64,000 bases of DNA from Clostridia bacterium (GTDB taxonomy: Bacteria; Bacillota; Clostridia; Oscillospirales; Acutalibacteraceae). The DNA is taken from positions 248,001 through 312,000 of the forward strand of contig JAFVTQ010000004.1 of NCBI GenBank assembly GCA_017503135.1. Direction: 5' to 3'. Shown piece by piece: positions 1 through 64,000 of the stretch (the first letter of the stretch is position 1; the number at the start of each line of letters is the position of its first letter). The notes under the pieces were generated by a model. The model searched no databases. It was not told the origin of the DNA and saw nothing but the letters and a program-made list of their open reading frames with translations. The position numbers and the translations under genes were made by a program.

Positions 1-44
1 AAAATGATAAGAAAATCAAGTTTAAATATAAGGAGAAAAAAGTT

Positions 45-248
45 ATGCAGATTACAATGAAAATTGAAGGTATGATGTGCCCACACTGTGAGACTCACGT
101 TAAAAAAGCACTTGAAGGTATTGCAGAAGTTCGCGAAGCAATCGTAAACCATAAAGACGGCACAGCAATCGTTACTCTTGATGCAGACGCAGCACCAGTA
201 ACTCTCAAAAAAGCAGTTGAAGAGCAAGGATACAAGGTGATTGAATAA
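45..248 (+). CDS. Heavy-metal-associated (CopZ-like) metallochaperone
   Basis: A 67-residue single HMA domain, the full length expected for a CopZ-type chaperone. The metal site is GMMCPHC (residues 9-15), with Cys12 and Cys15 as the likely Cu(I) ligands, followed by a beta-alpha-beta-beta-alpha-beta pattern ending GYKVIE. Family knowledge: such proteins carry copper to a P1B ATPase. An AAGGAG ribosome site at 30-35 supports the start. The partner ATPase would be left of the window and cannot be seen. The gene is followed directly by a hairpin array. Metal choice (Cu rather than another soft metal) is inferred from the motif. Confidence 0.9.
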   Translation: MQITMKIEGMMCPHCETHVKKALEGIAEVREAIVNHKDGTAIVTLDADAAPVTLKKAVEEQGYKVIE

Positions 249-254
249 TCACCT

Positions 255-436
255 TGTATCGATATAAATCCTTTCAGGATTTTCGATATACGCTAACGCG
301 TTCGATATGTGTTATCACACTCGATATGTTCACTTCGTGAACAAGGATTTATATCATATCGAGTTTGAGCGTTGGCGAAAACATATCGATTTTACGAAGT
401 AAAAATATCGAGCAGTCGAAGATTGCATATCGAAAA
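255..436. repeat. Array of TCGATAT-spaced mini-hairpins
   Basis: A non-coding array of about seven modules. In the left half the heptamer TCGATAT recurs at 283, 302 and 321, a 19-bp step, each followed by a short palindrome of different sequence (ACGC-taac-GCGT, GTGT-tatc-ACAC, GTTCAC-ttc-GTGAAC). In the right half the heptamer appears inverted as ATATCGA, separated by TTTTAC-gaa-GTAAAA and GCAgTC-gaa-GAtTGC. GATATAAATCC (261-271) and GGATTTATATC (345-355) pair across the left half. The hairpin arms differ between modules but stay self-complementary. Function is unknown. It is not a CRISPR. Confidence 0.8.
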
Positions 437-462
437 AGATAAAATGTAAAACACAAAACGAA

Positions 463-490
463 AGGGCGATTTCAAATCGCCCTTTTTCTT
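463..490 (+). terminator. Rho-independent terminator
   Basis: The stem GGGCGATTT / AAATCGCCC is followed by TTTTTCTTT. It ends the copZ-like unit together with the hairpin array. The GGGCGATT palindrome is shared with terminators at 1415 and 53112. Confidence 0.85.
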
Positions 491-593
491 TACGCAACAA
501 ATCATTGCTTGACAAAAAAGCTTATTTGTGCAATTATAAAAATGTAATAAGGTATTAACTATTACATAATTTTAAGATAAGAGGTGACACAAT

Positions 594-1124
594 ATGACTA
601 AAAAAGAATATTTTAAATTGTTCTTTTCCAACAGTTGGTGGGGCATTTATGGTTGGTGCATTTTTAATCTCATTTTTGCAATTACATATTTTATCGTAGG
701 AGATTTGAATGACCCTTTTGAACGACCAACGGGACCAGAATTGTATGAGTGCTGGATTATTTATATTGCTATTTATATTGTGGCACTTATTCCGTCATTT
801 TTAATGGGCTTCTTTTGGGTAAAGAAAACAGGCAATGCAATATCCGATTTTATTTCTTTGTTACCAATAAGGTTTTTAACAGTAGTGTCTTCTTTATGGA
901 TAGCTGGTTATCATTACTATTATAAATTTGCAAATTTTTCTATTGCTACATTTGATAGTATGATGAATATGGTGAATGAATACCGAAGATATGCCTATAA
1001 TGATTGGGATTATGAATATTTTGATACCGACCCTATATGCTATTATCTTACAAGCATAATTCCATTTGTAATAATGTTTATCGGTTTCCAATTTGGTAAA
1101 AGGAGAAGAAAGAATGAAAAATAG
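594..1124 (+). CDS. Hypothetical multi-pass membrane protein
   Basis: 176 residues, no family recognised. About four hydrophobic segments are visible (near residues 17-36, 56-78, 88-106 and 150-169), and the C-terminus is positively charged (GKRRRKNEK), suggesting a cytosolic tail. The middle part is unusually rich in Tyr, Asn and Asp. The start follows an AGAGGTG ribosome site at about 580. The end overlaps the next small membrane gene by 11 bp, so the two are probably translated together. Both are AT-richer than the metabolic genes to the right. Confidence 0.65.
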   Translation: MTKKEYFKLFFSNSWWGIYGWCIFNLIFAITYFIVGDLNDPFERPTGPELYECWIIYIAIYIVALIPSFLMGFFWVKKTGNAISDFISLLPIRFLTVVSSLWIAGYHYYYKFANFSIATFDSMMNMVNEYRRYAYNDWDYEYFDTDPICYYLTSIIPFVIMFIGFQFGKRRRKNEK

Positions 1125-1410
1125 AGCATATAAGATTTTTTCTGTTATAAGTTTGCTCGTTACTGCTTTTTATTGTTTTGCGAATTTGTGTGTTATTGTG
1201 TTATTAAAAACATCTCCAGAAAACAATATAATAGATACAATTTTTTCTATTGATATGTTAACTTGGCATATTTATGGTGTTTTTGCAATAGCAACGCTTA
1301 TAATAAAATATATCAAAGATAAAAAATACAATGCAAATACAATATTACATATAGTACTTATGCTTATTAGTTTTATTGAGATATATTACATTATTTCAAG
1401 AGCATTTTAA
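1114..1410 (+). CDS. Small hypothetical membrane protein
   Basis: 98 residues with three predicted transmembrane segments (about residues 9-31, 52-66 and 76-96). The ATG at 1114 is preferred over an upstream in-frame codon at 1093 because AGGAG at 1101-1105 sits at the right distance from 1114. It overlaps the 594-1124 gene by 11 bp, which points to coupled expression and perhaps a two-protein membrane complex (inference). A strong hairpin terminator follows at once. No homologous family recognised. Confidence 0.6.
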   Translation: MKNRAYKIFSVISLLVTAFYCFANLCVIVLLKTSPENNIIDTIFSIDMLTWHIYGVFAIATLIIKYIKDKKYNANTILHIVLMLISFIEIYYIISRAF

Positions 1411-1414
1411 AATG

Positions 1415-1446
1415 AAGGGGCGATTCGTGAATCGCCCCTTTCCTTT
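1415..1446 (+). terminator. Rho-independent terminator (GGGGCGATTC palindrome)
   Basis: The stem AAGGGGCGATTC / GAATCGCCCCTT is followed by TCCTTTTT. Its sequence is nearly the same as the terminator after argF at 53112-53138, so it is a dispersed palindrome used as a terminator. Confidence 0.85.
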
Positions 1447-1462
1447 TTGTAGCAAATTTGAA

Positions 1463-1674
1463 TTTGTCGAATTGTTTTATATGCCTATGCAATTTTGTAG
1501 GGGACGACGACTCGGCGCCCCGAAACAAACAACATCTTAACAACGGGGCGCTGGAGTCATCTCCCCCTACAACACACCAAATCAGTCACATCTATAATTC
1601 GCAACGCAGTTCCGACACTCTGCACTCTGCATTCTGCACTTTGCACTCATCCTGACAGTTCCTAATTTGTCGAA
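1463..1674. repeat. MITE-like repeat, copy 1 (TTTGTCGAA ends)
   Basis: Bounded by TTTGTCGAA at 1463-1471 and 1666-1674, here in direct orientation. Inside are two opposed arms (GTAGGGGacgacg... and ...CATCTCCCCCTAC) and a run of degenerate heptamers of the type TGCACTC/TGCATTC near 1618-1650. The right part is homologous, in inverted orientation, to 60905-61012. An open frame across it (1458-1655) is judged spurious. The rest of the 1411-2000 gap holds promoters, described separately. Confidence 0.7.
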
Positions 1675-1781
1675 TCCGTTTGACTGATTTTTTTACTTTT
1701 TACCGAACAAATGAACGAAAATTGCAATTTTATATGAAAACTTTTCGAAAAAACTCTCAAAACCAATAAATATTGTGTAAA

Positions 1782-1816
1782 AACATATTGACAAACACAA
1801 TATGTTGTGCTAGCAT
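1782..1816 (+). promoter_or_regulatory. Promoter with overlapping inverted repeat
   Basis: TTGACA (1788-1793), a 17-bp spacer and TAGCAT (1811-1816) make a sigma-A-type promoter. A perfect 9-bp inverted repeat (AACATATTG 1782-1790, CAATATGTT 1798-1806) covers the -35 and part of the spacer, a likely operator. It points to the small gene at 2001. Confidence 0.5.
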
Positions 1817-1892
1817 AGACTCACAAAAGGAAATAATTACATAAAACTTGCGTTATATGTCCAAAAATACGGACTGAATATATAAAATTTTA

Positions 1893-1956
1893 CGAACATT
1901 TGTATTGACTTTTGAAAATTTTGGTCTATAATATGACTTGTAAAGAACATTTGTTC
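1893..1956 (+). promoter_or_regulatory. Promoter flanked by LexA-like (SOS) boxes
   Basis: TTGACT (1905-1910), a 16-bp spacer and TATAAT (1927-1932) form a good promoter. GAACATTTGTTC at 1945-1956 matches the Gram-positive LexA operator core GAAC-N4-GTTC and lies just downstream of the -10. A half-matching CGAACATTTGTA (1893-1904) abuts the -35. The layout suggests damage-inducible repression of the 2001-2243 gene (inference). Confidence 0.6.
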
Positions 1957-2000
1957 AAGTTTGTTCGGTATGGACAAATAAGAAATCGGAGGTAGATTTT

Positions 2001-2243
2001 ATGTCAACAACATTTGCAATCACAACTTTTATAGAACTTTTAGTATCAGGACTTTTAATTTATGGCTTTATGCATGAAGACAAGGTTATCGCTTTTGAAC
2101 AAGCAGTGAGAAGAATTGTGCTTGGTCACATCCGTCGTGCAATCAGAATTCATAACCATAAAAAAGCAGTGGCTCGTGGCGAGCATTTGAGAGTTTATAG
2201 CTCACAGACCCGTTCACCACGCACAAACTCAACAGTAGCATAA
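2001..2243 (+). CDS. Small membrane protein behind LexA-like boxes
   Basis: 80 residues: an N-terminal hydrophobic segment (about residues 5-24), a short acidic stretch, then a strongly basic part rich in Arg, His and Lys (about 36-62) and a Ser/Thr-rich tail. The ribosome site is CGGAGG at 1987-1992. The likely topology is one membrane anchor with a basic cytosolic tail. The LexA-like operator upstream suggests SOS control. Small membrane-anchored SOS proteins in other bacteria (YneA, SidA) block cell division, but this one has no LysM domain and no recognised homology, so that role is only a hypothesis. Confidence 0.65.
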   Translation: MSTTFAITTFIELLVSGLLIYGFMHEDKVIAFEQAVRRIVLGHIRRAIRIHNHKKAVARGEHLRVYSSQTRSPRTNSTVA

Positions 2244-2293
2244 TAGAGTATAACGAATGTTTTCATTTTGAAACTCCTTTCACACCTAAAAGA

Positions 2294-2326
2294 AAATCCC
2301 CTGAGTTTAGCACTCAGGGGATTTTT
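2294..2326. terminator. Bidirectional terminator
   Basis: The stem AAAATCCCCTGAGT / ACTCAGGGGATTTT has T-rich tails on both strands. It separates the plus-strand gene ending at 2243 from the minus-strand operon ending at 2343. Confidence 0.9.
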
Positions 2327-2342
2327 CTGTGTGGATATTAAA

Positions 2343-2948
2343 TTATTCTGCCGTATATTCTCTTACACGGAGCGGAATACCAATTTCTTCACAAAGTTTC
2401 TGACAATCTTCAATATCTTCTTTACTGATTACATCAACAACGGTGAGTTTGGTTGGAATTCCGTATTCCTTACACTCTTTAGCAAATTTTAACATTGCAT
2501 CAAATGCTTTTTCACCGAATGATGCACGTGTAACAGCATCATATTTTTCGGCAGTAGGGGCATTAAGACTGATTGAAACAGAATCAATTACTTCACAGAT
2601 TTCTTTTGCAGTTTCTCTCTTGTTGATTAAATCTGAGAGTCCGTTCGTGTTAAGACGAATACTTATTCCTTTGCTCTTTAAATATTTGCAAGCTTCCAGC
2701 ATATTGTCAAGCGCACAAGTTGGCTCACCATAACCACAAATAATAATTGAGTTATTGTATTTAGAAAAGTCAAATTTATCAATTTCTGCTTTGATTTCGT
2801 CAATAGTTGGGTTATGGTCAAACCATAAAGTTGTTGCTTCACCAACGCTGTCACCATTGTTGCGGATACAGAAAGTGCATCTGCAAGGGCAAGCGTTTGT
2901 AATATTCAAGTAAGCCTGATTTCCATAAGTATAAACAATATCAGTCAT
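2343..2948 (-). CDS. Radical SAM protein (TatD-associated type)
   Basis: 201 residues, a short radical SAM core. The [4Fe-4S] motif is Cys20-x3-Cys24-x2-Cys27, within NACPCRCTFCIRN, and the GYGEPT stretch is the SAM-contacting GGE-like motif. There is no auxiliary-cluster or SPASM domain. The sequence resembles the family annotated as TatD-associated radical SAM proteins (from memory), but no tatD is present here. Its ribosome site AAAGGAG lies in the last codons of the ECF gene, so it is translated with that gene and pdxK. The substrate is unknown. The B6 context suggests a link to cofactor metabolism, which is inference. Confidence 0.8.
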   Translation of the reverse strand: MTDIVYTYGNQAYLNITNACPCRCTFCIRNNGDSVGEATTLWFDHNPTIDEIKAEIDKFDFSKYNNSIIICGYGEPTCALDNMLEACKYLKSKGISIRLNTNGLSDLINKRETAKEICEVIDSVSISLNAPTAEKYDAVTRASFGEKAFDAMLKFAKECKEYGIPTKLTVVDVISKEDIEDCQKLCEEIGIPLRVREYTAE

Positions 2949-2950
2949 AT

Positions 2951-3475
2951 TTAAACTCCTTTAAAAACTCGAGATTTAAAATTCATTTTATCAAGTGCAC
3001 CTGCAACAATTATAAACAGAATTCCACTTGCAACTGATTGAATTGTGTTGCCGATAATTGAAAGTGTTGCAGATTCTACTGAATACAAAACACATTCGGC
3101 AACAAAATAACCGAGAATTGAAATAAGCCCTGAAATAATAGTCATTAATGCAACTTTTATATTAAGTATTTTTGGTGTTTTGTTTTTTCTGCAAGCAACC
3201 ATAAAAGGTAATACAATCAAAATTTTTATAATTGCTGTTGGAATTGCCCATACGGCATATCCACCAAGAATATCTGCCAAAGCACCACCGATGGCACTTG
3301 CAACAAGGCAATAGGGGAAAGGTAACACGCAAGCTGAAAGATAAATAAAACAATCGCCAAAATGAATATAACCTTCACCAAGCCCCGTTGAAAACTTAAT
3401 TAACATTGTGCAAAGCAGAATTATTGCGGTGAAAATTGCGGTGTTTGTAATTTTGAATAGAGATTTATTTCGCAT
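2951..3475 (-). CDS. ECF transporter S-component, likely for vitamin B6
   Basis: 174 residues with about five to six hydrophobic segments, in the size and style of an ECF-type S-component (substrate-binding membrane subunit working with a shared EcfA/EcfT module). A conserved-looking GEGYIHFGDCFIYL stretch near residues 33-46 and GGALADILGG near 63-72 fit this class. It overlaps pdxK by 11 bp at its start, and its last codons carry the ribosome site of the radical SAM gene. Linkage to a B6 kinase and a PdxR-type regulator suggests pyridoxine or pyridoxal uptake (inference). The energising module is not in the window. Confidence 0.75.
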   Translation of the reverse strand: MRNKSLFKITNTAIFTAIILLCTMLIKFSTGLGEGYIHFGDCFIYLSACVLPFPYCLVASAIGGALADILGGYAVWAIPTAIIKILIVLPFMVACRKNKTPKILNIKVALMTIISGLISILGYFVAECVLYSVESATLSIIGNTIQSVASGILFIIVAGALDKMNFKSRVFKGV

Positions 3476-4283
3476 TGATAAGCATCTCCAAATGCTTTTG
3501 AAAATTCACTCCGTTTGGCTCATAATCGAGTTCTGTCGGAGTGTTTATTATTGAACAATAAATGAAATCTGCTGCAAGGGTAACTGCATCAAAAACGCTC
3601 ATACCTTTAGTAATTCCGCCACAAACAACACTTGAAAAAATATCGCCTGTGCCCGAGTAACTACCACCTAAAAACTCTGAAAATACAATACTTGAGCCTG
3701 ATTTTTCAACAATGAGATTTGAAATTTCAGTACGAGATTTTATTCCTGTAACTATTACAGTTTTTGTTGTTTCAGATAAAAGAGATGAGGCTAATTCACC
3801 AATATATTCTGGATGTTTGATTACTTCATTATAATCCGTACCACAAAGAATACAAAGTTCAGTAAGATTTGGTGTGATGATATTTGCCTTCTTTGTGAGC
3901 ATTTTCACCTTTTCGCAAATTTTTTCGTCATAGGTGTCATATAAAACACCATCGTCAGCCATAACGGGGTCAACAAAAACGAGTGAATTTTTGCCGAAAT
4001 GGTCAATGAAATCAAGAATAATATCAACTTGTTTTTCGCTTGCAAGATAGCCTGTTAGAATAGCATCAAATTGCACATTTTGTTTCTTCCACATGTCGAT
4101 ATATGGGATTAAATGGTCGGTGAAATCTACAGAGTGAAAATTGTCAAAACCTGTTTGATTTGAAAGAATTGCAGTGGGTATTGGGTTGCATTCGAGCCCC
4201 ATAGCAGAGAGAATGGGCAATGCCACAGAAAGTGAGCATTTTCCAAAGCCTGAAAGGTCGTTTATAACTGCTATTCTTTTCAT
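3465..4283 (-). CDS. pdxK: Pyridoxal/pyridoxamine kinase
   Basis: 272 residues in the ribokinase-like PdxK/PdxY family, which phosphorylates B6 vitamers with ATP. Visible marks are the N-terminal MKRIAVINDLSGFGKCSL, the central FVDPVMAD motif and the catalytic GGSYSGTGDIF loop, whose Asp is the general base. The ATG at 4283 is chosen because AAGGGGTG sits just upstream. The longer frame to 4355 runs through the promoter region. It is the first gene of the pdxK-ECF-radical SAM operon, divergent from a MocR-type regulator. The role in B6 salvage is well supported by sequence and context. Confidence 0.9.
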   Translation of the reverse strand: MKRIAVINDLSGFGKCSLSVALPILSAMGLECNPIPTAILSNQTGFDNFHSVDFTDHLIPYIDMWKKQNVQFDAILTGYLASEKQVDIILDFIDHFGKNSLVFVDPVMADDGVLYDTYDEKICEKVKMLTKKANIITPNLTELCILCGTDYNEVIKHPEYIGELASSLLSETTKTVIVTGIKSRTEISNLIVEKSGSSIVFSEFLGGSYSGTGDIFSSVVCGGITKGMSVFDAVTLAADFIYCSIINTPTELDYEPNGVNFQKHLEMLINAK

Positions 4284-4314
4284 TGTTTTCACCCCTTGAT
4301 TTGTGTGGATTATG

Positions 4315-4329
4315 AGTATATAATATACT
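4315..4329. promoter_or_regulatory. Palindrome in the pdxK/pdxR divergent region
   Basis: AGTATA-TAA-TATACT, a perfect palindrome midway between the divergent starts at 4283 (minus) and 4386 (plus). It overlaps TATA-rich promoter sequence. It could be the operator for the adjacent MocR regulator or simply overlapping -10 elements. Confidence 0.4.
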
Positions 4330-4385
4330 AAAAGTGTCTTTAATAAAATATACAAATTTTAGAATTTTTAAGGGGACAGTTAACG

Positions 4386-5678
4386 GTGAAAAACGAAAAA
4401 TTATATATGCAGATTTATGATTACTATAAAAATTTAATCGAAGATGGCAAACTGACAGAAGGTATGAAATTGCCGTCCATCCGTCGTTGTGCAGAAGAGA
4501 GAAATGTGAGCAAAACAACGGTTGAATCTGCATTTATGTGTCTTTGTGATGATGGTTACATAATGCCAAAAAGTCAAAGCGGATATTATGTTTCAAAAAG
4601 GGGAACAAGCTCCAAAGCATCAACTCCGAAAGAGATAAAAAAAGATAGTGAAAATGAGATTATTTATGATTTTTCATCATCGGGCGTTGACTGCGAAAGT
4701 TTTAATATGGATATATGGCGTCGTTATGTGAAAAGTGCGCTGCGACAAACCGAAAAACTGCTTTTTTATGGTGAACCACAGGGTGAAATAGAGCTTCGCC
4801 GTGAAATTGCAAAATATGTGCAAGAAACAAGAAACTGTGTATGTAGCGAAGAAAATATCGTAATTGGTGCAGGTGTGCAAGCACTTTTAAATATTCTTTG
4901 TCCGTTACTTAAAAGTCGGAAAACAGTATATTTTGAAGATGAAAATTACAAGCAGGGCATGGCGATTTTTGAAGATTACGGATATAAATTTTCAAACAAA
5001 GACAATAGTAATATTCTCTATGTTTCACCGTCATACAGAGACAAAACAGGCGACACAATGAATATTCAAAAAAGGTTTTCACTTGTGGAATTTGCGCGAG
5101 AAAATAACAAGCTTATAATTGAAGATGACTATGGTAGTGAGTTCCGTTATTTTAATCGTCCAACACCATCTTTACAAAGTCTTGACGGTGGTGAAAATGT
5201 TGTTTATTTGGGCACATTTTCTAAACTTTTATTACCATCAATCCGAATAAGTTTTATGATTTTGCCCGACGCTTTTCTTGATGAATATAAGCAGAAAAGT
5301 GAGCTTTATAATCAGACTGTGGGCAAGGTTGACCAGATAGCACTTTGCAGTTACATCCGTGACGGTCACTTGAATTCACAAATCAGAAAATCACGAAAAC
5401 TGTATATGCAAAAGTCAAAAATGCTTTGTGACTTACTCTTGCAAAAATTTGGTAAAAAAGTGAAAATTTTAAAGTCCGATTCACCACTTTATATTCGTTG
5501 TGTTTTTGATTTAGGACTTACAAATGAGCAGATTTGCAAATTCCTTTTTCAAAAGGGAATTTCTGTAATCAATTCAGGTGAAAATGGCGAGATTGCCTTT
5601 TCGGTGTCATCAGTTTCAATAAATTCCCTTGAAGACGCTACTGATATAATGGAATCCTTGTTAGTTATTTGTCAATAA
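4386..5678 (+). CDS. pdxR: MocR/PdxR-family transcriptional regulator
   Basis: 430 residues: an N-terminal GntR-type winged helix (about 1-75, with LPSIRRCAEERNVSKTTVESAF) joined to a fold-type I aminotransferase domain (about 100-430). The PLP-site region GTFSKLLLPSIRISFMILP carries the lysine that would bind pyridoxal phosphate. The gene starts with GTG after AAGGGG. Family knowledge: PdxR proteins sense PLP and control B6 genes. Divergent placement next to pdxK and the ECF gene makes that locus the likely target. The symbol is by analogy, as no B6 synthesis genes (pdxST) are in view. Confidence 0.85.
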   Translation: MKNEKLYMQIYDYYKNLIEDGKLTEGMKLPSIRRCAEERNVSKTTVESAFMCLCDDGYIMPKSQSGYYVSKRGTSSKASTPKEIKKDSENEIIYDFSSSGVDCESFNMDIWRRYVKSALRQTEKLLFYGEPQGEIELRREIAKYVQETRNCVCSEENIVIGAGVQALLNILCPLLKSRKTVYFEDENYKQGMAIFEDYGYKFSNKDNSNILYVSPSYRDKTGDTMNIQKRFSLVEFARENNKLIIEDDYGSEFRYFNRPTPSLQSLDGGENVVYLGTFSKLLLPSIRISFMILPDAFLDEYKQKSELYNQTVGKVDQIALCSYIRDGHLNSQIRKSRKLYMQKSKMLCDLLLQKFGKKVKILKSDSPLYIRCVFDLGLTNEQICKFLFQKGISVINSGENGEIAFSVSSVSINSLEDATDIMESLLVICQ

Positions 5679-5751
5679 TCACAAAAATATAGGTTTATGT
5701 ATGATAAAAAATAATAATACTAATAAATATGCAAAAAAACAAAAAAATAAA

Positions 5752-5780
5752 TAGACATATAGGGAAAAGTCTGTTATAAT
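5752..5780 (+). promoter_or_regulatory. Promoter of the hydrogenase operon
   Basis: TAGACA (5752-5757), a 17-bp spacer and TATAAT (5775-5780), about 115 bp before hydC. Confidence 0.6.
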
Positions 5781-5816
5781 TTTAACATACACGATTATGA
5801 TGAATTATTGTGTGCT

Positions 5817-5868
5817 TGTGACGAATTTTGTCACATAAAAAGTATCCAAAGGGGTAATGAAAATTACC
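5817..5868 (+). promoter_or_regulatory. Palindromic operator and leader hairpin of the hydrogenase operon
   Basis: TGTGAC-GAATTTT-GTCACA (5817-5835) is an inverted repeat lying about 37 bp past the -10, a good place for a repressor. It resembles CRP/FNR-type half sites more than the clostridial Rex consensus. Then GGTAAT-GAAA-ATTACC (5853-5868) forms a hairpin with a GAAA tetraloop shortly before the ribosome site AGGAGG (5880-5885). The regulator is not identified. Confidence 0.5.
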
Positions 5869-5894
5869 GTTATTTTAAAAGGAGGAAACCTAAA

Positions 5895-6392
5895 ATGCTC
5901 AAAAAGTTTAGTTCCATTCCATTTAAGGGAACAAAGGAACAAGAAGAACAGCTTAACGCTGTTATTGAAGCAAATAAGGACGATAAAAGTATGCTTATGC
6001 ACGTAATGCAAGAAGCACAAGGTATTTACGGATATCTTCCTTATGAGGTTCAGGTAATGATTGCAGAGGGTATGGATGTTCCGCTTGAAAAAGTTTATGG
6101 CGTATCAACCTTCTATGCACAGTTCTCACTTTCACCAAAAGGTGAATACAACATTTCAGTTTGTCTTGGTACAGCTTGTTATGTTAAGGGTGCACAAGAC
6201 CTTATTGACAGAATTTCAGAAAAACTTGGAATCGGTCCTGACGAATGTACACCAGACGGCAAATTCTCTCTTGAGGCTTGTCGTTGTATCGGTGCTTGCG
6301 GACTTGCTCCTGTTCTTACAGTTAACGACGAAGTTTACGGTAAACTCACAGGTGACGATATCCCAGGTATTCTTGAAAAATATATGGCATAA
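5895..6392 (+). CDS. hydC: NADH-dependent [FeFe] hydrogenase, NuoE-like subunit
   Basis: 165 residues, the NuoE/24-kDa thioredoxin-like [2Fe-2S] subunit. Four cluster ligands are visible: Cys90 and Cys95 in CLGTACY, and Cys131 and Cys135 in CRCIGACG. The N-terminal helical part contains the usual LMHVMQEAQGIYGYLP stretch. The start at 5895 follows AGGAGG. A longer frame from 5808 would run through the operator and leader hairpin. It heads a tightly packed operon and should pass electrons between the flavin subunit HydB and the hydrogenase HydA in the cytoplasm. Confidence 0.93.
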   Translation: MLKKFSSIPFKGTKEQEEQLNAVIEANKDDKSMLMHVMQEAQGIYGYLPYEVQVMIAEGMDVPLEKVYGVSTFYAQFSLSPKGEYNISVCLGTACYVKGAQDLIDRISEKLGIGPDECTPDGKFSLEACRCIGACGLAPVLTVNDEVYGKLTGDDIPGILEKYMA

Positions 6393-6934
6393 TGAGAGAA
6401 CTATCTCTAAACATTTTAGATATTGCCCAGAATTCAATAACTGCAAATGCATCACTTATAACTATTGAGATTTCAGAGAATACTGTTGAACACACTTTGC
6501 TCATTGGTATTTATGATAACGGCAAGGGTATGAGTGAGGAACAAGTAAAAAGTGTAATTGACCCGTTCTTTACAACAAGAACAACTCGAAAGGTTGGCAT
6601 GGGTATTCCACTTTTTAAAATGGCAGCAGAGCAGACGGGTGGCAGTCTTGAAATTGAGTCGGAATTAGGAGTTGGAACTCAAATCCGAGCAATATTTAAG
6701 ACAGATAGTGTTGACTTCACACCGCTTGGTGATGTGGCATCAACAATTCAAATGCTTATCACAATGAATACTGACCGTGACTTTGTTTATAAACACAAAG
6801 TTGACGAGAAAGAATTCGTTTGTGATACCCGAGAATTAAAAGCAATTTTGGGTGATGTTCCACTTGATACTTATGAAGTTTCACAGTGGATACTTGAATT
6901 TATTAAAGAAAACACGGAGGTGCTCTATAAATGA
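6392..6934 (+). CDS. HATPase_c (GHKL ATP-binding) protein of the hydrogenase operon
   Basis: 180 residues. The N-terminal two thirds form a stand-alone GHKL ATPase fold, with DIAQNS as the N box, YDNGKGM as the G1 box and VGMGIPLF as the G2 box. There is no histidine-phosphotransfer or sensor domain, so it cannot be a complete sensor kinase. The ATG overlaps the hydC stop by one base (TAATG), and its end overlaps the next gene by 4 bp, so expression is coupled. Such proteins recur in clostridial HydABC operons (from memory) and their role is not established. Confidence 0.85.
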   Translation: MRELSLNILDIAQNSITANASLITIEISENTVEHTLLIGIYDNGKGMSEEQVKSVIDPFFTTRTTRKVGMGIPLFKMAAEQTGGSLEIESELGVGTQIRAIFKTDSVDFTPLGDVASTIQMLITMNTDRDFVYKHKVDEKEFVCDTRELKAILGDVPLDTYEVSQWILEFIKENTEVLYK

Positions 6935-7293
6935 AAACTCTTGCAGAACTTATGGCAATTAAAGAAGCAACAGTGCAAAAGATGACAGTTCGTGAAGACA
7001 CAGGTGACGACGCAATCAGAGTTGTTGTTGGTATGGCTACTTGTGGTATCGCAGCAGGTGCTCGTCCAGTTCTTAACGCATTCGTTGATGAAGTTGCAAA
7101 AAGAAATCTTAAAGGGGTTACAGTTTCACAGACAGGTTGTATCGGTATGTGCCAATATGAACCAATCGTTGAAGTAATCCAACCAGGCAAAGACAAAGTA
7201 ACTTATGTAAAAATGACAGCTGATAAAGTGGCAAAGGTTGTTAACGACCACATTGTTAACGGTAATCCTGTTGTCGAATACACAGTAAAATAA
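6931..7293 (+). CDS. Thioredoxin-like [2Fe-2S] ferredoxin subunit
   Basis: 120 residues. Two Cys stand out in ATCGIAAGARP and two in TGCIGMCQYEP, the spacing of thioredoxin-like [2Fe-2S] ferredoxins, as also found at the N-terminus of HydB. Here the first pair is reduced to a single Cys before Gly-Ile, so cluster binding may rest on three visible Cys plus another residue. It overlaps the HATPase gene by 4 bp and lies 12 bp before hydB. It is likely an accessory electron carrier or assembly factor of the hydrogenase. Confidence 0.85.
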   Translation: MKTLAELMAIKEATVQKMTVREDTGDDAIRVVVGMATCGIAAGARPVLNAFVDEVAKRNLKGVTVSQTGCIGMCQYEPIVEVIQPGKDKVTYVKMTADKVAKVVNDHIVNGNPVVEYTVK

Positions 7294-7305
7294 GGAGGAA
7301 ACATA

Positions 7306-9093
7306 ATGTATCGTTCACACGTACTTGTTTGCGGCGGTACCGGTTGTACCTCTTCAAACAGCCAGGCAATTATTGAGACTCTTGAAGCTCAGATTGCTGA
7401 AAAGGGACTTAGCGAAGAAATCAAAGTTATCAGAACAGGTTGTTTTGGTCTTTGTGCTCTCGGCCCAATTATGATTGTTTACCCAGAAGGTAGCTTCTAT
7501 TCACAGGTTAAGGTTGAAGATATTCCTGAAATCGTTGAAGAACACCTTCTTAAAGGTAGAATTGTTACTCGTCTTCTCTATGATGAAACAGTAACACCAG
7601 ACGAAATCAAATCTCTTAATGACACAAAATTCTATGCAAAGCAAGAGCGTGTTGCTCTTCGTAACTGCGGTGTTATTGACCCAGAGAATATTGATGAATA
7701 CATAGCTTATGACGGTTATCAGGCACTTGCAAAGTGTTTGACAGAATACACACCTGAACAGGTTATTCAAATCGTTAAAGATTCAGGACTTCGTGGACGT
7801 GGCGGCGGCGGATTCCCAACAGGTCTCAAATGGAGCTTTACAGCTGCTAATGCTGCTGACCAGAAATATGTTGTTTGTAATGCTGACGAAGGTGACCCAG
7901 GTGCATTTATGGACCGTTCAGTTCTTGAAGGTGACCCACACTGCATTATTGAAGCAATGGCTATTTGTGGTTATGCAACAGGTGCTACTGAAGGTTATGT
8001 TTATGTTCGTGCTGAATATCCAATCGCAGTTGCTCGTCTTCAGATTGCTATTGACCAGGCAAAAGAATATGGCCTTTTAGGTAAAAACATTTTCGATTCA
8101 GGCTTTGACTTCGACCTTCACATCCGTCTTGGTGCTGGTGCTTTCGTTTGTGGCGAAGAAACAGCTCTTATGACATCAATTGAAGGTAACCGTGGTGAGC
8201 CAAGACCTCGTCCTCCATATCCAGCAGTTAAAGGTCTCTTCGGCAAACCAACAACAGAAAATAACGTTGAAACATTTGCAAATATCCCACAGATTATTCT
8301 CAAGGGTGCTGACTGGTTCGCATCAATGGGTACAGAAAAATCAAAGGGTACAAAAGTATTTGCTCTTGGTGGTAAAATCAACAACACAGGTCTTGTTGAA
8401 GTTCCAATGGGTACAACACTTCGTGAAGTTATCGACGAAATCGGTGGCGGTATTCCAAATGGAAAGAAATTTAAGGCTGCTCAGACAGGTGGTCCTTCAG
8501 GTGGTTGTATTCCTGCTTCTCTTATGGACACACCAATTGACTATGATAACCTTACAGCAATCGGCTGTATGATGGGTTCAGGTGGACTTATCGTTATGGA
8601 CGAAGACAACTGTATGGTTGACATTGCTAAGTTCTTCCTTGATTTCACAGTTGATGAATCTTGTGGCAAATGTACACCTTGCCGTGTTGGTACAAAGAGA
8701 CTTCGTGAAATGCTTGAAAAGATTACTGATGGTAAAGCAACTCTCGAAGACCTTGACAAGCTTGAAGAACTTTGCTACTACATCAAAGAAAACTCACTTT
8801 GTGGTCTTGGACAAACTGCTCCAAACCCTGTTCTTGCAACACTTAAATTCTTCCGTGAAGAATATATTGCTCACATTGTTGACAAAACTTGTCCAGCAGG
8901 TGTTTGTAAGAAACTTGTTAAATATGAAATCGTTGCTGACGCTTGTAAGGGTTGTACACTCTGTTCAAGAAAGTGCCCGGTTGGTGCTATCAGCGGTACA
9001 GTTAAGAACCCACACACAATCGACACAAATAAATGTATCAAGTGTGGCGTATGTATCGATTCTTGTAAGTTCGGCGCAATTATTAAAAAGTAA
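7306..9093 (+). CDS. hydB: NADH-dependent [FeFe] hydrogenase, NuoF-like flavin subunit
   Basis: 595 residues. Domains in order: thioredoxin-like [2Fe-2S] (Cys9, Cys14, Cys46, Cys50), a NuoF core with the FMN/NADH loop GRGGGGFPTGLKW (about 163-175), a SLBB region, the C-terminal NuoF [4Fe-4S] motif ESCGKCTPCR, and two ferredoxin-type [4Fe-4S] clusters (CKGCTLCSRKCP and CIKCGVCIDSC). This full set is typical of HydB in electron-bifurcating HydABC complexes, where NADH and reduced ferredoxin drive H2 formation. AGGAGG precedes the ATG. Whether this enzyme truly bifurcates cannot be told from sequence. Confidence 0.95.
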   Translation: MYRSHVLVCGGTGCTSSNSQAIIETLEAQIAEKGLSEEIKVIRTGCFGLCALGPIMIVYPEGSFYSQVKVEDIPEIVEEHLLKGRIVTRLLYDETVTPDEIKSLNDTKFYAKQERVALRNCGVIDPENIDEYIAYDGYQALAKCLTEYTPEQVIQIVKDSGLRGRGGGGFPTGLKWSFTAANAADQKYVVCNADEGDPGAFMDRSVLEGDPHCIIEAMAICGYATGATEGYVYVRAEYPIAVARLQIAIDQAKEYGLLGKNIFDSGFDFDLHIRLGAGAFVCGEETALMTSIEGNRGEPRPRPPYPAVKGLFGKPTTENNVETFANIPQIILKGADWFASMGTEKSKGTKVFALGGKINNTGLVEVPMGTTLREVIDEIGGGIPNGKKFKAAQTGGPSGGCIPASLMDTPIDYDNLTAIGCMMGSGGLIVMDEDNCMVDIAKFFLDFTVDESCGKCTPCRVGTKRLREMLEKITDGKATLEDLDKLEELCYYIKENSLCGLGQTAPNPVLATLKFFREEYIAHIVDKTCPAGVCKKLVKYEIVADACKGCTLCSRKCPVGAISGTVKNPHTIDTNKCIKCGVCIDSCKFGAIIKK

Positions 9094-9108
9094 GGAGAGT
9101 GCTAAATT

Positions 9109-10842
9109 ATGGTAAACATTAAAATTAACGACAAATCATTTTCTGTACCAAAGGGTAGCACAATCCTTGAAGCTGCTCGTTATGCAGGTATAGAAATCCC
9201 TACACTTTGCTACCTTAAAGACATTAACGAAATCGGTGCTTGCCGTATCTGTATGGTAGAAGTTAAGGGTGCAAGAAGTCTTGTTACTGCTTGCGTATTC
9301 CCAGTTGCAGAGGGAATGGAAATTTATACAAATACAGAAAGAGTAAGACATTCAAGAAAAATGACTCTTGAACTTATCCTTTCAACTCACGATAGAAAAT
9401 GTCTCTCATGTGTACGCAGTGGTAACTGTGAACTTCAGAAGCTCTGCAAAGAGTTCGGTGTTGAAGATGAAGGCAGATTCGATGGCGAAATCATCAAATA
9501 TAACTTTGATGATTCAGCAGCACATATGGTTAGAGATAACAATAAGTGTATCCTTTGCCGTCGTTGTATCGCAGCTTGCGACCAGCAGGGTATTTCAGTT
9601 ATCGGTGCTAATGCTCGTGGCTTTGATACTCACGTAAGCTCTGCATTTGATAAAGACCTTGCAGACGTTTCTTGTATCTCTTGTGGTCAGTGTATCGTTA
9701 ACTGTCCAACAGGTGCTATCGTTGAAAAAGATAACACAGCTGAAGTTCTTGCAGCAATCAACGACCCTGAAAAGTTCGTTATTGTTCAGACAGCTCCATC
9801 AATTCGTGCAACACTCGGTGAAGCATTCGGTATGCACATCGGCACAAATGTTGAAGGCAAAATGGTTGCAGCACTTCGTCGTCTTGGTTTCGATAAAGTA
9901 TTCGATACAGACTTTGCTGCTGACCTTACAATTATGGAAGAAGCAAATGAGCTTATTGAAAGAGTTCAGAATGGTGGCACTCTTCCAATGATTACATCTT
10001 GCTCACCAGGTTGGATTAAGTATTGTGAACATTACTATCCAGACCAGATTGGTCACCTTTCAAGCTGTAAATCACCACAACAGATGTTTGGTGCAGTTAT
10101 GAAGACATATTACGCTGAGAAGATGGGCATTGACCCTAAGAATATGTTTGTTGTTGGTATTATGCCTTGTACAGCAAAGAAATTCGAAACAAAGCGTGAC
10201 AACCAGAATGCATCAGGTTATCCTGACGTTGACGTTGCTCTTACAACAAGAGAACTTGCTCGTATGATTGAAAGCGCAGGTATCTTCTTCAAACATCTTC
10301 CTGATGAAGAGTTTGACCAGCCATTCGGCGAAAGCACAGGTGCATCAACAATCTTCGGTGCAACAGGTGGTGTTATGGAAGCTGCTCTTCGTACAGCAGT
10401 TGAAAAGCTCACAGGTGAAACTCTCGAAGACGTTGACTTTACAGAAGTTCGTGGTATGGCAGGCGTTAAAGAAGCTGAATATGACGTTGCAGGCAAGAAG
10501 ATTAAGGTTGCAATAGCTTCTGGCACAAAGAACGCAAAAGTTCTTATGGACCAGATTAAAGCAGGCACAAGCGAATATCTCTTTATTGAGATTATGGGTT
10601 GCCCAGGTGGTTGTATCAACGGTGGTGGCCAGCCAATTCAGCATGCTGTTGTTCGTAACTTCGTTGACCTTAAAGCTCGTCGTGCAGAAGCTCTTTACAC
10701 AGCTGACAGAAACAACGCAGTGAGAAAATCACACGAAAACGAAGCAGTTAAGACACTTTATACAGAGTATCTTGGCAAACCAGGTAGCCACAAGGCTCAC
10801 GAAATTCTTCACACATCTTATGTGGCAAGAAAGAAATATTAA
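9109..10842 (+). CDS. hydA: [FeFe] hydrogenase catalytic subunit
   Basis: 577 residues. Domains in order: plant-type [2Fe-2S] (Cys34, 45, 48, 62), the His-Cys3 [4Fe-4S] site (His94, Cys98, 101, 107), two [4Fe-4S] clusters (Cys147/150/153/157 and 189/192/195/199), then the H-cluster domain. All three H-cluster motifs are intact: TSCSPGW (Cys298), PCTAKKFE (Cys354) and the MGCPGGCINGGGQP block (Cys498, Cys502). This is a group A hydrogenase making or using H2 in the cytoplasm, last gene of the operon. The maturases HydE, HydF and HydG are not in the window. Confidence 0.97.
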   Translation: MVNIKINDKSFSVPKGSTILEAARYAGIEIPTLCYLKDINEIGACRICMVEVKGARSLVTACVFPVAEGMEIYTNTERVRHSRKMTLELILSTHDRKCLSCVRSGNCELQKLCKEFGVEDEGRFDGEIIKYNFDDSAAHMVRDNNKCILCRRCIAACDQQGISVIGANARGFDTHVSSAFDKDLADVSCISCGQCIVNCPTGAIVEKDNTAEVLAAINDPEKFVIVQTAPSIRATLGEAFGMHIGTNVEGKMVAALRRLGFDKVFDTDFAADLTIMEEANELIERVQNGGTLPMITSCSPGWIKYCEHYYPDQIGHLSSCKSPQQMFGAVMKTYYAEKMGIDPKNMFVVGIMPCTAKKFETKRDNQNASGYPDVDVALTTRELARMIESAGIFFKHLPDEEFDQPFGESTGASTIFGATGGVMEAALRTAVEKLTGETLEDVDFTEVRGMAGVKEAEYDVAGKKIKVAIASGTKNAKVLMDQIKAGTSEYLFIEIMGCPGGCINGGGQPIQHAVVRNFVDLKARRAEALYTADRNNAVRKSHENEAVKTLYTEYLGKPGSHKAHEILHTSYVARKKY

Positions 10843-10854
10843 TTTTTAAACTAA

Positions 10855-10887
10855 AAATCGGAGAGTGCAGTTTGTACTCTCCGATTT
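10855..10887 (+). terminator. Terminator after hydA
   Basis: The stem AAATCGGAGAGT / ACTCTCCGATTT is 12 bp, but the T tract is short (ATTTCTACC). It may partly attenuate into the MATE gene. Confidence 0.65.
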
Positions 10888-10903
10888 CTACCTTAATAGC
10901 TTT

Positions 10904-12253
10904 ATGAAGACAAAAAACAGTTCATTTAATATGACAACGGGTAATCCGTTAAAAAACATTTTAATATTTGCGATTCCAATAATGCTTTCAGGGCTTATTC
11001 AACAGGGCTATAATGTGGCGGATACCTATATTGTTGGTCAATATATCTCTGCAAATGCACTTGCGGCAGTGGGCTCTGTTGGCCCAATGAGCAGTCTTTT
11101 AATGGGGCTTGCAATGGGTGTAACAGGTGGTTTTGCAATTCCTGTTGCTCAAAGCTTTGGCGCAGGGGATAAGAACCGCACAAATCACTATGCAGGCAAT
11201 GCTATTTCTCTGACAATTATAATAAGTCTTACAATAATGTCATTGTCTTTGTTTCTTGTTAAACCAATTCTAACACTACTTGGAACACCAGAAGAAATTT
11301 TTGCTGATGCTCGGCTTTATGTGAGCATTATTTATGCAGGTGCGATTTTCACCACATTATATAATGTAATGGCAAGCATTCTTCGTGCCTTGGGTGACAG
11401 TAAAGCACCATTAAAGTTTTTAACCGTAACAGCAATTCTTAATGTATTTTTAAATTACTTTACCATTGCGATTCTCGGTATGGGTGTTGACGGTGCAGCG
11501 GTTTCAACTGTACTTTCACAGCTGATATCTTGTATTCTTTGTGTGATATATATAAGAAGCAGAAGAGAAATGCTCAATATTACATTTGAAGATTTCAAAA
11601 TCAAAAAAGAAACTGCAATTTTAATGCTCAAAATGGGTGTGCCAATGTCCTTGCAGTTTTCAATAACGGGAATCGGCTCAATGGTGCTTCAAAGCACAAT
11701 TAATACTTATGGTCCAAGCGTTATGGCAGGTTTCACAATCGCAAATAAGCCTGAATTATTAGCGAATATCCCACTTTCAGCAACGGGTGTGGCTTGTGCA
11801 ACATTTGCGGGACAAAACTTTGGTGCCGGCAGAATGGATAGAGTCCGTCAGGGTGCAAAAAGTGCAATTCTTTTTGCAGGAGGAATGTCTGTAATAATGT
11901 CTTCTGTTCTCTTTTTCTTCGGTGGCAGAATTGCACAGATTTTCGTTGACGGGGCTAATACTGAAACAATAAATGCAGCACATACTTATTTAAAAGTAAT
12001 TGCAGTTTTCTATTTTGCACTCGCTGTGTTATTTGTTTTCAGAAACACTTTGCAGGGAATCGGCAAAACTTATGTTTCAATGATTGCAGGTGTGTCTGAA
12101 TTGGTAGGGCGTGTTGTCGCAGCATTGATTTTATCAAAAATATTCGGATTTTTCGGCGTGTGCCTTGCTTCACCAATGGCATGGATATGCGCAGATATTC
12201 CACTACTTTTAATTTATTATATAAAGGTTATAAAAAGACAAGACAGAGGGTAA
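10904..12253 (+). CDS. MATE family efflux transporter
   Basis: About 449 residues with twelve hydrophobic segments in two similar halves, the MATE (multidrug and toxin extrusion) layout. Typical stretches are GNPLKNILIFAIPIMLSGLIQQ near the N-terminus and GDSKAPLKFLTVTAILNVFLNY in the middle. It would export cationic compounds using a Na+ or H+ gradient. The start at 10904 is chosen because the longer frame from 10865 lies inside the hydA terminator stem. No clear ribosome site is seen, so 10931 is also possible. The substrate cannot be predicted. Confidence 0.85.
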   Translation: MKTKNSSFNMTTGNPLKNILIFAIPIMLSGLIQQGYNVADTYIVGQYISANALAAVGSVGPMSSLLMGLAMGVTGGFAIPVAQSFGAGDKNRTNHYAGNAISLTIIISLTIMSLSLFLVKPILTLLGTPEEIFADARLYVSIIYAGAIFTTLYNVMASILRALGDSKAPLKFLTVTAILNVFLNYFTIAILGMGVDGAAVSTVLSQLISCILCVIYIRSRREMLNITFEDFKIKKETAILMLKMGVPMSLQFSITGIGSMVLQSTINTYGPSVMAGFTIANKPELLANIPLSATGVACATFAGQNFGAGRMDRVRQGAKSAILFAGGMSVIMSSVLFFFGGRIAQIFVDGANTETINAAHTYLKVIAVFYFALAVLFVFRNTLQGIGKTYVSMIAGVSELVGRVVAALILSKIFGFFGVCLASPMAWICADIPLLLIYYIKVIKRQDRG

Positions 12254-12275
12254 ATTTCTCCGTCTTGTTTTTTTA
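12238..12275 (+). terminator. Terminator after the MATE gene
   Basis: ACAAGACaGAG / CTCcGTCTTGT with a TTTTTTTT tail. The left arm overlaps the last codons of the MATE gene. Confidence 0.8.
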
Positions 12276-12325
12276 TAGGTTTTATTGTATTATAATAGTA
12301 TATATTAAAAAACAAAGGATTTACT

Positions 12326-13222
12326 ATGACTAAAAGAATTATTGCATTATTACTTGTATTTTCATTCATATTTTCATTCTCAGCTTGTAAAGGGGATGAG
12401 ACAATTGAAACAACAACTGAAAATACAACTGAATCAACAACAGAAAACACAACTGAATCAACAACTGAAAGCACAACACAAGTGCCAACAGTAAAAGTTA
12501 CAATTCCAGAAGGATATACGCTCGTCAAAATCTCATGGCTTTTAGAAGAAAAGGGATTTTGCACATCAAAAGAGTTTATTGACGCTTGCCAAAGCTATAA
12601 AGACTGGCTTGATTTGAGTGAATATCCATTTTTGAATGACTTGCATAATGCCAAGAATGTGTGTTTCTATCTTGAAGGCTATTTCTTCCCGCTCACTTAT
12701 GATATTCCTGAAAATGCAACAGCAAAAGATATTATAAAAATGTTCTTGAATGGCACAAAACAGAAATTCAATGATACATTTATGATGAGTGTTCGAAATA
12801 GTGGTTTCAATCTTCATCAGTTGCTCACATTGGCGTCACTTATCGAGAAAGAAGCATTTTTGCCTGAGCACAGACCAATGATTTCGTCTGTACTTCATAA
12901 TCGACTTGATAAGAACATGAAATTTCAATGTGACCCAACAGTTAAATACTGCACAGGTGTAATTGAATATATTTATCCTGACCAAATCGACCATTTCAAA
13001 TACTATTATAATACTTATCGTTGTGATGGACTTATGGCAGGTCCAATCTGTAATCCGGGAATGGCATCGATTGAAGCAGCACTTAATCCGGCTGATACAA
13101 ACTATCTCTATTTCATTATCGGCACAGTGGAGCCTTATGAAGCAAAATATTCTGAAACCTATGCAGAACATTCAAAGTTCTGGAATGAAAATAAGGACAG
13201 ATTAACAGGGGGTGGGGCTTAA
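12326..13222 (+). CDS. MltG-like endolytic transglycosylase lipoprotein
   Basis: 298 residues. A signal peptide ends in FSFSAC, with Cys21 as the lipidation site, then a Thr/Glu linker of near-repeats (TTENTTEST, about 25-50), then a YceG/MltG domain. The catalytic Glu is expected in LASLIEKEA, and SVLHNRL and NPGMASIEAALNPADT are further family blocks. Canonical MltG is anchored by a transmembrane helix and one is present at 30462-32033, so this is a second, lipid-anchored form. Its likely role is cutting nascent peptidoglycan strands at the outer membrane face. It overlaps the next gene by one base. Confidence 0.85.
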   Translation: MTKRIIALLLVFSFIFSFSACKGDETIETTTENTTESTTENTTESTTESTTQVPTVKVTIPEGYTLVKISWLLEEKGFCTSKEFIDACQSYKDWLDLSEYPFLNDLHNAKNVCFYLEGYFFPLTYDIPENATAKDIIKMFLNGTKQKFNDTFMMSVRNSGFNLHQLLTLASLIEKEAFLPEHRPMISSVLHNRLDKNMKFQCDPTVKYCTGVIEYIYPDQIDHFKYYYNTYRCDGLMAGPICNPGMASIEAALNPADTNYLYFIIGTVEPYEAKYSETYAEHSKFWNENKDRLTGGGA

Positions 13223-13788
13223 TGAATATTAAACTTGCAGACCGCCTTGTTGCTTTAAGAAAAGAAAATAAATTATCCCAAGAAGCACTTGCAGAAAAGT
13301 TAGGGCTTAGCCGACAGTCAATCTCAAAGTGGGAGAGAGCAGAAGCTTCACCCGATACAGATAATCTCATAGCACTAGCAGAGGCTTACGGTATGAGCCT
13401 TGACGAACTTTTAGGTAATGAGTCAATAAAAGCAGAAAAGACCGAAGAAAGACAAGAGAAAAAAGATAACAAACTTTTGAAACTCTCGCCCATATTATTT
13501 CTTGTTGCAGTTGCAATCTATGCCGTTGGTGGAATTGCCATCGGTGGCAAATGGTGGGGGACAGCGTGGGTGCTATTCACATTAGTATTGTCATTTGCGC
13601 TGTATTCTGCATCAAAATCAGTTGCAAAGCGTGGTGTCAGAATGGCATTAACAACAGTTTCAACCATATTGGCAACCGCATCAATTTATGTGCTAATGGG
13701 AATGTTATTCTCACTTTGGAATATCGCTTGGATAGTCTTTCTTCTCATCCCAGCACATATTTACATATCAGTAATAAAAAGCAAATAA
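13222..13788 (+). CDS. XRE-family regulator with membrane domain
   Basis: 188 residues. Residues about 7-62 form a Cro/C1-type helix-turn-helix (RKENKLSQEALAEKLGLSRQ, followed by SISKWERAEASPD). A charged linker follows, and then three to four transmembrane segments (about 90-185). This is a membrane-tethered DNA-binding protein of a type common in Firmicutes. Its ATG overlaps the stop of the MltG-like gene (TAATG), so the two are co-translated and the regulator may respond to envelope state (inference). No target site was identified. Confidence 0.85.
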   Translation: MNIKLADRLVALRKENKLSQEALAEKLGLSRQSISKWERAEASPDTDNLIALAEAYGMSLDELLGNESIKAEKTEERQEKKDNKLLKLSPILFLVAVAIYAVGGIAIGGKWWGTAWVLFTLVLSFALYSASKSVAKRGVRMALTTVSTILATASIYVLMGMLFSLWNIAWIVFLLIPAHIYISVIKSK

Positions 13789-13810
13789 AACAAATTTAAT
13801 TATATAAAAA

Positions 13811-13846
13811 AACGGCAATCCGTAATGGACTGCCGTTGATTTTTTG
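13811..13846. terminator. Bidirectional terminator
   Basis: AACGGCAaTCC / GGAcTGCCGTT with T runs on the plus strand (ATTTTTTG) and the minus strand (TTTTTTTATA). It separates convergent transcription of the XRE gene and metY. Confidence 0.9.
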
Positions 13847-13853
13847 TATTGGT

Positions 13854-15125
13854 TTATATTTGTGCAAGTGCCTGTTCAATATCTGCGATAATGTCATCGA
13901 CATTCTCAATACCAACTGAGAATCTGATAAGGTCAGGTGATACGCCACACTCGACAAGTTCTTGATCGCTTAACTGTCTGTGAGTTGATGAAGCAGGGTG
14001 AAGCACACAAGTTCTTGCATCTGCAACGTGAGTAACAACTGCTGCAAGTTTAAGTGAGTTCATAAACTTTTCTGCTGCATCTCTGCCACCCTTAACACCG
14101 AATGAAACAACACCGCAAGTGCCTTTTGGCATATATTTCTGAACAAGGTCATAATACTTGTTGCCAGGGAGAGCAGGGTAGTTAACCCATGAAATCTTGT
14201 CATTTGCTTCAAGATACTTTGCAACTGTAAGAGCATTAGAACAATGTCTTTCCATACGAAGATGAAGTGTTTCAAGACCTAAGTTAAGATAATATGAATT
14301 CTGTGGAGCAGGAGTTGAACCGTAGTCACGAAGAAGCTGTGCAACGATTTTTGTAATATAACCTGCCTTGCCGAAATCCTTTGTATAAACTGCACCGTGA
14401 TAGCTTTCGTCAGGCTGTGTAAGACCTGGGAATTTATCATTCTGTTCCCAGTCAAAGTTACCGCTATCAATAACTGCACCACCGATAATGTTTGCATGAC
14501 CTTCCATATACTTTGTTGTGGAGTGTGTAACAATGTCAGCACCAAATTCAAACGGACGGCAGTTAATAGGTGTTGGGAATGTGTTGTCGATAATAAGTGG
14601 AACACCATTAGCGTGTGCAACCTTTGCAAACTTCTCAATGTCGAGAATATCAAGTGATGGGTTTGCAATTGTTTCACCGAAAAGTGCCTTTGTGTTAGGT
14701 TTAAAAGCAGCCTGAATTTCTTCTTCACTTGCATTCGGGTCAACGAATGTAACCTCAATACCAAGTTTTCTCATTGTAACATTGAAAAGGTTGAATGTAC
14801 CGCCGTAAATTGTAGCAGCACTTACAAAGTGGTCGCCCGCACCCATAATATTGATAAGTGAGAAGAAGTTTGCCGCCTGACCTGATGATGTGAGCACACC
14901 TGCAACACCACCCTCAAGCATTGTGATTTTCTGTGCAACCATATCACTTGTTGGGTTTGCAAGACGAGTGTACATATAGCCGGGCTCAAGGTCAAAAAGC
15001 TTTGCCATAGCTTCACTAGTGTCATATTTAAATGTTGTACTCTGTGAGATAGGGAGTACTCTTGGTTCACCGTTCTTTGGTCTGTAAGCACCTTGAACGC
15101 AATTAGTTTCTATTTTATAACTCAT
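13854..15125 (-). CDS. metY: O-acetylhomoserine sulfhydrylase (aminocarboxypropyltransferase)
   Basis: 423 residues, a Cys/Met-metabolism PLP enzyme of the MetY class, making homocysteine from O-acetylhomoserine and sulfide. The PLP lysine is in THSTTKYMEGHANIIGG. TGG-free SSGQAANFFSLI and FSVGIENVDDIIADI near the C-terminus are also typical. The ribosome site GGAGG lies inside the final codons of the upstream apgM gene, five bases before the ATG, so translation is coupled. Pairing with a putative homoserine kinase places both around homoserine. No SAM riboswitch or S-box was found upstream. Confidence 0.95.
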   Translation of the reverse strand: MSYKIETNCVQGAYRPKNGEPRVLPISQSTTFKYDTSEAMAKLFDLEPGYMYTRLANPTSDMVAQKITMLEGGVAGVLTSSGQAANFFSLINIMGAGDHFVSAATIYGGTFNLFNVTMRKLGIEVTFVDPNASEEEIQAAFKPNTKALFGETIANPSLDILDIEKFAKVAHANGVPLIIDNTFPTPINCRPFEFGADIVTHSTTKYMEGHANIIGGAVIDSGNFDWEQNDKFPGLTQPDESYHGAVYTKDFGKAGYITKIVAQLLRDYGSTPAPQNSYYLNLGLETLHLRMERHCSNALTVAKYLEANDKISWVNYPALPGNKYYDLVQKYMPKGTCGVVSFGVKGGRDAAEKFMNSLKLAAVVTHVADARTCVLHPASSTHRQLSDQELVECGVSPDLIRFSVGIENVDDIIADIEQALAQI

Positions 15126-15130
15126 TTTTA

Positions 15131-16339
15131 TTAGTCCTCCAAAAATTTCTTCATAAGCTGGACGCCACTCTCAACGAAAAGTCCTGTTGCTTTTGCAGTT
15201 TCTTCATTGATTGTATCAACACCATCTACTTCATTATTCTTATGATAAATCATAAATGGAACAGGGTCAGATGCGTGAGTTGCAGTAACAATCGGTGTAG
15301 GATGGTCAGGTAATATCATAATCTTGTAATCATCATAATCCTTAAGACCTTCAAAGATTACAGGCAATACCTGTTCGTCAATAATTTCAATAGCACGAAC
15401 CTTGTTTTCCGCCTCGCGTCTGTGACCGCATTCGTCAGGAGCTTCAATGTGAATATATGCATAGTCACAACCATTTTTGAGAGCTTCAATAGCAGCTTCA
15501 GCTTTACCAACAAAGTTAGTGTCTATGTATCCTGTTGCACCTTCTACATCTGGTGTTTCCATTTTAGCACATTTGCCGATACCTTTGAGCAAGTCAACTG
15601 CTGAAATTACAGCGCCTTTGATTCCATATAATTCTTCAAATGGTGAGAGTGCAGGTTTTTTGCCTTCGCCCCAAAGCCATATTGAGTTTGCAGGACGCTT
15701 GCCATTTTTGATTCTCTCAATATTAACAGGGTGGTCTTTAAGTAAATCATAACTTTCTTTCATCATTCTGATTAAATCAGTTGCGTTTTCACTTGTTGAA
15801 AGATATTCACCAACAACTCTGCCTGAAATATCGTGTGGTGGAGTCATATTACCAAGGTCAGTTGTACCGTTATCCCAAACAAGACAATGACGGTAACTAA
15901 CACCACTATAGAATTTATAAATATCATTGCCAAAATGTTCTTGCACAGTAGCAATAATCTTTTCAGCTTCTTCAGTTGAAATATCGTCTGCACAATAGTC
16001 AACCATTGTCTTATCAGCATAGTTTTCTTCGTCAGAAAGAGTAACTATATTACAACGAAGTGTAACGTCAGTATCTTTAAGGTCAACACCGATACTCGCA
16101 GCCTCAAGTGGACTTCTGCCTGTGTAATAAATTGATGGGTCAAAGCCCATAACACTCATATTAGCAACATCACTGCCGGGCTTCATTCCGTCAGGAACAG
16201 TTTTAACAAGACCTACTGTACCTTTTTGTGCAAGTGCATCGAAATTAGGCTTTTTAGCCAACATCATAGGTGTCTTGCCATCAAATTGTGGAACGGGATA
16301 ATCAGCCATTCCGTCGTATAAAACTACAACATATTTCAT
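15131..16339 (-). CDS. apgM: apgM-type phosphoglycerate mutase / proposed homoserine kinase
   Basis: 402 residues in the alkaline-phosphatase superfamily, archaeal-type cofactor-independent phosphoglycerate mutase. It starts MKYVVVLYDGMADYP, with the metal-binding Asp, and has GSDVANMSVMGFDP with the Ser nucleophile region and ILPDHPTPI near the end. Bacterial members of this group have been proposed to act as homoserine kinases, and direct coupling to metY supports that over glycolysis. The start at 16339 follows GGAGGCG. The longer frame to 16477 overlaps the upstream gene and a hairpin. The exact activity is uncertain. Confidence 0.85.
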   Translation of the reverse strand: MKYVVVLYDGMADYPVPQFDGKTPMMLAKKPNFDALAQKGTVGLVKTVPDGMKPGSDVANMSVMGFDPSIYYTGRSPLEAASIGVDLKDTDVTLRCNIVTLSDEENYADKTMVDYCADDISTEEAEKIIATVQEHFGNDIYKFYSGVSYRHCLVWDNGTTDLGNMTPPHDISGRVVGEYLSTSENATDLIRMMKESYDLLKDHPVNIERIKNGKRPANSIWLWGEGKKPALSPFEELYGIKGAVISAVDLLKGIGKCAKMETPDVEGATGYIDTNFVGKAEAAIEALKNGCDYAYIHIEAPDECGHRREAENKVRAIEIIDEQVLPVIFEGLKDYDDYKIMILPDHPTPIVTATHASDPVPFMIYHKNNEVDGVDTINEETAKATGLFVESGVQLMKKFLED

Positions 16340-16367
16340 AATATAACGCCTCCGAAATATGATAATA

Positions 16368-16395
16368 GAATCGGACATTTTATAATGCCCGATTC
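16368..16395 (-). terminator. Hairpin between DUF975 gene and apgM
   Basis: GAATCGGgCATT / AATGtCCGATTC, a long stem without a real T tract on the minus strand. It may be a weak terminator or an RNA-stabilising hairpin. Confidence 0.45.
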
Positions 16396-16400
16396 CAAAA

Positions 16401-17291
16401 TTATTCTTCTGTATTTGTTTCGTCTTCTTCGACGATTTCTTCAATTGCTGGAGTTTCGACTTCAACAACTTCTTCAACTGCTTCTTCTACTGCTGAACCG
16501 ATTTCTTCAAGTTCTTCGTTTGTGATTTCCGCAACAGCTTCTTCAATATATGAAGGAACAACAGGGATTTCATATCCGTTTTCTTCTGCTACAACTTCTT
16601 CAACTGGAAGAATACCGAATTCTTCAGGAGCTGCAATACCAGTTGTGATTGCGTGATGCTTCAAGTTTTCATAATACATTGCACTTGTGCAAGCCATATA
16701 AGGTCCAACATAGAGATATGCAATACCAAGTGTTAATGCAGAGAGTATAAGCCAGAAGAAAAATGAAAGATTCATAACGAAGATTTCTAATTTGAAACCA
16801 TCTGTCATTTTCTTGCTCAAATCTCTTGCCTGTTTTCCGTCAAGATTAGGATTATCGTGAATAATCTGATGAACGAAATACCATTCGTATGTTTTAATAA
16901 TACCAGGAATGATAAATACGAAAGTCCAAAGAACTATAAAAATTTCAGTAACTACACCAACCTTGAAATATGTACCATAGTTGTCAAGACCTTCTCTGTA
17001 AAGGCTCTTCCAATCAGGATTCATTCCACGAAGATGATTAAGAAAATAACCTGCTGCACCAATCATAAATGGAACAAGCAACCAAGCAACAAAACTTGAG
17101 CCACTTGAATAACTTGAAGAAGAAACATCACCGTCTTCACCAAAATTTAAAATCAAGTTAAATCCACCAGAAATAGCACCATTGATAAGCACTAATGGAA
17201 GACAGGCGAGTGCCATTGTGAGCCACTTTCTGTCTTGACTAATAAATGATTTAGCCTCCGCTTTAATAAGTTTTCTGTTAAGAATATCCAT
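16401..17291 (-). CDS. DUF975 family membrane protein with acidic tail
   Basis: 296 residues. The N-terminal ~210 residues carry about five to six hydrophobic segments and match the DUF975 pattern (YEWYFVHQIIHDNPNLDGKQ, then ARDLSKKMTDGFKLEIFVMN). The last ~85 residues form a very acidic tail, rich in Glu and Val with almost no basic residues, likely extended and cytosolic. The function of the family is unknown. The ATG at 17291 follows a GGGAGG site. A weak hairpin separates it from apgM-metY, so it may share their transcript. Confidence 0.85.
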   Translation of the reverse strand: MDILNRKLIKAEAKSFISQDRKWLTMALACLPLVLINGAISGGFNLILNFGEDGDVSSSSYSSGSSFVAWLLVPFMIGAAGYFLNHLRGMNPDWKSLYREGLDNYGTYFKVGVVTEIFIVLWTFVFIIPGIIKTYEWYFVHQIIHDNPNLDGKQARDLSKKMTDGFKLEIFVMNLSFFFWLILSALTLGIAYLYVGPYMACTSAMYYENLKHHAITTGIAAPEEFGILPVEEVVAEENGYEIPVVPSYIEEAVAEITNEELEEIGSAVEEAVEEVVEVETPAIEEIVEEDETNTEE

Positions 17292-17372
17292 GGAATAACC
17301 TCCCTTTTTCTTTATGTATTAATTCTATCACATTGTTTTACCAATTTCAATAACTTTATATATAATAGGTAT

Positions 17373-18095
17373 TTATTCATCTATACCCCAGTTGCTGATA
17401 TTACCCCTTTGCATTCCACCCACAATTTTTTGACGCAGAGCAGGGTAGCGTTTTTCTAAATCTGCAAGAAGATTTTTGGTGTCTTCTCTGTTTGTTTTCT
17501 CATCAGCGGGACACTCGCTTTTCACAATAGGTACATTTTCTTTATTCGCAACTCTTGTAATGTCTGTTTCATAGGCAAACACCATTGGCCTAATCATATA
17601 TAAATCTTTTCTTGAAAGATAAGAAACAGGTGAAAAGCACTCTGCACGACCATTACCAAATAAATTCATAATAAAAGTTTCAGCGGCATCATCAAGGTGA
17701 TGACCAAGTGCTATTTTATTGCAACCTAATTCCTTTGCTGTGTCGTGAAGTAGTCCACGACGCATTCTTGCGCACAAACTGCAAGGATTACTCTCTTTTC
17801 TCTCTTCAAAGATTATGTGATAAAGTTCAGTCCTTTTCACACAATACTCGATATTGTTATCTTTACAGATTTTTTCAATTTCAGAATAATCTGCATTTTC
17901 ACCGTAAAAAACAGGGTCAAGTGTAATAGCACAAAGGTCAAATTTTTTAGGATAGAATATCTTTAAATTGATAAGGCACAAGAGCATAACTACGCTGTCT
18001 TTGCCACCTGAAACGCAAACACCGATTTTGTCGCCATCTTCAATCATATTATATTTATCAACAGCCGCACGGACAAGACTTAACAATTTTTGCAC
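17373..18095 (-). CDS. TtcA-family tRNA thiolation ATP-binding protein
   Basis: 240 residues. The PP-loop CVSGGKDSVVML (about 27-38) binds ATP, the family uses it to adenylate a tRNA base before sulfur insertion. CSLCARMRRG carries the Cys pair typical of TtcA-like proteins, and ALGHHLDDAAETFIMN is another conserved block. TtcA makes 2-thiocytidine at tRNA position 32. Short clostridial members could have another target, so the assignment is at family level. It begins with GTG after AAAGGAGG. Confidence 0.85.
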   Translation of the reverse strand: MQKLLSLVRAAVDKYNMIEDGDKIGVCVSGGKDSVVMLLCLINLKIFYPKKFDLCAITLDPVFYGENADYSEIEKICKDNNIEYCVKRTELYHIIFEERKESNPCSLCARMRRGLLHDTAKELGCNKIALGHHLDDAAETFIMNLFGNGRAECFSPVSYLSRKDLYMIRPMVFAYETDITRVANKENVPIVKSECPADEKTNREDTKNLLADLEKRYPALRQKIVGGMQRGNISNWGIDE

Positions 18096-18259
18096 TTCAC
18101 AACCTCCTTTGTGACACTTTACAATATTTTATATCAAATATATGTAAAAGTAAACAAATATTTTTAAAAATAATAAAAAAGAAAAATATATAAAAAACAA
18201 AGAAAAACGAAGAAAAACAGAGATTTATATTTATCTCATTAAATTTTATAAAAAATGTG

Positions 18260-18288
18260 TTGACTTTTATAAACTCCTTTGCTATAAT
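18260..18288 (+). promoter_or_regulatory. Promoter of rplM-rpsI
   Basis: TTGACT (18260-18265), a 17-bp spacer and TATAAT (18283-18288). The leader to the rplM start is only about 33 nt. Confidence 0.8.
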
Positions 18289-18327
18289 CTTCGAGCAATG
18301 AAAAAATATTATTCGGAGGTAAGTTCT

Positions 18328-18756
18328 ATGTCAACTTATATGCCAAAAAAGGGCGATATTACCCGTAACTGGTATGTGCTTGACGCAGCAGGCAAAACTC
18401 TCGGTAGCGTAGCTGCTGAAGCTGCTGTTCTTCTTAGAGGTAAGCACAAGCCAACATTCACTCCTCACGCTGACTGTGGTGACCACGTAATCATCATCAA
18501 CGCTGAGAAAGTTGTTCTTACAGGTAACAAGCTTGAACAGAAAATGTACTATCATCACACAGGTTATGTTGGTAACATGAAAGAAGTTAAGTATAAGACT
18601 CTTATGCAAACAAAGCCAGAGTTCGCAGTTACAAAAGCTGTTAAGGGTATGATTCCTGATACAGTAATTGGTCGTGAAGCTCTCACTCGTCTTCGTGTAT
18701 ACCGTGGTTCAGAGCACAAGCATGCTGCTCAGAAGCCAGAAACAAGAGAATTCTAA
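18328..18756 (+). CDS. rplM: 50S ribosomal protein L13
   Basis: 142 residues, the usual length for L13. Typical sequence blocks are RNWYVLDAAGKTLGSVA at the N-terminus, GDHVIIINAEKVVLTG in the middle and a basic MYYHHTGYVGN stretch. The start at 18328 follows CGGAGG. An upstream in-frame ATG at 18298 lacks a ribosome site and would add ten residues. It is co-transcribed with rpsI 19 bp downstream, the standard bacterial pair. The short leader could hold the L13 autoregulatory site, but no clear structure was found. Confidence 0.97.
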   Translation: MSTYMPKKGDITRNWYVLDAAGKTLGSVAAEAAVLLRGKHKPTFTPHADCGDHVIIINAEKVVLTGNKLEQKMYYHHTGYVGNMKEVKYKTLMQTKPEFAVTKAVKGMIPDTVIGREALTRLRVYRGSEHKHAAQKPETREF

Positions 18757-18775
18757 GAAAGGGAGGCTATAAATT

Positions 18776-19174
18776 ATGTACGAAACAAATCCATATTTCT
18801 ACGGTACTGGTAGAAGAAAGAAATCTGTAGCTCGTGTTCGTGTATATGCAGGTACAGGTAAAATCACAATCAACGACAGAGATATCGACGATTATTTCGG
18901 TCTTGAAACACTTAAACTCATCGTTCGTCAGCCTCTTGCTCTTACAGGAACAGCTGATAAATTCGATATCGTTTGCCGTGTAGGCGGCGGCGGTGTTACA
19001 GGCCAGGCTGGTGCTATCCGTCACGGTCTTTCACGTGCTCTTCTTCAGTATGACGAAAATCTTCGTCCTGAACTCAAGAAGGCAGGTTTCTTAACAAGAG
19101 ACCCAAGAATGAAAGAAAGAAAGAAATACGGTCTCAAAGGCGCTCGTCGTGCACCTCAGTTCTCAAAGAGATAA
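18776..19174 (+). CDS. rpsI: 30S ribosomal protein S9
   Basis: 132 residues, full length. The N-terminal [20 protein letters not shown] and the basic C-terminal end [11 protein letters not shown]-type tail (RRAPQFSKR), which reaches the P-site tRNA, are intact. The last five codons and the stop (18 bp, 19157-19174) are repeated exactly at 19348-19365, the far end of the mini-element described separately. The resident copy is the functional end because the reading frame closes there. Confidence 0.97.
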
Positions 19175-19365
19175 AAGACAATATTTGTATTTTTCAACAC
19201 TCACCAGTCTGGTGGGTGTTTTTTTATTCAGTTTATCTTATTTATTTAGAGTTGTCTTTCATCCCTTTTCGGCCTTTGGGCACCTCGGAAAAGCACTCGG
19301 TGCTCTTCGCTAAAAATGATATACTATATCATTTTTTTACGCTCAGACAGTTCTCAAAGAGATAA
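19157..19365 (+). mobile_element. Gene-3'-end mini-element D (at rpsI)
   Basis: An 18-bp direct repeat (19157-19174 and 19348-19365; offset 191 bp) copies the final codons and stop of rpsI. Between the repeats lie a terminator (19196-19226), TTGTCTTT (inverted relative to the AAAGACAA after rpsI), a hairpin AGCAC-tcg-GTGCT and the family core hairpin AAAATGATAT-act-ATATCATTTT (19313-19335) flanked by TTCGCTAA and ACGCTCAGAC. A second terminator follows the displaced copy. The core sits in the opposite orientation, relative to the host gene, from copies A-C. Confidence 0.65.
19196..19226 (+). terminator. Terminator of rplM-rpsI (inside mini-element D)
   Basis: AACACtCACCAG / tTGGTGgGTGTT with seven T. 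It lies within the mini-element interval, so it may be element-supplied. Confidence 0.9.
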
Positions 19366-19388
19366 TCTGTATTATTTCAAGAACAACA

Positions 19389-19427
19389 AAAACCCCGAAA
19401 CCATCACGGTTTTCGGGGTTTTCTTTT
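19389..19427. terminator. Second terminator beyond the displaced rpsI end
   Basis: AAAACCCCGAAa / TTTCGGGGTTTT-type stem with T-rich flanks on both strands. It also serves the convergent PFOR gene. It is the probable original rpsI terminator if the element inserted upstream of it. Confidence 0.85.
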
Positions 19428-19529
19428 TGGCTCAAAATCTATCTTGGTGCAAACTTGGTGCAAATTATTTTAAAAGGACTATGACACACGAAATGTCATA
19501 TTCCTTTTTGTTTATATGAAAACTTTTAA

Positions 19530-22500
19530 TTAGTCTTCTTTTGGAGCATAGAGAGCCTGAAGACGAGTAAGGTGTTCATATCTTTCTTTTGCTGTTTCCT
19601 CAGCCTTTGCGAAGAGAACTTCTGCTCTTTCTGGGAATGCGCGTGAAAGTGATGAGTAACGTGCTTCGTTCATAAGGAAGTCACGGTAGCTTGTCTTAGC
19701 TTCTTTGCTATCAATTGTGAATGGGTTTTTGCCCTGTGCTTTGAGAGCTGGGTTGTAACGGAACATATTCCAGTAACCGCAGTCAACAGCTTTCTTCATT
19801 TCAGCCTGGCAGTTAACCATGCCACCCTTGATTGAGTGCATTTCACAAGGTGCATAAGCGATAATGATTGATGGACCATTGTATGCTTCAGCTTCTGTGA
19901 TAGCCTTGATTGTCTGGTTGTTGTCAGCACCCATAGCGATTTGTGCTACATAAACATAACCATAGCTCATTGCGATTTCAGCAAGGCTCTTCTTAGCGAT
20001 GCCTTTACCTGCAGCAGCGAACTGTGCAACCTGACCGATGTTAGAAGCCTTAGAAGCCTGACCACCTGTATTTGAGTAAACTTCAGTATCGAATACCATA
20101 ATGTTTACGTCTTCACCAGCAGCGAGAACGTGGTCAACACCACCGAAACCGATGTCGTATGCCCAACCGTCGCCACCGAAAATCCATACAGATTTCTTTG
20201 AAAGGTATTCTTTGTTTTCAAGAATGTCTTTCTTCATTTCGCAATCGCAATCGAAACCTTCAAGAGCAGCAACCAGAGCATCAGTAGCTGCACCGTTCTT
20301 GCTACCATCTTCAAGAGTTGCAAGGTATTCGTTAGCTGCTTCAACTACGTTTTCAGGAGTGTTGCAGTTTTCAAGAATAGCCTTAACATCATCAATAAGA
20401 CGATTTCTGATTGCTTTCTGACCAAGGTACATACCGTAACCGTGTTCAGCGTTATCTTCAAAGAGTGAGTTAGCCCATGCAGGACCGTGACCATCTTTGT
20501 TTGTTGTATATGGTGATGTAGCAGCTGGACCACCCCAGATTGATGAACAACCTGTAGCATTTGAAATGTACATTCTGTCACCGAAGAGCTGTGTGATAAG
20601 TCTTGCATATGCTGTTTCAGCACAACCTGCGCAAGAGCCTGAGAACTCGAGAAGTGGAGTCTTGTACTGGCTACCGATTACTGTGTTGTCAGCAACGTCA
20701 TCCTTAACAGATACGTTTTCAACCATGTAAGCGAATGCTTCCTGCTTGTAGTCCTGAGATTCACGAGAAACCATCTTAAGTGAAGCTGTAGGACAAACGC
20801 CAACGCAAACGCCGCAACCCATACAGTCAAGTGGAGAAACTGCAAGTGAGTATTTATAAACACCCTTGCCTTTACCTGCTTTCTTATCTACGATTTGAGC
20901 AGATGCAGGAGCATTAGCAGCTTCTTCTTCTGTGAGAAGGTATGGACGAATTGTAGCGTGTGGACATACATATGAACACTTGTTACACTGTGCACAAGTT
21001 GTTGCGTCCCATTCAGGAACCATAACAGCAACACCGCGTTTTTCATAAGCAGCAGCGCCCTGTTCGAACTGACCGTCAACGTGGTCCATAAATGTTGAAA
21101 CTGGAATTGAGTCACCATCCATCTTGCCAACTGGAAGCATGATGTTGTCAACCATCTTAACGAGCTTTTCAGCGCCAACTGAAGCAGCAGCTTCTGTGTT
21201 GTCAACTGCGTTAGCCCAGTCTGCAGGAACATCAATCTTTGTATATGCACCGAAACCAGCATCAATAGCCTTGTGGTTCATATCAACGATGTCTTGACCT
21301 TTCTTAAGGAACTTCATAGCAGCTTGTTTCATATAGCCGATTGCTTCGTCCTTAGGAAGAACATTTGCAAGAGCGAAGAAAGATGCCTGAAGAATTGTGT
21401 TTGTACGCTTGCCAAGACCGATTTCGGCAGCCAAGTCAATAGCGTTAACTGTGTAAAGCTGAATGTTGTTTTCAGCGATATATTTCTTTGTTTCAGCGTT
21501 GAGCTTAGCATTAAGTTCGTCAGCGTTCCACTGGCAGTTGATAAGGAATACACCGCCTGGTTTAACGTCCTGAACCATCTTGAAGCCTTTTTCAACGTAT
21601 GATGGGTTGTGACATGCTACGAAGTCAGCCTTGTTGATGTAGTATGGGCTCTTGATTGGGCTGTCGCCAAAACGAAGGTGAGAAATTGTGATACCACCTG
21701 TTTTCTTTGAGTCATACTGGAAGTAAGCCTGAACATATTTATCTGTGTGGTCACCGATAATCTTGATTGAGTCTTTGTTAGCACCAACAGTACCGTCACC
21801 GCCAAGACCCCAGAACTTGCATTCGATTGTGCCTTCTGCAGCTGTGTTTGGAGCTGGTTTTTCTTCGAGAGAAAGGTGAGTAACGTCGTCGTGGATACCA
21901 AGTGTAAACTGACGAGCTGGTGTTTCAGCGTTAAGGTGTTCATATACAGCAAAGATGCTTGATGGTGGTGTGTCTTTTGAACCAAGACCGTAACGACCGC
22001 CACAAACCTTTGCCATTCTGCCTTGTTCGTTGAGAGCAGCAACAACATCAAGGAAGAGAGGTTCACCAATTGAACCAGGTTCTTTTGTTCTGTCAAGAAC
22101 TGCAATCTTCTTAGCTGTTTCAGGGATAGCGTCAACAAATGCTTTTGCTGAGAATGGTCTGTAAAGACGAACTTTAACAAGACCAACTTTTTCACCCTTA
22201 GCTGTAAGGTAGTCGATAACTTCTTCTGCAACGTCACAGATTGAACCCATAGCAACGATTACGCGTTCTGCATCAGGTGCACCATAGTAGTTGAAGAGTT
22301 TGTAGTTAGTGCCGAGTTTAGCATTAACTTTGTCCATATACTTTTCAACGATAGCAGGAGTAGCATCGTAATATGAGTTACAAGCTTCTCTGTGCTGGAA
22401 GAAGATGTCACCGTTTTCGTGTGAACCACGAGTTGCTGGTCTTTCTGGGTTAAGAGCGTGCTTTCTGAATGCTCTAACTGCATCCATATTGCACATTTCT

Positions 22501-23096
22501 TTGAGGTCTTCATAATCCCAGATATCAATCTTCTGAATTTCGTGAGATGTACGGAAACCATCGAAGAAGTTGAGGAATGGAACACGGCTTTCGATAGTTG
22601 CAAGGTGAGCAACTGCGCCAAGGTCCATAACTTCTTGTGTATTTGTTTCAGCGAGCATTGCGAAACCTGTCTGACGACAAGCATAAACGTCTGAATGGTC
22701 ACCGAAAATGTTAAGAGCGTGTGAAGCTACGCAACGAGCTGATACATGGAAAACTGAAGGAAGAAGCTCACCAGCAATTTTATACATGTTAGGAATCATA
22801 AGAAGAAGACCCTGAGAAGCTGTATAAGTTGTTGTGAGAGCACCTGCTGCAAGAGAACCGTGAACAGTACCTGCTGCACCTGCTTCTGACTGCATTTCAG
22901 CAACTTTAACCTGTGTGCCGAAAATGTTCTTTCTTCCCTGTGCAGACCACTGGTCAACGTAGTCAGCCATAGGTGAAGATGGAGTGATTGGGTAAATACC
23001 AGCTACTTCTGTGAACGCATAAGATACGTGAGCAGCAGCAGTATTACCGTCCATAGTTTTCTTTTGACGAACTATGGGTGTCTTGTTTTCTGCCAT
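19530..23096 (-). CDS. nifJ: Pyruvate:ferredoxin (flavodoxin) oxidoreductase
   Basis: 1188 residues, the full single-chain PFOR, which splits pyruvate and CoA into acetyl-CoA and CO2 while reducing ferredoxin. Domains in order: alpha-type (YPITPSSPMADYVDQW), gamma-type (GLGGDGTVGANKDSIKI), two [4Fe-4S] clusters (CAQCNKCSYVCP and CMGCGVCVGVCP), and the TPP-binding beta-type part (GDGWAYDIGFGG, NTGGQASK) with the CAGC cluster ligands. The start follows AAGGAGG. It has its own promoter and palindromic operator upstream. It supplies the ferredoxin used by the HydABC enzyme at 5.9-10.8 kb. Confidence 0.97.
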   Translation of the reverse strand: MAENKTPIVRQKKTMDGNTAAAHVSYAFTEVAGIYPITPSSPMADYVDQWSAQGRKNIFGTQVKVAEMQSEAGAAGTVHGSLAAGALTTTYTASQGLLLMIPNMYKIAGELLPSVFHVSARCVASHALNIFGDHSDVYACRQTGFAMLAETNTQEVMDLGAVAHLATIESRVPFLNFFDGFRTSHEIQKIDIWDYEDLKEMCNMDAVRAFRKHALNPERPATRGSHENGDIFFQHREACNSYYDATPAIVEKYMDKVNAKLGTNYKLFNYYGAPDAERVIVAMGSICDVAEEVIDYLTAKGEKVGLVKVRLYRPFSAKAFVDAIPETAKKIAVLDRTKEPGSIGEPLFLDVVAALNEQGRMAKVCGGRYGLGSKDTPPSSIFAVYEHLNAETPARQFTLGIHDDVTHLSLEEKPAPNTAAEGTIECKFWGLGGDGTVGANKDSIKIIGDHTDKYVQAYFQYDSKKTGGITISHLRFGDSPIKSPYYINKADFVACHNPSYVEKGFKMVQDVKPGGVFLINCQWNADELNAKLNAETKKYIAENNIQLYTVNAIDLAAEIGLGKRTNTILQASFFALANVLPKDEAIGYMKQAAMKFLKKGQDIVDMNHKAIDAGFGAYTKIDVPADWANAVDNTEAAASVGAEKLVKMVDNIMLPVGKMDGDSIPVSTFMDHVDGQFEQGAAAYEKRGVAVMVPEWDATTCAQCNKCSYVCPHATIRPYLLTEEEAANAPASAQIVDKKAGKGKGVYKYSLAVSPLDCMGCGVCVGVCPTASLKMVSRESQDYKQEAFAYMVENVSVKDDVADNTVIGSQYKTPLLEFSGSCAGCAETAYARLITQLFGDRMYISNATGCSSIWGGPAATSPYTTNKDGHGPAWANSLFEDNAEHGYGMYLGQKAIRNRLIDDVKAILENCNTPENVVEAANEYLATLEDGSKNGAATDALVAALEGFDCDCEMKKDILENKEYLSKKSVWIFGGDGWAYDIGFGGVDHVLAAGEDVNIMVFDTEVYSNTGGQASKASNIGQVAQFAAAGKGIAKKSLAEIAMSYGYVYVAQIAMGADNNQTIKAITEAEAYNGPSIIIAYAPCEMHSIKGGMVNCQAEMKKAVDCGYWNMFRYNPALKAQGKNPFTIDSKEAKTSYRDFLMNEARYSSLSRAFPERAEVLFAKAEETAKERYEHLTRLQALYAPKED

Positions 23097-23155
23097 TTTT
23101 TATTTCCTCCTTAATGGAATTAGATATAGAATTAAGTATGCAAAGCCATACAGAT

Positions 23156-23209
23156 ATGTATGCGTATTCATACATTATAAATGATAACACTTTTCAATTA
23201 AAAAGTAAA
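23156..23209 (-). promoter_or_regulatory. PFOR promoter with palindromic operator
   Basis: On the minus strand TTTACT (23209-23204), a 17-bp spacer and TATCAT (23186-23181). Directly downstream ATGTATG-N6-CATACAT (23156-23175) is a perfect palindrome at the expected transcription start, a classic repressor position. A further CATAC/GTATG pair lies at about 23137-23162. Confidence 0.6.
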
Positions 23210-23303
23210 GTGATTTATCTCTAAAAAATGACGAACTTTGATAAAATTTTAACCATTTTTTGTACAATATGGGATATAAGGAATTTTGTAGTGTTGGGTA
23301 GAT

Positions 23304-23332
23304 TTGACAATCAATTTACAAAGTGATATATT
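23304..23332 (+). promoter_or_regulatory. Promoter of the PH-like membrane protein gene
   Basis: TTGACA (23304-23309), a 17-bp spacer and TATATT (23327-23332). Confidence 0.6.
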
Positions 23333-23356
23333 TATGTTGAAAAAGGAGGTAATAAT

Positions 23357-23839
23357 ATGGAAAATGAAAAATCAAAGAGTTTTACAGTTTGCGCACCAAA
23401 AGAAGCTGGAGTGGTCGGTATAGTAGGCGTATTAGTTTTGGGACTTTTTATAGTTCTAAGTCCTTTTATGTGGCCTGATGAACCTGCTGAAAATAGAACT
23501 ATTTTTTATGTGATTTTTGGAACAGCGGTTATTCTATGTGCTTATTTATTAGTAAAATCTTTGCGTTTTCGCGTTGTTGTAAAAAAAGAAAAAATAACAG
23601 TTATACCTCTTTTATCAAAAACCTATACTTTTACTTTTGATGATATAGAAACAGTTAAACGTCAAGTCAAAAACAGATATAAAGGCAAGGCTGAAAGAAT
23701 AATCATTCGCACGAAACAAGGTAAAAGGATTGTTGTTGACAGTTCTTATGTTTCATATGGAAAATTAGTTGAAAGAATAATTGACTGTGTTGAAATATCA
23801 AGACTTTCTGGGGAATGGAAAGCAAAAATGGAAATTTAA
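23357..23839 (+). CDS. Membrane protein with bacterial PH-like domain
   Basis: 160 residues: two transmembrane segments (about 17-38 and 48-68) followed by a beta-rich soluble domain of about 90 residues ending in a helix, the arrangement of bacterial PH-like (bPH) membrane proteins. The domain begins FRVVVKKEKITVIPLLSKTYTF in style, with alternating hydrophobic residues. AGGAGG precedes the ATG. The gene stands alone between a promoter and a terminator. A protein of the same size and layout occurs at 53214-53699. Function unknown. Confidence 0.65.
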   Translation: MENEKSKSFTVCAPKEAGVVGIVGVLVLGLFIVLSPFMWPDEPAENRTIFYVIFGTAVILCAYLLVKSLRFRVVVKKEKITVIPLLSKTYTFTFDDIETVKRQVKNRYKGKAERIIIRTKQGKRIVVDSSYVSYGKLVERIIDCVEISRLSGEWKAKMEI

Positions 23840-23849
23840 TGAAGGACTC

Positions 23850-23878
23850 AGCGGAGCAATTGCTCCGCTTTATTTTTA
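23850..23878 (+). terminator. Terminator
   Basis: AGCGGAGCAA / TTGCTCCGCT, perfectly palindromic, then TTATTTTTAT. Confidence 0.9.
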
Positions 23879-23893
23879 TAATTTTCATTTAAT

Positions 23894-23922
23894 TTGACAA
23901 AAGGTATATTTTGTTATAAAAT
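23894..23922 (+). promoter_or_regulatory. Promoter of the CNNM/CorC gene
   Basis: TTGACA (23894-23899), a 17-bp spacer and TAAAAT (23917-23922), about 55 bp before the gene. Confidence 0.5.
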
Positions 23923-23977
23923 ACATACTGATATTTTATAAATATCTCTATATTTTTTATAAGGATGGTTTTGTCAC

Positions 23978-25357
23978 ATGGGCACGGACCCCGGGAGTAT
24001 TATTCTTAAAATAGTAACTCTTTTCGCGTTGATTTTTGTCAATGCATTCTTCTCAATGTCAGAAATGGCAATTGTTACTCTTAACGATAATAAAATTGAT
24101 AAAATGGCAAGTGAGGGTAACAAAAAAGCAAAACAAATTCAAAAATTAACAGAAAACACAAGTTCATTTTTGTCAACAATCCAGATTGGTGTTACATTGG
24201 CAGGGTTCTTGACATCTGCTACGGCTGCACAGTCATTTGCTGAAATGCTTTCTAATGCGATTGCTAAAACAAGTATTGTGAATATTATTCCTGTTGGTAT
24301 AATCAGCGGGTTTTCAACAGTTGTAATCACGCTTATTATGTCATATTTCTCACTTGTTTTGGGTGAACTTGTACCAAAGAAAATCGCAATGAACAAGCCT
24401 GAAAAAATGGCTTTTATGGCAGCGCCAATTCTTGTTTTCGTTGCAAAGGTTACAAGACCTGTTGTTAAATTCTTGGCTCTTTCAACTAACGGTGTGTTGC
24501 GCCTTATGGGCATTGACCCACACGCTGATGAAGAAGTTGTCACAGAAGAAGAAATCAGAATGATGGTTGATGTTGGTGGCGAAAAAGGTGTTATCGAAGA
24601 CACTCAAATCGAAATGATTAACAACATTTTCGAGTTCGACGATATTGATGTTGCCGACATTATGACTCACCGCACTGATATGGTTTGTGTTGACGAAGAA
24701 GAGCCACTCAGCGAAGCGGTTAAACTTTCTATTGAAAACGGATTTTCAAGAATTCCGGTTTATAAAGAAGACCCCGATAATATTATCGGTATCGTTTATA
24801 TTAAAGACTTCCTTAAATATGTTGGAACAAATCTTCCAAAAACAAAAACAGTTAAAGACATGATGCGCCCTGCATATTATGTTCCCGAAACAAAGCGTTG
24901 TGGTGAACTCTTTACTGAAATGACAGAAAAAAGAGTACAGATGGCAGTTGTTATTGATGAATATGGTGGCACAGCAGGTATCGTAACACTTGAAGACGTG
25001 CTTGAATCCATTGTTGGTAATATTCAGGACGAGTATGACCAAGAAGACGAAGAAATCTCAATCATTAACGATACAGTTTTCGAAGTTGATGGTATAACCG
25101 ATATTGAAGAAGTTGAAGAGCATACAGGAAAGAAATTCCCCGATGGTGATTATGACACAATCGGTGGCTATATTATCAGTGTGCTTGGCTTCTTGCCACA
25201 GGACGGCGAAATGAACGAAGTTCAGTTTGAGAATGTGAAATTCACAGTTCTCAATGTTGAAGAACGCCGTATCGGTAAAGTCAAAGTTGAAATTCTTCCA
25301 ATAGAAAAGAAAGAAGAAACTGAAGAACGCAGATTCTTCGGCAGAAAAGAAGATTAA
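23978..25357 (+). CDS. CNNM/CorC (HlyC-type) membrane protein with CBS domains
   Basis: 459 residues. Domains in order: DUF21/CNNM transmembrane part (about 1-190, ALIFVNAFFSMSEMAIVTL and the GELVPKKIA motif), paired CBS domains (about 215-345, IMTHRTDMV and FSRIPVYKEDPDNIIGIVY), and a CorC_HlyC domain (about 365-445). Relatives export Mg2+ or Na+ and sense adenine nucleotides through CBS. The older name hemolysin C is not supported as a toxin function. The ATG at 23978 follows AAGGATGG at some distance. Confidence 0.9.
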   Translation: MGTDPGSIILKIVTLFALIFVNAFFSMSEMAIVTLNDNKIDKMASEGNKKAKQIQKLTENTSSFLSTIQIGVTLAGFLTSATAAQSFAEMLSNAIAKTSIVNIIPVGIISGFSTVVITLIMSYFSLVLGELVPKKIAMNKPEKMAFMAAPILVFVAKVTRPVVKFLALSTNGVLRLMGIDPHADEEVVTEEEIRMMVDVGGEKGVIEDTQIEMINNIFEFDDIDVADIMTHRTDMVCVDEEEPLSEAVKLSIENGFSRIPVYKEDPDNIIGIVYIKDFLKYVGTNLPKTKTVKDMMRPAYYVPETKRCGELFTEMTEKRVQMAVVIDEYGGTAGIVTLEDVLESIVGNIQDEYDQEDEEISIINDTVFEVDGITDIEEVEEHTGKKFPDGDYDTIGGYIISVLGFLPQDGEMNEVQFENVKFTVLNVEERRIGKVKVEILPIEKKEETEERRFFGRKED

Positions 25358-25363
25358 AAGTAG

Positions 25364-25390
25364 GGCGGGGTCTTGACCCCGCCGTTACAA
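25364..25390 (+). terminator. Terminator-like GTAGGG palindrome
   Basis: GGCGGGGTC-tt-GACCCCGCC preceded by GTAG, without a strong T tract. It belongs to the dispersed GTAGGG palindromes of this genome. It lies between the CNNM gene and queH. Confidence 0.5.
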
Positions 25391-25404
25391 TTTGTGGTGA
25401 TATT

Positions 25405-26016
25405 ATGCAAAAGGTGAACTACCAAAAACAACTTGATAGAATTATAGAAAATTTAGGGGACAAAGTGCCAACACTTCTTCTCCATTCTTGTTGTGCCCCT
25501 TGCAGTAGTTATTGCATTGAGTATTTGTCACAGTATTTTAATATTACTGTACTTTATTATAACCCTAATATTTATCCTGAAGCCGAATACGAAAAGCGCA
25601 AAGCAGAGCAAAAAAGACTTATTAGTGAAATGAACACGAAATATCCCGTTAAAATGCTTGATTGCGACTTTGAGAGTGAAAAGTTTTACGAGATGGCAAA
25701 GGGACTCGAAAATTGCCGTGAATGTGGTGAGCGTTGTTTCAAATGCTATCACTTGCGACTTGAGAAGACAGTAGGGGAAGTCGTGAAAAATGGTTTTGAT
25801 TATTTCACAACAACCCTTACAATCAGTCCATTAAAAGATGCACAGAAAATTAATGAAATAGGACTTGAGTTGGCAAAAGAATATAACGCCCAATGGTTGC
25901 CATCAGACTTCAAGAAAAAAGAAGGATATAAACGGTCAATAGAATTGAGCAAAGAATATAATTTATATAGGCAGGATTACTGTGGATGTGTGTATTCAAA
26001 AAGAGAGATAAATTAG
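25405..26016 (+). CDS. queH: Epoxyqueuosine reductase QueH
   Basis: 203 residues, the QueH family (formerly DUF208), which reduces epoxyqueuosine to queuosine in tRNA and replaces QueG. The N-terminal SCCAPCSSY holds the adjacent Cys pair, CRECGERCFKCYHLRL supplies further Cys, and the end DYCGCVYSKRE carries the last pair. These bind an iron-sulfur cluster and a second metal site in the family. The enzyme should act on tRNAs with GUN anticodons. No other queuosine genes are nearby. Confidence 0.95.
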   Translation: MQKVNYQKQLDRIIENLGDKVPTLLLHSCCAPCSSYCIEYLSQYFNITVLYYNPNIYPEAEYEKRKAEQKRLISEMNTKYPVKMLDCDFESEKFYEMAKGLENCRECGERCFKCYHLRLEKTVGEVVKNGFDYFTTTLTISPLKDAQKINEIGLELAKEYNAQWLPSDFKKKEGYKRSIELSKEYNLYRQDYCGCVYSKREIN

Positions 26017-26018
26017 GG

Positions 26019-26195
26019 TTTGTCGAATTGTTTATGACACCAATATGTTCCACAAATGTAGGGGCGGATGCCCACATCCGCCCGTTAAGTTTTCATCTCA
26101 CCTTGCGGGACGATGTGGGCATCGTCCCCTACAACCATCGTCGATTTTAGTGTGATGTAAAATCAAAAGAGTTCGACAAATTCAAATTTGTCGAA
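26019..26195. repeat. MITE-like repeat, copy 2 (TTTGTCGAA inverted ends)
   Basis: Starts TTTGTCGAA (26019-26027) and ends with the inverse TTCGACAAA (26172-26180), with another TTTGTCGAA at 26187-26195. Inside are two palindromes, GGGGCGGATG-cc-CATCCGCCC and GGGACGATG-tg-CATCGTCCC, preceded by TGTAG and followed by CTACA, so the inner part is itself an inverted repeat. No open frame. It fills the gap between queH and the GPH transporter. Confidence 0.75.
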
Positions 26196-26198
26196 ACA

Positions 26199-26232
26199 AA
26201 AAACGGAGATTGAAATTTCAATCTCCGTTTTT
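26199..26232. terminator. Bidirectional terminator
   Basis: AAAACGGAGATTG / CAATCTCCGTTTT with T-rich tail on the plus strand and T6 on the minus strand. It ends the minus-strand GPH gene. Confidence 0.85.
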
Positions 26233-26248
26233 GTGTTGTTTTCCAATT

Positions 26249-27739
26249 TTATGCGTCTTGTTGTTCTGCCATTTCTGCACGTTTTTCGAGAAGTGCATTG
26301 TGATAATCTTCTTTTGTTTTGCCTGTGAGCTTATAGAAGAAGAATGGAACACCTGCAAGGAACATCATAATACCGTGCATAATTGTATAGAAGAACAAGA
26401 GTGTAACTTTTGTGTCAAGGCTCTGCACCGGTGTTGGCACAAGGTCTGTTGGCTGAATATAACCGATAATTGAGCCGTCACCATAGAGAAGAAGTGGAGC
26501 AACTGTGCTTGCAATTGTACCACTGATAAGTGTACCGATACCGATAACAAATGGGAAAGAAGCATCAAGGCGCTTGCCTGTTTTAAGTTCAATTGTTTCA
26601 AGAACGTCTGCTTGGAACATACTTGGAAGAAGGTTAGATGCACCAAACTGAAGACCGATAAGGAACAAGAAGATAATGAATACAACCTGTAAAATTCCGT
26701 TACCAGTTGTGAAATAGAGATAACCAATGCCGAATGCTGCACAGTTAGCGCAGAGCGAATAGATACCGCTTGCGATATAAAGCTGACGAGCATCAAACTT
26801 TTTAAGAAGGAAGTTAATAACGAGCATACCAACTGCAGTACCAATACCAACAGGAAGAACAAACAAAATCTTCTTTGAAATATCACCGAGAACTGCTGCT
26901 GCGATGAAGGCTTCCATATATGTAGCAATACCACGGAAACTCTTCAAGAATTCTGAAACAATAATTGTCCATGCATATTTGTTTGTAACAATATCTTTAA
27001 AGCCGATAAGTGGATTTTTCTTTTCTGCAGTATAAACTGTTCTTTCACGAACAACTTTCATACCAAGAAGTACTGTGATAATACCAACAACACCACAGAG
27101 TGCAGCCGAAATAATATATTGCAAGCCTTCAACACTTCGTATGCTTGTGCCTGTAACTGCATCAATAAGTTCAGGGTTATCTTTGTGCCAGATAGCACCA
27201 ATAACAAGCAAAATAACAACTGGTGCAGAGTTGCCAACAGCTGATGAAATGCTACGGAATGAAAGCACCTGGTCACGCTCTTTAAGGTTTGGTGTCATAA
27301 CATTGGCAACCATATTGATTGAGTTACCAAATGTGCCAAGTATTGCCCAAAGAACTGCAAGTGTGATAATGTAGATGAAAAGAACTGTACCTGAAAGTCC
27401 TGGTGGTGCCCAGAAAGAAAGCATCATAACGACTGTCATAGGAATTATAGCAAGCATAGTAAGGGGTCTGAATTTACCACCCTTGCCCATTTTTCTTCCA
27501 TCAATATACATAACGATAAAGAAGTTAAGTACAAACGGAATAATACCTGTTAGCAAATTAAAAAGTGCTGTTTGCTCTTCTGGCAAACGAAGAACGTTAA
27601 CAAGATATGCGTTACGGTTACCGCCGACCATACCCGTCATTGTGGTGTAGAAAAACACGCCCATTAAGTAAAGAACAAATTCATTTGTCTTTACGTGCTT
27701 TTGCTCGTTTTGAGCTTGAATTGTGTTAGTGTTGCTCAT
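26249..27739 (-). CDS. GPH-family (MFS) cation symporter
   Basis: 496 residues with about twelve hydrophobic segments, in the glycoside-pentoside-hexuronide:cation symporter group of the major facilitator superfamily. Early residues FYTTMTGMVGGNRNAYLVNVL and a cytosolic RKMGKGGKFRPL loop after the second segment match that group, whose members import sugars with Na+ or H+. No sugar-catabolic gene is adjacent, so the substrate is open. It lies downstream of trmB in a long minus-strand run, 12 bp away, and has a good AAGGAAGG-type site. Confidence 0.85.
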   Translation of the reverse strand: MSNTNTIQAQNEQKHVKTNEFVLYLMGVFFYTTMTGMVGGNRNAYLVNVLRLPEEQTALFNLLTGIIPFVLNFFIVMYIDGRKMGKGGKFRPLTMLAIIPMTVVMMLSFWAPPGLSGTVLFIYIITLAVLWAILGTFGNSINMVANVMTPNLKERDQVLSFRSISSAVGNSAPVVILLVIGAIWHKDNPELIDAVTGTSIRSVEGLQYIISAALCGVVGIITVLLGMKVVRERTVYTAEKKNPLIGFKDIVTNKYAWTIIVSEFLKSFRGIATYMEAFIAAAVLGDISKKILFVLPVGIGTAVGMLVINFLLKKFDARQLYIASGIYSLCANCAAFGIGYLYFTTGNGILQVVFIIFLFLIGLQFGASNLLPSMFQADVLETIELKTGKRLDASFPFVIGIGTLISGTIASTVAPLLLYGDGSIIGYIQPTDLVPTPVQSLDTKVTLLFFYTIMHGIMMFLAGVPFFFYKLTGKTKEDYHNALLEKRAEMAEQQDA

Positions 27740-27751
27740 AAAAACCCTTCC

Positions 27752-28423
27752 TTATTTCATTCTTGCTTCAAGTCGATAGATTGGCATTCCCAAATCCACA
27801 AACTTTTGCTCATATTCTGTAACAATATTACCCTCAAAATCGCTTTTGTGCAAATCAAGAGAAATATTGGAAAGAACAAAACCATTCTGTGAAAAACTTT
27901 CAAGTGAATACTCAAAAAAGCCCTGACTATCAGTTTTCTGTGCGATAAACCCGTCATCCACAAGAAGTTTTTTATAAATATCAAGAAATTCTCTATATGT
28001 AAGTCTGTGACATTCGTGCTTGTTTTTAGGGTATGGTGTGCTGAAATTGAGATAAATTTCAGAAATGCTCTTTTCTTTAATGAAAAGTGCAAGATATTCT
28101 GCTCTCATTTCAAGAAAACGGATATTTGTGATATTTTCATTTTTTACCTTTTCACAAGCCTCAACTAAAACACTTGGCACACATTCAATAGCAAGAATAT
28201 TTTTGTCGGGATTTCGCTTTGCATATTCGCAAACAAACTGACCTTTGCCACAACCGATTTCCATAACAATTGGGGCGCTGCGACCGAAAATCTCGTCTAA
28301 ATCGAAAAAGTTTTCGTGCTCTTCATTTGTGCGAAAATCAAAGGATTTAAGCTCATAGGGAATTCTCAAATCCGTGCAATTTTCTCGTCTTGTATTAAGA
28401 TTTCTGATTTTTCTTGGTCTCAT
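27752..28423 (-). CDS. trmB: tRNA (guanosine-46-N7)-methyltransferase
   Basis: 223 residues. The SAM-binding motif VMEIGCGKGQFVCEYA (about 58-73), a central FLEMRAEYLALF and the family signature LNFSTPYPKNKHECHRL are present. The usual bacterial signature reads NFPDPWPKxxHxxRR, and here Ser-Thr-Pro-Tyr replaces Pro-Asp-Pro-Trp, a notable variation. It methylates G46 in the variable loop of tRNAs. It lies 9 bp downstream of the YhhN gene, so it is likely in the same transcript. Confidence 0.9.
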   Translation of the reverse strand: MRPRKIRNLNTRRENCTDLRIPYELKSFDFRTNEEHENFFDLDEIFGRSAPIVMEIGCGKGQFVCEYAKRNPDKNILAIECVPSVLVEACEKVKNENITNIRFLEMRAEYLALFIKEKSISEIYLNFSTPYPKNKHECHRLTYREFLDIYKKLLVDDGFIAQKTDSQGFFEYSLESFSQNGFVLSNISLDLHKSDFEGNIVTEYEQKFVDLGMPIYRLEARMK

Positions 28424-28432
28424 AAATACCCC

Positions 28433-29182
28433 TTAAATATGTACAAATAAAATTGATGTTGCTAAAAGTAATTGTGCAATAAAATAAGCATAAAGACTGA
28501 CAGTTTTAACGGTTTTATTGCCCTTTGCACCACCGATAAGACGAAGTCCTAAAGTGAAGTCAGAAATGAAGAAGAATACGCCACCTGCCAAAAGAATAAT
28601 CATTGCAACAAGTCCGTTTTCTGCTCCGCTTAAATAATATGTAATACCGAAACCACAAGATTTGAGAAGCATTACAATTAAGAATATGCTATATAAATGC
28701 AAAGTTACTTTCATAAAAGCGTTTTTATATTCAAACTTGAAAACAGGTTCAAGCATCAAAGAGAATGCAATGAAAATAACCACAAATGCGATAATTTCAG
28801 GTAATGTGAAGAATTTATAATCGGGTGTGAGTGCCATTGTTGATTTAACAAACGCCAACACATAGAAAATATGACCTATTAAGAATGCACTTGCCCCAAT
28901 ATAAACAACTGACATTCTTGGATTTCCGGGTGGGTGGGGGATGTGCATAAATAAGTCACCAACCCAACCGAGAATAAGTCCTATAAGCATCATATTTGCA
29001 TAATAAGACTCATTGCCCGAAAGCTCCATAGCAATGAAACCGATGCCTACAAAAGCCGTTGCCGCAACCATTTTGCAAGAGAGCGATTTCTTTGTGGGCT
29101 CTGGCCAATATGCTCTGTCATAAAGTGGCACAAAAACAAAGAAAAGAATATAACAAACACCTAACAAAATTTTTAATAACAT
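28433..29182 (-). CDS. YhhN family membrane protein (lysoplasmalogenase-like)
   Basis: 249 residues with about eight hydrophobic segments. The family marks are LGWVGDLFMHIP (the first Asp), AFLIGHIFYVLAF (His) and FFISDFTLGLRL (second Asp), the residues thought to form the active site in lysoplasmalogenases of the YhhN/TMEM86 family. Anaerobic clostridia make plasmalogens, so an ether-lipid turnover role is reasonable, though most bacterial members are untested. It is followed closely by trmB. The 55-bp gap upstream contains degenerate TTTGCATT heptamers. Confidence 0.8.
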   Translation of the reverse strand: MLLKILLGVCYILFFVFVPLYDRAYWPEPTKKSLSCKMVAATAFVGIGFIAMELSGNESYYANMMLIGLILGWVGDLFMHIPHPPGNPRMSVVYIGASAFLIGHIFYVLAFVKSTMALTPDYKFFTLPEIIAFVVIFIAFSLMLEPVFKFEYKNAFMKVTLHLYSIFLIVMLLKSCGFGITYYLSGAENGLVAMIILLAGGVFFFISDFTLGLRLIGGAKGNKTVKTVSLYAYFIAQLLLATSILFVHI

Positions 29183-29236
29183 AAAATGTACCTATCTTTT
29201 TCACTTTGCGCTTTGCATTTTGCATTTTGCGCTTTT

Positions 29237-30457
29237 TTATTTTCCTTTTCTCAAAAGAGTCCCTGCAGGGAATATCAAATCACTTTTAATTTTAACTGTC
29301 ATCATTGGATGTGGTGCAGATTCGATTTCGTTGTCATTACCGTCGAATATTTCGTCCGCTGTGAAAACAACAGGCGTTTCACCGGGCATAAGAGCATCTA
29401 ACTCGTCACCACGAGAGAATTTGTTTCTCTGCTCGGCAATAATGAAACCATCCTTGCACTCTTTAACCTGTGCCATAACATCATAATGGCGCTTATATCC
29501 ACCGTCGAAACTGATGTTAGCATCTTCGTTTGGTGCGTTATAATAAAAACCTGTGCAGTATTCACGATAACTTACTTTATAACATTCATCAACAATCCAT
29601 TGCGGAGTCTTAAAGTCATCTGACGGGTTTTTAAGATATTCGTCAATAGCCATTCTATAAGCATTTGTGATAACCGCCGCATAATAAGCCGATTTTGCAC
29701 GACCTTCGATTTTAAAACTGCTAATCCCAGCATTCACAAGGTCGGGAATATGCTCAATCATACACATATCCTTTGAATTGAGAATATATGTGCCTTCTTT
29801 TGAGTCTTGAATAGGAAAGTACATTCCGTCGCGCTTGACTTCCATAATTGCATATTCCCAACGGCAAGGTTGAGCACACTCGCCACGGTTAGCATCACGG
29901 TTTACAAGATAGTTTGAAAGTAAACATCTGCCAGAGAATGACACGCACATAGCACCGTGAATAAAGCACTCAATTTCAAGGTCCTTTGGCACTTTTGCGC
30001 GGATTTCTGCAATCTCGTGAACTGACAATTCTCTTGCAGTAACAACACGGCTAGCGCCCATATTATAAAATTCGTTTGCAGTCACATGATTTACGATTCC
30101 TGCTTGTGTTGAAATGTGAATAGGCACATTTGGAGCATATTTTTTGCAGAGAGAAAGCACACCAATGTCTGCAACGATAAATGCATCAACGCCAATGTCA
30201 GCCCATTTTTCGAGATATTCAGGTAATTTTAAAATCTCGTCATTACGAGCAAGAGTATTGCAAGTGAGATAAACTTTGACACCTTTTGCGTGGCAAAGGT
30301 CTACTGCTTCTTTTAATTGTTCAAAATTGAAATTCTGTGGTGCTGCTCGCATACCGAATGCGTCGCCACCAAGATAAACTGCGTCCGCACCAAACATAAG
30401 CGCCGATTCAAGTCTTTCACGGTCACCTGCGGGTGCTAACAATTCGGGTATAATCAT
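29237..30457 (-). CDS. Peptidase U32 family protein (tRNA/rRNA hydroxylation type)
   Basis: About 406 residues. ELLAPAGDRERLESALMFGA at the N-terminus and the signature SGRCLLSNYLVNRDANRGEC(AQPC) with four Cys are those of U32 proteins. Characterised members (TrhP, RlhA) take part in tRNA or 23S rRNA hydroxylation rather than proteolysis. The start at 30457 is preferred because AGGAT lies ten bases upstream. The frame also allows 30469, overlapping the mltG stop. It is co-transcribed with mltG. Confidence 0.88.
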   Translation of the reverse strand: MIIPELLAPAGDRERLESALMFGADAVYLGGDAFGMRAAPQNFNFEQLKEAVDLCHAKGVKVYLTCNTLARNDEILKLPEYLEKWADIGVDAFIVADIGVLSLCKKYAPNVPIHISTQAGIVNHVTANEFYNMGASRVVTARELSVHEIAEIRAKVPKDLEIECFIHGAMCVSFSGRCLLSNYLVNRDANRGECAQPCRWEYAIMEVKRDGMYFPIQDSKEGTYILNSKDMCMIEHIPDLVNAGISSFKIEGRAKSAYYAAVITNAYRMAIDEYLKNPSDDFKTPQWIVDECYKVSYREYCTGFYYNAPNEDANISFDGGYKRHYDVMAQVKECKDGFIIAEQRNKFSRGDELDALMPGETPVVFTADEIFDGNDNEIESAPHPMMTVKIKSDLIFPAGTLLRKGK

Positions 30458-30461
30458 ATTT

Positions 30462-32033
30462 TTAATCATCCTGTGCGTTTACTTTTTCTAATGTTCTCTT
30501 GTTTGCATTGTGTTCTTCAAGAGTTGTTGCCATATAAATTTTCTTGTTCTTATCGTGAGCAAAGAAATAATATTGGGTTGTGTCAGGGTTTAAAGCTGCT
30601 TCAATAGCTGCTGCACCCGGATTACAAATGGCAGAAGCGGGAAGTCCAGCTCTTTCATAAGTGCTGTAACTGAGAATATAAGCATTGATTTTTGAAGGTG
30701 AAGTTACTCTTTGTGCGATTGTGTTTGTAACATAATCCTTTGTTGAGTCACAGTCAAGGGTTGGGTAAAGACCTGAACGGTTAAGTCGGTTATGAAGAAC
30801 TGAAGAAACCAATTTGAACTGGTCTTTGTTTGCACCTTCTTTTTCAATGATTGATGCAATTTTGATAATCTCGTCAGTTGATTTGCCAAGTGCTTCGGCT
30901 TTCTTTGTGTATTCTTCTGTCCAACGCTTTTCAAATGTATCAAGGAATTCACGGATAACTGCACCCGGTGTAGCCCCTTGTTCAAATTCATAAGTTGCAG
31001 GGAAGAAATAACCTTCAAGTGCGTGATAACGCTCTTCTTTGTTGTCAATTTTGGCAATGAAGTCGTATTCGTCGCTAAAATCAATTTCGTCAACAACTTT
31101 ATAAAGAGAAGAAGCTGAGCAGATATCATTCTTTTCAAGTCGGTTGAAAATCTGGTCAATTGTGTAGCCTTCAGGGATAGTGACACTTACAATTTTGCCA
31201 CGCTGAACACTTGTTTTAAATCGTGTCAGCATCTTTTCAACACCCATATCTTCGGTGAAATAATAGATTCCTGGCAAATAGTTTTCATCAGTATATCCCA
31301 TCATTTTAACAAAAACATTACAGAACATAGTGTTTTTAATCAGTCCTGCTTTATCAAGTACACGAAGAGCTGTGAATGTGTCTGCGTCATTTGGAAGTGT
31401 AACTTCAACGATTTTTTCGTCATCACGGTTGATTGCAAGAACATCGTTGACACAGCTTAAAATCATAGCAGAGCCAATAATTGCAATAAGCAAACAACAA
31501 CCCATAACGATAAATGCTTTTTTATTGTTTTGTAAAGCGTCAATAAAGGTTACAATCAATTTATTAAAAGAGAATTTACTCTTTTTCTTCTTTGGTTGTT
31601 GCTCTTCTGGAGAAGTTGAGTCACTATAAACCTTTCTCTGTGCAGAAGCCTTGATTGAATTAAGTCTGTCGTTGAAATTTGGCTTTTTAGCGTCATTTCT
31701 TTTCTGGATAACAGGCTGAGAAGCAGGTCTTTTTTGCTTTGTGAATTCCATAGTGTTAGAATTCTTCGTTTCTTTTTCTCTGCTTTCTTCTTCAAAAGAC
31801 TTAATGAAACCAAAATCATTTGATTTTTCGCTGATTGTATTTTTCTTTGAAATATCAATATTAAATTCAGGCTTCTTTTGTGGTTCAACCTTCTTTTGTG
31901 GCACAGCAGGTCTGGAAATTCTCTTTTGTGGCTCAACCTTTGGTGTGGTTTTATTGCCAAGAGCATCTCCTGCATATTCATTTAAAAGGTCGTCATAAGA
32001 GTTGTCGGAAAATCCGTCTGAAAATTTATTCAT
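30462..32033 (-). CDS. mltG: Endolytic transglycosylase MltG
   Basis: 523 residues. A long cytosolic N-terminal part (about 1-170, Lys/Pro/Gln-rich, with repeats of RxxVPQKKVEPQKK type), one transmembrane segment (about 177-197), then the LysM-like and YceG domains. The catalytic Glu is expected in IASIIEKEGANKDQ, with SSVLHNRLNRSGLYPTLDCD and ICNPGAAAIEAALNPDTTQY as further blocks. It cuts nascent glycan strands at the membrane. Its ATG overlaps the stop of the 5-FCL gene by 4 bp. A lipid-anchored paralogue is at 12326-13222. Confidence 0.93.
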   Translation of the reverse strand: MNKFSDGFSDNSYDDLLNEYAGDALGNKTTPKVEPQKRISRPAVPQKKVEPQKKPEFNIDISKKNTISEKSNDFGFIKSFEEESREKETKNSNTMEFTKQKRPASQPVIQKRNDAKKPNFNDRLNSIKASAQRKVYSDSTSPEEQQPKKKKSKFSFNKLIVTFIDALQNNKKAFIVMGCCLLIAIIGSAMILSCVNDVLAINRDDEKIVEVTLPNDADTFTALRVLDKAGLIKNTMFCNVFVKMMGYTDENYLPGIYYFTEDMGVEKMLTRFKTSVQRGKIVSVTIPEGYTIDQIFNRLEKNDICSASSLYKVVDEIDFSDEYDFIAKIDNKEERYHALEGYFFPATYEFEQGATPGAVIREFLDTFEKRWTEEYTKKAEALGKSTDEIIKIASIIEKEGANKDQFKLVSSVLHNRLNRSGLYPTLDCDSTKDYVTNTIAQRVTSPSKINAYILSYSTYERAGLPASAICNPGAAAIEAALNPDTTQYYFFAHDKNKKIYMATTLEEHNANKRTLEKVNAQDD

Positions 32034-32584
32034 TGGATAACCTCCTTATCTGTAACAATAATGTTAATCTGCATATCATATTTATCGGTTGGAATTTCAT
32101 CTTCTAATAAAATATCATAACAAGGTGAAACGCTCATACCGTTAAAGTCCTTTAAAAATCTGTCATAATAGCCCTTGCCATAGCCGATGCGATTTTTATG
32201 TCTGTCAGCGGAAAGACAGGGGACAATTACCAAATCATTATCCTGTGGAATATATTTTTTGCAAGTGGATTTTGGCTCGAGAATGTTATACATTCCAACT
32301 TGTAAATCACCAACGGAATCCACTTTATAGAATTCCATTTTTCCTTCACTATCAATGCAAAGTGGATAAAAAACTCTTTTATAAAGAAGTCTGCAACGCT
32401 CAATGATATATCTTGTATCAAATTCATCATCAGTTGACGAAAAAATGAGCACTTGCTTTGCATTTTTAAAATAATCACTATTGATTATCTTTTCGCTGAT
32501 GATTTTATCCCATTTGGCTTTTTCTGTTTTATCAAGACTTTTTCGACTTTCTATAAGTCTTTTTCTTAAAATCTTTTTATCCAT
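32030..32584 (-). CDS. 5-formyltetrahydrofolate cyclo-ligase
   Basis: 184 residues. N-terminal KKILRKRLIESRKSL and the C-terminal ATP/metal loop NRIGYGKGYYDRFL mark the 5-FCL (MthfS/FAU1) family, which converts 5-formyl-THF to 5,10-methenyl-THF with ATP. The start at 32584 lies within the tail of the DJ-1 gene (8-bp overlap). The longer frame to 32620 runs further into it. It overlaps mltG by 4 bp. A one-carbon role fits the nearby thymidylate genes only loosely. Confidence 0.92.
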   Translation of the reverse strand: MDKKILRKRLIESRKSLDKTEKAKWDKIISEKIINSDYFKNAKQVLIFSSTDDEFDTRYIIERCRLLYKRVFYPLCIDSEGKMEFYKVDSVGDLQVGMYNILEPKSTCKKYIPQDNDLVIVPCLSADRHKNRIGYGKGYYDRFLKDFNGMSVSPCYDILLEDEIPTDKYDMQINIIVTDKEVIQ

Positions 32585-33125
32585 TGTAAATCTGTAATGA
32601 TGCACGGATTTTCTGTGCATTTTCTTTTGTAGTTAATACTTCTGCAATCTGTAAACCGAATTCAATAGCACTACCCATACCACGAGCTGTGATAATGTTG
32701 CCGTCTTTTACAACATAATCCTTTGAAATTTCAGCACCAAAAAGCTCGTCTTCAAAACCTGGAAAACAAGTTGAATTCTTGCCATTTAAAAGACCTTTGT
32801 GACCGAGAATTGATGGTGCAGCACAAATCGCACAAACTAATTTTTCGTTTTCTGTTGCCCAGTCAATAGCTTTTTGTACAGTTTCACTTTTTTCAAGATT
32901 TAATGTGCCGGGCATTCCACCGGGGAGCACAATAGCCTCAACCTTTTCATCAAGGATTAAATTCTTTTCAGCAATATCACAAGCAACAGGAATCTGATGT
33001 GAGCCGATTACAAAATCTTCACCAACACCAACAGTGAGCACTTCTAATTCTGCTCTGCGCAAAACATCAACAACTGCGAGCGCTTCAATTTCTTCAAATC
33101 CGGGTGCTAAAAATACATAAATCAT
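32577..33125 (-). CDS. DJ-1/PfpI family protein
   Basis: 182 residues, the DJ-1/YajL branch. FLAPGFEEIEALAVVDVLRR holds the conserved Glu, and CAICAAPSILGHKGLL holds the reactive Cys on the nucleophile elbow. GMGSAIEFGLQIAEVL is the typical C-terminal motif. Members act as stress chaperones, glyoxalases or deglycases, and the activity here is unproven. It sits between a GNAT gene (6-bp gap) and the 5-FCL gene (8-bp overlap), so it is part of the operon. Confidence 0.9.
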   Translation of the reverse strand: MIYVFLAPGFEEIEALAVVDVLRRAELEVLTVGVGEDFVIGSHQIPVACDIAEKNLILDEKVEAIVLPGGMPGTLNLEKSETVQKAIDWATENEKLVCAICAAPSILGHKGLLNGKNSTCFPGFEDELFGAEISKDYVVKDGNIITARGMGSAIEFGLQIAEVLTTKENAQKIRASLQIYNG

Positions 33126-33131
33126 AATATG

Positions 33132-33851
33132 TCACTCCAAAGTGATGCCAACATAGCAACACAAATTTTCAATATCTTTGTTTTCTGTTCTAATCATAGC
33201 AGGGTGTTCATCTTCACCAAAATTAATGTCACCCTGAATGATTATGTCGTTCTTTTTATATTCTTGTGGAATATTTGAAAACTCACATTTTGCATTTCGA
33301 ATAATCACATTATCATCATCAAAAACTAAACCGAAATCTGTGACTTCGCCACCATAGTGAATGCAAGAATTCTTCCAATACTCAACTATATCACTGCTAA
33401 ACTTAAATTCACAATCAAAATTGATTTTTTCTTTGATTTCAGGTGTAGCACCGTCAAAGGTGTGGCTTCGTCTTAACCCGAATTTCTCAAATCCGCATTT
33501 TTTATAATAATCAAAAAGACTTTTTTCGGCAGGGACCAAAAACAAAAAGTCAAAGCCATTCTCACAACAGAAGTCATAAGAATAATCCAGCAGAGTTTTC
33601 ATATAACCCTTGCCACGATGAGAATAATTTGTCATTGCACAATAAACGCATTTGCCCTTATAATCACCAATGGTGCAATCAAGAAGAAATAAAGCAGATG
33701 CAATTTCACCATCAACACGGATAACTGGCGTAATTGTATCACCGAAAATATTCTCGAAAAAATATTCAGTTATCTCACTATCTTCAAGAAAAACACTTTG
33801 CCATAAACCTTCTAGCGCTTTTCTGTCAGAATAATCTGCAAAATCAATCAT
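33132..33851 (-). CDS. GNAT family N-acetyltransferase
   Basis: 239 residues. The acetyl-CoA loop is seen as YSHRGKGYMKTLLDYSYDF (about 90-108), followed by LVPAEKSLFDYYKKCGFEKF, both standard GNAT blocks. The C-terminal ~100 residues are a separate beta-rich part, longer than a minimal GNAT. The substrate is unknown. It lies directly after the DUF2156 gene (2-bp gap), a pairing common in Clostridia, and the pair may modify related targets (inference). Confidence 0.82.
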   Translation of the reverse strand: MIDFADYSDRKALEGLWQSVFLEDSEITEYFFENIFGDTITPVIRVDGEIASALFLLDCTIGDYKGKCVYCAMTNYSHRGKGYMKTLLDYSYDFCCENGFDFLFLVPAEKSLFDYYKKCGFEKFGLRRSHTFDGATPEIKEKINFDCEFKFSSDIVEYWKNSCIHYGGEVTDFGLVFDDDNVIIRNAKCEFSNIPQEYKKNDIIIQGDINFGEDEHPAMIRTENKDIENLCCYVGITLE

Positions 33852-33853
33852 AA

Positions 33854-34738
33854 TTAACCCTTATATATTGCTGAATACTTGATAACAAGCCTGTGTGGGT
33901 GATAAGAAATCTTTGCTCGTCTTAACCCTTCACTACCTGTATCATCTTCACGGTTGATATATTCAAATCTGTCTTTTAACTGTCGTGCAAATTCACGGTT
34001 AATCATCTGATAAGCACCACGAATATTACCATAAGCCTTTTCAACATGAGTACAGAATGTGTTGTTGTTGAGTTTTTCACCAAAAGTGAAAGCAACAATC
34101 TCATTTTCAATGGTGAGAATTCCACCCTCAAAACCTAAGTCAAAAAAGTTAGCAAGAGCCTTTTTGATTGCTAAATGTTCGTCGCTGATTTCTTCAGGAT
34201 TTTTCTCACGGTTAAGTCTTGCCCAATGCTCATTTAAAAGCTCACACTGGTGAATATTCTCTTTTGTAATTGGCTCATATTTCCAATCGAAAGTCTTTTC
34301 AAAATAAGAGATGTGATTTCTCTTGCTTGCAAGCTTTCTACCTGCAAGATTCGAGAGACTTTCACTTGTGTAAAGATAGTCGAAATAGTCACGCTCTTCT
34401 GTGATTTCAAATTGTTTTGGGAAAAGAAATTGCAACTCGTCACGGTCTTTTTCTGTCATTCCAAAGAATTCAAGATTAACACCGAGCCTTTTTGAGAAAT
34501 CTAAAAGTTTTTCAATGGTAGCTTTTTTGTCGCCATCGCCGATTGGATAACAGAAAATAGGACTTTCTGTAAAATCAGCAGATATAAAAACACCATTATC
34601 ATTATAGATTTTATTGTCATAAATATCAGACCACATAAAAATGTTGCCGAAACAATATTCGCAACAGTCAGTCTGACCAAAATCGAATGCTTTTTGCACC
34701 CATTCTTTATCTTTTAAGGTAGGGGAGTGAAACTCCAT
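33854..34738 (-). CDS. DUF2156 domain protein (aminoacyl-transferase-like)
   Basis: 294 residues, the PF09924/DUF2156 type related to the C-terminal domain of phosphatidylglycerol lysyltransferase, with a GNAT-like fold. Typical blocks are DCCEYCFGNIFMWSD near the N-terminus, LAGRKLASKRNHISYFEK in the middle and YINREDDTGSEGLRRAK(ISYHP) near the end. There are no membrane segments, so it is cytosolic. Its ATG overlaps the tmk stop by one base. A role in transferring an aminoacyl or acyl group is family-level inference. Confidence 0.85.
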   Translation of the reverse strand: MEFHSPTLKDKEWVQKAFDFGQTDCCEYCFGNIFMWSDIYDNKIYNDNGVFISADFTESPIFCYPIGDGDKKATIEKLLDFSKRLGVNLEFFGMTEKDRDELQFLFPKQFEITEERDYFDYLYTSESLSNLAGRKLASKRNHISYFEKTFDWKYEPITKENIHQCELLNEHWARLNREKNPEEISDEHLAIKKALANFFDLGFEGGILTIENEIVAFTFGEKLNNNTFCTHVEKAYGNIRGAYQMINREFARQLKDRFEYINREDDTGSEGLRRAKISYHPHRLVIKYSAIYKG

Positions 34739-35403
34739 TATAAAATCTCCTTAACAATATTGAAAATCTTATCACCAATCACATCAATAGGTAATGGCTC
34801 GTCACCTTCAAAACATTTAACAACATTCCAACCGAAACGGTCAGCGGCATAAAGAGCTGCCTCACGACAAGCTTTGAGATAACCTACATTTGCCTCGTGA
34901 ACATCTTTCTTTGTTTCTTCGCCCTCATAGCGCTTTGACATAAGGCGTTGTGAAATGTCAACATCCATATCAAGATAGATAACTGCGTCAGGGGATGGAA
35001 TTTCCATCATTTCATATTCTGTGTGGAACAACCAGTCAAGATATTTATCCCATTCTTCTTTAGGAAGCTTAACTGTCTGGTGCACAGCATTTGATGTGGT
35101 GTAACGGTCTGCGAGAATGAGAGTGCCGTTGTTGTAATCATCACCCCAGAATTTCTTGAAACTCGCATATCTGTCAACAGCATAGAAAAGTGATGCAGAA
35201 TAGATATTAACATCCTGTGGATTACTACCGAATTCGCCACCGAGATACATTTTAACTAGTGTGCTTGATGGGTTTTCATAATCAGGCAATTTAATTTGTC
35301 TGAGTTTAATATTATTGTCAATAAGTTTCTGTTTTAAAAGCTCAACCTGAGTTGATTTTCCACTACCGTCAAGACCTTCAATAACAATCATTTTTCTGTT
35401 CAT
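34738..35403 (-). CDS. tmk: Thymidylate kinase
   Basis: 221 residues. P-loop IEGLDGSGKSTQ, a central DRYTTSNAVHQ (DR-Y motif) and a LID region with SQRLMSKRYEGEETKKD are seen. It phosphorylates dTMP to dTDP. The start at 35403 follows AAGGTGG. A GTG at 35418 lies inside that ribosome site. It is the first gene of the long minus-strand operon and is divergent from thyX, so dTMP synthesis and its kinase share one intergenic control region. Confidence 0.93.
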   Translation of the reverse strand: MNRKMIVIEGLDGSGKSTQVELLKQKLIDNNIKLRQIKLPDYENPSSTLVKMYLGGEFGSNPQDVNIYSASLFYAVDRYASFKKFWGDDYNNGTLILADRYTTSNAVHQTVKLPKEEWDKYLDWLFHTEYEMMEIPSPDAVIYLDMDVDISQRLMSKRYEGEETKKDVHEANVGYLKACREAALYAADRFGWNVVKCFEGDEPLPIDVIGDKIFNIVKEIL

Positions 35404-35440
35404 AGCACAGTTTTCCACCTTACATAATTATACAGATAAC

Positions 35441-35469
35441 ATTATAACAAATAAATTCATTTTTTACAA
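35441..35469 (-). promoter_or_regulatory. Promoter of the tmk operon
   Basis: On the minus strand TTGTAA (35469-35464), a 17-bp spacer and TATAAT (35446-35441). Confidence 0.6.
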
Positions 35470-35524
35470 CAAAATCCACATATTTTTACATAACTTTTTT
35501 ACAATGTTTATTATTTAACTATTG

Positions 35525-35553
35525 TTGCATAGTAAAGATTTTTGTGATACAAT
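35525..35553 (+). promoter_or_regulatory. Promoter of thyX
   Basis: TTGCAT (35525-35530), a 17-bp spacer and TACAAT (35548-35553). Confidence 0.55.
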
Positions 35554-35592
35554 GAAAAATAGAAAATAAAATAGAAAATTGGGGGATTGAAA

Positions 35593-36966
35593 ATGAGCTA
35601 TGATTATAACAAAAGCACAGCTTTGATTATTGGTATGACCGATACTGACGAAAAGGTTACTGCTGCGGCAGGTCGTGTTTCAACTCAAGAGGGTACAGCG
35701 CTCTCTATTTGGGATAAATCTCAGGATAAAGATAAAAACACAAACCTTATCGGAAAGGTTACAGCATCAGGGCATACAAGCACAGTTGAACACACATATT
35801 TTCAACTTGCATTCCAGAATGTAACTGCAGTTGTTGAACAGTTTATTATTGAATTCAGACTCGCATCATATACAGTTAAATCAAGACGATATGTTAATTT
35901 TAGCGATGCAGGTTTCTATGTGCCTGAATTTAATAACGAAGAAATCACTAAGAGCTATAAAGAGCATATGAGCAAAATGTTCGCACTCTATGATGAACTC
36001 TGCGAAAACGGTGTTCTTCGTGAAGATGCTCGTTTTGTGCTTCCATATTGTCTTTATAGTAACTTCTTCTGTTCAGTTAACGGCAGAGAATTCTTGCACA
36101 TGCTTGATGCTATGATTTATGGCAGAGGCGCGAAATACCCTGAAATCAAAGCATTGGGACTTGAACTTTTAGAGCAGGCAAAGATTAAAGCACCTGGAAT
36201 TATGTCAAGCTTCAAAGAAAAAGAAGTTAAAGAAGACGGTCCTGATTTATCATTTGTTGATATTAAACCTGAACATACAAAAGCACCTGTTGAACTTTTG
36301 GGTGCAACACCAAATGCTGCAAAGCTTATTGCAAGAAATGCATTAATTTTTGATAAGAACTGCTCAACAGAACAAGCAGAAGAAATCATTAAAGACGATG
36401 AAATCACAGAAAAAATCGTTGAAGCAGTTGCAAAATGTAAAAGACCAAGAGCACTTGAATGTGCAAATTATACTTTCCGTTTCAACAATGTTTCACTTTC
36501 TTGTATAACTCACTTTGCTCGTCACAGAATTCAGTCAATCGAAATCCCTGAACTCATTAAGACTGACAGATTAAGTTATATTATCCCACCAGTGCTTAAA
36601 GATAAGCCTGAACTTTTAGAAAAATATAAACAAGCATTCGTTGATACAGATAAAGAGTATAAACGCCTTAAAGAAATGGGTGTGCCTGAAGAATTATTGG
36701 TATATTATCAACTTTCAGGTAATACACTTGATATTGTAACAACAATGAATGCAAGACAACTTATGCTCTTTATGAGACTTCGTTCTTGCACTCGTGCTCA
36801 GTGGGAAATTCAGGAATATGCCGTTGAAGCACTTAAAATTCTTCGCAAAGCAGAGCCAAAAGTGTTTAAATTCTATGGTCCAAGCTGTTATGTAAGCGCT
36901 TGCCCTGAAGGAAGAATGACTTGTGGCAGAGCCGGAGAAATTAAAGAGCGTTTCAAGGCTTTATAA
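35593..36966 (+). CDS. thyX: FAD-dependent thymidylate synthase, two-domain ThyX
   Basis: 457 residues, about twice the length of a usual ThyX (~220-250). Two ThyX-motif-like segments are visible: FRLASYTVKSRRYV in the first half, which lacks the leading Arg-His of RHRxxSxNxxSxRY, and ARHRIQSIEIPELIKTDRLS in the second, which keeps RHR. GNTLDIVTTMNARQLMLFM and RSCTRAQWEIQEYA follow. The enzyme makes dTMP from dUMP with methylene-THF and FAD. The halves may act as a pseudo-dimer (inference). The start at 35593 follows GGGGG. Confidence 0.9.
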   Translation: MSYDYNKSTALIIGMTDTDEKVTAAAGRVSTQEGTALSIWDKSQDKDKNTNLIGKVTASGHTSTVEHTYFQLAFQNVTAVVEQFIIEFRLASYTVKSRRYVNFSDAGFYVPEFNNEEITKSYKEHMSKMFALYDELCENGVLREDARFVLPYCLYSNFFCSVNGREFLHMLDAMIYGRGAKYPEIKALGLELLEQAKIKAPGIMSSFKEKEVKEDGPDLSFVDIKPEHTKAPVELLGATPNAAKLIARNALIFDKNCSTEQAEEIIKDDEITEKIVEAVAKCKRPRALECANYTFRFNNVSLSCITHFARHRIQSIEIPELIKTDRLSYIIPPVLKDKPELLEKYKQAFVDTDKEYKRLKEMGVPEELLVYYQLSGNTLDIVTTMNARQLMLFMRLRSCTRAQWEIQEYAVEALKILRKAEPKVFKFYGPSCYVSACPEGRMTCGRAGEIKERFKAL

Positions 36967-36979
36967 TTAAAAGATTAAT

Positions 36980-37690
36980 ATGAAAAACGGTAGAAAAAAC
37001 AACAGAAAAACCTTTATTTTTCCAATAATTGCGCTATTTTCATTAACACTTTGTTCCGTGTTGGCACTCTTGTTGGTCGGTGGAGAAGAAACTGTATATA
37101 AACTTAGTCAGTTAAACTTTGTACCCGATGAAAAAACAGTTTGCATTGATCCAGGGCACGGTGGTGATGACCCGGGCGCATTGGGGAAAAACAGAAAAGA
37201 AAAAGACGATAATCTTCGTCTTTCTCTTCTGGTGCGAGATATACTCACAGACAGGGGATATACTGTTGTAATGACCCGTGAAAACGACAGTGCTCTCTCT
37301 TTGTCTGAACGATGCAAAATCGCAAACAAGGCGAGAGCTTCTCTTTTTGTTGCTATTCATAGAAACAGTAGCACGGGCAACGGCAAGGGTATGGAATTAT
37401 GGGTGCATTCAAGTAAACCCACAGATGATACTTTGCTTGCTGAAAATATAATGGAAAACTTAAAAATTGTGGGATTTTCAGCGGATAGGGGAATAAATTT
37501 CGGCTATCGTGAAGGCGAAAATATGAATTATCACGTGAACCGAAATACCAAGATGCCCTCGTGCCTTTTAGAAGTTGGATTTATCACAAGCGACGAAGAT
37601 AATAAAGACTTTGATGAGAAACTTAATGACTATGCAAAAGCCATAGCTGACGGTATAGAACAAACTTTGTTAGAAATGAATGGGGATTAA
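36980..37690 (+). CDS. N-acetylmuramoyl-L-alanine amidase (Amidase_3)
   Basis: 236 residues: an N-terminal membrane anchor (about 10-32), a short linker, then an Amidase_3 domain. Zinc-site blocks are CIDPGHGGDDPGALG (first His), KEKDDNLRLS (Glu) and LFVAIHRNSS (second His), with LLEVGFITSDEDN carrying the catalytic Glu. It would cleave stem peptides from muramic acid outside the cell. No cell-wall binding repeats are present. Sporulation CwlD has the same layout, so that is an alternative name. Confidence 0.9.
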   Translation: MKNGRKNNRKTFIFPIIALFSLTLCSVLALLLVGGEETVYKLSQLNFVPDEKTVCIDPGHGGDDPGALGKNRKEKDDNLRLSLLVRDILTDRGYTVVMTRENDSALSLSERCKIANKARASLFVAIHRNSSTGNGKGMELWVHSSKPTDDTLLAENIMENLKIVGFSADRGINFGYREGENMNYHVNRNTKMPSCLLEVGFITSDEDNKDFDEKLNDYAKAIADGIEQTLLEMNGD

Positions 37691-37755
37691 ACGTAGAAAC
37701 TCAAAAAGCAAGAACGCACAAACGGAAAATACTTGAATTTTTTATTCAAAAACCC

Positions 37756-37784
37756 TTGACAATTCGAATTTGTTGATATATAAT
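37756..37784 (+). promoter_or_regulatory. Promoter of tRNA-Gln
   Basis: TTGACA (37756-37761), a 17-bp spacer and TATAAT (37779-37784), 13 bp before the tRNA. Confidence 0.85.
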
Positions 37785-37797
37785 TGCTTTTGCTCGT

Positions 37798-37871
37798 TGG
37801 GGAATAGTGTAACGGTAGCACGACAGACTCTGACTCTGTTTGTTGGGGTTCGAATCCCTATTCCCCAGCCA
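37798..37871 (+). tRNA. tRNA-Gln (CTG)
   Basis: 74 nt with encoded CCA. The acceptor stem TGGGGAA/TTCCCCA, anticodon arm ACAGA-CTCTGAC-TCTGT (anticodon CTG) and T arm GGGGTTCGAATCCC all fold. The 3' part from 37849 is repeated exactly at 38033-38064. Confidence 0.97.
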
Positions 37872-38064
37872 TAAAAATAAAGACAAGTCATTTGACTTGT
37901 CTTTTATTTTTGTCTAAAAGGTGGTTGTGGGATTCGAACCCGTGAGGGTTTTGGCGTTAAGAAAACAATTCGGTGAATTGTTTTTAGCCAAAAGCACAAT
38001 GCGAATACCACATTCGCATTGTGAGTCTATAATTCGAATCCCTATTCCCCAGCCATAAAAATAA
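37849..38064 (+). mobile_element. Gene-3'-end mini-element A (at tRNA-Gln)
   Basis: A 32-bp direct repeat (37849-37880 and 38033-38064; offset 184 bp) copies the T-loop, acceptor 3' strand, CCA and flank of tRNA-Gln. Between the repeats: a terminator, an antisense T-arm-like GATTCGAACCC (37931-37941), core hairpin H1 (outer stem TTTTGGC/GCCAAAA, inner stem AAAACAATTC-ggt-GAATTGTTTT, 37949-37993) and hairpin H2 (CACAATGCGAAT / ATTCGCATTGTG, 37995-38023). A second, different terminator follows. No open frame. This accounts for most of the 350-bp gap after the tRNA. Confidence 0.7.
37879..37911 (+). terminator. tRNA-Gln terminator (inside element A)
   Basis: AAAGACAAGTCA / TGACTTGTCTTT followed by TATTTTTG. 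Confidence 0.9.
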
Positions 38065-38065
38065 G

Positions 38066-38097
38066 AAGGTAGGTCAAAGACCTGCCTTTTTATTTTC
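38066..38097 (+). terminator. Second terminator beyond element A
   Basis: AAGGTAGGTC-aaa-GACCTGCCTT with TTTATTTTC. It follows the displaced copy of the tRNA-Gln 3' end and differs in stem sequence from the first terminator. Confidence 0.85.
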
Positions 38098-38151
38098 TTT
38101 TTGTTATTTTAACTTTTCTCTTTTCGTTCTTCTCTCCTTTGCTTCGCAAAG

Positions 38152-38180
38152 CGTTGATTATAATTACAATTTATGGTATA
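38152..38180 (+). promoter_or_regulatory. Promoter of the 38222 gene and GH43 gene
   Basis: TTGATT (38152-38157), a 17-bp spacer and TATAAT (38175-38180). Confidence 0.7.
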
Positions 38181-38221
38181 ATTTAACCGATAAGGTTTAA
38201 TATGGTGAGAGAGGTGTTATT

Positions 38222-38494
38222 ATGAAAAAACTTGCGAGCAAATTAAAATACATATTAGTATGGGCTTTGTGTATATTAGCTTGGTTTGTAATAATTTTTC
38301 TTTACTTTTTCTGTGGTGGTTGGGAACTGTTTGAATCAGGTGACCCCATAAAAATTGAACTTGGTATTTCGGTTGTTCTTGGCACGCTTTTCTTTGTGAT
38401 AATAGATATTATATACGAGTTAGAAAAACAGCGTGACGAGAAAATTAAAAAACTTGAAAAACGCATTCAAGAATTAGAAAATAAGGGAGAATAA
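38222..38494 (+). CDS. Small membrane protein with C-terminal coiled coil
   Basis: 90 residues: two hydrophobic segments (about 10-31 and 46-65) and a charged C-terminal helix (about 66-88, EKQRDEKIKKLEKRIQELEN) with a heptad pattern. The ribosome site is GAGAGGTG. The GH43 gene begins two bases after its stop, so the two are co-translated, although a shared role is unclear. No family recognised. Confidence 0.65.
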   Translation: MKKLASKLKYILVWALCILAWFVIIFLYFFCGGWELFESGDPIKIELGISVVLGTLFFVIIDIIYELEKQRDEKIKKLEKRIQELENKGE

Positions 38495-38495
38495 T

Positions 38496-39467
38496 ATGCA
38501 AAATTATCCAAACCCATTTATCCCCCAACGTGCTGACCCTTATGTTGTGAAAGGTCCTGACGGGTTTTATTATTTCACAGCCTCATATCCCGCTTTTTAT
38601 AATGTTGACGCGGGCTATGACCGTATTGTTTTACGAAGAAGTGAAACTGTCAAAGGTCTTGCAACCGCAGAAGAATATACTATTTGGAAAGCTCACAACA
38701 AAGGCGTAATGTCAAAGCATATCTGGGCACCTGAAATTCATTATATTGGTGGGAAATGGTATGTTTTCTTTGCTGCAGGGGAACAAGAAAATGTATGGAA
38801 TATTCGTCCTTTTGTGATTGTCTGTGATGGTCAAGACCCAATAAATGGCGCTTGGACAGAGCTTGGCAAAATGCAGGCAAGTGAGGGCGACAACCATTCA
38901 TTTACTGAGTTTTCACTTGATATGACTTACTTTGAAAATAATGGTAAACATTATTTAATCTGGGCTGAGAAGTTGGGCGACTCGTCACTCTTTATGGCGG
39001 AAATCAATGAAAATGAGCCTAATAAACTTATATCAAAACCCATCTTGCTCACAAAACCCGAATATGATTGGGAAAAAATCCGTTTTAGCGTTAACGAAGG
39101 CCCGTCGGTGCTTAAAACAGATGACAAAATCTATGTATTCTTTTCAGCTTCAGGCACGGGAGCAGAGTATTGTATGGGCAAGGTTTATGCCGACAGAAAT
39201 GCTGATTTGATGGATATAAATAATTGGGAAAAAGACGAAAATTCCGTTTTGCAGACCGAAGATTTAACCGACCAGGCAGGACCGGGGCACAACAGCTTTG
39301 TGGTTGACGAAAACGGCGATTTGCTCATTGTTTATCACGCTCGTCCTTTTTCACATTTTGAGAAAAACTGTGGCACATATTGTGACGAGCCACTTTATGA
39401 CCCTTGCCGTCACGCGAGAATAAAAAAAGTCAGCTTTGATGAAAATGGAATACCAACTTTAAAATAA
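38496..39467 (+). CDS. Glycoside hydrolase family 43 protein
   Basis: 323 residues, a five-bladed beta-propeller GH43. RADPYV gives the catalytic base Asp14, FSLDMTYF the pKa-tuning Asp, and FSVNEGPSVL the acid Glu. KHIWAPEIHYIGGKWYVFF is a typical second blade. There is no signal peptide, so it acts inside the cell on imported oligosaccharides, probably removing arabinose or xylose side groups. It has no C-terminal beta-sandwich domain. It is translationally coupled to the small gene upstream. The subfamily was not determined. Confidence 0.9.
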   Translation: MQNYPNPFIPQRADPYVVKGPDGFYYFTASYPAFYNVDAGYDRIVLRRSETVKGLATAEEYTIWKAHNKGVMSKHIWAPEIHYIGGKWYVFFAAGEQENVWNIRPFVIVCDGQDPINGAWTELGKMQASEGDNHSFTEFSLDMTYFENNGKHYLIWAEKLGDSSLFMAEINENEPNKLISKPILLTKPEYDWEKIRFSVNEGPSVLKTDDKIYVFFSASGTGAEYCMGKVYADRNADLMDINNWEKDENSVLQTEDLTDQAGPGHNSFVVDENGDLLIVYHARPFSHFEKNCGTYCDEPLYDPCRHARIKKVSFDENGIPTLK

Positions 39468-39471
39468 AACC

Positions 39472-39502
39472 ATGGGGATGACAAAAATCATCCCCATTTT
39501 TA
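39472..39502 (+). terminator. Terminator after the GH43 gene
   Basis: ATGGGGATGA / TCATCCCCAT with TTTTTAA. Confidence 0.9.
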
Positions 39503-39562
39503 ATTGTGCAATATGTTATGTTTTATATGATATTTTGTTGCACAATGCACATATGGAATTTG

Positions 39563-39591
39563 TTTACAATTTGTTCAAATTTTGATATACT
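39563..39591 (+). promoter_or_regulatory. Promoter of the secreted hydrolase gene
   Basis: TTTACA (39563-39568), a 17-bp spacer and TATACT (39586-39591). Confidence 0.65.
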
Positions 39592-39626
39592 ATATTGGTA
39601 AAAATCTGCAAAGGAGTTATGCTATT

Positions 39627-41453
39627 ATGAAAAACTTCAAAAAAGTAATTTCTGTTGTGTTAGCAATGGTTATGATGCTGTCTTGTATGTCAATTTTAGG
39701 CTATGCTCGTGACACAGGCTATACACCAACAATCATCATTCCGGGACTTTTCCAATGTGAAACTTATCACTATGTAAATGGTGAAAAAGAATGTGATGCT
39801 GACGGCAATCCTATTCCGGGTCCATTCTATGTTTCAGTTTCAGAAGAATTTATCGCTGCAGCTCTTACAGAGGCTCTTGTTCCTGTTATGAAAATGTTTG
39901 TTACACAGCAAGACCAAGACCAAGCAGCTGCAAAGGTTGTTGCTGACCTTCTCAGTGATATTTTGATGGCGAAACAGTCAAGTGACGCTAACGGTAATCT
40001 TGACTCTGATGTTCGTGCAGAATATTATGGTGGTAGTTTCGACACACTTTCAGATGTTTCAAGAGAGCATGTTCTCAAAAGCTTCCCAATCGAAGAATTC
40101 TTTGATATTGCTGGTGAAGATAATCTCTATGTCTTTAACTATGTTTCAACAGGTAATATGATTCAGACTGCACAAGAACTTTATGATTATATTCAGTTCG
40201 TTAAAGCAGATACAGGTGCTAAAAAGGTTAACCTTGTTCCTGTAAGCCAGGGTGGTTCAATCGCAAATGCACTTTTGCAGCTTTATGTTGATAATGGCAG
40301 CAACATCTCAGTTGATGTTAACAGAATCGTATTTGCAGTTCCTGCTCTTGATGGTGCAAACCTTCTCGGTGATGCTTATACTTATGGCCTTAACGACGAA
40401 AGTGCTGCACTTTATACAACAATGTTCACATCACTTTTAGGTGAAAACAATGTTCTCAGTTATGTGCTCAGCCTTGCAGTCAGACTTATGCCAAAAACTG
40501 ATGTTAGCAATCTTCTTGATGTAATTGCTGATACACTCATTGGCAAATATCTTAAATATTCAACTCTTATGTGGGGACTTGTTCCATCAGCTCAATATAG
40601 AGATGTTTGCCGTGATAAATATCTTGCAGGTGACGATATGGCAGAAATTCGCCGTCAGGCTGACTGGTATTACAATGCTCAGCTCAAATCTGACTACAAT
40701 ATTTTAACAGCAAAGAAACAGGGCGTTGAAATCTTTGACATCGTTGATACTAATGTTGAGCTTTATGAACTCGCTGTTTCTCATGGCTACACTCAAGCTG
40801 ACGGTATCATTCAGGTTGACTCAACATCAATGGGTGCTTATAGTGTGAATATTGGCACAAGACTTCCTGCAGGTTATAAAACTCCTTGGGATAAAAATAA
40901 TTGTATCTTCCATGAACACATTGACCCAGAAGGAATTATTGATGCTCACACAGGTCTTCTTCCTGACCAGACATTCTATTTCAGTGGTCAGAATCACGCA
41001 ACAACAGCTTCAAATGACGTTGTTATGAGCCTTATCATTAATCTTCTTACTGATGAGAATTTCACAAGCGTATTCTCATATCCTGACAGATTCCCACAGT
41101 TTAACAAGAGCCGTGAAACATATCAGCTTCGTCAGGATGTTGCTGCAATGAAAGAATATGATACATCAACACTTTCGGCTGAAGACAAAGCTGAACTTGA
41201 CGGTGCAATCAAGCAGGTTGAAGATATGCTTGCAAACACAGTTGTTAATGTTGCTGAATTCAAAGCGGCAAATAACAGATTCTATGCAATCTATGATAAG
41301 ATTATGGGTGAAGATGAAATTATAAGCAGTGATACTACATCAGACCTTGCTGTTTCAGCTATCAAGGGTATTTGTGACGGACTTTATGAAGTTTATGGTG
41401 ACGCAGCTTATAGTGAAATTCCATTCCTTATTCTCAGTCAACTTTTCTCATAA
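39627..41453 (+). CDS. Secreted alpha/beta-hydrolase-like protein
   Basis: 608 residues. A Sec signal peptide (about 1-25, ending LGYAR) precedes TPTIIIPGLFQCE, the start of an alpha/beta-hydrolase fold. The nucleophile elbow is LVPVSQGGSIAN, with Ser in an xxSxGG context like lipases and LCAT/PGAP1 relatives, and FSGQNHATTASNDVV offers the catalytic His. The start at 39627 follows AAGGAG. The C-terminal ~100 residues are helical (KAELDGAIKQVEDML). No cell-wall anchor or SLH domain. The substrate could be a lipid or ester and is unknown. Confidence 0.75.
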   Translation: MKNFKKVISVVLAMVMMLSCMSILGYARDTGYTPTIIIPGLFQCETYHYVNGEKECDADGNPIPGPFYVSVSEEFIAAALTEALVPVMKMFVTQQDQDQAAAKVVADLLSDILMAKQSSDANGNLDSDVRAEYYGGSFDTLSDVSREHVLKSFPIEEFFDIAGEDNLYVFNYVSTGNMIQTAQELYDYIQFVKADTGAKKVNLVPVSQGGSIANALLQLYVDNGSNISVDVNRIVFAVPALDGANLLGDAYTYGLNDESAALYTTMFTSLLGENNVLSYVLSLAVRLMPKTDVSNLLDVIADTLIGKYLKYSTLMWGLVPSAQYRDVCRDKYLAGDDMAEIRRQADWYYNAQLKSDYNILTAKKQGVEIFDIVDTNVELYELAVSHGYTQADGIIQVDSTSMGAYSVNIGTRLPAGYKTPWDKNNCIFHEHIDPEGIIDAHTGLLPDQTFYFSGQNHATTASNDVVMSLIINLLTDENFTSVFSYPDRFPQFNKSRETYQLRQDVAAMKEYDTSTLSAEDKAELDGAIKQVEDMLANTVVNVAEFKAANNRFYAIYDKIMGEDEIISSDTTSDLAVSAIKGICDGLYEVYGDAAYSEIPFLILSQLFS

Positions 41454-41465
41454 TAAAACTTATAA

Positions 41466-41497
41466 CCCCGTAAGGCGAAAGCTTTACGGGGATTTTG
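41466..41497 (+). terminator. Terminator after the hydrolase gene
   Basis: CCCCGTAAgGC-gaaa-GCtTTACGGGG followed by ATTTTG. Confidence 0.85.
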
Positions 41498-41512
41498 AAA
41501 TGAGGGATTATT

Positions 41513-42112
41513 ATTAAAACATTTCAAAAGATTTTGGTTTGTGTGCTTGTGATTATAATGGTTACTGCATTTGCATCTTGCAAGGAAACAGAGCAAAGCC
41601 CAAAAGATAGTCAGACTACAACCACAACAGAAACCACAACCTTTGTAGAATTAGATTCGGAAATAAACCCTGATGGAACGGGAAACACAGTAGTAGGCAC
41701 ATGGGTTTGTGAAGAAACAATTTCTGCAAAAACATTTTATGGCGATTACTACAATTCAAAAATCACAAAGAATAATGTGCAAATGTGCACAACCTATAAA
41801 TTTAATAAAGATGGTTCTTATAGTACAAGTGTTGAGATTATAAATATTAGCGATGTGCGAAAAGAATATCGCTCATTGATGGTTGAAGGTGCAAGAAGAA
41901 ATGTTGAAAAAGAAGGCAAATATCTGACAACTGACGATGTGCTTTATTATGAAAAATATGCAGACGATATTCTTAAAGACATCTGCAAAACTACCAAAGG
42001 CACATATAAAATTGATGGTAACAAACTTGTATATAATAACTCTGAAACAGAACAATTTGCAATTAGTGGCAACAAACTGACACTCGACAAAATAGTTTTA
42101 GAAAGAAAATAA
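41513..42112 (+). CDS. Putative lipoprotein with non-standard ATT start
   Basis: About 199 residues if translation starts at ATT (41513), which gives a textbook lipoprotein signal, (M)KTFQKILVCVLVIIMVTAFASC, with Cys at the cleavage site. GAGGG at 41502-41506 lies correctly for that codon. No ATG or GTG start fits, and the TTG at 41534 would drop the charged n-region. After the lipobox come a Thr-rich linker (QTTTTTETTT) and a soluble domain (VGTWVCEETISAKTF, about 80-199) of lipocalin-like or DUF4595-like style. Function unknown. Confidence 0.65.
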   Translation: MKTFQKILVCVLVIIMVTAFASCKETEQSPKDSQTTTTTETTTFVELDSEINPDGTGNTVVGTWVCEETISAKTFYGDYYNSKITKNNVQMCTTYKFNKDGSYSTSVEIINISDVRKEYRSLMVEGARRNVEKEGKYLTTDDVLYYEKYADDILKDICKTTKGTYKIDGNKLVYNNSETEQFAISGNKLTLDKIVLERK

Positions 42113-42116
42113 AAAG

Positions 42117-42150
42117 AAAGACGATGAGAGTTAATTCTCATCGTCTTTTT
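42117..42150. terminator. Bidirectional terminator
   Basis: AAAGACGATGAGA / TCTCATCGTCTTT with T runs both ways. The right arm encodes the last codons of hflX. Confidence 0.9.
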
Positions 42151-43396
42151 CTATAACATATTTTTGAAATCTGTCGGCATAATCTGTGGGTATAATCACC
42201 TTTAAAAGTGTGCCATCATTTGTGTATTCTTCACTGATTATTTTTGCATTGTTTCGTAAGAAATTCACTTCACCACCAGCAGAGAATGGAATAAGCAGAT
42301 TGATTTCAATAATTTTAAGTGCAAGAGCTTTTTCAATTTCTTTTAGCAAAAGGTCAAGGTTAATACCCTTTGAGGCACTAATCATAACAGTTTTACCCAT
42401 TGGAAGAATATCAAAAATATTCTCTGCTTTGTCGCATTTATTCATAACGGTTATGATGTTGTCGCCGTTGCAACCCAAATCCTTTAAAATACCCGTTGTG
42501 ATTTCGATATGCTCAGTGCAGTGCTCGTCCGACGCATCACAAACATTAAGCACAATATCTGCACTTGCTGCTTCTTCAAGAGTTGAACGAAATGCCTTGA
42601 CTAAATCGTGGGGAAGACGGCTCACAAAACCAACTGTGTCAATAAGCATAACATCTTGTCCGTTAGGCAAAGTCAGTTTTCTTGATGTGGGGTCAAGTGT
42701 GGCAAAAAGCTTGTCTTCTGCGAGCACCCCTGCATCTGTCAGCGCATTCATAAGTGTGGATTTGCCTGCATTGGTGTATCCAACAAGTGCAACAGTTGTC
42801 ACATCATTTTTCTCGCGCCTTTTTCGAAGTAATGCTCGGCGTTTTTCAACTTCGTCAAGTTGCTCTTGCAAAGCATGCATTCTGCGCATAATGTGACGAC
42901 GGTCACTTTCGAGCTTTGTTTCACCGGGACCACGAGTACCAATACCACCACCAAGACGTGAGAGCTGCTTGCCCTTGCCTGTGAGACGGGGGAGAGCATA
43001 TTTAAGCTGAGCCAACTCAACCTGCAATTTACCTTCACGGGTTTTGGCACGAAGAGCGAAAATATCAAGAATTAATTGAGTTCGGTCAATAACTCGCACA
43101 TCAGTTGCGTTTTCAATATTACGGATTTGCGACGGAGTCAATTCACCATCACAGATAATCAAATCAATCTCTTGATTATGACAGAAAAGTTCTGCTTCTG
43201 CGAGACGACCTTTGCCGATATATGTTGCACCGTCAGGACTTTCTCGTTTTTGAATAATTGAGCCCACCACAGAAGCCCCTGCACTTTCTGTGAGCAAGGT
43301 TAATTCTTCTATTGAACTTTCAGCATCAAAATCGCCTGTGTCAACACACAAAAGCAATGCCTTTTCAGGGGATGAGTCAATTTCATAAAATTCCAT
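42131..43396 (-). CDS. hflX: GTPase HflX
   Basis: 421 residues. Domains: an N-terminal nucleotide-binding helical domain, the linker signature GGGIGTRGPGETKLESDRR, then the GTPase with G1 VGYTNAGKSTL, G3 DTVGF and G4 MNKCD. HflX splits stalled 70S ribosomes under stress. The start at 43396 follows ATGGAG. The longer frame to 43426 has no ribosome site. A MITE-like repeat sits directly upstream, so its promoter must lie in or near that repeat. Confidence 0.95.
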   Translation of the reverse strand: MEFYEIDSSPEKALLLCVDTGDFDAESSIEELTLLTESAGASVVGSIIQKRESPDGATYIGKGRLAEAELFCHNQEIDLIICDGELTPSQIRNIENATDVRVIDRTQLILDIFALRAKTREGKLQVELAQLKYALPRLTGKGKQLSRLGGGIGTRGPGETKLESDRRHIMRRMHALQEQLDEVEKRRALLRKRREKNDVTTVALVGYTNAGKSTLMNALTDAGVLAEDKLFATLDPTSRKLTLPNGQDVMLIDTVGFVSRLPHDLVKAFRSTLEEAASADIVLNVCDASDEHCTEHIEITTGILKDLGCNGDNIITVMNKCDKAENIFDILPMGKTVMISASKGINLDLLLKEIEKALALKIIEINLLIPFSAGGEVNFLRNNAKIISEEYTNDGTLLKVIIPTDYADRFQKYVIEKDDEN

Positions 43397-43433
43397 AATA
43401 TTTTCTCCATTGTTTTCATTAAACAAATTATAA

Positions 43434-43563
43434 TTTGTCGAACTCTTTTATCTGGTTATGATACCGTAGGGAACGACGCCCTCGTCGTTCCGAACCAAAG
43501 TAAGATATCAAACTACAACGGAACGACGGGGGCGTCGTTCCCTACATTGTTCTGTTCGACAAA
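43434..43563. repeat. MITE-like repeat, copy 3 (TTTGTCGAA inverted ends)
   Basis: TTTGTCGAACTCTTTT begins the unit at 43434, and TTCGACAAA ends it at 43555-43563. Inside are two arms, GTAGGGAACGACG... and ...CGTCGTTCCCTAC, that are inverted copies of each other, each with its own small hairpin. A further GTAGGG palindrome (GGCGGGAGctgagCCCCCGCC) lies at about 43588-43612. There is no gene in this interval. Confidence 0.75.
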
Positions 43564-43637
43564 CTCTCAATTCGTCTAACAAAATTCGGCGGGAGCTGAG
43601 CCCCCGCCCTACATTTTTTATTCCTTTGATTTATTGA

Positions 43638-43775
43638 TTAGCAGCAACCGCAGTCATAGTCTCTGCGAGCACAGCCACAATCATTGTTGCAACCACAACC
43701 GTTGTTGTTATCTGTGAGAAGAATTAAGATGATAATAACAATCAACCAAGAATTGTTACCGAAGAAGTTACACAT
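43638..43775 (-). CDS. Small hydrophobic Cys-rich protein
   Basis: 45 residues: a short polar start (MCNFFGNNSW), one very hydrophobic segment (LIVIIILILL), then an Asn/Gly/Cys-rich tail with CGC, CGC and CGCC clusters, nine Cys in total. AAGGAGG precedes the ATG at the usual distance. Similar short CGC-rich proteins are common in Clostridia and Bacilli and are often linked to spores, but that is from general knowledge. The tail could bind metal or cross-link. It is monocistronic. Confidence 0.75.
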   Translation of the reverse strand: MCNFFGNNSWLIVIIILILLTDNNNGCGCNNDCGCARRDYDCGCC

Positions 43776-43841
43776 TCGTTTTTCCTCCTTCCCATATTGA
43801 ACTTACATTACATTCTATGGGAAATAGGGAAATGTGTTACA

Positions 43842-44879
43842 TTAAACAGTAACTTTATACACAGTTGTAGTTTTCACAACTTCGTCCTTATCAAACACAC
43901 AGTTATAGAAAGAAGGTGTGTTTGTAGCGTTTGGATAATACTGTGTTTCAAGACAGAAACCTGAACGGAATTCCATTGGAGTGTTGTTTTTACCGATTTT
44001 ACCTTCAAGGAAGTTACCTACATAAAGCTGCATACCCGGTAAATCAGTAAGACAATCAAGTCTTACACCGTTTGGTGCAGTAACAGTAGCAGCAAGGCGA
44101 AGCTCTTTGTTATAATTATTGATGCAGAAATTATGGTCATAACCATTACCTGCGTCTAATTGTTCATAATCTGCACCAATATCTCTGCCGATTGTCTTTG
44201 GCTCTCTGAAATCGAACGGAGTGCCTGTTACATCACGGATTTCACCTGTTGGCACAAGTCCTTCACCCATAGGTGTGAAAGCATCTGCATTGATATAGAG
44301 AGTATGGTCGAGAATGTCACCATTCTGATAACCCTTAAGATTGAAATAAGCGTGGTTTGTAAGATTGAATGCAGTTTTCTTGTCTGAAACTGCAGTATAA
44401 TCAATGATAATTTCATTCTTGTCAGTAAGTGTATATTTAACAGTTACTTTTTTGTTGCCAGGGAAACCCTCTGTACCGTCTGCACTGAAATATGAGAATT
44501 CAACAGAGTCAGAGTCAACAATAATTGCATCCCAGACTGCAGTTGAGAATTCTCCGTTACTATGAAGAGTAACATCACCGTGAGTTGTTGTAACAGGAAC
44601 CTTTTCACCGTCGATGGTGAGTCCACCTTTACTGATTCTGTTAGCAACAGGACCAACTATAACACCCTGATAATCGTGACGATTCTCAAAACCTTCCATA
44701 TCGTCAAAACCGAGCAATAAATCAAGCTCGTTTTCGTCCTTGTCCTTAACTAAAATACTCTGTAAAGTAGCACCCCAGGTGATAAGATTAATTTTCATAT
44801 TGTTGTTGTTTTCAATGAGAAAAGCGTCAACCTGCTTGCCGTCTTTAGTCACACCGAAAACTGATTTTGTAATACCCAT
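43842..44879 (-). CDS. galM: Aldose 1-epimerase (mutarotase)
   Basis: 345 residues, full-length GalM. Family blocks: ITWGATLQSILVKD near the N-terminus, YQGVIVGPVANRISKG, FNLTNHAYFNLKG with the catalytic His, HTLYINADAFTP with a second His region, and CLETQYYPNATNTPSF with the catalytic Glu. It interconverts alpha and beta anomers of galactose or glucose in the cytoplasm. No gal operon is adjacent. The start at 44879 follows TAGGAGTG. Confidence 0.95.
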   Translation of the reverse strand: MGITKSVFGVTKDGKQVDAFLIENNNNMKINLITWGATLQSILVKDKDENELDLLLGFDDMEGFENRHDYQGVIVGPVANRISKGGLTIDGEKVPVTTTHGDVTLHSNGEFSTAVWDAIIVDSDSVEFSYFSADGTEGFPGNKKVTVKYTLTDKNEIIIDYTAVSDKKTAFNLTNHAYFNLKGYQNGDILDHTLYINADAFTPMGEGLVPTGEIRDVTGTPFDFREPKTIGRDIGADYEQLDAGNGYDHNFCINNYNKELRLAATVTAPNGVRLDCLTDLPGMQLYVGNFLEGKIGKNNTPMEFRSGFCLETQYYPNATNTPSFYNCVFDKDEVVKTTTVYKVTV

Positions 44880-45042
44880 ATTTTCTCACTCCTATAAGAG
44901 ATTTATACAAAAACATTATATATATTATAAAACGCAAAGTCAATAAAAACACAAAATGAAAGTTTAAAAATGCTATTGCAATCTCCATTTTTTCAAAACA
45001 AATTATGGTAGATTTTCATTTTTATACATTATATTATGTATA

Positions 45043-45236
45043 TATGCATAAAAATTCGTATTTATGTAAACAAAATGCATAAAACAAGGATTAATATTCA
45101 CAAAATATGCAAAATATTGTATAAAAATACAAAAAAGTTGAAAAAACATACGAAAAACTCTTGATTTATTAAATAATGGGTGTATAATATAACCCATACT
45201 ACAAATTGCACAACAAAAAGGCAATTTTTTCGGAGG
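45043..45236 (+). promoter_or_regulatory. argG leader: promoter and ArgR-like boxes
   Basis: TATGCATAAAAATTCGTATT (from 45043) and TATTGTATAAAAATACAAAA (from 45115) resemble the ARG box of ArgR/AhrC repressors. The promoter is CTTGAT (45160), a 17-bp spacer and TATAAT (45183-45188), with an inverted repeat ATGGGT/ACCCAT spanning the -10. Just before the ribosome site CGGAGGA, AAATTGC / GCAATTT plus T forms a small terminator-like hairpin. The rest of the 365-bp gap is A/T-rich without a gene. Confidence 0.55.
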
Positions 45237-45244
45237 AATATACA

Positions 45245-46479
45245 ATGCAAAAGAAAGACATTAAAAAGGTAGTTTTAGCTTATTCAGGTGGTCTTGATAC
45301 ATCAATCATTATCCCTTGGCTTAAAGAAAATTATAACAACTGTGAAGTTATTGCAGTTTCAGGTGACGTTGGTCAGGGTACTGAACTTGACGGTCTTGAA
45401 GAGAAAGCAATCGCAACTGGTGCTTCAAAGCTCTATGTTCTTGATTTGAAAGAAGAATATGTTGAAGATTACATCTGGCCTTGCCTTAAAGCAGGTGCTG
45501 AATATGAACAGTATCTTCTCGGTACTTCACATGCTCGTCCTTGTATTGCAAAGGGACTTGCTGAAATAGCAATCAAAGAGGGTGCAGATGCTATTTGTCA
45601 CGGCTGTACAGGTAAAGGTAATGACCAGGTTCGTTTTGAATTGACACTTAAAGCATTTGCTCCTGAGATGGCAATTATCGCTCCTTGGCGTGAATGGGAT
45701 ATCAAATCTCGTGAAGAAGAAATTGCTTATGCTGAAGCACACAATATTCCTTTGAAGATTAACCGTGAAACAAACTATTCAAAAGATAAGAATGTTTGGC
45801 ACTTGTCACACGAAGGTCTAACCTTGAAGACCCAGCAAACGAGCCATTATATAATAAAGAAGGTTTCCTTGAAATGGGTGTTTCTCCTGAAATGGCACCG
45901 GACGAACCAACTTATGTTACAATTCACTTTGAAAAAGGTGTTCCAACAGCTATTGACGGCGTAGGAATGAAAGGACTTGCAATCGTTGAAAAACTCAACG
46001 AACTCGGTGGCGCAAATGGTATCGGTCTTCTTGATATCGTTGAAAACCGTCTTGTTGGTATGAAGAGCCGTGGTGTTTATGAAACTCCAGGTGGTGCAAT
46101 TCTTTACAAGGCACACGAACTTCTCGAAATGATTTGTCTTGACCGTGATACACAGCACTATAAAAAGCTTGTAGCACAGAAGTTCGGTGAAGTTGTTTAT
46201 AACGGACTTTGGTTCACACCACTTCGTGAAGCTCTTTCAGCATTCGTTGACGAAACACAGAAAACAGTAACAGGTGATGTTAAACTCAAGCTCTATAAGG
46301 GCAACATCATCAATGCAGGTATCACATCTCCATATTCACTCTATGATGAAAATGTTGCATCATTCGGTGACGACGGCGGTGCTTATGACCAGAAAGACTC
46401 AGCAGGATTTATCAACTTGTTCGGCTTATCTATAAAAGTAAAAGCACTTCTTGATAAGCAAAGAAACGAAAACAACTAA
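45245..46479 (+). pseudogene. argG: Argininosuccinate synthase, frameshifted
   Basis: The first part encodes the ArgG N-terminus with the PP-loop [16 protein letters not shown] and runs to HLSHEGL. The second, in a different frame, continues from [18 protein letters not shown] to the normal C-terminus. The break is at 45819-45821: one base is missing compared with the expected Gly-Leu-Asp-Leu-Glu-Asp codons. Both halves are otherwise well conserved over about 410 residues. The other arg genes are intact, so a base-calling error or very recent mutation is likely. There is no slippery heptamer for programmed frameshifting. Product: citrulline + aspartate to argininosuccinate. Confidence 0.9.
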
Positions 46480-46491
46480 TAACTTACAACA

Positions 46492-46519
46492 ACGACAAAG
46501 GGAATTTTCTCTTTGTCGT
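46492..46519 (+). terminator. Hairpin between argG and argH
   Basis: ACGACAAAGgGA / TCtCTTTGTCGT without a T tract. It may protect or attenuate the arg mRNA. Confidence 0.45.
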
Positions 46520-46555
46520 ATTGTGCTAATATAGACATAAATTAAGGTGACAATT

Positions 46556-47926
46556 ATGCAACTCTGGAAAGGCAGATTTTCAAAAGAAATCGACCCAAAA
46601 ACCAACGACTTCAACTCATCAATCAAGTTTGATAGCCGTATGTATAAAGAAGATATTGACGGTAGCCTCGCTCACGCGGCAATGCTTTGTGCACAGGGAA
46701 TTATCTCAGCAGAAGACCTTGCTCAAATTACTGACGGCTTAAAGGCTATCAAGTCAGAAATTGAGAGCGGAGAATTAGAAATCGACCCAAATGCTGAAGA
46801 TATTCATACCTTTGTTGAAGGTGAATTAACTGCTCGTATCGGCTCAGCAGGTAAAAGATTACATACAGCAAGAAGCCGTAACGACCAGGTTGCAGTTGAT
46901 ATAAGACTTTATCTCCGTCACGAATGTGATGCTCTTTATAATCAACTTACTGAACTCGTAGATGTGCTTTGCAAAAAGGCTCAGCAGTATGCAAGTGCAG
47001 TAATGCCGGGCTATACTCATCTTCAAAGAGCACAGCCTATTACATTTGGTCATCATTTAATGGCTTATGCTGAAATGCTTCTTCGTGATAAAGAAAGACT
47101 TCAGCAGGCAACTGACAGAATGAATTATTCACCACTTGGCGCTTGTGCATTGGCGGGAACAACATATAACACAGACCGTGAAATGACAGCAAAGGCTTTA
47201 GGCTTTAATGGAGCTATGCAAAATTCACTTGACTCAGTTTCTGACCGTGATTTCTGTATGGAATTGGCATCTGTAATCTCAATTATTATGGTGCATCTTT
47301 CACGTTTTTCAGAAGAAATTGTATTGTGGTGTTCTTGGGAATTCAAATTCATTGAACTTGACGACGCATTCTCAACAGGCTCATCAATTATGCCACAGAA
47401 GAAAAACCCTGATATTACAGAGCTTATTCGTGGCAAGTCAGGCCGTGTGTTCGGCGATTTGACAACACTTCTTACAATGATGAAAGGTCTTCCGCTTGCC
47501 TATAACAAGGATATGCAAGAAGACAAAGAAGCAATTTTTGATGCATTTGATACAGTTAAAATGTGTTTAACAGCATTCATCCCAATGCTCGGCACAATGA
47601 CAGCACTTCCTGAAAATATGAGAAAAGCAGCAGCAGGTGGTTTTATCAATGCAACTGACTGTGCAGACTATCTTGTAGGTAAGGGGCTTCCTTTCCGTGA
47701 TGCATATAAGGCAACTGGTGAATTGGTAGCCCTTTGCATCAATAAAGGTCTTACACTTGAAACACTTCCTTTAGAAGAATATAAGGCAGTTTGTGACATT
47801 TTTGATGATGGCGTATTTGATGCAATCAACCTTGATAAATGTGTAAACGACAGAACATCTCTCGGTGGCCCTGCACCACAGAATGTGCTCGCACAAGTAG
47901 AGAGAGTAAAGAAACTTAACAAATAA
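46556..47926 (+). CDS. argH: Argininosuccinate lyase
   Basis: 456 residues, full length. The fumarase-superfamily signature GSSIMPQKKNPD is intact, as are the N-terminal WKGRFSKEIDP and TARSRNDQVAVDIRLYLR. MPGYTHLQRAQPITFGHHL holds the catalytic His region. It splits argininosuccinate into arginine and fumarate. The start at 46556 is chosen over a GTG at 46547 that lies inside the AAGGTG ribosome site. It is followed by argC after 11 bp. Confidence 0.97.
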   Translation: MQLWKGRFSKEIDPKTNDFNSSIKFDSRMYKEDIDGSLAHAAMLCAQGIISAEDLAQITDGLKAIKSEIESGELEIDPNAEDIHTFVEGELTARIGSAGKRLHTARSRNDQVAVDIRLYLRHECDALYNQLTELVDVLCKKAQQYASAVMPGYTHLQRAQPITFGHHLMAYAEMLLRDKERLQQATDRMNYSPLGACALAGTTYNTDREMTAKALGFNGAMQNSLDSVSDRDFCMELASVISIIMVHLSRFSEEIVLWCSWEFKFIELDDAFSTGSSIMPQKKNPDITELIRGKSGRVFGDLTTLLTMMKGLPLAYNKDMQEDKEAIFDAFDTVKMCLTAFIPMLGTMTALPENMRKAAAGGFINATDCADYLVGKGLPFRDAYKATGELVALCINKGLTLETLPLEEYKAVCDIFDDGVFDAINLDKCVNDRTSLGGPAPQNVLAQVERVKKLNK

Positions 47927-47937
47927 GGATAATATAT

Positions 47938-48870
47938 ATGACAAAAATATTCATTGACGGCAGTCAGGGTACAACCGGACTTAAAATTTTTGACCGTCTT
48001 GCAAAAAGAGAAGATATTGAGTTAATCACTCTTCCTGAAAATTTAAGAAAAGATACTGATGCTCGTAAAAAGGCTCTCAATTCTGCAGATATTGCATTCC
48101 TTTGCCTGCCTGATGTTGCAGCTATTGAGGCAGTGAGTCTTATCAAAAACGATAACACAGTTGTAATCGACACATCAACTGCTCACAGAACAAATGACGG
48201 TTGGGCTTATGGTTTCCCAGAACTCAGCGCAGACTTTGAAAACAAACTCAAAAATTCAAAGAGAATTGCAGTTCCGGGTTGCTATGCAAGTGGTTTTATT
48301 GCACTTGTAAAACCTTTGGTTGATGCAGGAATCGTTGATAGTGATATTTGTATTGCTTGTCACGCTTTGTCAGGGTATAGTGGTGCAGGTAAAAACGGAA
48401 TTGCTCAATACGAAGACGCAAATCGAGATGTGCTTTTAGATGCTCCAAGAGAATATGCTCTCACTCAACAACATAAGCACTTAAAAGAAATGAAAGCAAT
48501 TTCAGGACTTATGAATGAGCCAATCTTCTCACCATATATCTGCGACTATTTCAGCGGTATGGTTATGACAGTACCACTCTTTAAAAAGGATTTGAAAGAT
48601 GGCAAAACTGCAGAAGACATCAAGGCACTTTACAAAGAAAAATACAATTCAGATATTGTAAGATATAAAGAAAGCATTGATGAAAACGGATTTATCGCAG
48701 GTAACAAAATGAGCGAAAACGATGGTATGGAAATCACAGTTTGTGGTAATGACGACCGAATTTTGCTCATCGCAAGATACGATAATCTCGGCAAGGGTGC
48801 TTCTGGTGCCGCAGTTCAATGCCTGAACGTAAAAATGGGATTAGACCCAAAATTTCAATTAAATATATAA
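47938..48870 (+). CDS. argC: N-acetyl-gamma-glutamyl-phosphate reductase
   Basis: 310 residues, the short (type 2) ArgC class. IFIDGSQGTTGLKIFDRL is the NADP-binding start and VPGCYASGFIALVKPL carries the catalytic Cys. CHALSGYSGAGKN and the His-containing segment near 160-180 are also typical. It reduces N-acetylglutamyl phosphate to the semialdehyde. Ribosome site AAGGATAA. Its stop precedes the argJ start by 11 bp. Confidence 0.95.
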   Translation: MTKIFIDGSQGTTGLKIFDRLAKREDIELITLPENLRKDTDARKKALNSADIAFLCLPDVAAIEAVSLIKNDNTVVIDTSTAHRTNDGWAYGFPELSADFENKLKNSKRIAVPGCYASGFIALVKPLVDAGIVDSDICIACHALSGYSGAGKNGIAQYEDANRDVLLDAPREYALTQQHKHLKEMKAISGLMNEPIFSPYICDYFSGMVMTVPLFKKDLKDGKTAEDIKALYKEKYNSDIVRYKESIDENGFIAGNKMSENDGMEITVCGNDDRILLIARYDNLGKGASGAAVQCLNVKMGLDPKFQLNI

Positions 48871-48881
48871 TGGTGAAAATT

Positions 48882-50096
48882 ATGCAATTTATCAATGGTG
48901 GTGTTACTGCACCAAAAGGATTCAAAGCAAGTGGTATTCATTGTGGAATCCGTAAAAACAAAACAAAAAAAGATTTAGCACTTATTCTTTGTGAAACTGA
49001 ATGTGATGCAGCAGCAGTTTATACACAGAATTTAGTTTATGGTGCACCAATTACAGTTACAAGAAATAATATTGCAGACGGCAAGGCTTATGGCGTAATC
49101 TGTAACAGCGGTATTGCAAACACTTGCAACGCTGACGGTGTTGAAAAAGCAGAAGCAATGTGCGAAATCGTAGCAAAAGCAACAAACCTTAAACCAACAG
49201 ACTTTGTTGTTGCGTCAACTGGTGTTATAGGTCAGCCAATCAACATTGAGCCAATTCAGAATGGAATGGCACAACTGGTTGCAGAATTAAGTGAAAACGG
49301 CTCTGACAATGCTGCTCAGGCAATTATGACAACTGATACAGTTAAAAAAGAATTTGCAGTTTCTTTCACTCTCGGTGGCAAAGAATGTAAAATCGGTGCT
49401 ATCTCAAAGGGTAGCGGTATGATTCATCCTAATATGGCAACAATGCTTGGGTTTATCACTACTGATGCAAATATTACAAGTGAAATGCTCAAAAAAGCAC
49501 TTTTAGAAGTTGTAAAAGATAGCTTTAATATGTTGTCAGTTGATGGCGATACATCAACAAATGACACAGTTGCACTTCTTGCATCAGGTCTTTGTGACAA
49601 CGAGAGAATTGAAACAGAAAATGAAGATTATTTTACATTCGTTAATGCACTTAATGCAATCTGCGAAAAGCTTGTAAAACTTATGGCAAAAGACGGTGAG
49701 GGTGCGACAAAACTTGTTGAATGTCAGGTTAGCGGTGCAAAATCAAAGGAAATCGCAAAGGTTTGTGCAAAGAGCGTTATTTGTTCATCACTTGTTAAGG
49801 CCGCAATGTTTGGTGCAGATGCAAACTGGGGCAGAATCCTTTGTGCACTTGGTTATGCAGGAGTAGACATTGATGTAAATAAAGTTGATGTTTCATTCAA
49901 ATCAAAAGGCGGAGAAATCGCAGTTTGTAAAGACGGCGCAGGAATCGAGTTTTCAGAAGAAATCGCAAAACAAGTTCTTATTGAAGACGAAGTTTATATC
50001 ATTGTTGAACTTAATGATGGCAACTACAATGCAACAGCTTATGGTTGCGATTTGACTTACGAATATGTAAAAATTAATGGAGACTATCGCACCTAA
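48882..50096 (+). CDS. argJ: Glutamate N-acetyltransferase (ornithine acetyltransferase)
   Basis: 404 residues. The self-cleavage site is in KGSGMIHPNMATMLGFITTD, where the Thr of the MATML motif becomes the nucleophile of the beta chain. GVICNSGIANTCNADG and SFNMLSVDGDTSTNDT are further family blocks. It recycles the acetyl group from acetylornithine to glutamate, so the pathway is cyclic and needs no ArgE. The start at 48882 follows GGTGA. An alternative ATG at 48870 overlaps the argC stop. Whether it also uses acetyl-CoA cannot be told. Confidence 0.95.
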   Translation: MQFINGGVTAPKGFKASGIHCGIRKNKTKKDLALILCETECDAAAVYTQNLVYGAPITVTRNNIADGKAYGVICNSGIANTCNADGVEKAEAMCEIVAKATNLKPTDFVVASTGVIGQPINIEPIQNGMAQLVAELSENGSDNAAQAIMTTDTVKKEFAVSFTLGGKECKIGAISKGSGMIHPNMATMLGFITTDANITSEMLKKALLEVVKDSFNMLSVDGDTSTNDTVALLASGLCDNERIETENEDYFTFVNALNAICEKLVKLMAKDGEGATKLVECQVSGAKSKEIAKVCAKSVICSSLVKAAMFGADANWGRILCALGYAGVDIDVNKVDVSFKSKGGEIAVCKDGAGIEFSEEIAKQVLIEDEVYIIVELNDGNYNATAYGCDLTYEYVKINGDYRT

Positions 50097-50108
50097 TCGG
50101 AGGATATT

Positions 50109-50969
50109 ATGGACATTTCAAAACTTACACACGCTGACCGTAGTGAAGTGCTTGTTCAGGCACTCCCATACATTCAGCAATATCACGGAAAAACAGTTGT
50201 TATCAAGTATGGTGGCAATGCAATGATAAATGAAGAATTGCAAGATGCAGTTATGACTGATATTGTTCTTCTTCGTTCAGTTGGCATAAATGTTGTTCTT
50301 GTTCATGGTGGTGGGCCTGAAATCAACGAAATGCTGGAGAGAATAGGCAAAGAATCAAAGTTTGTTGACGGACTTCGCTACACAGACGAAGAAACAATCG
50401 ATGTTGTCCAAATGGTGCTTGCAGGTAAAGTTAACAAACGACTTGTACACCTTCTTCATCATCACGGTGGTCACGCAATCGGTATCTGTGGTCTTGATGA
50501 CGGTATGATTAAGGCTAAAAAAGTAGAAAAAGATATCGGCTTTGTTGGTGATATTATTGATATCGACACAACTTTGGTTGACGGTATTCTCGACCAACAC
50601 TATATCCCTGTAATCTCTACTGTTGGTGGCGGCGAAAACGGTGAAGTTTTTAACATCAATGCAGATATTGCAGCGGCAAAAATCGCAGCAGCGTTAGGCG
50701 CAGAAAAGCTTCTTTTGATGACAGATATCCGTGGTCTTCTTCGTGATAAAGATGATGAAGATACACTCATTCATAGTGTTAATGTCAGCGAAGTGCCACA
50801 ACTTAAAAGTCAGGGCATTATTAAGGGTGGAATGATTCCAAAAATTGATTGCTGTGTTGAAGCAGTCCGTCGTGGAGTTAAGCGTACACATATTATCGAC
50901 GGTAGAATCCCACACTCAATCCTTATCGAAATGCTTACTGATAGTGGTATTGGTACTATGTTCCTTTAA
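50109..50969 (+). CDS. argB: Acetylglutamate kinase
   Basis: 286 residues. VIKYGGNAMINEELQ, LVHGGGPEINEML and LLMTDIRGLLRDKD mark the amino-acid kinase fold. It phosphorylates N-acetylglutamate with ATP and is usually the feedback-regulated step. The N-terminal helix (about 1-20, present in arginine-sensitive hexameric forms) is retained, which suggests arginine inhibition (inference). CGGAGG precedes the start. Confidence 0.97.
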   Translation: MDISKLTHADRSEVLVQALPYIQQYHGKTVVIKYGGNAMINEELQDAVMTDIVLLRSVGINVVLVHGGGPEINEMLERIGKESKFVDGLRYTDEETIDVVQMVLAGKVNKRLVHLLHHHGGHAIGICGLDDGMIKAKKVEKDIGFVGDIIDIDTTLVDGILDQHYIPVISTVGGGENGEVFNINADIAAAKIAAALGAEKLLLMTDIRGLLRDKDDEDTLIHSVNVSEVPQLKSQGIIKGGMIPKIDCCVEAVRRGVKRTHIIDGRIPHSILIEMLTDSGIGTMFL

Positions 50970-50984
50970 TTCAGGTGATACATA

Positions 50985-52157
50985 ATGTTAGAAAATATTA
51001 AAAATCAGGCAGATAATTCTTTAATGCCAACTTATGCACATTTTCCTATTTCAATCGAAAAGGGTAATGGTGCAACATTCATTGATAGCGAAGGTAATGA
51101 AGTAATTGACTTCGGCTCTGGTATCGGTGTAAACTCATTGGGCTATAACAATGACGGTTGGATAAATGCTGTTACAGAACAGTTAAAAAAAGTTCAGCAC
51201 ACATCAAACCTTTATTATAATTCTACTGTTGCAGAATATGCTCAAATGCTCACAGAAAAAACAGGCTTTGACCGTGTTTTCCTTTGCAATTCAGGTGCTG
51301 AAGCAAATGAATGTGCAATCAAATTGGCTCGTAAATATAGTTTTGATAAATATGGTGAAAACCGTTACAATATAATCACTCTTGTGAACTCATTCCATGG
51401 CAGAACAATGGCTACAATTACTGCAACGGGACAAGAGCATTATCACAAGTTCTTCAATCCTTTTGTGCAAGGTTTTAAATATGCCGAGTCAGGCAACATA
51501 GAAGAATTTTTAGAAACGGCAGACGACACAGTTTGCGCAATTATCCTTGAAATCGTTCAAGGTGAGGGTGGCGTTGTGCCAACAGATTTTGAATATTTGA
51601 AAACTGTTGAAAAAATTTGCAAAGAAAAAGATATTCTTCTCATAATCGACGAAGTGCAGACAGGTATGGGCAGAACTGGCAAATTGTTTGCATATCAGCA
51701 CGCAGGAATTTCACCTGATGTTGTAACAAGTGCAAAGGGTATCGGCAACGGTCTTCCAATGGGTGCTTGTCTTTGCACAGAAAAATGTGCAAATGTGTTG
51801 ACAGCAGGCACTCACGGAACAACATTTGGTGGCAACCCTGTTGCTTGTGCAGGTGCTAAATATATTCTCAATACTCTCACAGATGATTTCTTAAATGAAG
51901 TCGCAGAAAAAGGGGAGTACATAAGAGAAAAACTTGCAGAAATAGACGAAGTAAAATCAATTACAGGTCTTGGTCTTATGCTCGGTATTGAACTCAAAAC
52001 CAAAAATGCTGGTGAAATCGCAAAAAAATGCAGTGAGAACGGACTTTTAATTCTCACTGCTAAAACTAAACTTAGAATGTTACCGCCTTTAGTAATTTCA
52101 AAAGAAGAAATTGACAAAGGTATCAACATATTGAAAAATATTATTGCAGAGGTATAA
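50985..52157 (+). CDS. argD: Acetylornithine aminotransferase
   Basis: 390 residues, class III PLP aminotransferase. LLIIDEVQTGMGRTGKLFAY contains the PLP-contacting Asp, and VTSAKGIGNGLPMGA contains the Schiff-base Lys. FGSGIGVNSLGYNN is typical of the N-terminus. It makes N-acetylornithine from the semialdehyde and glutamate. It lies 15 bp after argB and 3 bp before argF, in the middle of the operon. Confidence 0.96.
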   Translation: MLENIKNQADNSLMPTYAHFPISIEKGNGATFIDSEGNEVIDFGSGIGVNSLGYNNDGWINAVTEQLKKVQHTSNLYYNSTVAEYAQMLTEKTGFDRVFLCNSGAEANECAIKLARKYSFDKYGENRYNIITLVNSFHGRTMATITATGQEHYHKFFNPFVQGFKYAESGNIEEFLETADDTVCAIILEIVQGEGGVVPTDFEYLKTVEKICKEKDILLIIDEVQTGMGRTGKLFAYQHAGISPDVVTSAKGIGNGLPMGACLCTEKCANVLTAGTHGTTFGGNPVACAGAKYILNTLTDDFLNEVAEKGEYIREKLAEIDEVKSITGLGLMLGIELKTKNAGEIAKKCSENGLLILTAKTKLRMLPPLVISKEEIDKGINILKNIIAEV

Positions 52158-52160
52158 ACT

Positions 52161-53072
52161 ATGAAACATCTTTTAAGTATGCTCTCACTTTCAACTGAAG
52201 AGATTACAGAAATTCTTAATCTTGCAGACCAGTTGAAATATGAAAATAAAAACGGAATCAAGCATCACAGACTCGCAGGTCAGACACTTGGTATGATTTT
52301 CCAAAAATCATCAACTCGTACTCGTGTTTCTTTTGAAACAGGTATGTATCAGCTTGGTGGTCAGGCACTTTTCCTTTCAAACCGTGACCTTCAAATTGGT
52401 CGTGGTGAGCCAATTCAAGATACTGCTCGTGTGCTTTCTCGTTATCTTGATGGTATTATGATTAGAACTTTCGAACAGAGCGAAGTTGAAAACCTTGCAA
52501 AATATGGTTCTATTCCAATTATTAATGGACTCACAGACTTCTGCCATCCTTGTCAGGTGCTTGCAGACCTTATGACAGTCCGTGAGCATAAAGGTCACCT
52601 TGACGGTCTTAAAATGACATATATCGGTGACGGTAACAATATGGCAAACTCTCTTATCGTCGGTGGTCTTAAAATGGGTATGGATGTAACAGTTGCTTGC
52701 CCTGAAAACTATGACCCAGACCAAAAAGTTCTTGACTTTGCAAAGGATTATAGCGGATTCGGTCTTTATCGTGACCCTGTTGAAGCTTGCGCCGGCGCAG
52801 ATGTAATCTTCACAGACGTTTGGGCATCAATGGGTCAAGAGCAAGAAGCTTATGAAAGAAGACAGATTTTCCAAGGCATCTATCAAATCAATGATAAGTT
52901 GTTAGAAGCAGCAAACCCAGGCTGTATGGTGCAACATTGTCTCCCTGCACACCGTGGCGAAGAAATCACAGAAAAAGTGTTTGAAGAACACGCAGACGAA
53001 ATCTTCGACGAAGCAGAAAACCGTTTGCATGCTCAAAAAGCTGTAATGGTAGCTTTAATGGAGAAAAAATAA
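52161..53072 (+). CDS. argF: Ornithine carbamoyltransferase
   Basis: 303 residues. Carbamoyl-phosphate site SSTRTRVSFETGM, DFCHPCQVLADLMT for both substrates and the ornithine-loop HCLPAHRGEEI are intact. It makes citrulline, the substrate of ArgG. No carAB genes for carbamoyl phosphate are in the window. It is the last gene of the arg operon, followed by a strong terminator. Confidence 0.97.
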   Translation: MKHLLSMLSLSTEEITEILNLADQLKYENKNGIKHHRLAGQTLGMIFQKSSTRTRVSFETGMYQLGGQALFLSNRDLQIGRGEPIQDTARVLSRYLDGIMIRTFEQSEVENLAKYGSIPIINGLTDFCHPCQVLADLMTVREHKGHLDGLKMTYIGDGNNMANSLIVGGLKMGMDVTVACPENYDPDQKVLDFAKDYSGFGLYRDPVEACAGADVIFTDVWASMGQEQEAYERRQIFQGIYQINDKLLEAANPGCMVQHCLPAHRGEEITEKVFEEHADEIFDEAENRLHAQKAVMVALMEKK

Positions 53073-53111
53073 TGTGTTCTACAAAAGTATGATATTTAAC
53101 TAAAAATGTAG

Positions 53112-53138
53112 GGGCGATTCACGAATCGCCCTTTTTTT
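53112..53138 (+). terminator. Terminator of the arg operon (GGGGCGATTC palindrome)
   Basis: GGGCGATTC-ac-GAATCGCCC and seven T, preceded by TGTAG. It is the same dispersed palindrome as at 1415-1446. Confidence 0.93.
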
Positions 53139-53213
53139 ATTGCAAAAATACTTTTAATGTGATATATTTAAAATGCAAATAACAGATTGTTAATTGTTAA
53201 GTAGGTGGAAAAT

Positions 53214-53699
53214 ATGAAAAAATATCAACCTAATAATGTTGAACCTTTGGTTACAATGATATTTTTGATTTTGTTGTTAATTGAGCAGATTTTATGGAAA
53301 ATCTATCACCCTGAAAGTGGAGTTGCAACTATGGGTGCTGTGCTTTTCATTAATATATATTCTGTTTTTAAAACAAAAAGAGAATGGAATACGTATTATC
53401 TTATTGATGATGAAAAAATAACTTGTGTTTATAATGGTGGTCGTGAGCAAAAGACTATGCATTGGTCTAGTGTGGTAGAAGCAAAGGCTTTTGGTTGGAA
53501 ATATTGTCCTATAATGTGGAAAAACTTTGTTTTGGATGATAAAAACAGTACCATTGCAATAAGAATGATAGGTCTTAAAGAGTATAGAGAAGTTTGGACT
53601 TTTGCTTACGATAAAATTCGTGAGAAATCACAATCTGTTATTACTAATAATAATTTGGATAGAACCATTGAGAAAATCAAAGTTGAGATAAGTGAATAA
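53214..53699 (+). CDS. Membrane protein with PH-like domain
   Basis: 161 residues: two hydrophobic segments (about 10-28 and 38-54) then a soluble beta-rich domain (about 60-160) ending in a helix. The layout is like the protein at 23357-23839, though sequence identity is low by eye. The start at 53214 follows AGGTGG. A GTG at 53205 lies inside that site. It is a single gene between two terminators. Function unknown. Confidence 0.6.
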   Translation: MKKYQPNNVEPLVTMIFLILLLIEQILWKIYHPESGVATMGAVLFINIYSVFKTKREWNTYYLIDDEKITCVYNGGREQKTMHWSSVVEAKAFGWKYCPIMWKNFVLDDKNSTIAIRMIGLKEYREVWTFAYDKIREKSQSVITNNNLDRTIEKIKVEISE

Positions 53700-53701
53700 A
53701 T

Positions 53702-53733
53702 AAAAGGGACGATAAAGAATATCGTCCCTTTTT
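53702..53733. terminator. Bidirectional terminator
   Basis: AAAAGGGACGATA / TATCGTCCCTTTT with T-rich ends, between convergent genes. Confidence 0.9.
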
Positions 53734-53746
53734 ATTGTATTAAATC

Positions 53747-54673
53747 TTATTTAACCCATTTTTTAACTGCTGTTTCAACGAGTTCAACAACCTTGTCAAT
53801 GATTACTTCGTCGCCGTCTTGAAGATTGAGAAGTGGTTCTCTAACACCACCAAGCTCAAGTCCTGCTCTCTTTTTAAGAGCAGCTTTTGCTGTTGCATAC
53901 ATATTACCCTTTGTTGAGCACATTGTGTAAATAACTTCGTTGATGTCATCCTGCAATTTATATGCTTCTTTAACATCGCCAGCTTTAATCATATTGTTAA
54001 GTGTAACAAAAAGCTCAGGCATAACACCATATGTACCACCGATACCACCTTCAGCACCGATTAAACGACCACCGATAAACTGTTCATCAGGACCATTGAA
54101 AATAACAACTTCACGGTTGTTGAGTGCTGCTTGACGACGGAACATCTGAATATCCTGAATTGGCATTGATGAGTTCTTAACACCAATTACTCTTGGATTT
54201 TTAAGCATTTCGTCAAATAAAGGCATTGTGAGTGCAACACCTGCAAGCTGTGGAATGTTATAAATAACATAATCAGTATTTGGTGCTTCTGCAGAAATAT
54301 CGTTCCAGTATTTTGCAATAGCCTTTTCAGGAAGTCTGAAATAAATTGGTGGGATTGTTGCAATTGCGTCAACACCAAGGCTTTCAGCGTGACGAGCAAG
54401 CTCACAGCTGTCTTTTGTATTATTGCAAGCAACGTGAGCAATAATTGTGATTCTGCCCTTATTTGCTTCCATAACTGCTTCAAGTGTCTTTTTTCTGTCT
54501 TCAACACTTAAATAGATGCATTCACCTGAAGAACCACCAACATAAAGACCGTCAACACCTTTTGAAATAAGGAATTCAACTAATGCCTTTGTGCCTTCAA
54601 CTGAAATATCACCATTTTCATCATAACAAGCATAGAATGCGGGGATAACACCCTTATATTTTTCAAGACTCAT
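53747..54673 (-). CDS. N-acetylneuraminate lyase-type aldolase
   Basis: 308 residues, the DHDPS/NAL class I aldolase family. GGSSGECIYLS gives the carboxylate-binding GxSGE loop, YNIPQLAGV the catalytic Tyr and IGVKNSSMP the Schiff-base Lys. A neighbouring N-acylglucosamine 2-epimerase points to sialic acid cleavage (Neu5Ac to ManNAc + pyruvate) rather than lysine synthesis. Other pyruvate aldolase substrates remain possible. It is downstream of the epimerase with a 5-bp gap. Ribosome site in AAGAAAGAGG. Confidence 0.85.
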   Translation of the reverse strand: MSLEKYKGVIPAFYACYDENGDISVEGTKALVEFLISKGVDGLYVGGSSGECIYLSVEDRKKTLEAVMEANKGRITIIAHVACNNTKDSCELARHAESLGVDAIATIPPIYFRLPEKAIAKYWNDISAEAPNTDYVIYNIPQLAGVALTMPLFDEMLKNPRVIGVKNSSMPIQDIQMFRRQAALNNREVVIFNGPDEQFIGGRLIGAEGGIGGTYGVMPELFVTLNNMIKAGDVKEAYKLQDDINEVIYTMCSTKGNMYATAKAALKKRAGLELGGVREPLLNLQDGDEVIIDKVVELVETAVKKWVK

Positions 54674-54678
54674 TTTAA

Positions 54679-55875
54679 TTAACCTCTTTCTTCAATTTCT
54701 TTCATCATTTGGTCAAGCATAATAAGACATCTTGGCACGTGGAATGGTCCTTTGAATGTTGAACCGATACAAGCGGGGAGAGTAGGGTTACCATCACGAC
54801 GAAGATAACCATACCATTCACCACAAGGTGCTACTGCAAACTTGTCCTTTGTATATTCGAACAACTGATTGAAAATATCGAGATATTTTTCATCTTTTGT
54901 ATCTCTGTAAATCATCAAAGATGCAATAAGTGCTTCATTGTGTGGCCACCAGAGTTTCATATCGTGTTCATATGCTTCAGGTGGATTGCCAAGACAGTCA
55001 AAGAAATAAAGAATTCCACCGAATTCTTTGTCCCAACCCTTTTCGAATGCCATATCAAAGATTTCAATAGCTTTTTTATGTAATTCTTTGTCACCAGTCT
55101 GATTTGCTCTTTCCATAAGGAACCAGCTACATTCAATATCGTGACCAGGGTTTACAACTCGTCCCTCTGTGATATCAAGTCTTGGTGTACCGTCAAGAGC
55201 AACCGTTTCAAGAGTGCAACCTAAATCCTTTTTAACATGATATTTTAAAATGTGTTCAACACATTCATTTGCACGTGCGTTATAAAGGTCAGCATTTTCA
55301 GGGTCAACACGAAGCATAACAGAAGTAACATTGAGAATAATCATTGGAATACCAAGGGCACGACCTGTGCGAGTTTCAGGGTCAGTCTTTGGACCAAGAC
55401 CTGTTGGGTCAGGCATACCATGGTTGAGATTCCAATAAATATCATAAGCCTTTCGAGCTCTTTCTAAATGCTCTTTTTCACCTGTGATACCATAATATTC
55501 TGCATTAGCAATACAATAAAATGCTTCTGAATAGCAATATCTTCTTTGACGAAGTGGCTTGCCGTCTTCAGTAACTGTGAAATAAAGTCTGCCATCGGCA
55601 TTTTTGTTTACGCAATAATCTTCAAGAAAGTCGATACAGCTTTTTGAAGCCTTGAGCCATTCTTCTTTCACACCATAAATATGGCAGAGATAAGCAAAGG
55701 TCCAACCGCAACGGCCTTGCATCCACACGCTCTTGTCAGTTGAAAAAACTTTTCCGTCTTTGTCAATGCAAGTGTAAACGCCACCGTGAACTTTGTCCAT
55801 ACCATTCTGAAGCCAGAAATCAGCAACGCTATTAAGTTCTTGGAGAACCCATTGTCTTTGTTCTTTAAGGTTCAT
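54679..55875 (-). CDS. N-acylglucosamine 2-epimerase family protein
   Basis: 398 residues, an (alpha/alpha)6-barrel AGE/RenBP protein. WMQGRCGWTFAYLCHIYG near the N-terminus, GHDIECSWFLME with the catalytic His, and LWWPHNEALIASLM with a second His are the family's active-site blocks. With the lyase downstream it likely converts ManNAc to GlcNAc. No sialic acid transporter, sialidase or nagAB genes are nearby. The start at 55875 follows GGGGTG. A GTG at 55884 lies in that site. Confidence 0.88.
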   Translation of the reverse strand: MNLKEQRQWVLQELNSVADFWLQNGMDKVHGGVYTCIDKDGKVFSTDKSVWMQGRCGWTFAYLCHIYGVKEEWLKASKSCIDFLEDYCVNKNADGRLYFTVTEDGKPLRQRRYCYSEAFYCIANAEYYGITGEKEHLERARKAYDIYWNLNHGMPDPTGLGPKTDPETRTGRALGIPMIILNVTSVMLRVDPENADLYNARANECVEHILKYHVKKDLGCTLETVALDGTPRLDITEGRVVNPGHDIECSWFLMERANQTGDKELHKKAIEIFDMAFEKGWDKEFGGILYFFDCLGNPPEAYEHDMKLWWPHNEALIASLMIYRDTKDEKYLDIFNQLFEYTKDKFAVAPCGEWYGYLRRDGNPTLPACIGSTFKGPFHVPRCLIMLDQMMKEIEERG

Positions 55876-56019
55876 ATTTTTCACCCCGTGAATTGATTTT
55901 TAACAAGAAAATTTTAGCACAGAAAATACACTTTGTAAAGAAAACACAACCTAAAAAATTCAGAAAATTGAGTGTGTAATAAAATTTTGAAAAAAGTAAA
56001 AAATATTTGTAAAAATATG

Positions 56020-56048
56020 TTGACAAAATAAAAGTCTTATATTATAAT
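56020..56048 (+). promoter_or_regulatory. Promoter of tRNA-Met/tRNA-Glu
   Basis: TTGACA (56020-56025), a 17-bp spacer and TATAAT (56043-56048). A GCCGTC-aaaac-GACGGC hairpin (56055-56071) lies between it and the first tRNA. Confidence 0.85.
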
Positions 56049-56077
56049 AATCAAGCCGTCAAAACGACGGCAACTAT

Positions 56078-56154
56078 GGCGGCATAGCTTAGTTGGCTAG
56101 AGCGTCCGGTTCATACCCGGAAGGTCACAGGTTCAAGTCCCGTTGCCGCTACCA
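56078..56154 (+). tRNA. tRNA-Met (CAT), elongator type
   Basis: 77 nt with encoded CCA. Acceptor GGCGGCA/TGCCGCT, anticodon arm TCCGG-TTCATAC-CCGGA. It lacks the C1 mismatch and GGG/CCC anticodon stem of initiators, and fits elongator Met better than Ile2. Confidence 0.93.
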
Positions 56155-56180
56155 AGGGACTGAACAAGTCCCTTACAAAT

Positions 56181-56255
56181 GGCCCGGTGGTCAAGCGGTT
56201 AAGACACCGCCCTTTCACGGCGGTAACACGGGTTCGATTCCCGTCCGGGTCACCA
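56181..56255 (+). tRNA. tRNA-Glu (TTC)
   Basis: 75 nt with encoded CCA. Anticodon arm CCGCC-CTTTCAC-GGCGG, T arm CGGGTTCGATTCCCG. Part of its T arm (13 bp) recurs at 56433-56445. Confidence 0.97.
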
Positions 56256-56445
56256 AAAAGAAACAGCTACACGAAGTGTGGCTGTTTTCTTTTTGCCTGA
56301 ATTCAAATATAGGGAATCGAACCCGAGAGGGTTTTTGCGTCAAGAAAACAATTCGGGGAATTGTTTTTAGCAAAAAGGCGTGAGACATTTATGTCGAGCG
56401 TGCAGTATGCAAGGCGAAGCCGCAGCAGACGGTCGATTCCCGTCC
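56234..56445 (+). mobile_element. Gene-3'-end mini-element B (at tRNA-Glu)
   Basis: TCGATTCCCGTCC occurs at 56234-56246 in the tRNA and again at 56433-56445 (offset 199 bp). In between: a terminator, an antisense T-arm-like GAATCGAACCC (56314-56324), and core hairpin H1 with outer stem TTTTTGC/GCAAAAA and inner stem AAAACAATTC-ggg-GAATTGTTTT (56332-56376). The H2 hairpin of copies A and C is replaced by another sequence with GCAAGGCGAAGCCGC. The displaced copy is shorter than in A and C. Confidence 0.6.
56258..56297 (+). terminator. Terminator of tRNA-Glu
   Basis: AAAAGAAACAGCtACAC / GTGTgGCTGTTTTCTTTTT, a long stem ending in a T run. Confidence 0.9.
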
Positions 56446-56459
56446 ATATTACATAAAAA

Positions 56460-56493
56460 TAAAATAGAGTACACAAAAGTGTACTCTATTTTA
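56460..56493. terminator. Terminator between elements B and C
   Basis: TAAAATAGAGTACAC-aaaa-GTGTACTCTATTTTA, symmetric. It follows the displaced tRNA copies of both B (plus) and C (minus) and could serve either strand. Confidence 0.8.
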
Positions 56494-56494
56494 A

Positions 56495-56701
56495 TGGCAC
56501 GCTGGAAGGGATTCGAATTATAGATTCACAATGCGAATGGGAAATTCGCATTGTGCTCTTCGCTAAAAATGATATACCATATCATTTTCTTAACGCTCAG
56601 ACCCTCACGGGTTCGAATCCCTTATCCAAAATGTAAAAAATAAAGACGAAACAACCACAAGAGTCATTTCGTCTTTATTGGCACGCTGGAAGGGATTCGA
56701 A
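56495..56701 (-). mobile_element. Gene-3'-end mini-element C (at tRNA-Arg)
   Basis: A 23-bp repeat of the tRNA-Arg 3' end (resident 56679-56701, displaced 56495-56517; offset 184 bp, as in copy A). Between: hairpin H2 with the same 12-bp stem as A (CACAATGCGAAT/ATTCGCATTGTG, 56527-56555), core H1 with stem AAAATGATAT/ATATCATTTT (56566-56588), then GCTCAGAC and a T-arm-like GGGTTCGAATCCC (56610-56622). Read on the minus strand, the order and most bases match copy A, while the H1 stem differs by paired substitutions. Confidence 0.7.
56636..56678 (-). terminator. tRNA-Arg terminator (inside element C)
   Basis: On the minus strand AATAAAGACGAAAT / GTTTCGTCTTTATT followed by a T run. Confidence 0.88.
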
Positions 56702-56755
56702 CCCCCGACCTTTTGGTTCGTAGCCAAACACTCTATCCAGCTGAGCTACCAGCGC
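56679..56755 (-). tRNA. tRNA-Arg (ACG)
   Basis: 77 nt with encoded CCA on the minus strand. Anticodon arm TTTGG-CTACGAA-CCAAA gives ACG (read as ICG). T arm GGGGGTTCGAATCCC. Its 3' end is duplicated at 56495-56517. Confidence 0.97.
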
Positions 56756-56916
56756 ATATACGACTTTCAGCCGCCCGAATATAATACCATTAGAAATATA
56801 AAATGTCAACAGTTTTTTGAAAATAAAGTAAAAATTCTTTAAGTCTTTTTATTGACAATCCTTTCCTTTGTGCTATACTTGTTAAGTATTTCGCAAACAT
56901 CTCGGAGGTAATTACA

Positions 56917-57825
56917 ATGAAAGTTTTAAATAGTTTTCACTTTGGTATTCAAAGAAAAATTATTGCTAATATGACAACAGAGAGTTGGGATAATATCCCA
57001 CATATCGTCTTCAACTATGAGCCTGATGTTACTGATTTTGTTGCATATTGCAAAAAGTTAAACGAAGAAAATGGAACAAAAATTTCACTTAATACATATT
57101 TCTTAAAGGTTATTATTGAAGGTCTTAAAGCTGCTCCAATTCTCAATTCTCACATTGAATTCAATAAAAAGCTTGTTCGTGGCAAGGTTACAACCTTTGA
57201 AAATATTGATATTTCAATGCCAATGATTTTGCCAAACGACGAAATGATGACAATTACATTGCACGACCTTGAGAATAAGAGCGTTGAGCAAATTCAAAGT
57301 GAAATGGCAGATGTACGCAGACGCGCAGAAAACACAAATCTCACAGAAGCAATGTTTGAAGTTTCTCTTGAAAACACACTTACAGCATTGAAAAAGGGTC
57401 AAATCAGAAAAGTAGTAAACCGTCTTATCGGCTCAAAAACAGGTAAATACAGAGTTAAAACTCTCTCAGGCAAAGCAAAGAGAGAATATGAAAAAATCCC
57501 AAGAGAAGACCGAATCACAAAAGACGATATCCGTCAGGGCACAGTAACAGTTTCAAATGTTGGCTCACTTTATCGTGGTCAGCGTGGCAATGTTACACTT
57601 CTCGAGGTTGTGCCACCACAGGTTTCAACATATTGCCTTGCAGCCGTTCAGGATAGAGCAATAGTGACAACCAACGACAAGGGCGAGAAAGAAATTCAAG
57701 TTAGACAAGTTCTTCCAATTTGTATGGCAATCGACCATAGAGCATTGGATTTTGGTCAGTCAGTACCATTTATGAAGCGCATTGACGAAATCTTCGCAAA
57801 CCCTGAAGAAGTTAAAATTTGGTAA
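56917..57825 (+). CDS. Stand-alone 2-oxoacid dehydrogenase E2-type acyltransferase
   Basis: 302 residues covering only the CoA-dependent acyltransferase catalytic domain. The C-terminal AIDHRALDFGQSVPFM corresponds to the E2 active-site DHRxxDG block with its catalytic His, and GTVTVSNVGSLYRG matches the GTFTISNxG block. There is no lipoyl domain, no E1/E3-binding domain, and no E1 or E3 gene nearby. A basic insert (about 165-205, GSKTGKYRVKTLSGKAKREY) is unusual. It may transfer an acyl group to another carrier. CGGAGG precedes the start. Confidence 0.8.
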   Translation: MKVLNSFHFGIQRKIIANMTTESWDNIPHIVFNYEPDVTDFVAYCKKLNEENGTKISLNTYFLKVIIEGLKAAPILNSHIEFNKKLVRGKVTTFENIDISMPMILPNDEMMTITLHDLENKSVEQIQSEMADVRRRAENTNLTEAMFEVSLENTLTALKKGQIRKVVNRLIGSKTGKYRVKTLSGKAKREYEKIPREDRITKDDIRQGTVTVSNVGSLYRGQRGNVTLLEVVPPQVSTYCLAAVQDRAIVTTNDKGEKEIQVRQVLPICMAIDHRALDFGQSVPFMKRIDEIFANPEEVKIW

Positions 57826-57829
57826 AATA

Positions 57830-57857
57830 AAAAGAGAGTACACCGTACTCTCTTTTT
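57830..57857. terminator. Bidirectional terminator
   Basis: AAAGAGAGTAC-acc-GTACTCTCTTT with T6 on the plus strand, between convergent genes. Confidence 0.9.
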
Positions 57858-57859
57858 TC

Positions 57860-59188
57860 TTATCTAACAACTAAAATTTTATCTATATTATATTTCTTGA
57901 ACAACTCAATATGCTCATTAGTGATTTTTTCACCACTCACCGCAATTGGAATAGCAGGTGGGCAAGACACAGTAGGACTAGCACACACACGACCAAGTGC
58001 ATTTTGAATATCTATTTCTTCACTTTCGCAGAAAATGCTTTCACGAATTGTCAAAACTTTCTCGGCTTTTGGAATTTCAATGTTTGATGCATCTTTTTTA
58101 GTGCTTACATTGATATTTTCAAAGGCTTTTTTCAGTTTCTCTAAATCTTTGTCTGTATTCTGTGGTGAGAACATAAACACCACAAAATCATCGTCAGCAT
58201 ATTCAAATTCAATGCCACAATCACGAAGATAACATTTAAAATCAATGTCAAAACCACGAAAATCAACTGTGAGTTTCAAAGGCTCTGCCGATAATATTCC
58301 AAATCCTTTTGAGTTTATTAAATATTTCAATTCAGCAATTTTATCTGCACAAAGTTCAACATCTTCTCTTATTTTTTCATCAATATATCTGTTGCACAAA
58401 TCAAGTGATTGCAAAATAAGATATGACGGACTCGTTGAGCCGAAAATACTCATTGCATTAACGGCATTTTTTGAGAATCCGTATTTATCACTCTTTGCAA
58501 TGTGCAAATACCCACCACCTGTGAGCACAGGGAGTGTTTTGTGTGCTGAGTCGCAACACATATCTGCACCAAGTGTTATTGGGTGCAAATCTCTCTTATA
58601 AAATTTCAAATAACTGCCGTGAGCATTGTCAACAAGCAGGGGAACATCATAACTTTTGCACACTTTTGCAATGCTCTCAATATCACTCATTCCACCCAGA
58701 TAATCAGGACTTGTGATATACACAGCAAATGGCTTTCTAGGGAGGCTTTTAAGTGTCTTTTCAACCATCTCACCATTCATAATACAAGAACAAATGCTAT
58801 CAGTATTTGTTGGATAAATCCACTCAACATCTGCATCAAGTTTAGCAAGTGCATAGATAAATGACTTGTGAGCATTTCGTCCTGCTAATACGAATGGACG
58901 AGTGTTTTTATCTGCCTTTAAATATGCTAAATAAAGCATTGCATTGATGCTCTGACTTGAACCGCCTGCAGAATAAACTGTCTTTGCAGTCGAGAAAAGC
59001 AAAGTCGCATTTTCTTCACTTTTTCTGATTATTCCGTCGGGGGCGTATAATTCGTCAGCACCCTGAATTTCAGTAATATCAAAGGCTTCACAGCCTAAAA
59101 AAGACACACCCTTATGACCCGGCATGTGAAGTCGGGCAGTATTACTTTTAATGTAATTCTGCACAAAGTCAAAAATTGGTGTGTCCAT
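57860..59188 (-). CDS. Orn/Lys/Arg decarboxylase family PLP enzyme
   Basis: 442 residues, the short Gram-positive type without the N-terminal wing domain. LHMPGHKG at the N-terminus, VDNAHGSYLKFY with the PLP-binding Asp-His, and DSAHKTLPVLTGGGYLHI with the Schiff-base Lys are the family marks. It decarboxylates arginine, lysine or ornithine to a polyamine precursor. The substrate is not clear from sequence. The C-terminal region keeps GRVCASPTVSCPPAIPI. In many Firmicutes this gene sits beside tmk and holB, but not here. Confidence 0.9.
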   Translation of the reverse strand: MDTPIFDFVQNYIKSNTARLHMPGHKGVSFLGCEAFDITEIQGADELYAPDGIIRKSEENATLLFSTAKTVYSAGGSSQSINAMLYLAYLKADKNTRPFVLAGRNAHKSFIYALAKLDADVEWIYPTNTDSICSCIMNGEMVEKTLKSLPRKPFAVYITSPDYLGGMSDIESIAKVCKSYDVPLLVDNAHGSYLKFYKRDLHPITLGADMCCDSAHKTLPVLTGGGYLHIAKSDKYGFSKNAVNAMSIFGSTSPSYLILQSLDLCNRYIDEKIREDVELCADKIAELKYLINSKGFGILSAEPLKLTVDFRGFDIDFKCYLRDCGIEFEYADDDFVVFMFSPQNTDKDLEKLKKAFENINVSTKKDASNIEIPKAEKVLTIRESIFCESEEIDIQNALGRVCASPTVSCPPAIPIAVSGEKITNEHIELFKKYNIDKILVVR

Positions 59189-59200
59189 TTGTTTTATTCC

Positions 59201-60574
59201 TTATTTGTCACTATTTTCTGCTACTTGAATCATCACTGCGCATTCAATACGCTTTTTGAAAAGTTCACAGCCGTATTCATAAATACCTGTGATTTTGCCT
59301 GATGCGTGATAAGAGTTTGCAGCGCAACCACCTGAGCAATAAAGCTTTGCCCAACAGTCGTTACATTCAGGACGGGCATAAGCGTTGCAAAGCTTGAACT
59401 CATTCTGAATTTCTTTGTTTGTAACACCGTCATAGATGTTACCAAGTAAATATTTAGTGTCACCAACAAACTGATGGCAAGGGTAAAGGTCACCGGTAGG
59501 TGTAACAGCCATATATTCCGTACCTGACCCACAACCTGAAATTCTCTTGTAAATACAAGGACCATGTGTCAAGTCAAGCATATAGTGATAGAATGTGAAG
59601 CCGTTACCATTCTTTTTACGCTTAATCATTTCTTTTGCAAGGATTTCATATTGCTCGAAAAGAATTGGTAAATCTTCTTGTGTCAAAGCACTTGCATCTT
59701 CAGGTGAGCAAACAACAGGCTCCATACTAAGTTCAGTAAAACCTAAATCAGCCATATGGAAAATATCGTTAGTGAAATCTACATTCTTATGAGTGAATGT
59801 GCCACGCATATAGTAGTTCTTACCACCACGACGCTTAACAAATTCTTGGAATTTAGGCACGATAGTGTCATAACTGCCACGACCCATATAGTCAACTCTG
59901 AGTCTGTCGTGAACATCTTTTCTTCCGTCAAGACTTAAAACCACATTGCTCATTTCACGGTTTGAAAACTCTATAACATCATCATCAATGAGCATTCCGT
60001 TTGTTGTGAGTGTGAAACGGAAATTCTTGTTGTGAATTTTCTCTTGCACACGAGCATAAGAAACCAATTCTTTAACAACATCCCAGTTCATAAGTGGCTC
60101 GCCACCGAAGAAATCCACTTCAAGATTACGACGAGTACCTGAATTTTCAATAAGAAAATCGAGTGCACGCTTACCAACTTCAAAGCTCATCAATGCACGC
60201 TCACCGTGATATTTACCCTGACTTGCAAAGCAGTATTCACAGTTAAGGTTGCAAGTGTGAGCAACGTGAAGACAAAGAGCTTTGATAACAGTATTTCTGT
60301 TCTTGAAATCGAATGCCATACCCTCATAAGTGTCAGGGGTATAGAGTTTGCCGTTTTCTTCAAGAGTTTTAACATCTTCAATACAATCAAGAACATCTTG
60401 CTCTGTAATCTGCTCGTCTTTATATGTATCAATTATGTATTTAACAATCTCGTCGGCGGATTTGTCCTTATACATAGCGATAATGTCATAAGCCACTTCG
60501 TCAACCACGTGAACAGACCCACTGCAAGTATCAAGCACAATGTTATATCCGTTTAATTTATATTGATGTACCAT
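59201..60574 (-). CDS. scfB: SCIFF maturase, radical SAM/SPASM protein
   Basis: 457 residues. An N-terminal peptide-recognition (RRE-like) part (about 1-90), the radical SAM core with HTCNLNCEYCFASQGKYHGE (CxxxCxxC), then a SPASM domain with auxiliary clusters (CGSGTEYMAVTPTGDLYPC, PECNDCWAKLYCSGGCAAN). This is the maturase that forms thioether links in the SCIFF peptide encoded just upstream. The start at 60574 follows GAAGGA. The longer frame to 60616 enters the intergenic hairpin. The family is near-universal in Clostridia and the final role of its product is unknown. Confidence 0.95.
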   Translation of the reverse strand: MVHQYKLNGYNIVLDTCSGSVHVVDEVAYDIIAMYKDKSADEIVKYIIDTYKDEQITEQDVLDCIEDVKTLEENGKLYTPDTYEGMAFDFKNRNTVIKALCLHVAHTCNLNCEYCFASQGKYHGERALMSFEVGKRALDFLIENSGTRRNLEVDFFGGEPLMNWDVVKELVSYARVQEKIHNKNFRFTLTTNGMLIDDDVIEFSNREMSNVVLSLDGRKDVHDRLRVDYMGRGSYDTIVPKFQEFVKRRGGKNYYMRGTFTHKNVDFTNDIFHMADLGFTELSMEPVVCSPEDASALTQEDLPILFEQYEILAKEMIKRKKNGNGFTFYHYMLDLTHGPCIYKRISGCGSGTEYMAVTPTGDLYPCHQFVGDTKYLLGNIYDGVTNKEIQNEFKLCNAYARPECNDCWAKLYCSGGCAANSYHASGKITGIYEYGCELFKKRIECAVMIQVAENSDK

Positions 60575-60592
60575 AAAAATATCCTTCTCAAC

Positions 60593-60628
60593 AAAAAACA
60601 GGTAATACAAATGCATTACCTGCTTTTT
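60593..60628 (-). terminator. Attenuator between scfA and scfB
   Basis: On the minus strand CAGGTAAT / ATTACCTG with an 8-nt loop and TTTTTTG. It sits between the peptide and maturase genes, so most transcripts should end after scfA. Confidence 0.75.
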
Positions 60629-60646
60629 AGTAATAGATTTTAAATC

Positions 60647-60796
60647 TTATTTGCTTTCAACGTTTTCGCACTGCTGATTAGCAACACCACAAGATGTCTT
60701 GCAAGCTGACTGGCAAGATGTCTGGCATTCGCCACAACCGCCCTTAACAGCGCTTTCTTGAAGGTTTCTTGTTTCGATAGTCTTAATTCTTTCCAT
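60647..60796 (-). CDS. scfA: SCIFF ribosomal peptide precursor
   Basis: 49 residues, beginning MERIKTIETRNLQESAVKGG, with six Cys (21, 24, 28, 32, 36, 43) in the second half, the 'six cysteines in forty-five' pattern. The leader part (about 1-18) is recognised by ScfB, and Cys residues are linked to nearby Thr/Ser-region alpha carbons in the family. GGAGAT-type ribosome site upstream. It was identified directly from the sequence and is too short for most gene finders. Confidence 0.95.
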   Translation of the reverse strand: MERIKTIETRNLQESAVKGGCGECQTSCQSACKTSCGVANQQCENVESK

Positions 60797-60904
60797 GATA
60801 ATATCTCCTATCTGAATAGTTTCAAATATTTACAAAAAAAGTATATCATAAGCCACATTTTGTGTCAAGATATTTATTATTGTATTAGTTTGACAAATTG
60901 GAGT

Positions 60905-61012
60905 TTGTGGGGATGAACGCAGAGTGCAAAGTGCAGAGTGTTGGAACTGCGTTGCAATTATAGATGTAACTAATTTAGTGCGTTGTAGGGGCGATGACCC
61001 CAACGCCCCGAT
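60905..61012. repeat. MITE-like repeat, copy 4 (partial)
   Basis: Homologous to the inverted right half of the 1463-1674 repeat: degenerate heptamers (GCAGAGTGCAAAGTGCAGAG), then GGAACTGCGTTGC, ATTATAGATGT and GTTGTAGGGGCGATGACCCC. TTGACAAATT nearby (60890-60899) is a decayed end. It reaches to within about 8 bp of the promoter for the next gene. Confidence 0.7.
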
Positions 61013-61019
61013 GAAAATA

Positions 61020-61049
61020 TTGACAATTTATTTTGCTTTATGATATATT
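61020..61049 (+). promoter_or_regulatory. Promoter of the 61077 gene
   Basis: TTGACA (61020-61025), an 18-bp spacer and TATATT (61044-61049). Confidence 0.6.
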
Positions 61050-61076
61050 GAATATACAGAGAAAGGAAAGAAAAAT

Positions 61077-61694
61077 ATGGGTATTATTAGAATTGCTATT
61101 GGAATTATAATAGGTCTTATTGTGTTGTTGTTTCTCCTAAAATCAAATAAAATACATAAAAAACAGGGGCTACTTATTGCTACAGTGGTTGTTGTTTTAG
61201 TTTGCACTTTATTGGCTTTTATACCATTTGAAAATGCATTTATAACTTTTCCTACAGCAGAAAAATCATTTAATTATTTTCATGGAAAAAATATGAATGT
61301 GCAAATCGTGTTGGATGGTGAAGTTTCAAGCTTTGTTCTGGCTGGTGATAATAGCAAACATACCATTCAGCTTGTACCAAAGACTAATGATGGTTGGAAA
61401 ATTGCGAGAGGTACAGATTCAAAGAAAGTTTTGCATAAGATAATAGACGATTATTCTGTAACTATTTACAGATATAAGAATTCTCAAGACTATTTTGTTA
61501 GCGTAGTAAATACAAAAAGTGGAAACATTGAGATAACTGATAATTGTGATTCAAAATTTCATACTTTGGATTATAAGAATGAAGCATTGAAAGAAACTTT
61601 TTACAGTTATCATGCTAGAATTGAAAGTTATAATGATAGTTATTGTTTAATAATAGACGATAAAGAAATCCCTTTACATAAAACAACTGAATAA
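61077..61694 (+). CDS. Hypothetical membrane-anchored protein
   Basis: 205 residues: two hydrophobic segments (about 4-23 and 32-52) then a soluble, beta-rich, Lys/Asp-rich domain (about 70-205), most likely outside the cell. The GAAAGGAAAG ribosome site is purine-rich. It has its own promoter and terminator. Like the other hypothetical membrane genes here it is AT-richer than metabolic genes. No family recognised. Confidence 0.6.
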   Translation: MGIIRIAIGIIIGLIVLLFLLKSNKIHKKQGLLIATVVVVLVCTLLAFIPFENAFITFPTAEKSFNYFHGKNMNVQIVLDGEVSSFVLAGDNSKHTIQLVPKTNDGWKIARGTDSKKVLHKIIDDYSVTIYRYKNSQDYFVSVVNTKSGNIEITDNCDSKFHTLDYKNEALKETFYSYHARIESYNDSYCLIIDDKEIPLHKTTE

Positions 61695-61701
61695 CATTTA
61701 A

Positions 61702-61732
61702 ACCGACAAGCAAATGCTTGTCGGTTTTTCTT
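61702..61732 (+). terminator. Terminator
   Basis: AACCGACAAGCA / TGCTTGTCGGTT then TTTCTTTT. Confidence 0.92.
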
Positions 61733-61841
61733 TTGTTTTACAATATATTTTAAAAAAACATCTATTATTTTTTGAAATTTTATGATATGATATTAAATGT
61801 ATAACTATGTTCATTAGATTTTGAAAGAAGATGACTTTTTA

Positions 61842-63302
61842 ATGTCAAAAAAATGTGATGTGCTCATAGTCGGTTGCGGTGTCGCAGGGCTAAATACAGC
61901 ACTTTCATTACCCGAAAATCTTAATATTATAATTCTAGCAAAAAAGAGTAATACTGACTCTAACTCGTCACTTGCCCAGGGTGGCGTTGCGGCAGTTCTC
62001 GACTTAGAAAATGACAGTTATGAATTGCATATAAACGACACAATGATTGCAGGTAAGCAGGCAAACGATATCGATGCGGTTACTGTTCTTGTAGAAGAAG
62101 GACCGGACGAAGTCCGCAAAATTATTGAGTATGGCGTTGAGTTTGACAAACGACCTGACGGGGAGTTGAATATGACTCTTGAGGGTGGTCATTGCAGACG
62201 AAGAATTGTTCACCATAAAGACACAACTGGTGCTGAAATGGTTCGTGCAATGGTAGCTGAAGCGAAGACGCGTAAAAATATTACAATTATTGAAAATACA
62301 CCTGTTTTCAAGCTTGCAAGAGTAAAAAGTGGTATCTGCGCTCATGTTCTCACAGATGACGGACAAGACCAGATTTTCTCTTCATATTGTGTTCTCGCAA
62401 CAGGTGGTATTGGTCGAGTTTATAAATACACAACAAACCCAAAGGTTGCAACAGGTGACGGAATCCGTCTTGCATTTGAATTAGGTGCTCGAATTAAAGA
62501 TTTAAGTTATGTTCAATTCCACCCAACTGCATTTAACTCTGACGACAACGAGCAGTTTTTAATTAGCGAAGCAGTTCGTGGTGAGGGTGCTTATCTTCTT
62601 AACTGTAACAAAGAAAGGTTTATGCATCGATATGACGAAAGACTTGAACTTGCTCCCCGTGATGTGGTTTCAAAGTCGATTATTATTGAATCCCGTCGAA
62701 CAGGTAGCAATAACTTCTATCTTGATATAACACACCGTGATAAAGAGTATCTCTTAAACCGTTTTCCTGGTATTCACAAAGGTTGTTTGCGATATAATGT
62801 TGACATTACAAAGGATTTAATTCCAATTTTCCCTTGTCAGCATTATTTAATGGGTGGCATTGAAGTTGATTTGAACTCCCGCACAACAATTTCACGACTC
62901 TATGCAGTTGGTGAGTGTTCAAATACAGGCGTTCACGGTAAAAACCGACTTGCAAGCAACTCACTTTTAGAAGCACTTGTATTCGGCAAACGTTGCGCAG
63001 ACGATATAATCCGTTGCATAGATATGAAATACCCTGAAGTCAAAGTTTGCGAAATCGAAAGTGAAGACCTTGACGGTGCACCACTTATGAAAGGTGTCCG
63101 CACAGAAATCCGCAACATTATGCAACGTTCATATTTCGTAATGCCTGCCAATGAAGATGCGGTAAGAAATGGTTATAAACGAGTTCGTGAAATTTTAACC
63201 CGACTTAAAAACGGTAAATTCAAAATTACTCCTGACTATTGTGAGGCATTAAGTCTTGCAACAGTTGCTTATATAATTCTCAAGGAGGTCAATGACCAAT
63301 GA
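61842..63302 (+). CDS. nadB: L-aspartate oxidase
   Basis: 486 residues. FAD-binding VLIVGCGVAGLNTALSL, SSLAQGGVAAVLD, GGHCRRRIVHHKDTTGAEM and HGKNRLASNSLLEALVFG are the NadB blocks of the succinate dehydrogenase flavoprotein family. It oxidises aspartate to iminoaspartate, with fumarate as the likely acceptor in an anaerobe. The start at 61842 is preferred over TTG at 61821. nadA is not upstream. It overlaps nadC by 4 bp (ATGA). Confidence 0.95.
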   Translation: MSKKCDVLIVGCGVAGLNTALSLPENLNIIILAKKSNTDSNSSLAQGGVAAVLDLENDSYELHINDTMIAGKQANDIDAVTVLVEEGPDEVRKIIEYGVEFDKRPDGELNMTLEGGHCRRRIVHHKDTTGAEMVRAMVAEAKTRKNITIIENTPVFKLARVKSGICAHVLTDDGQDQIFSSYCVLATGGIGRVYKYTTNPKVATGDGIRLAFELGARIKDLSYVQFHPTAFNSDDNEQFLISEAVRGEGAYLLNCNKERFMHRYDERLELAPRDVVSKSIIIESRRTGSNNFYLDITHRDKEYLLNRFPGIHKGCLRYNVDITKDLIPIFPCQHYLMGGIEVDLNSRTTISRLYAVGECSNTGVHGKNRLASNSLLEALVFGKRCADDIIRCIDMKYPEVKVCEIESEDLDGAPLMKGVRTEIRNIMQRSYFVMPANEDAVRNGYKRVREILTRLKNGKFKITPDYCEALSLATVAYIILKEVNDQ

Positions 63303-64000
63303 AATTAAATCAGTTTTATGTAGATAATCTTATCAAGGAAGCAATCAGTGAAGATATTAACTATATCGATGTTTCAGCGGATTACTTAATCCCTGAAAAC
63401 CAGAGGAATGACTCATATTTTGTAGCAAAAGCAGACGGTATCCTTTGTGGTTTAAATATTGCAATGCGAGTTTTCACACTCCTTGACGACACTTTCACAT
63501 ACACAATTCATAAAAACGACGGTGACGAAGTTAAAGCAGGGGATTTAATCGTTGAATTCAACGGCAAAACTGCTTGCCTTTTGAAAGGTGAAAGAACAGC
63601 TCTTAACATTATTCAGCATATGTCAGGCATTGCAACTGCTACAAACAAAGCGGTTAAACTCTGTGAAGGTACAAACGCATCTGTAACAGATACAAGAAAA
63701 ACACTTCCTGGACTTCGTGCATTACAAAAATATGCAGTAGTTTGCGGTGGCGGTAAAAACCACAGATACAACCTTTCAGACGGTGCAATGCTTAAAGATA
63801 ACCACATTGACGCAGGTGGCGGAATTACAAATGCAGTTGCAATTCTCCGCTCAAAGCTTGGCCATATGGTTAAAATCGAAGTAGAAACAAGAAACTTTGA
63901 CGAAGTAAAAGAAGCAGTTGAGGCTGGTGCAGATATTATTATGCTTGATAATATGACAAACGCACAGATGGAAGAATGTGTGAAATATATTGATGGCAGA
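63299..64000 (+). CDS. nadC: Nicotinate-nucleotide (quinolinate) phosphoribosyltransferase, partial
   Basis: The first 234 residues, open at the window end. Full NadC is about 280 residues, so some 45 are missing. DTRKTLPGLRALQKYAVVCG with the PRPP/quinolinate-binding Arg and Lys, and GGKNHRYNLSDGAMLKDNHI, are the family signatures. ERTALNIIQHMSGIAT is also typical. It makes nicotinate mononucleotide from quinolinate and PRPP. AAGGAGG lies in the nadB tail, and the ATG overlaps the nadB stop (ATGA). Confidence 0.95.
   Translation, partial: MKLNQFYVDNLIKEAISEDINYIDVSADYLIPENQRNDSYFVAKADGILCGLNIAMRVFTLLDDTFTYTIHKNDGDEVKAGDLIVEFNGKTACLLKGERTALNIIQHMSGIATATNKAVKLCEGTNASVTDTRKTLPGLRALQKYAVVCGGGKNHRYNLSDGAMLKDNHIDAGGGITNAVAILRSKLGHMVKIEVETRNFDEVKEAVEAGADIIMLDNMTNAQMEECVKYIDGR

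Follow-up and report, generated by a model that had tools for sequence, protein, structure and literature searches.

Gene-less palindromic repeats with target-matched flanks at the 3' ends of tRNA genes and rpsI in a Clostridia genome and its relatives

Four genes in the window, a 64,000-nucleotide stretch of contig JAFVTQ010000004.1 from a Clostridia bacterium (genome G000: 6 contigs, 1.2 Mb, 75% complete), are each followed by a short unit in which the 3' end of that gene is repeated (Table 1). The original prediction reported direct repeats of 18, 32, 13, and 23 bp at rpsI, tRNA-Gln, tRNA-Glu, and tRNA-Arg, with offsets of 191, 184, 199, and 184 bp, respectively; these coordinates, lengths, and offsets all hold, and the tRNA genes are where they had been reported, ARAGORN placing four tRNAs in the window. 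Specifically, copy A, located 3' of tRNA-Gln(ctg), contains the 32-bp repeat TTCGAATCCCTATTCCCCAGCCATAAAAATAA in two occurrences that are 100% identical and offset by 184 bp, and the first 10 stem bases of its terminator T1 (AAAGACAAGT) are shared by a terminator 3' of tRNA-Gln in the empty locus of genome G016. At tRNA-Glu (copy B), 13 exact bp lie within a 26-nt repeat of 77% identity at offset 199, and at tRNA-Arg (copy C), 23 exact bp lie within a 46-nt repeat of 80% identity at offset 184.

Copy A and the minus strand of copy C are 82% identical over 135 bp (BLAST, E = 1.1e-32), as the prediction had claimed. When copy A was used as a BLAST query against its own genome, additional copies were found, besides the window tRNA copies, at tRNA-Pro(tgg), tRNA-Leu(cag), tRNA-Leu(gag), and tRNA-Thr(ggt), along with one further match at a site at which no tRNA was detected; the Leu(gag) locus carries two different units in tandem. 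A family of repeats that carry no gene and lie at the 3' ends of genes is confirmed; the interpretation first placed upon it is supported in part, as detailed below.

Comparison of the units reveals a common order consisting of the intact gene end, a terminator, an inverted copy of the T-arm, a hairpin payload, a direct copy of the gene end, and a terminator. A mini-hairpin (P2; CCC-GNRA-GGG in many copies) follows the inverted arm, and the payload itself is composed of the conserved hairpin P3 (GCGTTAAGAAAA, a stem, and TTTTTAGC) and at least one variable hairpin after it. If the gene end is written as L-o-R, the unit reads as the reverse complement of L-o, the payload, o-R, and a terminator; the two arms have o in common, which measures 5 to about 10 nt (just 5 nt in L140 and L073), and are predicted to be able to pair as a stem beneath the payload. 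The architecture originally proposed stands with regard to the gene end, terminator, core, and displaced copy, but the inverted T-arm copy had been overlooked, and at rpsI the core lies on the opposite strand, antisense to the gene, with an inverted arm that is weak by eye (11 of 12 bases). The rpsI 3' end is also occupied by units in five other genomes (L065, L070, L092, L112, and L123): P3 is antisense in 5/5, the units are in tandem in L092, and a clearly fitting inverted arm is seen in L070, L092, L112, and L123 but not in L065. At tRNA-Lys in L107, an apparent mirror image can be discerned by eye, in which a copy of the 5' half of the tRNA, P3, and a seemingly inverted middle part all lie upstream of the intact gene.

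Table 1. Features of the four units in the window, in order of position; positions are counted from the first nucleotide of the window.
Feature	Position	Strand	Source or remark
rpsI 3' end, first copy of the 18-bp repeat	19157..19174	+	
rpsI copy, covariance model R1 match (P3), strand opposite to rpsI	19297..19368	-	G000:C1:267297-267368, E 1.9e-5
rpsI copy, displaced direct repeat	19348..19365	+	offset 191
tRNA-Gln(ctg), intact target gene of copy A	37798..37871	+	ARAGORN; Rfam RF00005
Copy A direct repeat, first (in-gene) copy, T-loop to 9 nt beyond CCA	37849..37880	+	repeat search
Copy A terminator T1	37873..37915	+	inverted-repeat search
Copy A inverted arm (IR), exact reverse complement of tRNA-Gln T-arm 37846-37858	37929..37941	-	
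Copy A P2, mini-hairpin CCC-GTGA-GGG	37939..37948	+	
Copy A P3, conserved hairpin GCGTTAAGAAAA..TTTTTAGC, payload hallmark	37954..37988	+	
Copy A P4, second payload hairpin, variable	37995..38023	+	
Copy A displaced direct repeat of tRNA-Gln 3' end	38033..38064	+	
Copy A second terminator T2	38065..38097	+	sequence; T1-T2 similarity
tRNA-Glu(ttc), target of copy B	56181..56255	+	ARAGORN
Copy B inverted arm, 14 nt, reverse complement of 56229-56242	56312..56325	-	
Copy B P3 hairpin	56337..56371	+	P3 expression
Copy B displaced direct repeat, 13 exact nt	56433..56445	+	
Two-way terminator common to copies B and C	56460..56493	.	
Copy C displaced direct repeat of tRNA-Arg 3' end, 23 nt	56495..56517	-	
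Copy C P3 hairpin	56562..56596	-	P3 expression
Copy C inverted arm, 15 nt, reverse complement of 56690-56704	56609..56623	+	
tRNA-Arg(acg), target of copy C	56679..56755	-	ARAGORN

Two samples demonstrate that both arms of a unit match the gene beside which it lies. The first consists of 37 units with an upstream tRNA, 25 from a pattern scan of public genomes and 12 from this genome and genus, hairpin stems with fewer than 7 perfect pairs having been dropped beforehand and 3 duplicates removed from an initial 40. To the unit's own tRNA end, the longest match averages 11.5 nt for the inverted arm and 16.2 nt for the direct arm; to tRNAs for other amino acids, the corresponding averages are 6.4 and 6.3 nt. 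For each arm, the own-tRNA match exceeds the null mean in 35 of 37 units. In the second sample, drawn from the covariance model census described below, an inverted repeat of at least 10 nt is present in 77 of 86 units (median 13 nt) and in 20% of null pairs, and a direct repeat of at least 11 nt in 77 of 86 (median 21 nt) and in 4% of null pairs. Across units, the length of the direct repeat ranges from 13 to about 75 nt. Judged by eye, the P2 stem likewise tracks the T-stem of the host tRNA, reading CTC/GAG in the tRNA-Glu units of G012 and G020 and CCC/GGG in that of the window.

Several observations bear on structure. Compensatory changes are found in 7 of the 14 predicted pairs of the P3 stem in the consensus of an 18-sequence alignment, and among the ten units of this genome, five (copies A, B, and C, the Pro unit, and the second Leu(gag) unit) are predicted to fold such that the split T-arm is rebuilt with the payload protruding, while the other five are predicted to fold differently. 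At gathering thresholds, Rfam returned tRNA matches alone for the window and left the unit interiors uncovered; for ten loci searched at E ≤ 1, it returned tRNA and three matches far under their gathering scores.

The distribution of P3 was assessed with a pattern that contains no arm. This pattern occurs in at least 120 stretches of the genome collection, and the 80 matches listed by title belong mainly to Clostridia and Oscillospiraceae but also to Treponema, Bacteroidota, and Proteobacteria; it also occurs in 13 stretches of viral contigs. In 8 genomes picked as carriers the pattern occurs 1-9 times each, and the reversed pattern 0 times. Among the 120 stretches listed, 24 have a P3-like hairpin with a same-strand tRNA 30-600 nt upstream, a count kept low by the stem filter, and in further listed stretches the tRNA lies on the other strand. 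Two viral contigs (L145 and L149) carry a P3 variant that resembles that of the Treponema records, with a GNRA-like loop, just 5' of phage-type genes. In Sphingomonas panni (L057:1555-1589), P3 lies directly 3' of an rpsM-like ORF and ahead of an rpsK-like ORF, both named from translation, and its outer stem bases match the stop region of the rpsM-like gene.

A search of the whole genome and its relatives with a covariance model, as the original prediction had proposed, was conducted with model R1, which was trained on tRNA-associated units and includes the T-arm-like inverted arm. It returned 156 matches in 39 same-genus genomes, 0-14 in each and at least one in 35; the 75%-complete genome studied here has 10 copies, and among the 39, none were found in G001, G002, G005, and G050. 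For analysis, 110 of the 156 matches were selected and merged into 93 regions, 80 of which were fetched. In the 86 sources supplied, R1 matches 108 times, and 86 of these matches have a tRNA at most 700 nt upstream, representing 21 anticodons; this share is inflated, as the inverted arm is built into the model and the model also served to select the sources. The other 22 matches (for example L401, L413, and L437) have a T-arm-like inverted arm with no tRNA found within 700 nt upstream; some lie at contig ends, the 86 sources contain one tmRNA, and the parent gene of such units may lie beyond the contig end or have been lost. When 95 P3 matches were checked for frames at genes besides tRNA and rpsI, the best scores were again of the tRNA or rpsI type or reflected unrelated repeats.

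Payload sequences follow a different pattern from that of the arms. When a single unit was kept for every combination of genome and tRNA, which left 65 units, the most similar payload belonged to a different tRNA for 52 of them, 11 times within one genome and 41 times between genomes; for the other 13 it came from the same tRNA in a different genome. Payloads at different tRNAs of one genome have a mean identity of 0.657, those at one tRNA in different genomes 0.643, and the remaining pairs 0.606; the first value was reached in 0/500 shuffles of genome labels and the second in 0/500 shuffles of tRNA labels. Payloads as much as 94-95% identical are found at different tRNAs, namely Leu(cag) and Pro in the genome studied here, and Pro of this genome and Glu of G014. 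Since payloads are common to different tRNAs while frames match their own tRNA, the payload travels without the frame, and the likeness of payloads at the same tRNA across genomes indicates that some units have been passed down at their site or exchanged there. The payload occurs in either orientation (L082, L088, L089, and the rpsI copies), and the same tRNAs also bear frames without payload or with unrelated hairpins. An inverted T-arm of at least 11 nt is present in 93 of 230 tRNA loci, a biased set, versus 45 of 230 for a null given by the best of up to six other tRNAs; 40 of the 93 are negative by the P3 expression, though several carry P3 variants that it misses. Another payload family, around GTCCATCTTTT..AAAAGGGACATA, is observed in the same inverted/direct frame at tRNA-Glu (L219, L227, and L230-L232) and tRNA-Arg (L251).

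P3 is also found within coding genes, where it has no frame. In L093 (G054, ~583-616) it lies within a reverse-transcriptase-like gene, as part of ~66 nt that replace 8 nt of an intact copy in the same genome, and in L105 (G055, ~1209-1243) within a transposase-like gene, both genes being named from their translations. The intact copies of the latter continue with GGGGTTCAGG and stop at the contig end just past the left junction, such that the insertion site is visible on one side only. Other coding genes of these two genomes apparently contain further P3-like hairpins. The insertions into coding genes indicate that some route of P3 movement needs no T-arm frame.

Loci that lack a unit occur within the genus. 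Inspection by eye of 20 same-genus tRNA-Gln(ctg) loci found P3 units in 2, a different hairpin occupying the frame in 3, an inverted arm and nothing else in 3, and none of these in 9; of the remainder, that of G012 has its inverted arm more than 300 nt away, that of G019 has a partial arm, and that of G007 is too short. Similarly, 10 tRNA-Glu loci include 3 P3 units, 1 truncated unit, and 6 with none. When one repeat and the interior are removed from the tRNA-Glu unit of G020, the result matches the empty locus of G016 at 172 of 200 positions, compared with 139 for the unexcised sequence; for the part 3' of the tRNA, the excised sequence scores 137, the unexcised sequence 1, and 200 shuffles at most 21. 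In this single, between-species pair, excision as originally predicted thus yields a homologue of the empty site, albeit not an identical one. The units, which carry no gene, come and go between species, and the occurrence of empty sites runs counter to the possibility that the same units are present at the same genes in all species. Ordinary tandem tRNA duplication fares no better, as duplication of a whole tRNA leaves the inverted arm and the shared payload unexplained.

In 28 of 76 units, the two terminators, T1 and T2, resemble each other more closely than do 99% of mismatched pairs, and a second and different terminator is consequently not the rule that had been proposed. Copy A is the lowest-scoring of the 28 (16.5), with a shared 9 nt (TAAAAATAA) contributing; the Glu and Arg copies of the window score 9.0 and 8.5 and are not among them. 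Many of the 28 lie in tandem arrays, in which unit duplication explains the likeness, and arrays can also be composed of different units (L006). In L429, which has one R1 match, the repeat is exact to 47 nt past the CCA and continues for 5 nt after one mismatch; it covers the terminator and 13 nt more (with the one mismatch), beyond which one copy gives way to the inverted arm and the other to unrelated flank. By eye, the tRNA-Arg terminators appear in different order in the window, G016, G045, and G012. That T1 and T2 are homologous in 28 of 76 units means that the repeat extends beyond the gene end, unlike attL/attR, and together with L429 and the varying order of the terminators this homology favors local duplication with unequal crossing-over and turnover of units over a repeat that is limited to an att core. 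Attempts to name the native terminator, T1 by the Gln locus of G016 or T2 by the Glu locus of G020, were set aside, both assignments resting on one locus each and both fitting given the widespread T1/T2 homology.

A search for an enzyme that might move the units was conducted in the same 39 same-genus genomes. The Y1 transposase has matches in 23 of the 39 and none in the genome studied here, and P3 was found at 0 of 43 Y1 loci (~1.5 kb on each side; the genus and ten other genomes or records) with an expression that recovers 3 of the 4 window copies and misses variants such as the rpsI copy; G055, G059, and G063 carry P3 and have no Y1 match. IntI exceeds its cut-off in 0/39 genomes; sub-threshold TIGR02249 matches occur in 36/39 and in all 14 control genomes, and no integrase lies inside a unit. 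Tyrosine recombinases are present in 36/39 and, being nearly ubiquitous, are possible helpers. IS110 (PF02371) is found in 5/39 genomes and not in G000, G021, or G041, and RVT_1 in 13/39. Of three 99%-complete carriers, G021 (7 copies) has no match to Y1_Tnp, PF02371, or RVT_1, G041 (14 copies) has no PF02371 or RVT_1 and a single borderline Y1 match of 23 bits, and G052 (13 copies) has one PF02371 match alone. No gene recurs beside P3: the 108 ORFs nearest to P3 loci outside the 37-unit sample represent 142 Pfam families, the commonest of which is found in 3. RAYT/Y1 was therefore rejected as the mover, given its absence from the genome studied here and from the neighborhood of P3, as were reverse transcriptase and IS110 as required movers, given the carriers that lack them; each of the four candidates, IntI included, is either missing, not linked to the units, or not needed.

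We consider it most likely, with a probability of roughly 0.38, that replication-coupled template switching copies a REP-like hairpin payload into gene ends able to form hairpins, with the intact gene left upstream. This account is rated above the others because it best covers flanks that belong to the recipient, the inverted arm, a terminator that falls within the repeat, and the finding of no linked gene; template switching and a reliance upon host machinery alone are what we infer from an established set of features, namely the anatomy, the target-matched flanks, a payload common to different tRNAs, the empty sites, the arrays, and the terminator within the repeat. The target would be a small hairpin at a gene end, such as the T-arm or the end of rpsI, and the unit would be placed 3' of the intact L-o-R and its terminator. 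At the replication fork, the T-arm hairpin would allow the nascent strand to switch template, and the T-arm would be copied backwards to give the inverted arm; the payload would next be taken from another unit via T-arm sequence common to tRNAs, and the nascent strand would then return to the T-loop, such that the 3' end and terminator are copied again. Insertion would be tolerated, since the intact gene stays upstream, and units would subsequently multiply by unequal crossing-over and be lost by recombination between repeats. Several findings sit uneasily with template switching: an inverted arm of 13-17 nt is very regular for such an accident, the strong conservation of P3 across phyla suggests a dedicated protein, and the likeness of payloads at the same tRNA across genomes (0.643) is what a cassette model predicts. 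Template switching accounts neither for that conservation nor for the frameless P3 in coding genes.

Next in probability is a putative transposase-like enzyme that would act on single-stranded, REP-like hairpins and insert the payload in T-loops and other hairpin loops, with only those events that also duplicate the gene end surviving because the target genes are essential. The dispersal of P3 over Clostridia, Treponema, Bacteroidota, and Proteobacteria among the 80 matches listed, its presence in viral contigs and coding genes, the covariation of its stem, and the occurrence of several unrelated payload families in one frame all agree with such an enzyme, which is nonetheless doubtful given that no protein family is linked to P3 (108 ORFs, 142 Pfam families, commonest in 3), that 0/43 Y1 loci have P3 by an expression finding 3/4 window copies, and that three genomes (G055, G059, and G063) carry P3 without a Y1 match. 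Somewhat less probable still is a cassette-like recombination, in which a single-stranded unit would rebuild a double-stranded T-arm in the manner of attC and be joined to a tRNA T-arm by a tyrosine recombinase. The layout required is that predicted for 5 of the 10 folds of this genome, and arrays of different units (L006), the varying terminator order at tRNA-Arg, the homologue of the empty site (G020/G016), and the likeness of payloads at the same tRNA between genomes would all follow; against it stand the other five folds, an arm overlap of just 5 nt in L140 and L073, the failure of IntI to exceed its cut-off in any of 39 genomes, a terminator that lies within the repeat, and payloads common to different tRNAs, which could not move as such a circle.

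Two further explanations carry considerably less weight. A structured RNA whose antisense and sense arms guide it to both strands of the gene end, thereby aiding its own placement, would follow the logic of bridge RNAs, and one antisense and one sense arm with an overlap of 5-10 nt, as well as a covarying stem, are indeed observed; however, bridge-RNA guides are shorter than the arms of the tRNA-end units, which reach 23 nt, and the restriction of IS110 to 5 of 39 genomes, G000, G021, and G041 not among them, makes such guidance improbable. The least probable explanation, and one that we disfavor, is that the units are scars of ordinary integrase-borne islands at tRNA genes. Such islands do apparently occur at the same tRNA-Arg in G020 (G020:C3:84400-144700), where two seem to lie in tandem with 45-nt repeats and a tyrosine-recombinase-like ORF adjoining the tRNA, but their repeats start in the anticodon loop and are accompanied by neither an inverted arm nor P3, and one payload across 21 anticodons is not expected of island scars. 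The last island repeat is followed by a native-type terminator and a remnant of an inverted arm. The original interpretation of the repeats as an attL/attR-like signature of site-specific integration is likewise not upheld, given the terminator often within the repeat (as in L429), the payload common to different tRNAs, and the differing signature of the G020 islands. Furthermore, entry of a circle bearing the 3' half of one tRNA into another would give rise to a chimeric tRNA, yet payloads up to 94-95% identical are found at different tRNAs, flanked in each case by sequence of the local tRNA.

The 156 matches in 39 genomes render testable the models of how gene-less palindromic repeats spread in bacteria, since their target-matched ends can be read and they include copies of differing age, arrays, and empty sites. 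It is tentatively proposed that the units represent a class of mobile element that moves the loop payload alone, the ends being rewritten at each site from the recipient, one inverted and one direct, such that the payload would in every case rest on a hairpin matched to the target while the essential gene stays intact; placement would be either templated by replication or carried out by a recombinase with the T-arm, common to nearly all tRNA genes, as a universal address. If the ends are written from the recipient, this would constitute a mode of insertion without known counterpart, and even if template switching alone is responsible, tRNA T-arms would be hot spots that capture hairpins while essential genes are spared. 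In addition, units at tRNA ends could mislead tools that call integrative elements from repeats of tRNA 3' ends.

A search of titles and abstract openings in the open-licence literature returned no description of hairpin units at tRNA ends, in agreement with the original statement that no such mini-element was known, and comparison with known systems reveals partial likenesses. The direct-inverted-direct order, with its junction at a palindrome, is characteristic of tandem inversion duplications and quasipalindrome template switching; the units share this order and differ in the foreign hairpin payload at the junction. Integron attC cassettes form arrays with a direct repeat at the unit ends, an inverted repeat before a variable hairpin, and a foldable site, all of which resemble what is observed here, but the arms of the present units are specific to each tRNA with no common R-box, IntI was found in 0/39 genomes, and the unit holds no gene. 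CIMEs and other integrative elements at tRNA 3' ends share the direct repeat of the 3' end, the intact gene, and the empty sites, while the units described here differ in the inverted arm, the shared payload with recipient flanks, the terminator inside the repeat, and the lack of an integrase in the unit; nor is the repeat confined to an att core with flanks from the element (28/76 units with homologous T1/T2; 47 nt in L429). Unlike those of MITEs, the inverted arms vary with the target, the repeat measures 13 to about 75 nt, and no transposase family is linked. REP/REPIN sequences with their RAYT are likewise dispersed, short, imperfect hairpins without a gene; here, no repeat-flanked RAYT was found, with P3 at 0/43 Y1 loci and no Y1 in the genome studied, and we know of no REP with a frame at tRNA ends. 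A tested feature consequently separates the units from integrative elements, attC cassettes, REP/RAYT, MITEs, and IS110. Polymerase switching between inverted repeats is reported to homogenise arms and invert spacers (PMC8604942), and Rickettsia palindromic elements are short palindromic repeats of several families that also occur within coding genes (PMC10969869), as P3 does in L093 and L105. Compared by description only, these elements differ from the units in the target-matched inverted and direct arms at tRNA ends, of which we know of no report for them. Taken together, the tRNA-end units resemble REP and Rickettsia palindromic elements as repeats and attC cassettes in layout, and are best described as bacterial palindromic repeats with a target-matched frame, a combination not seen in the open-licence literature searched and one that joins a shared payload to ends particular to each host gene.
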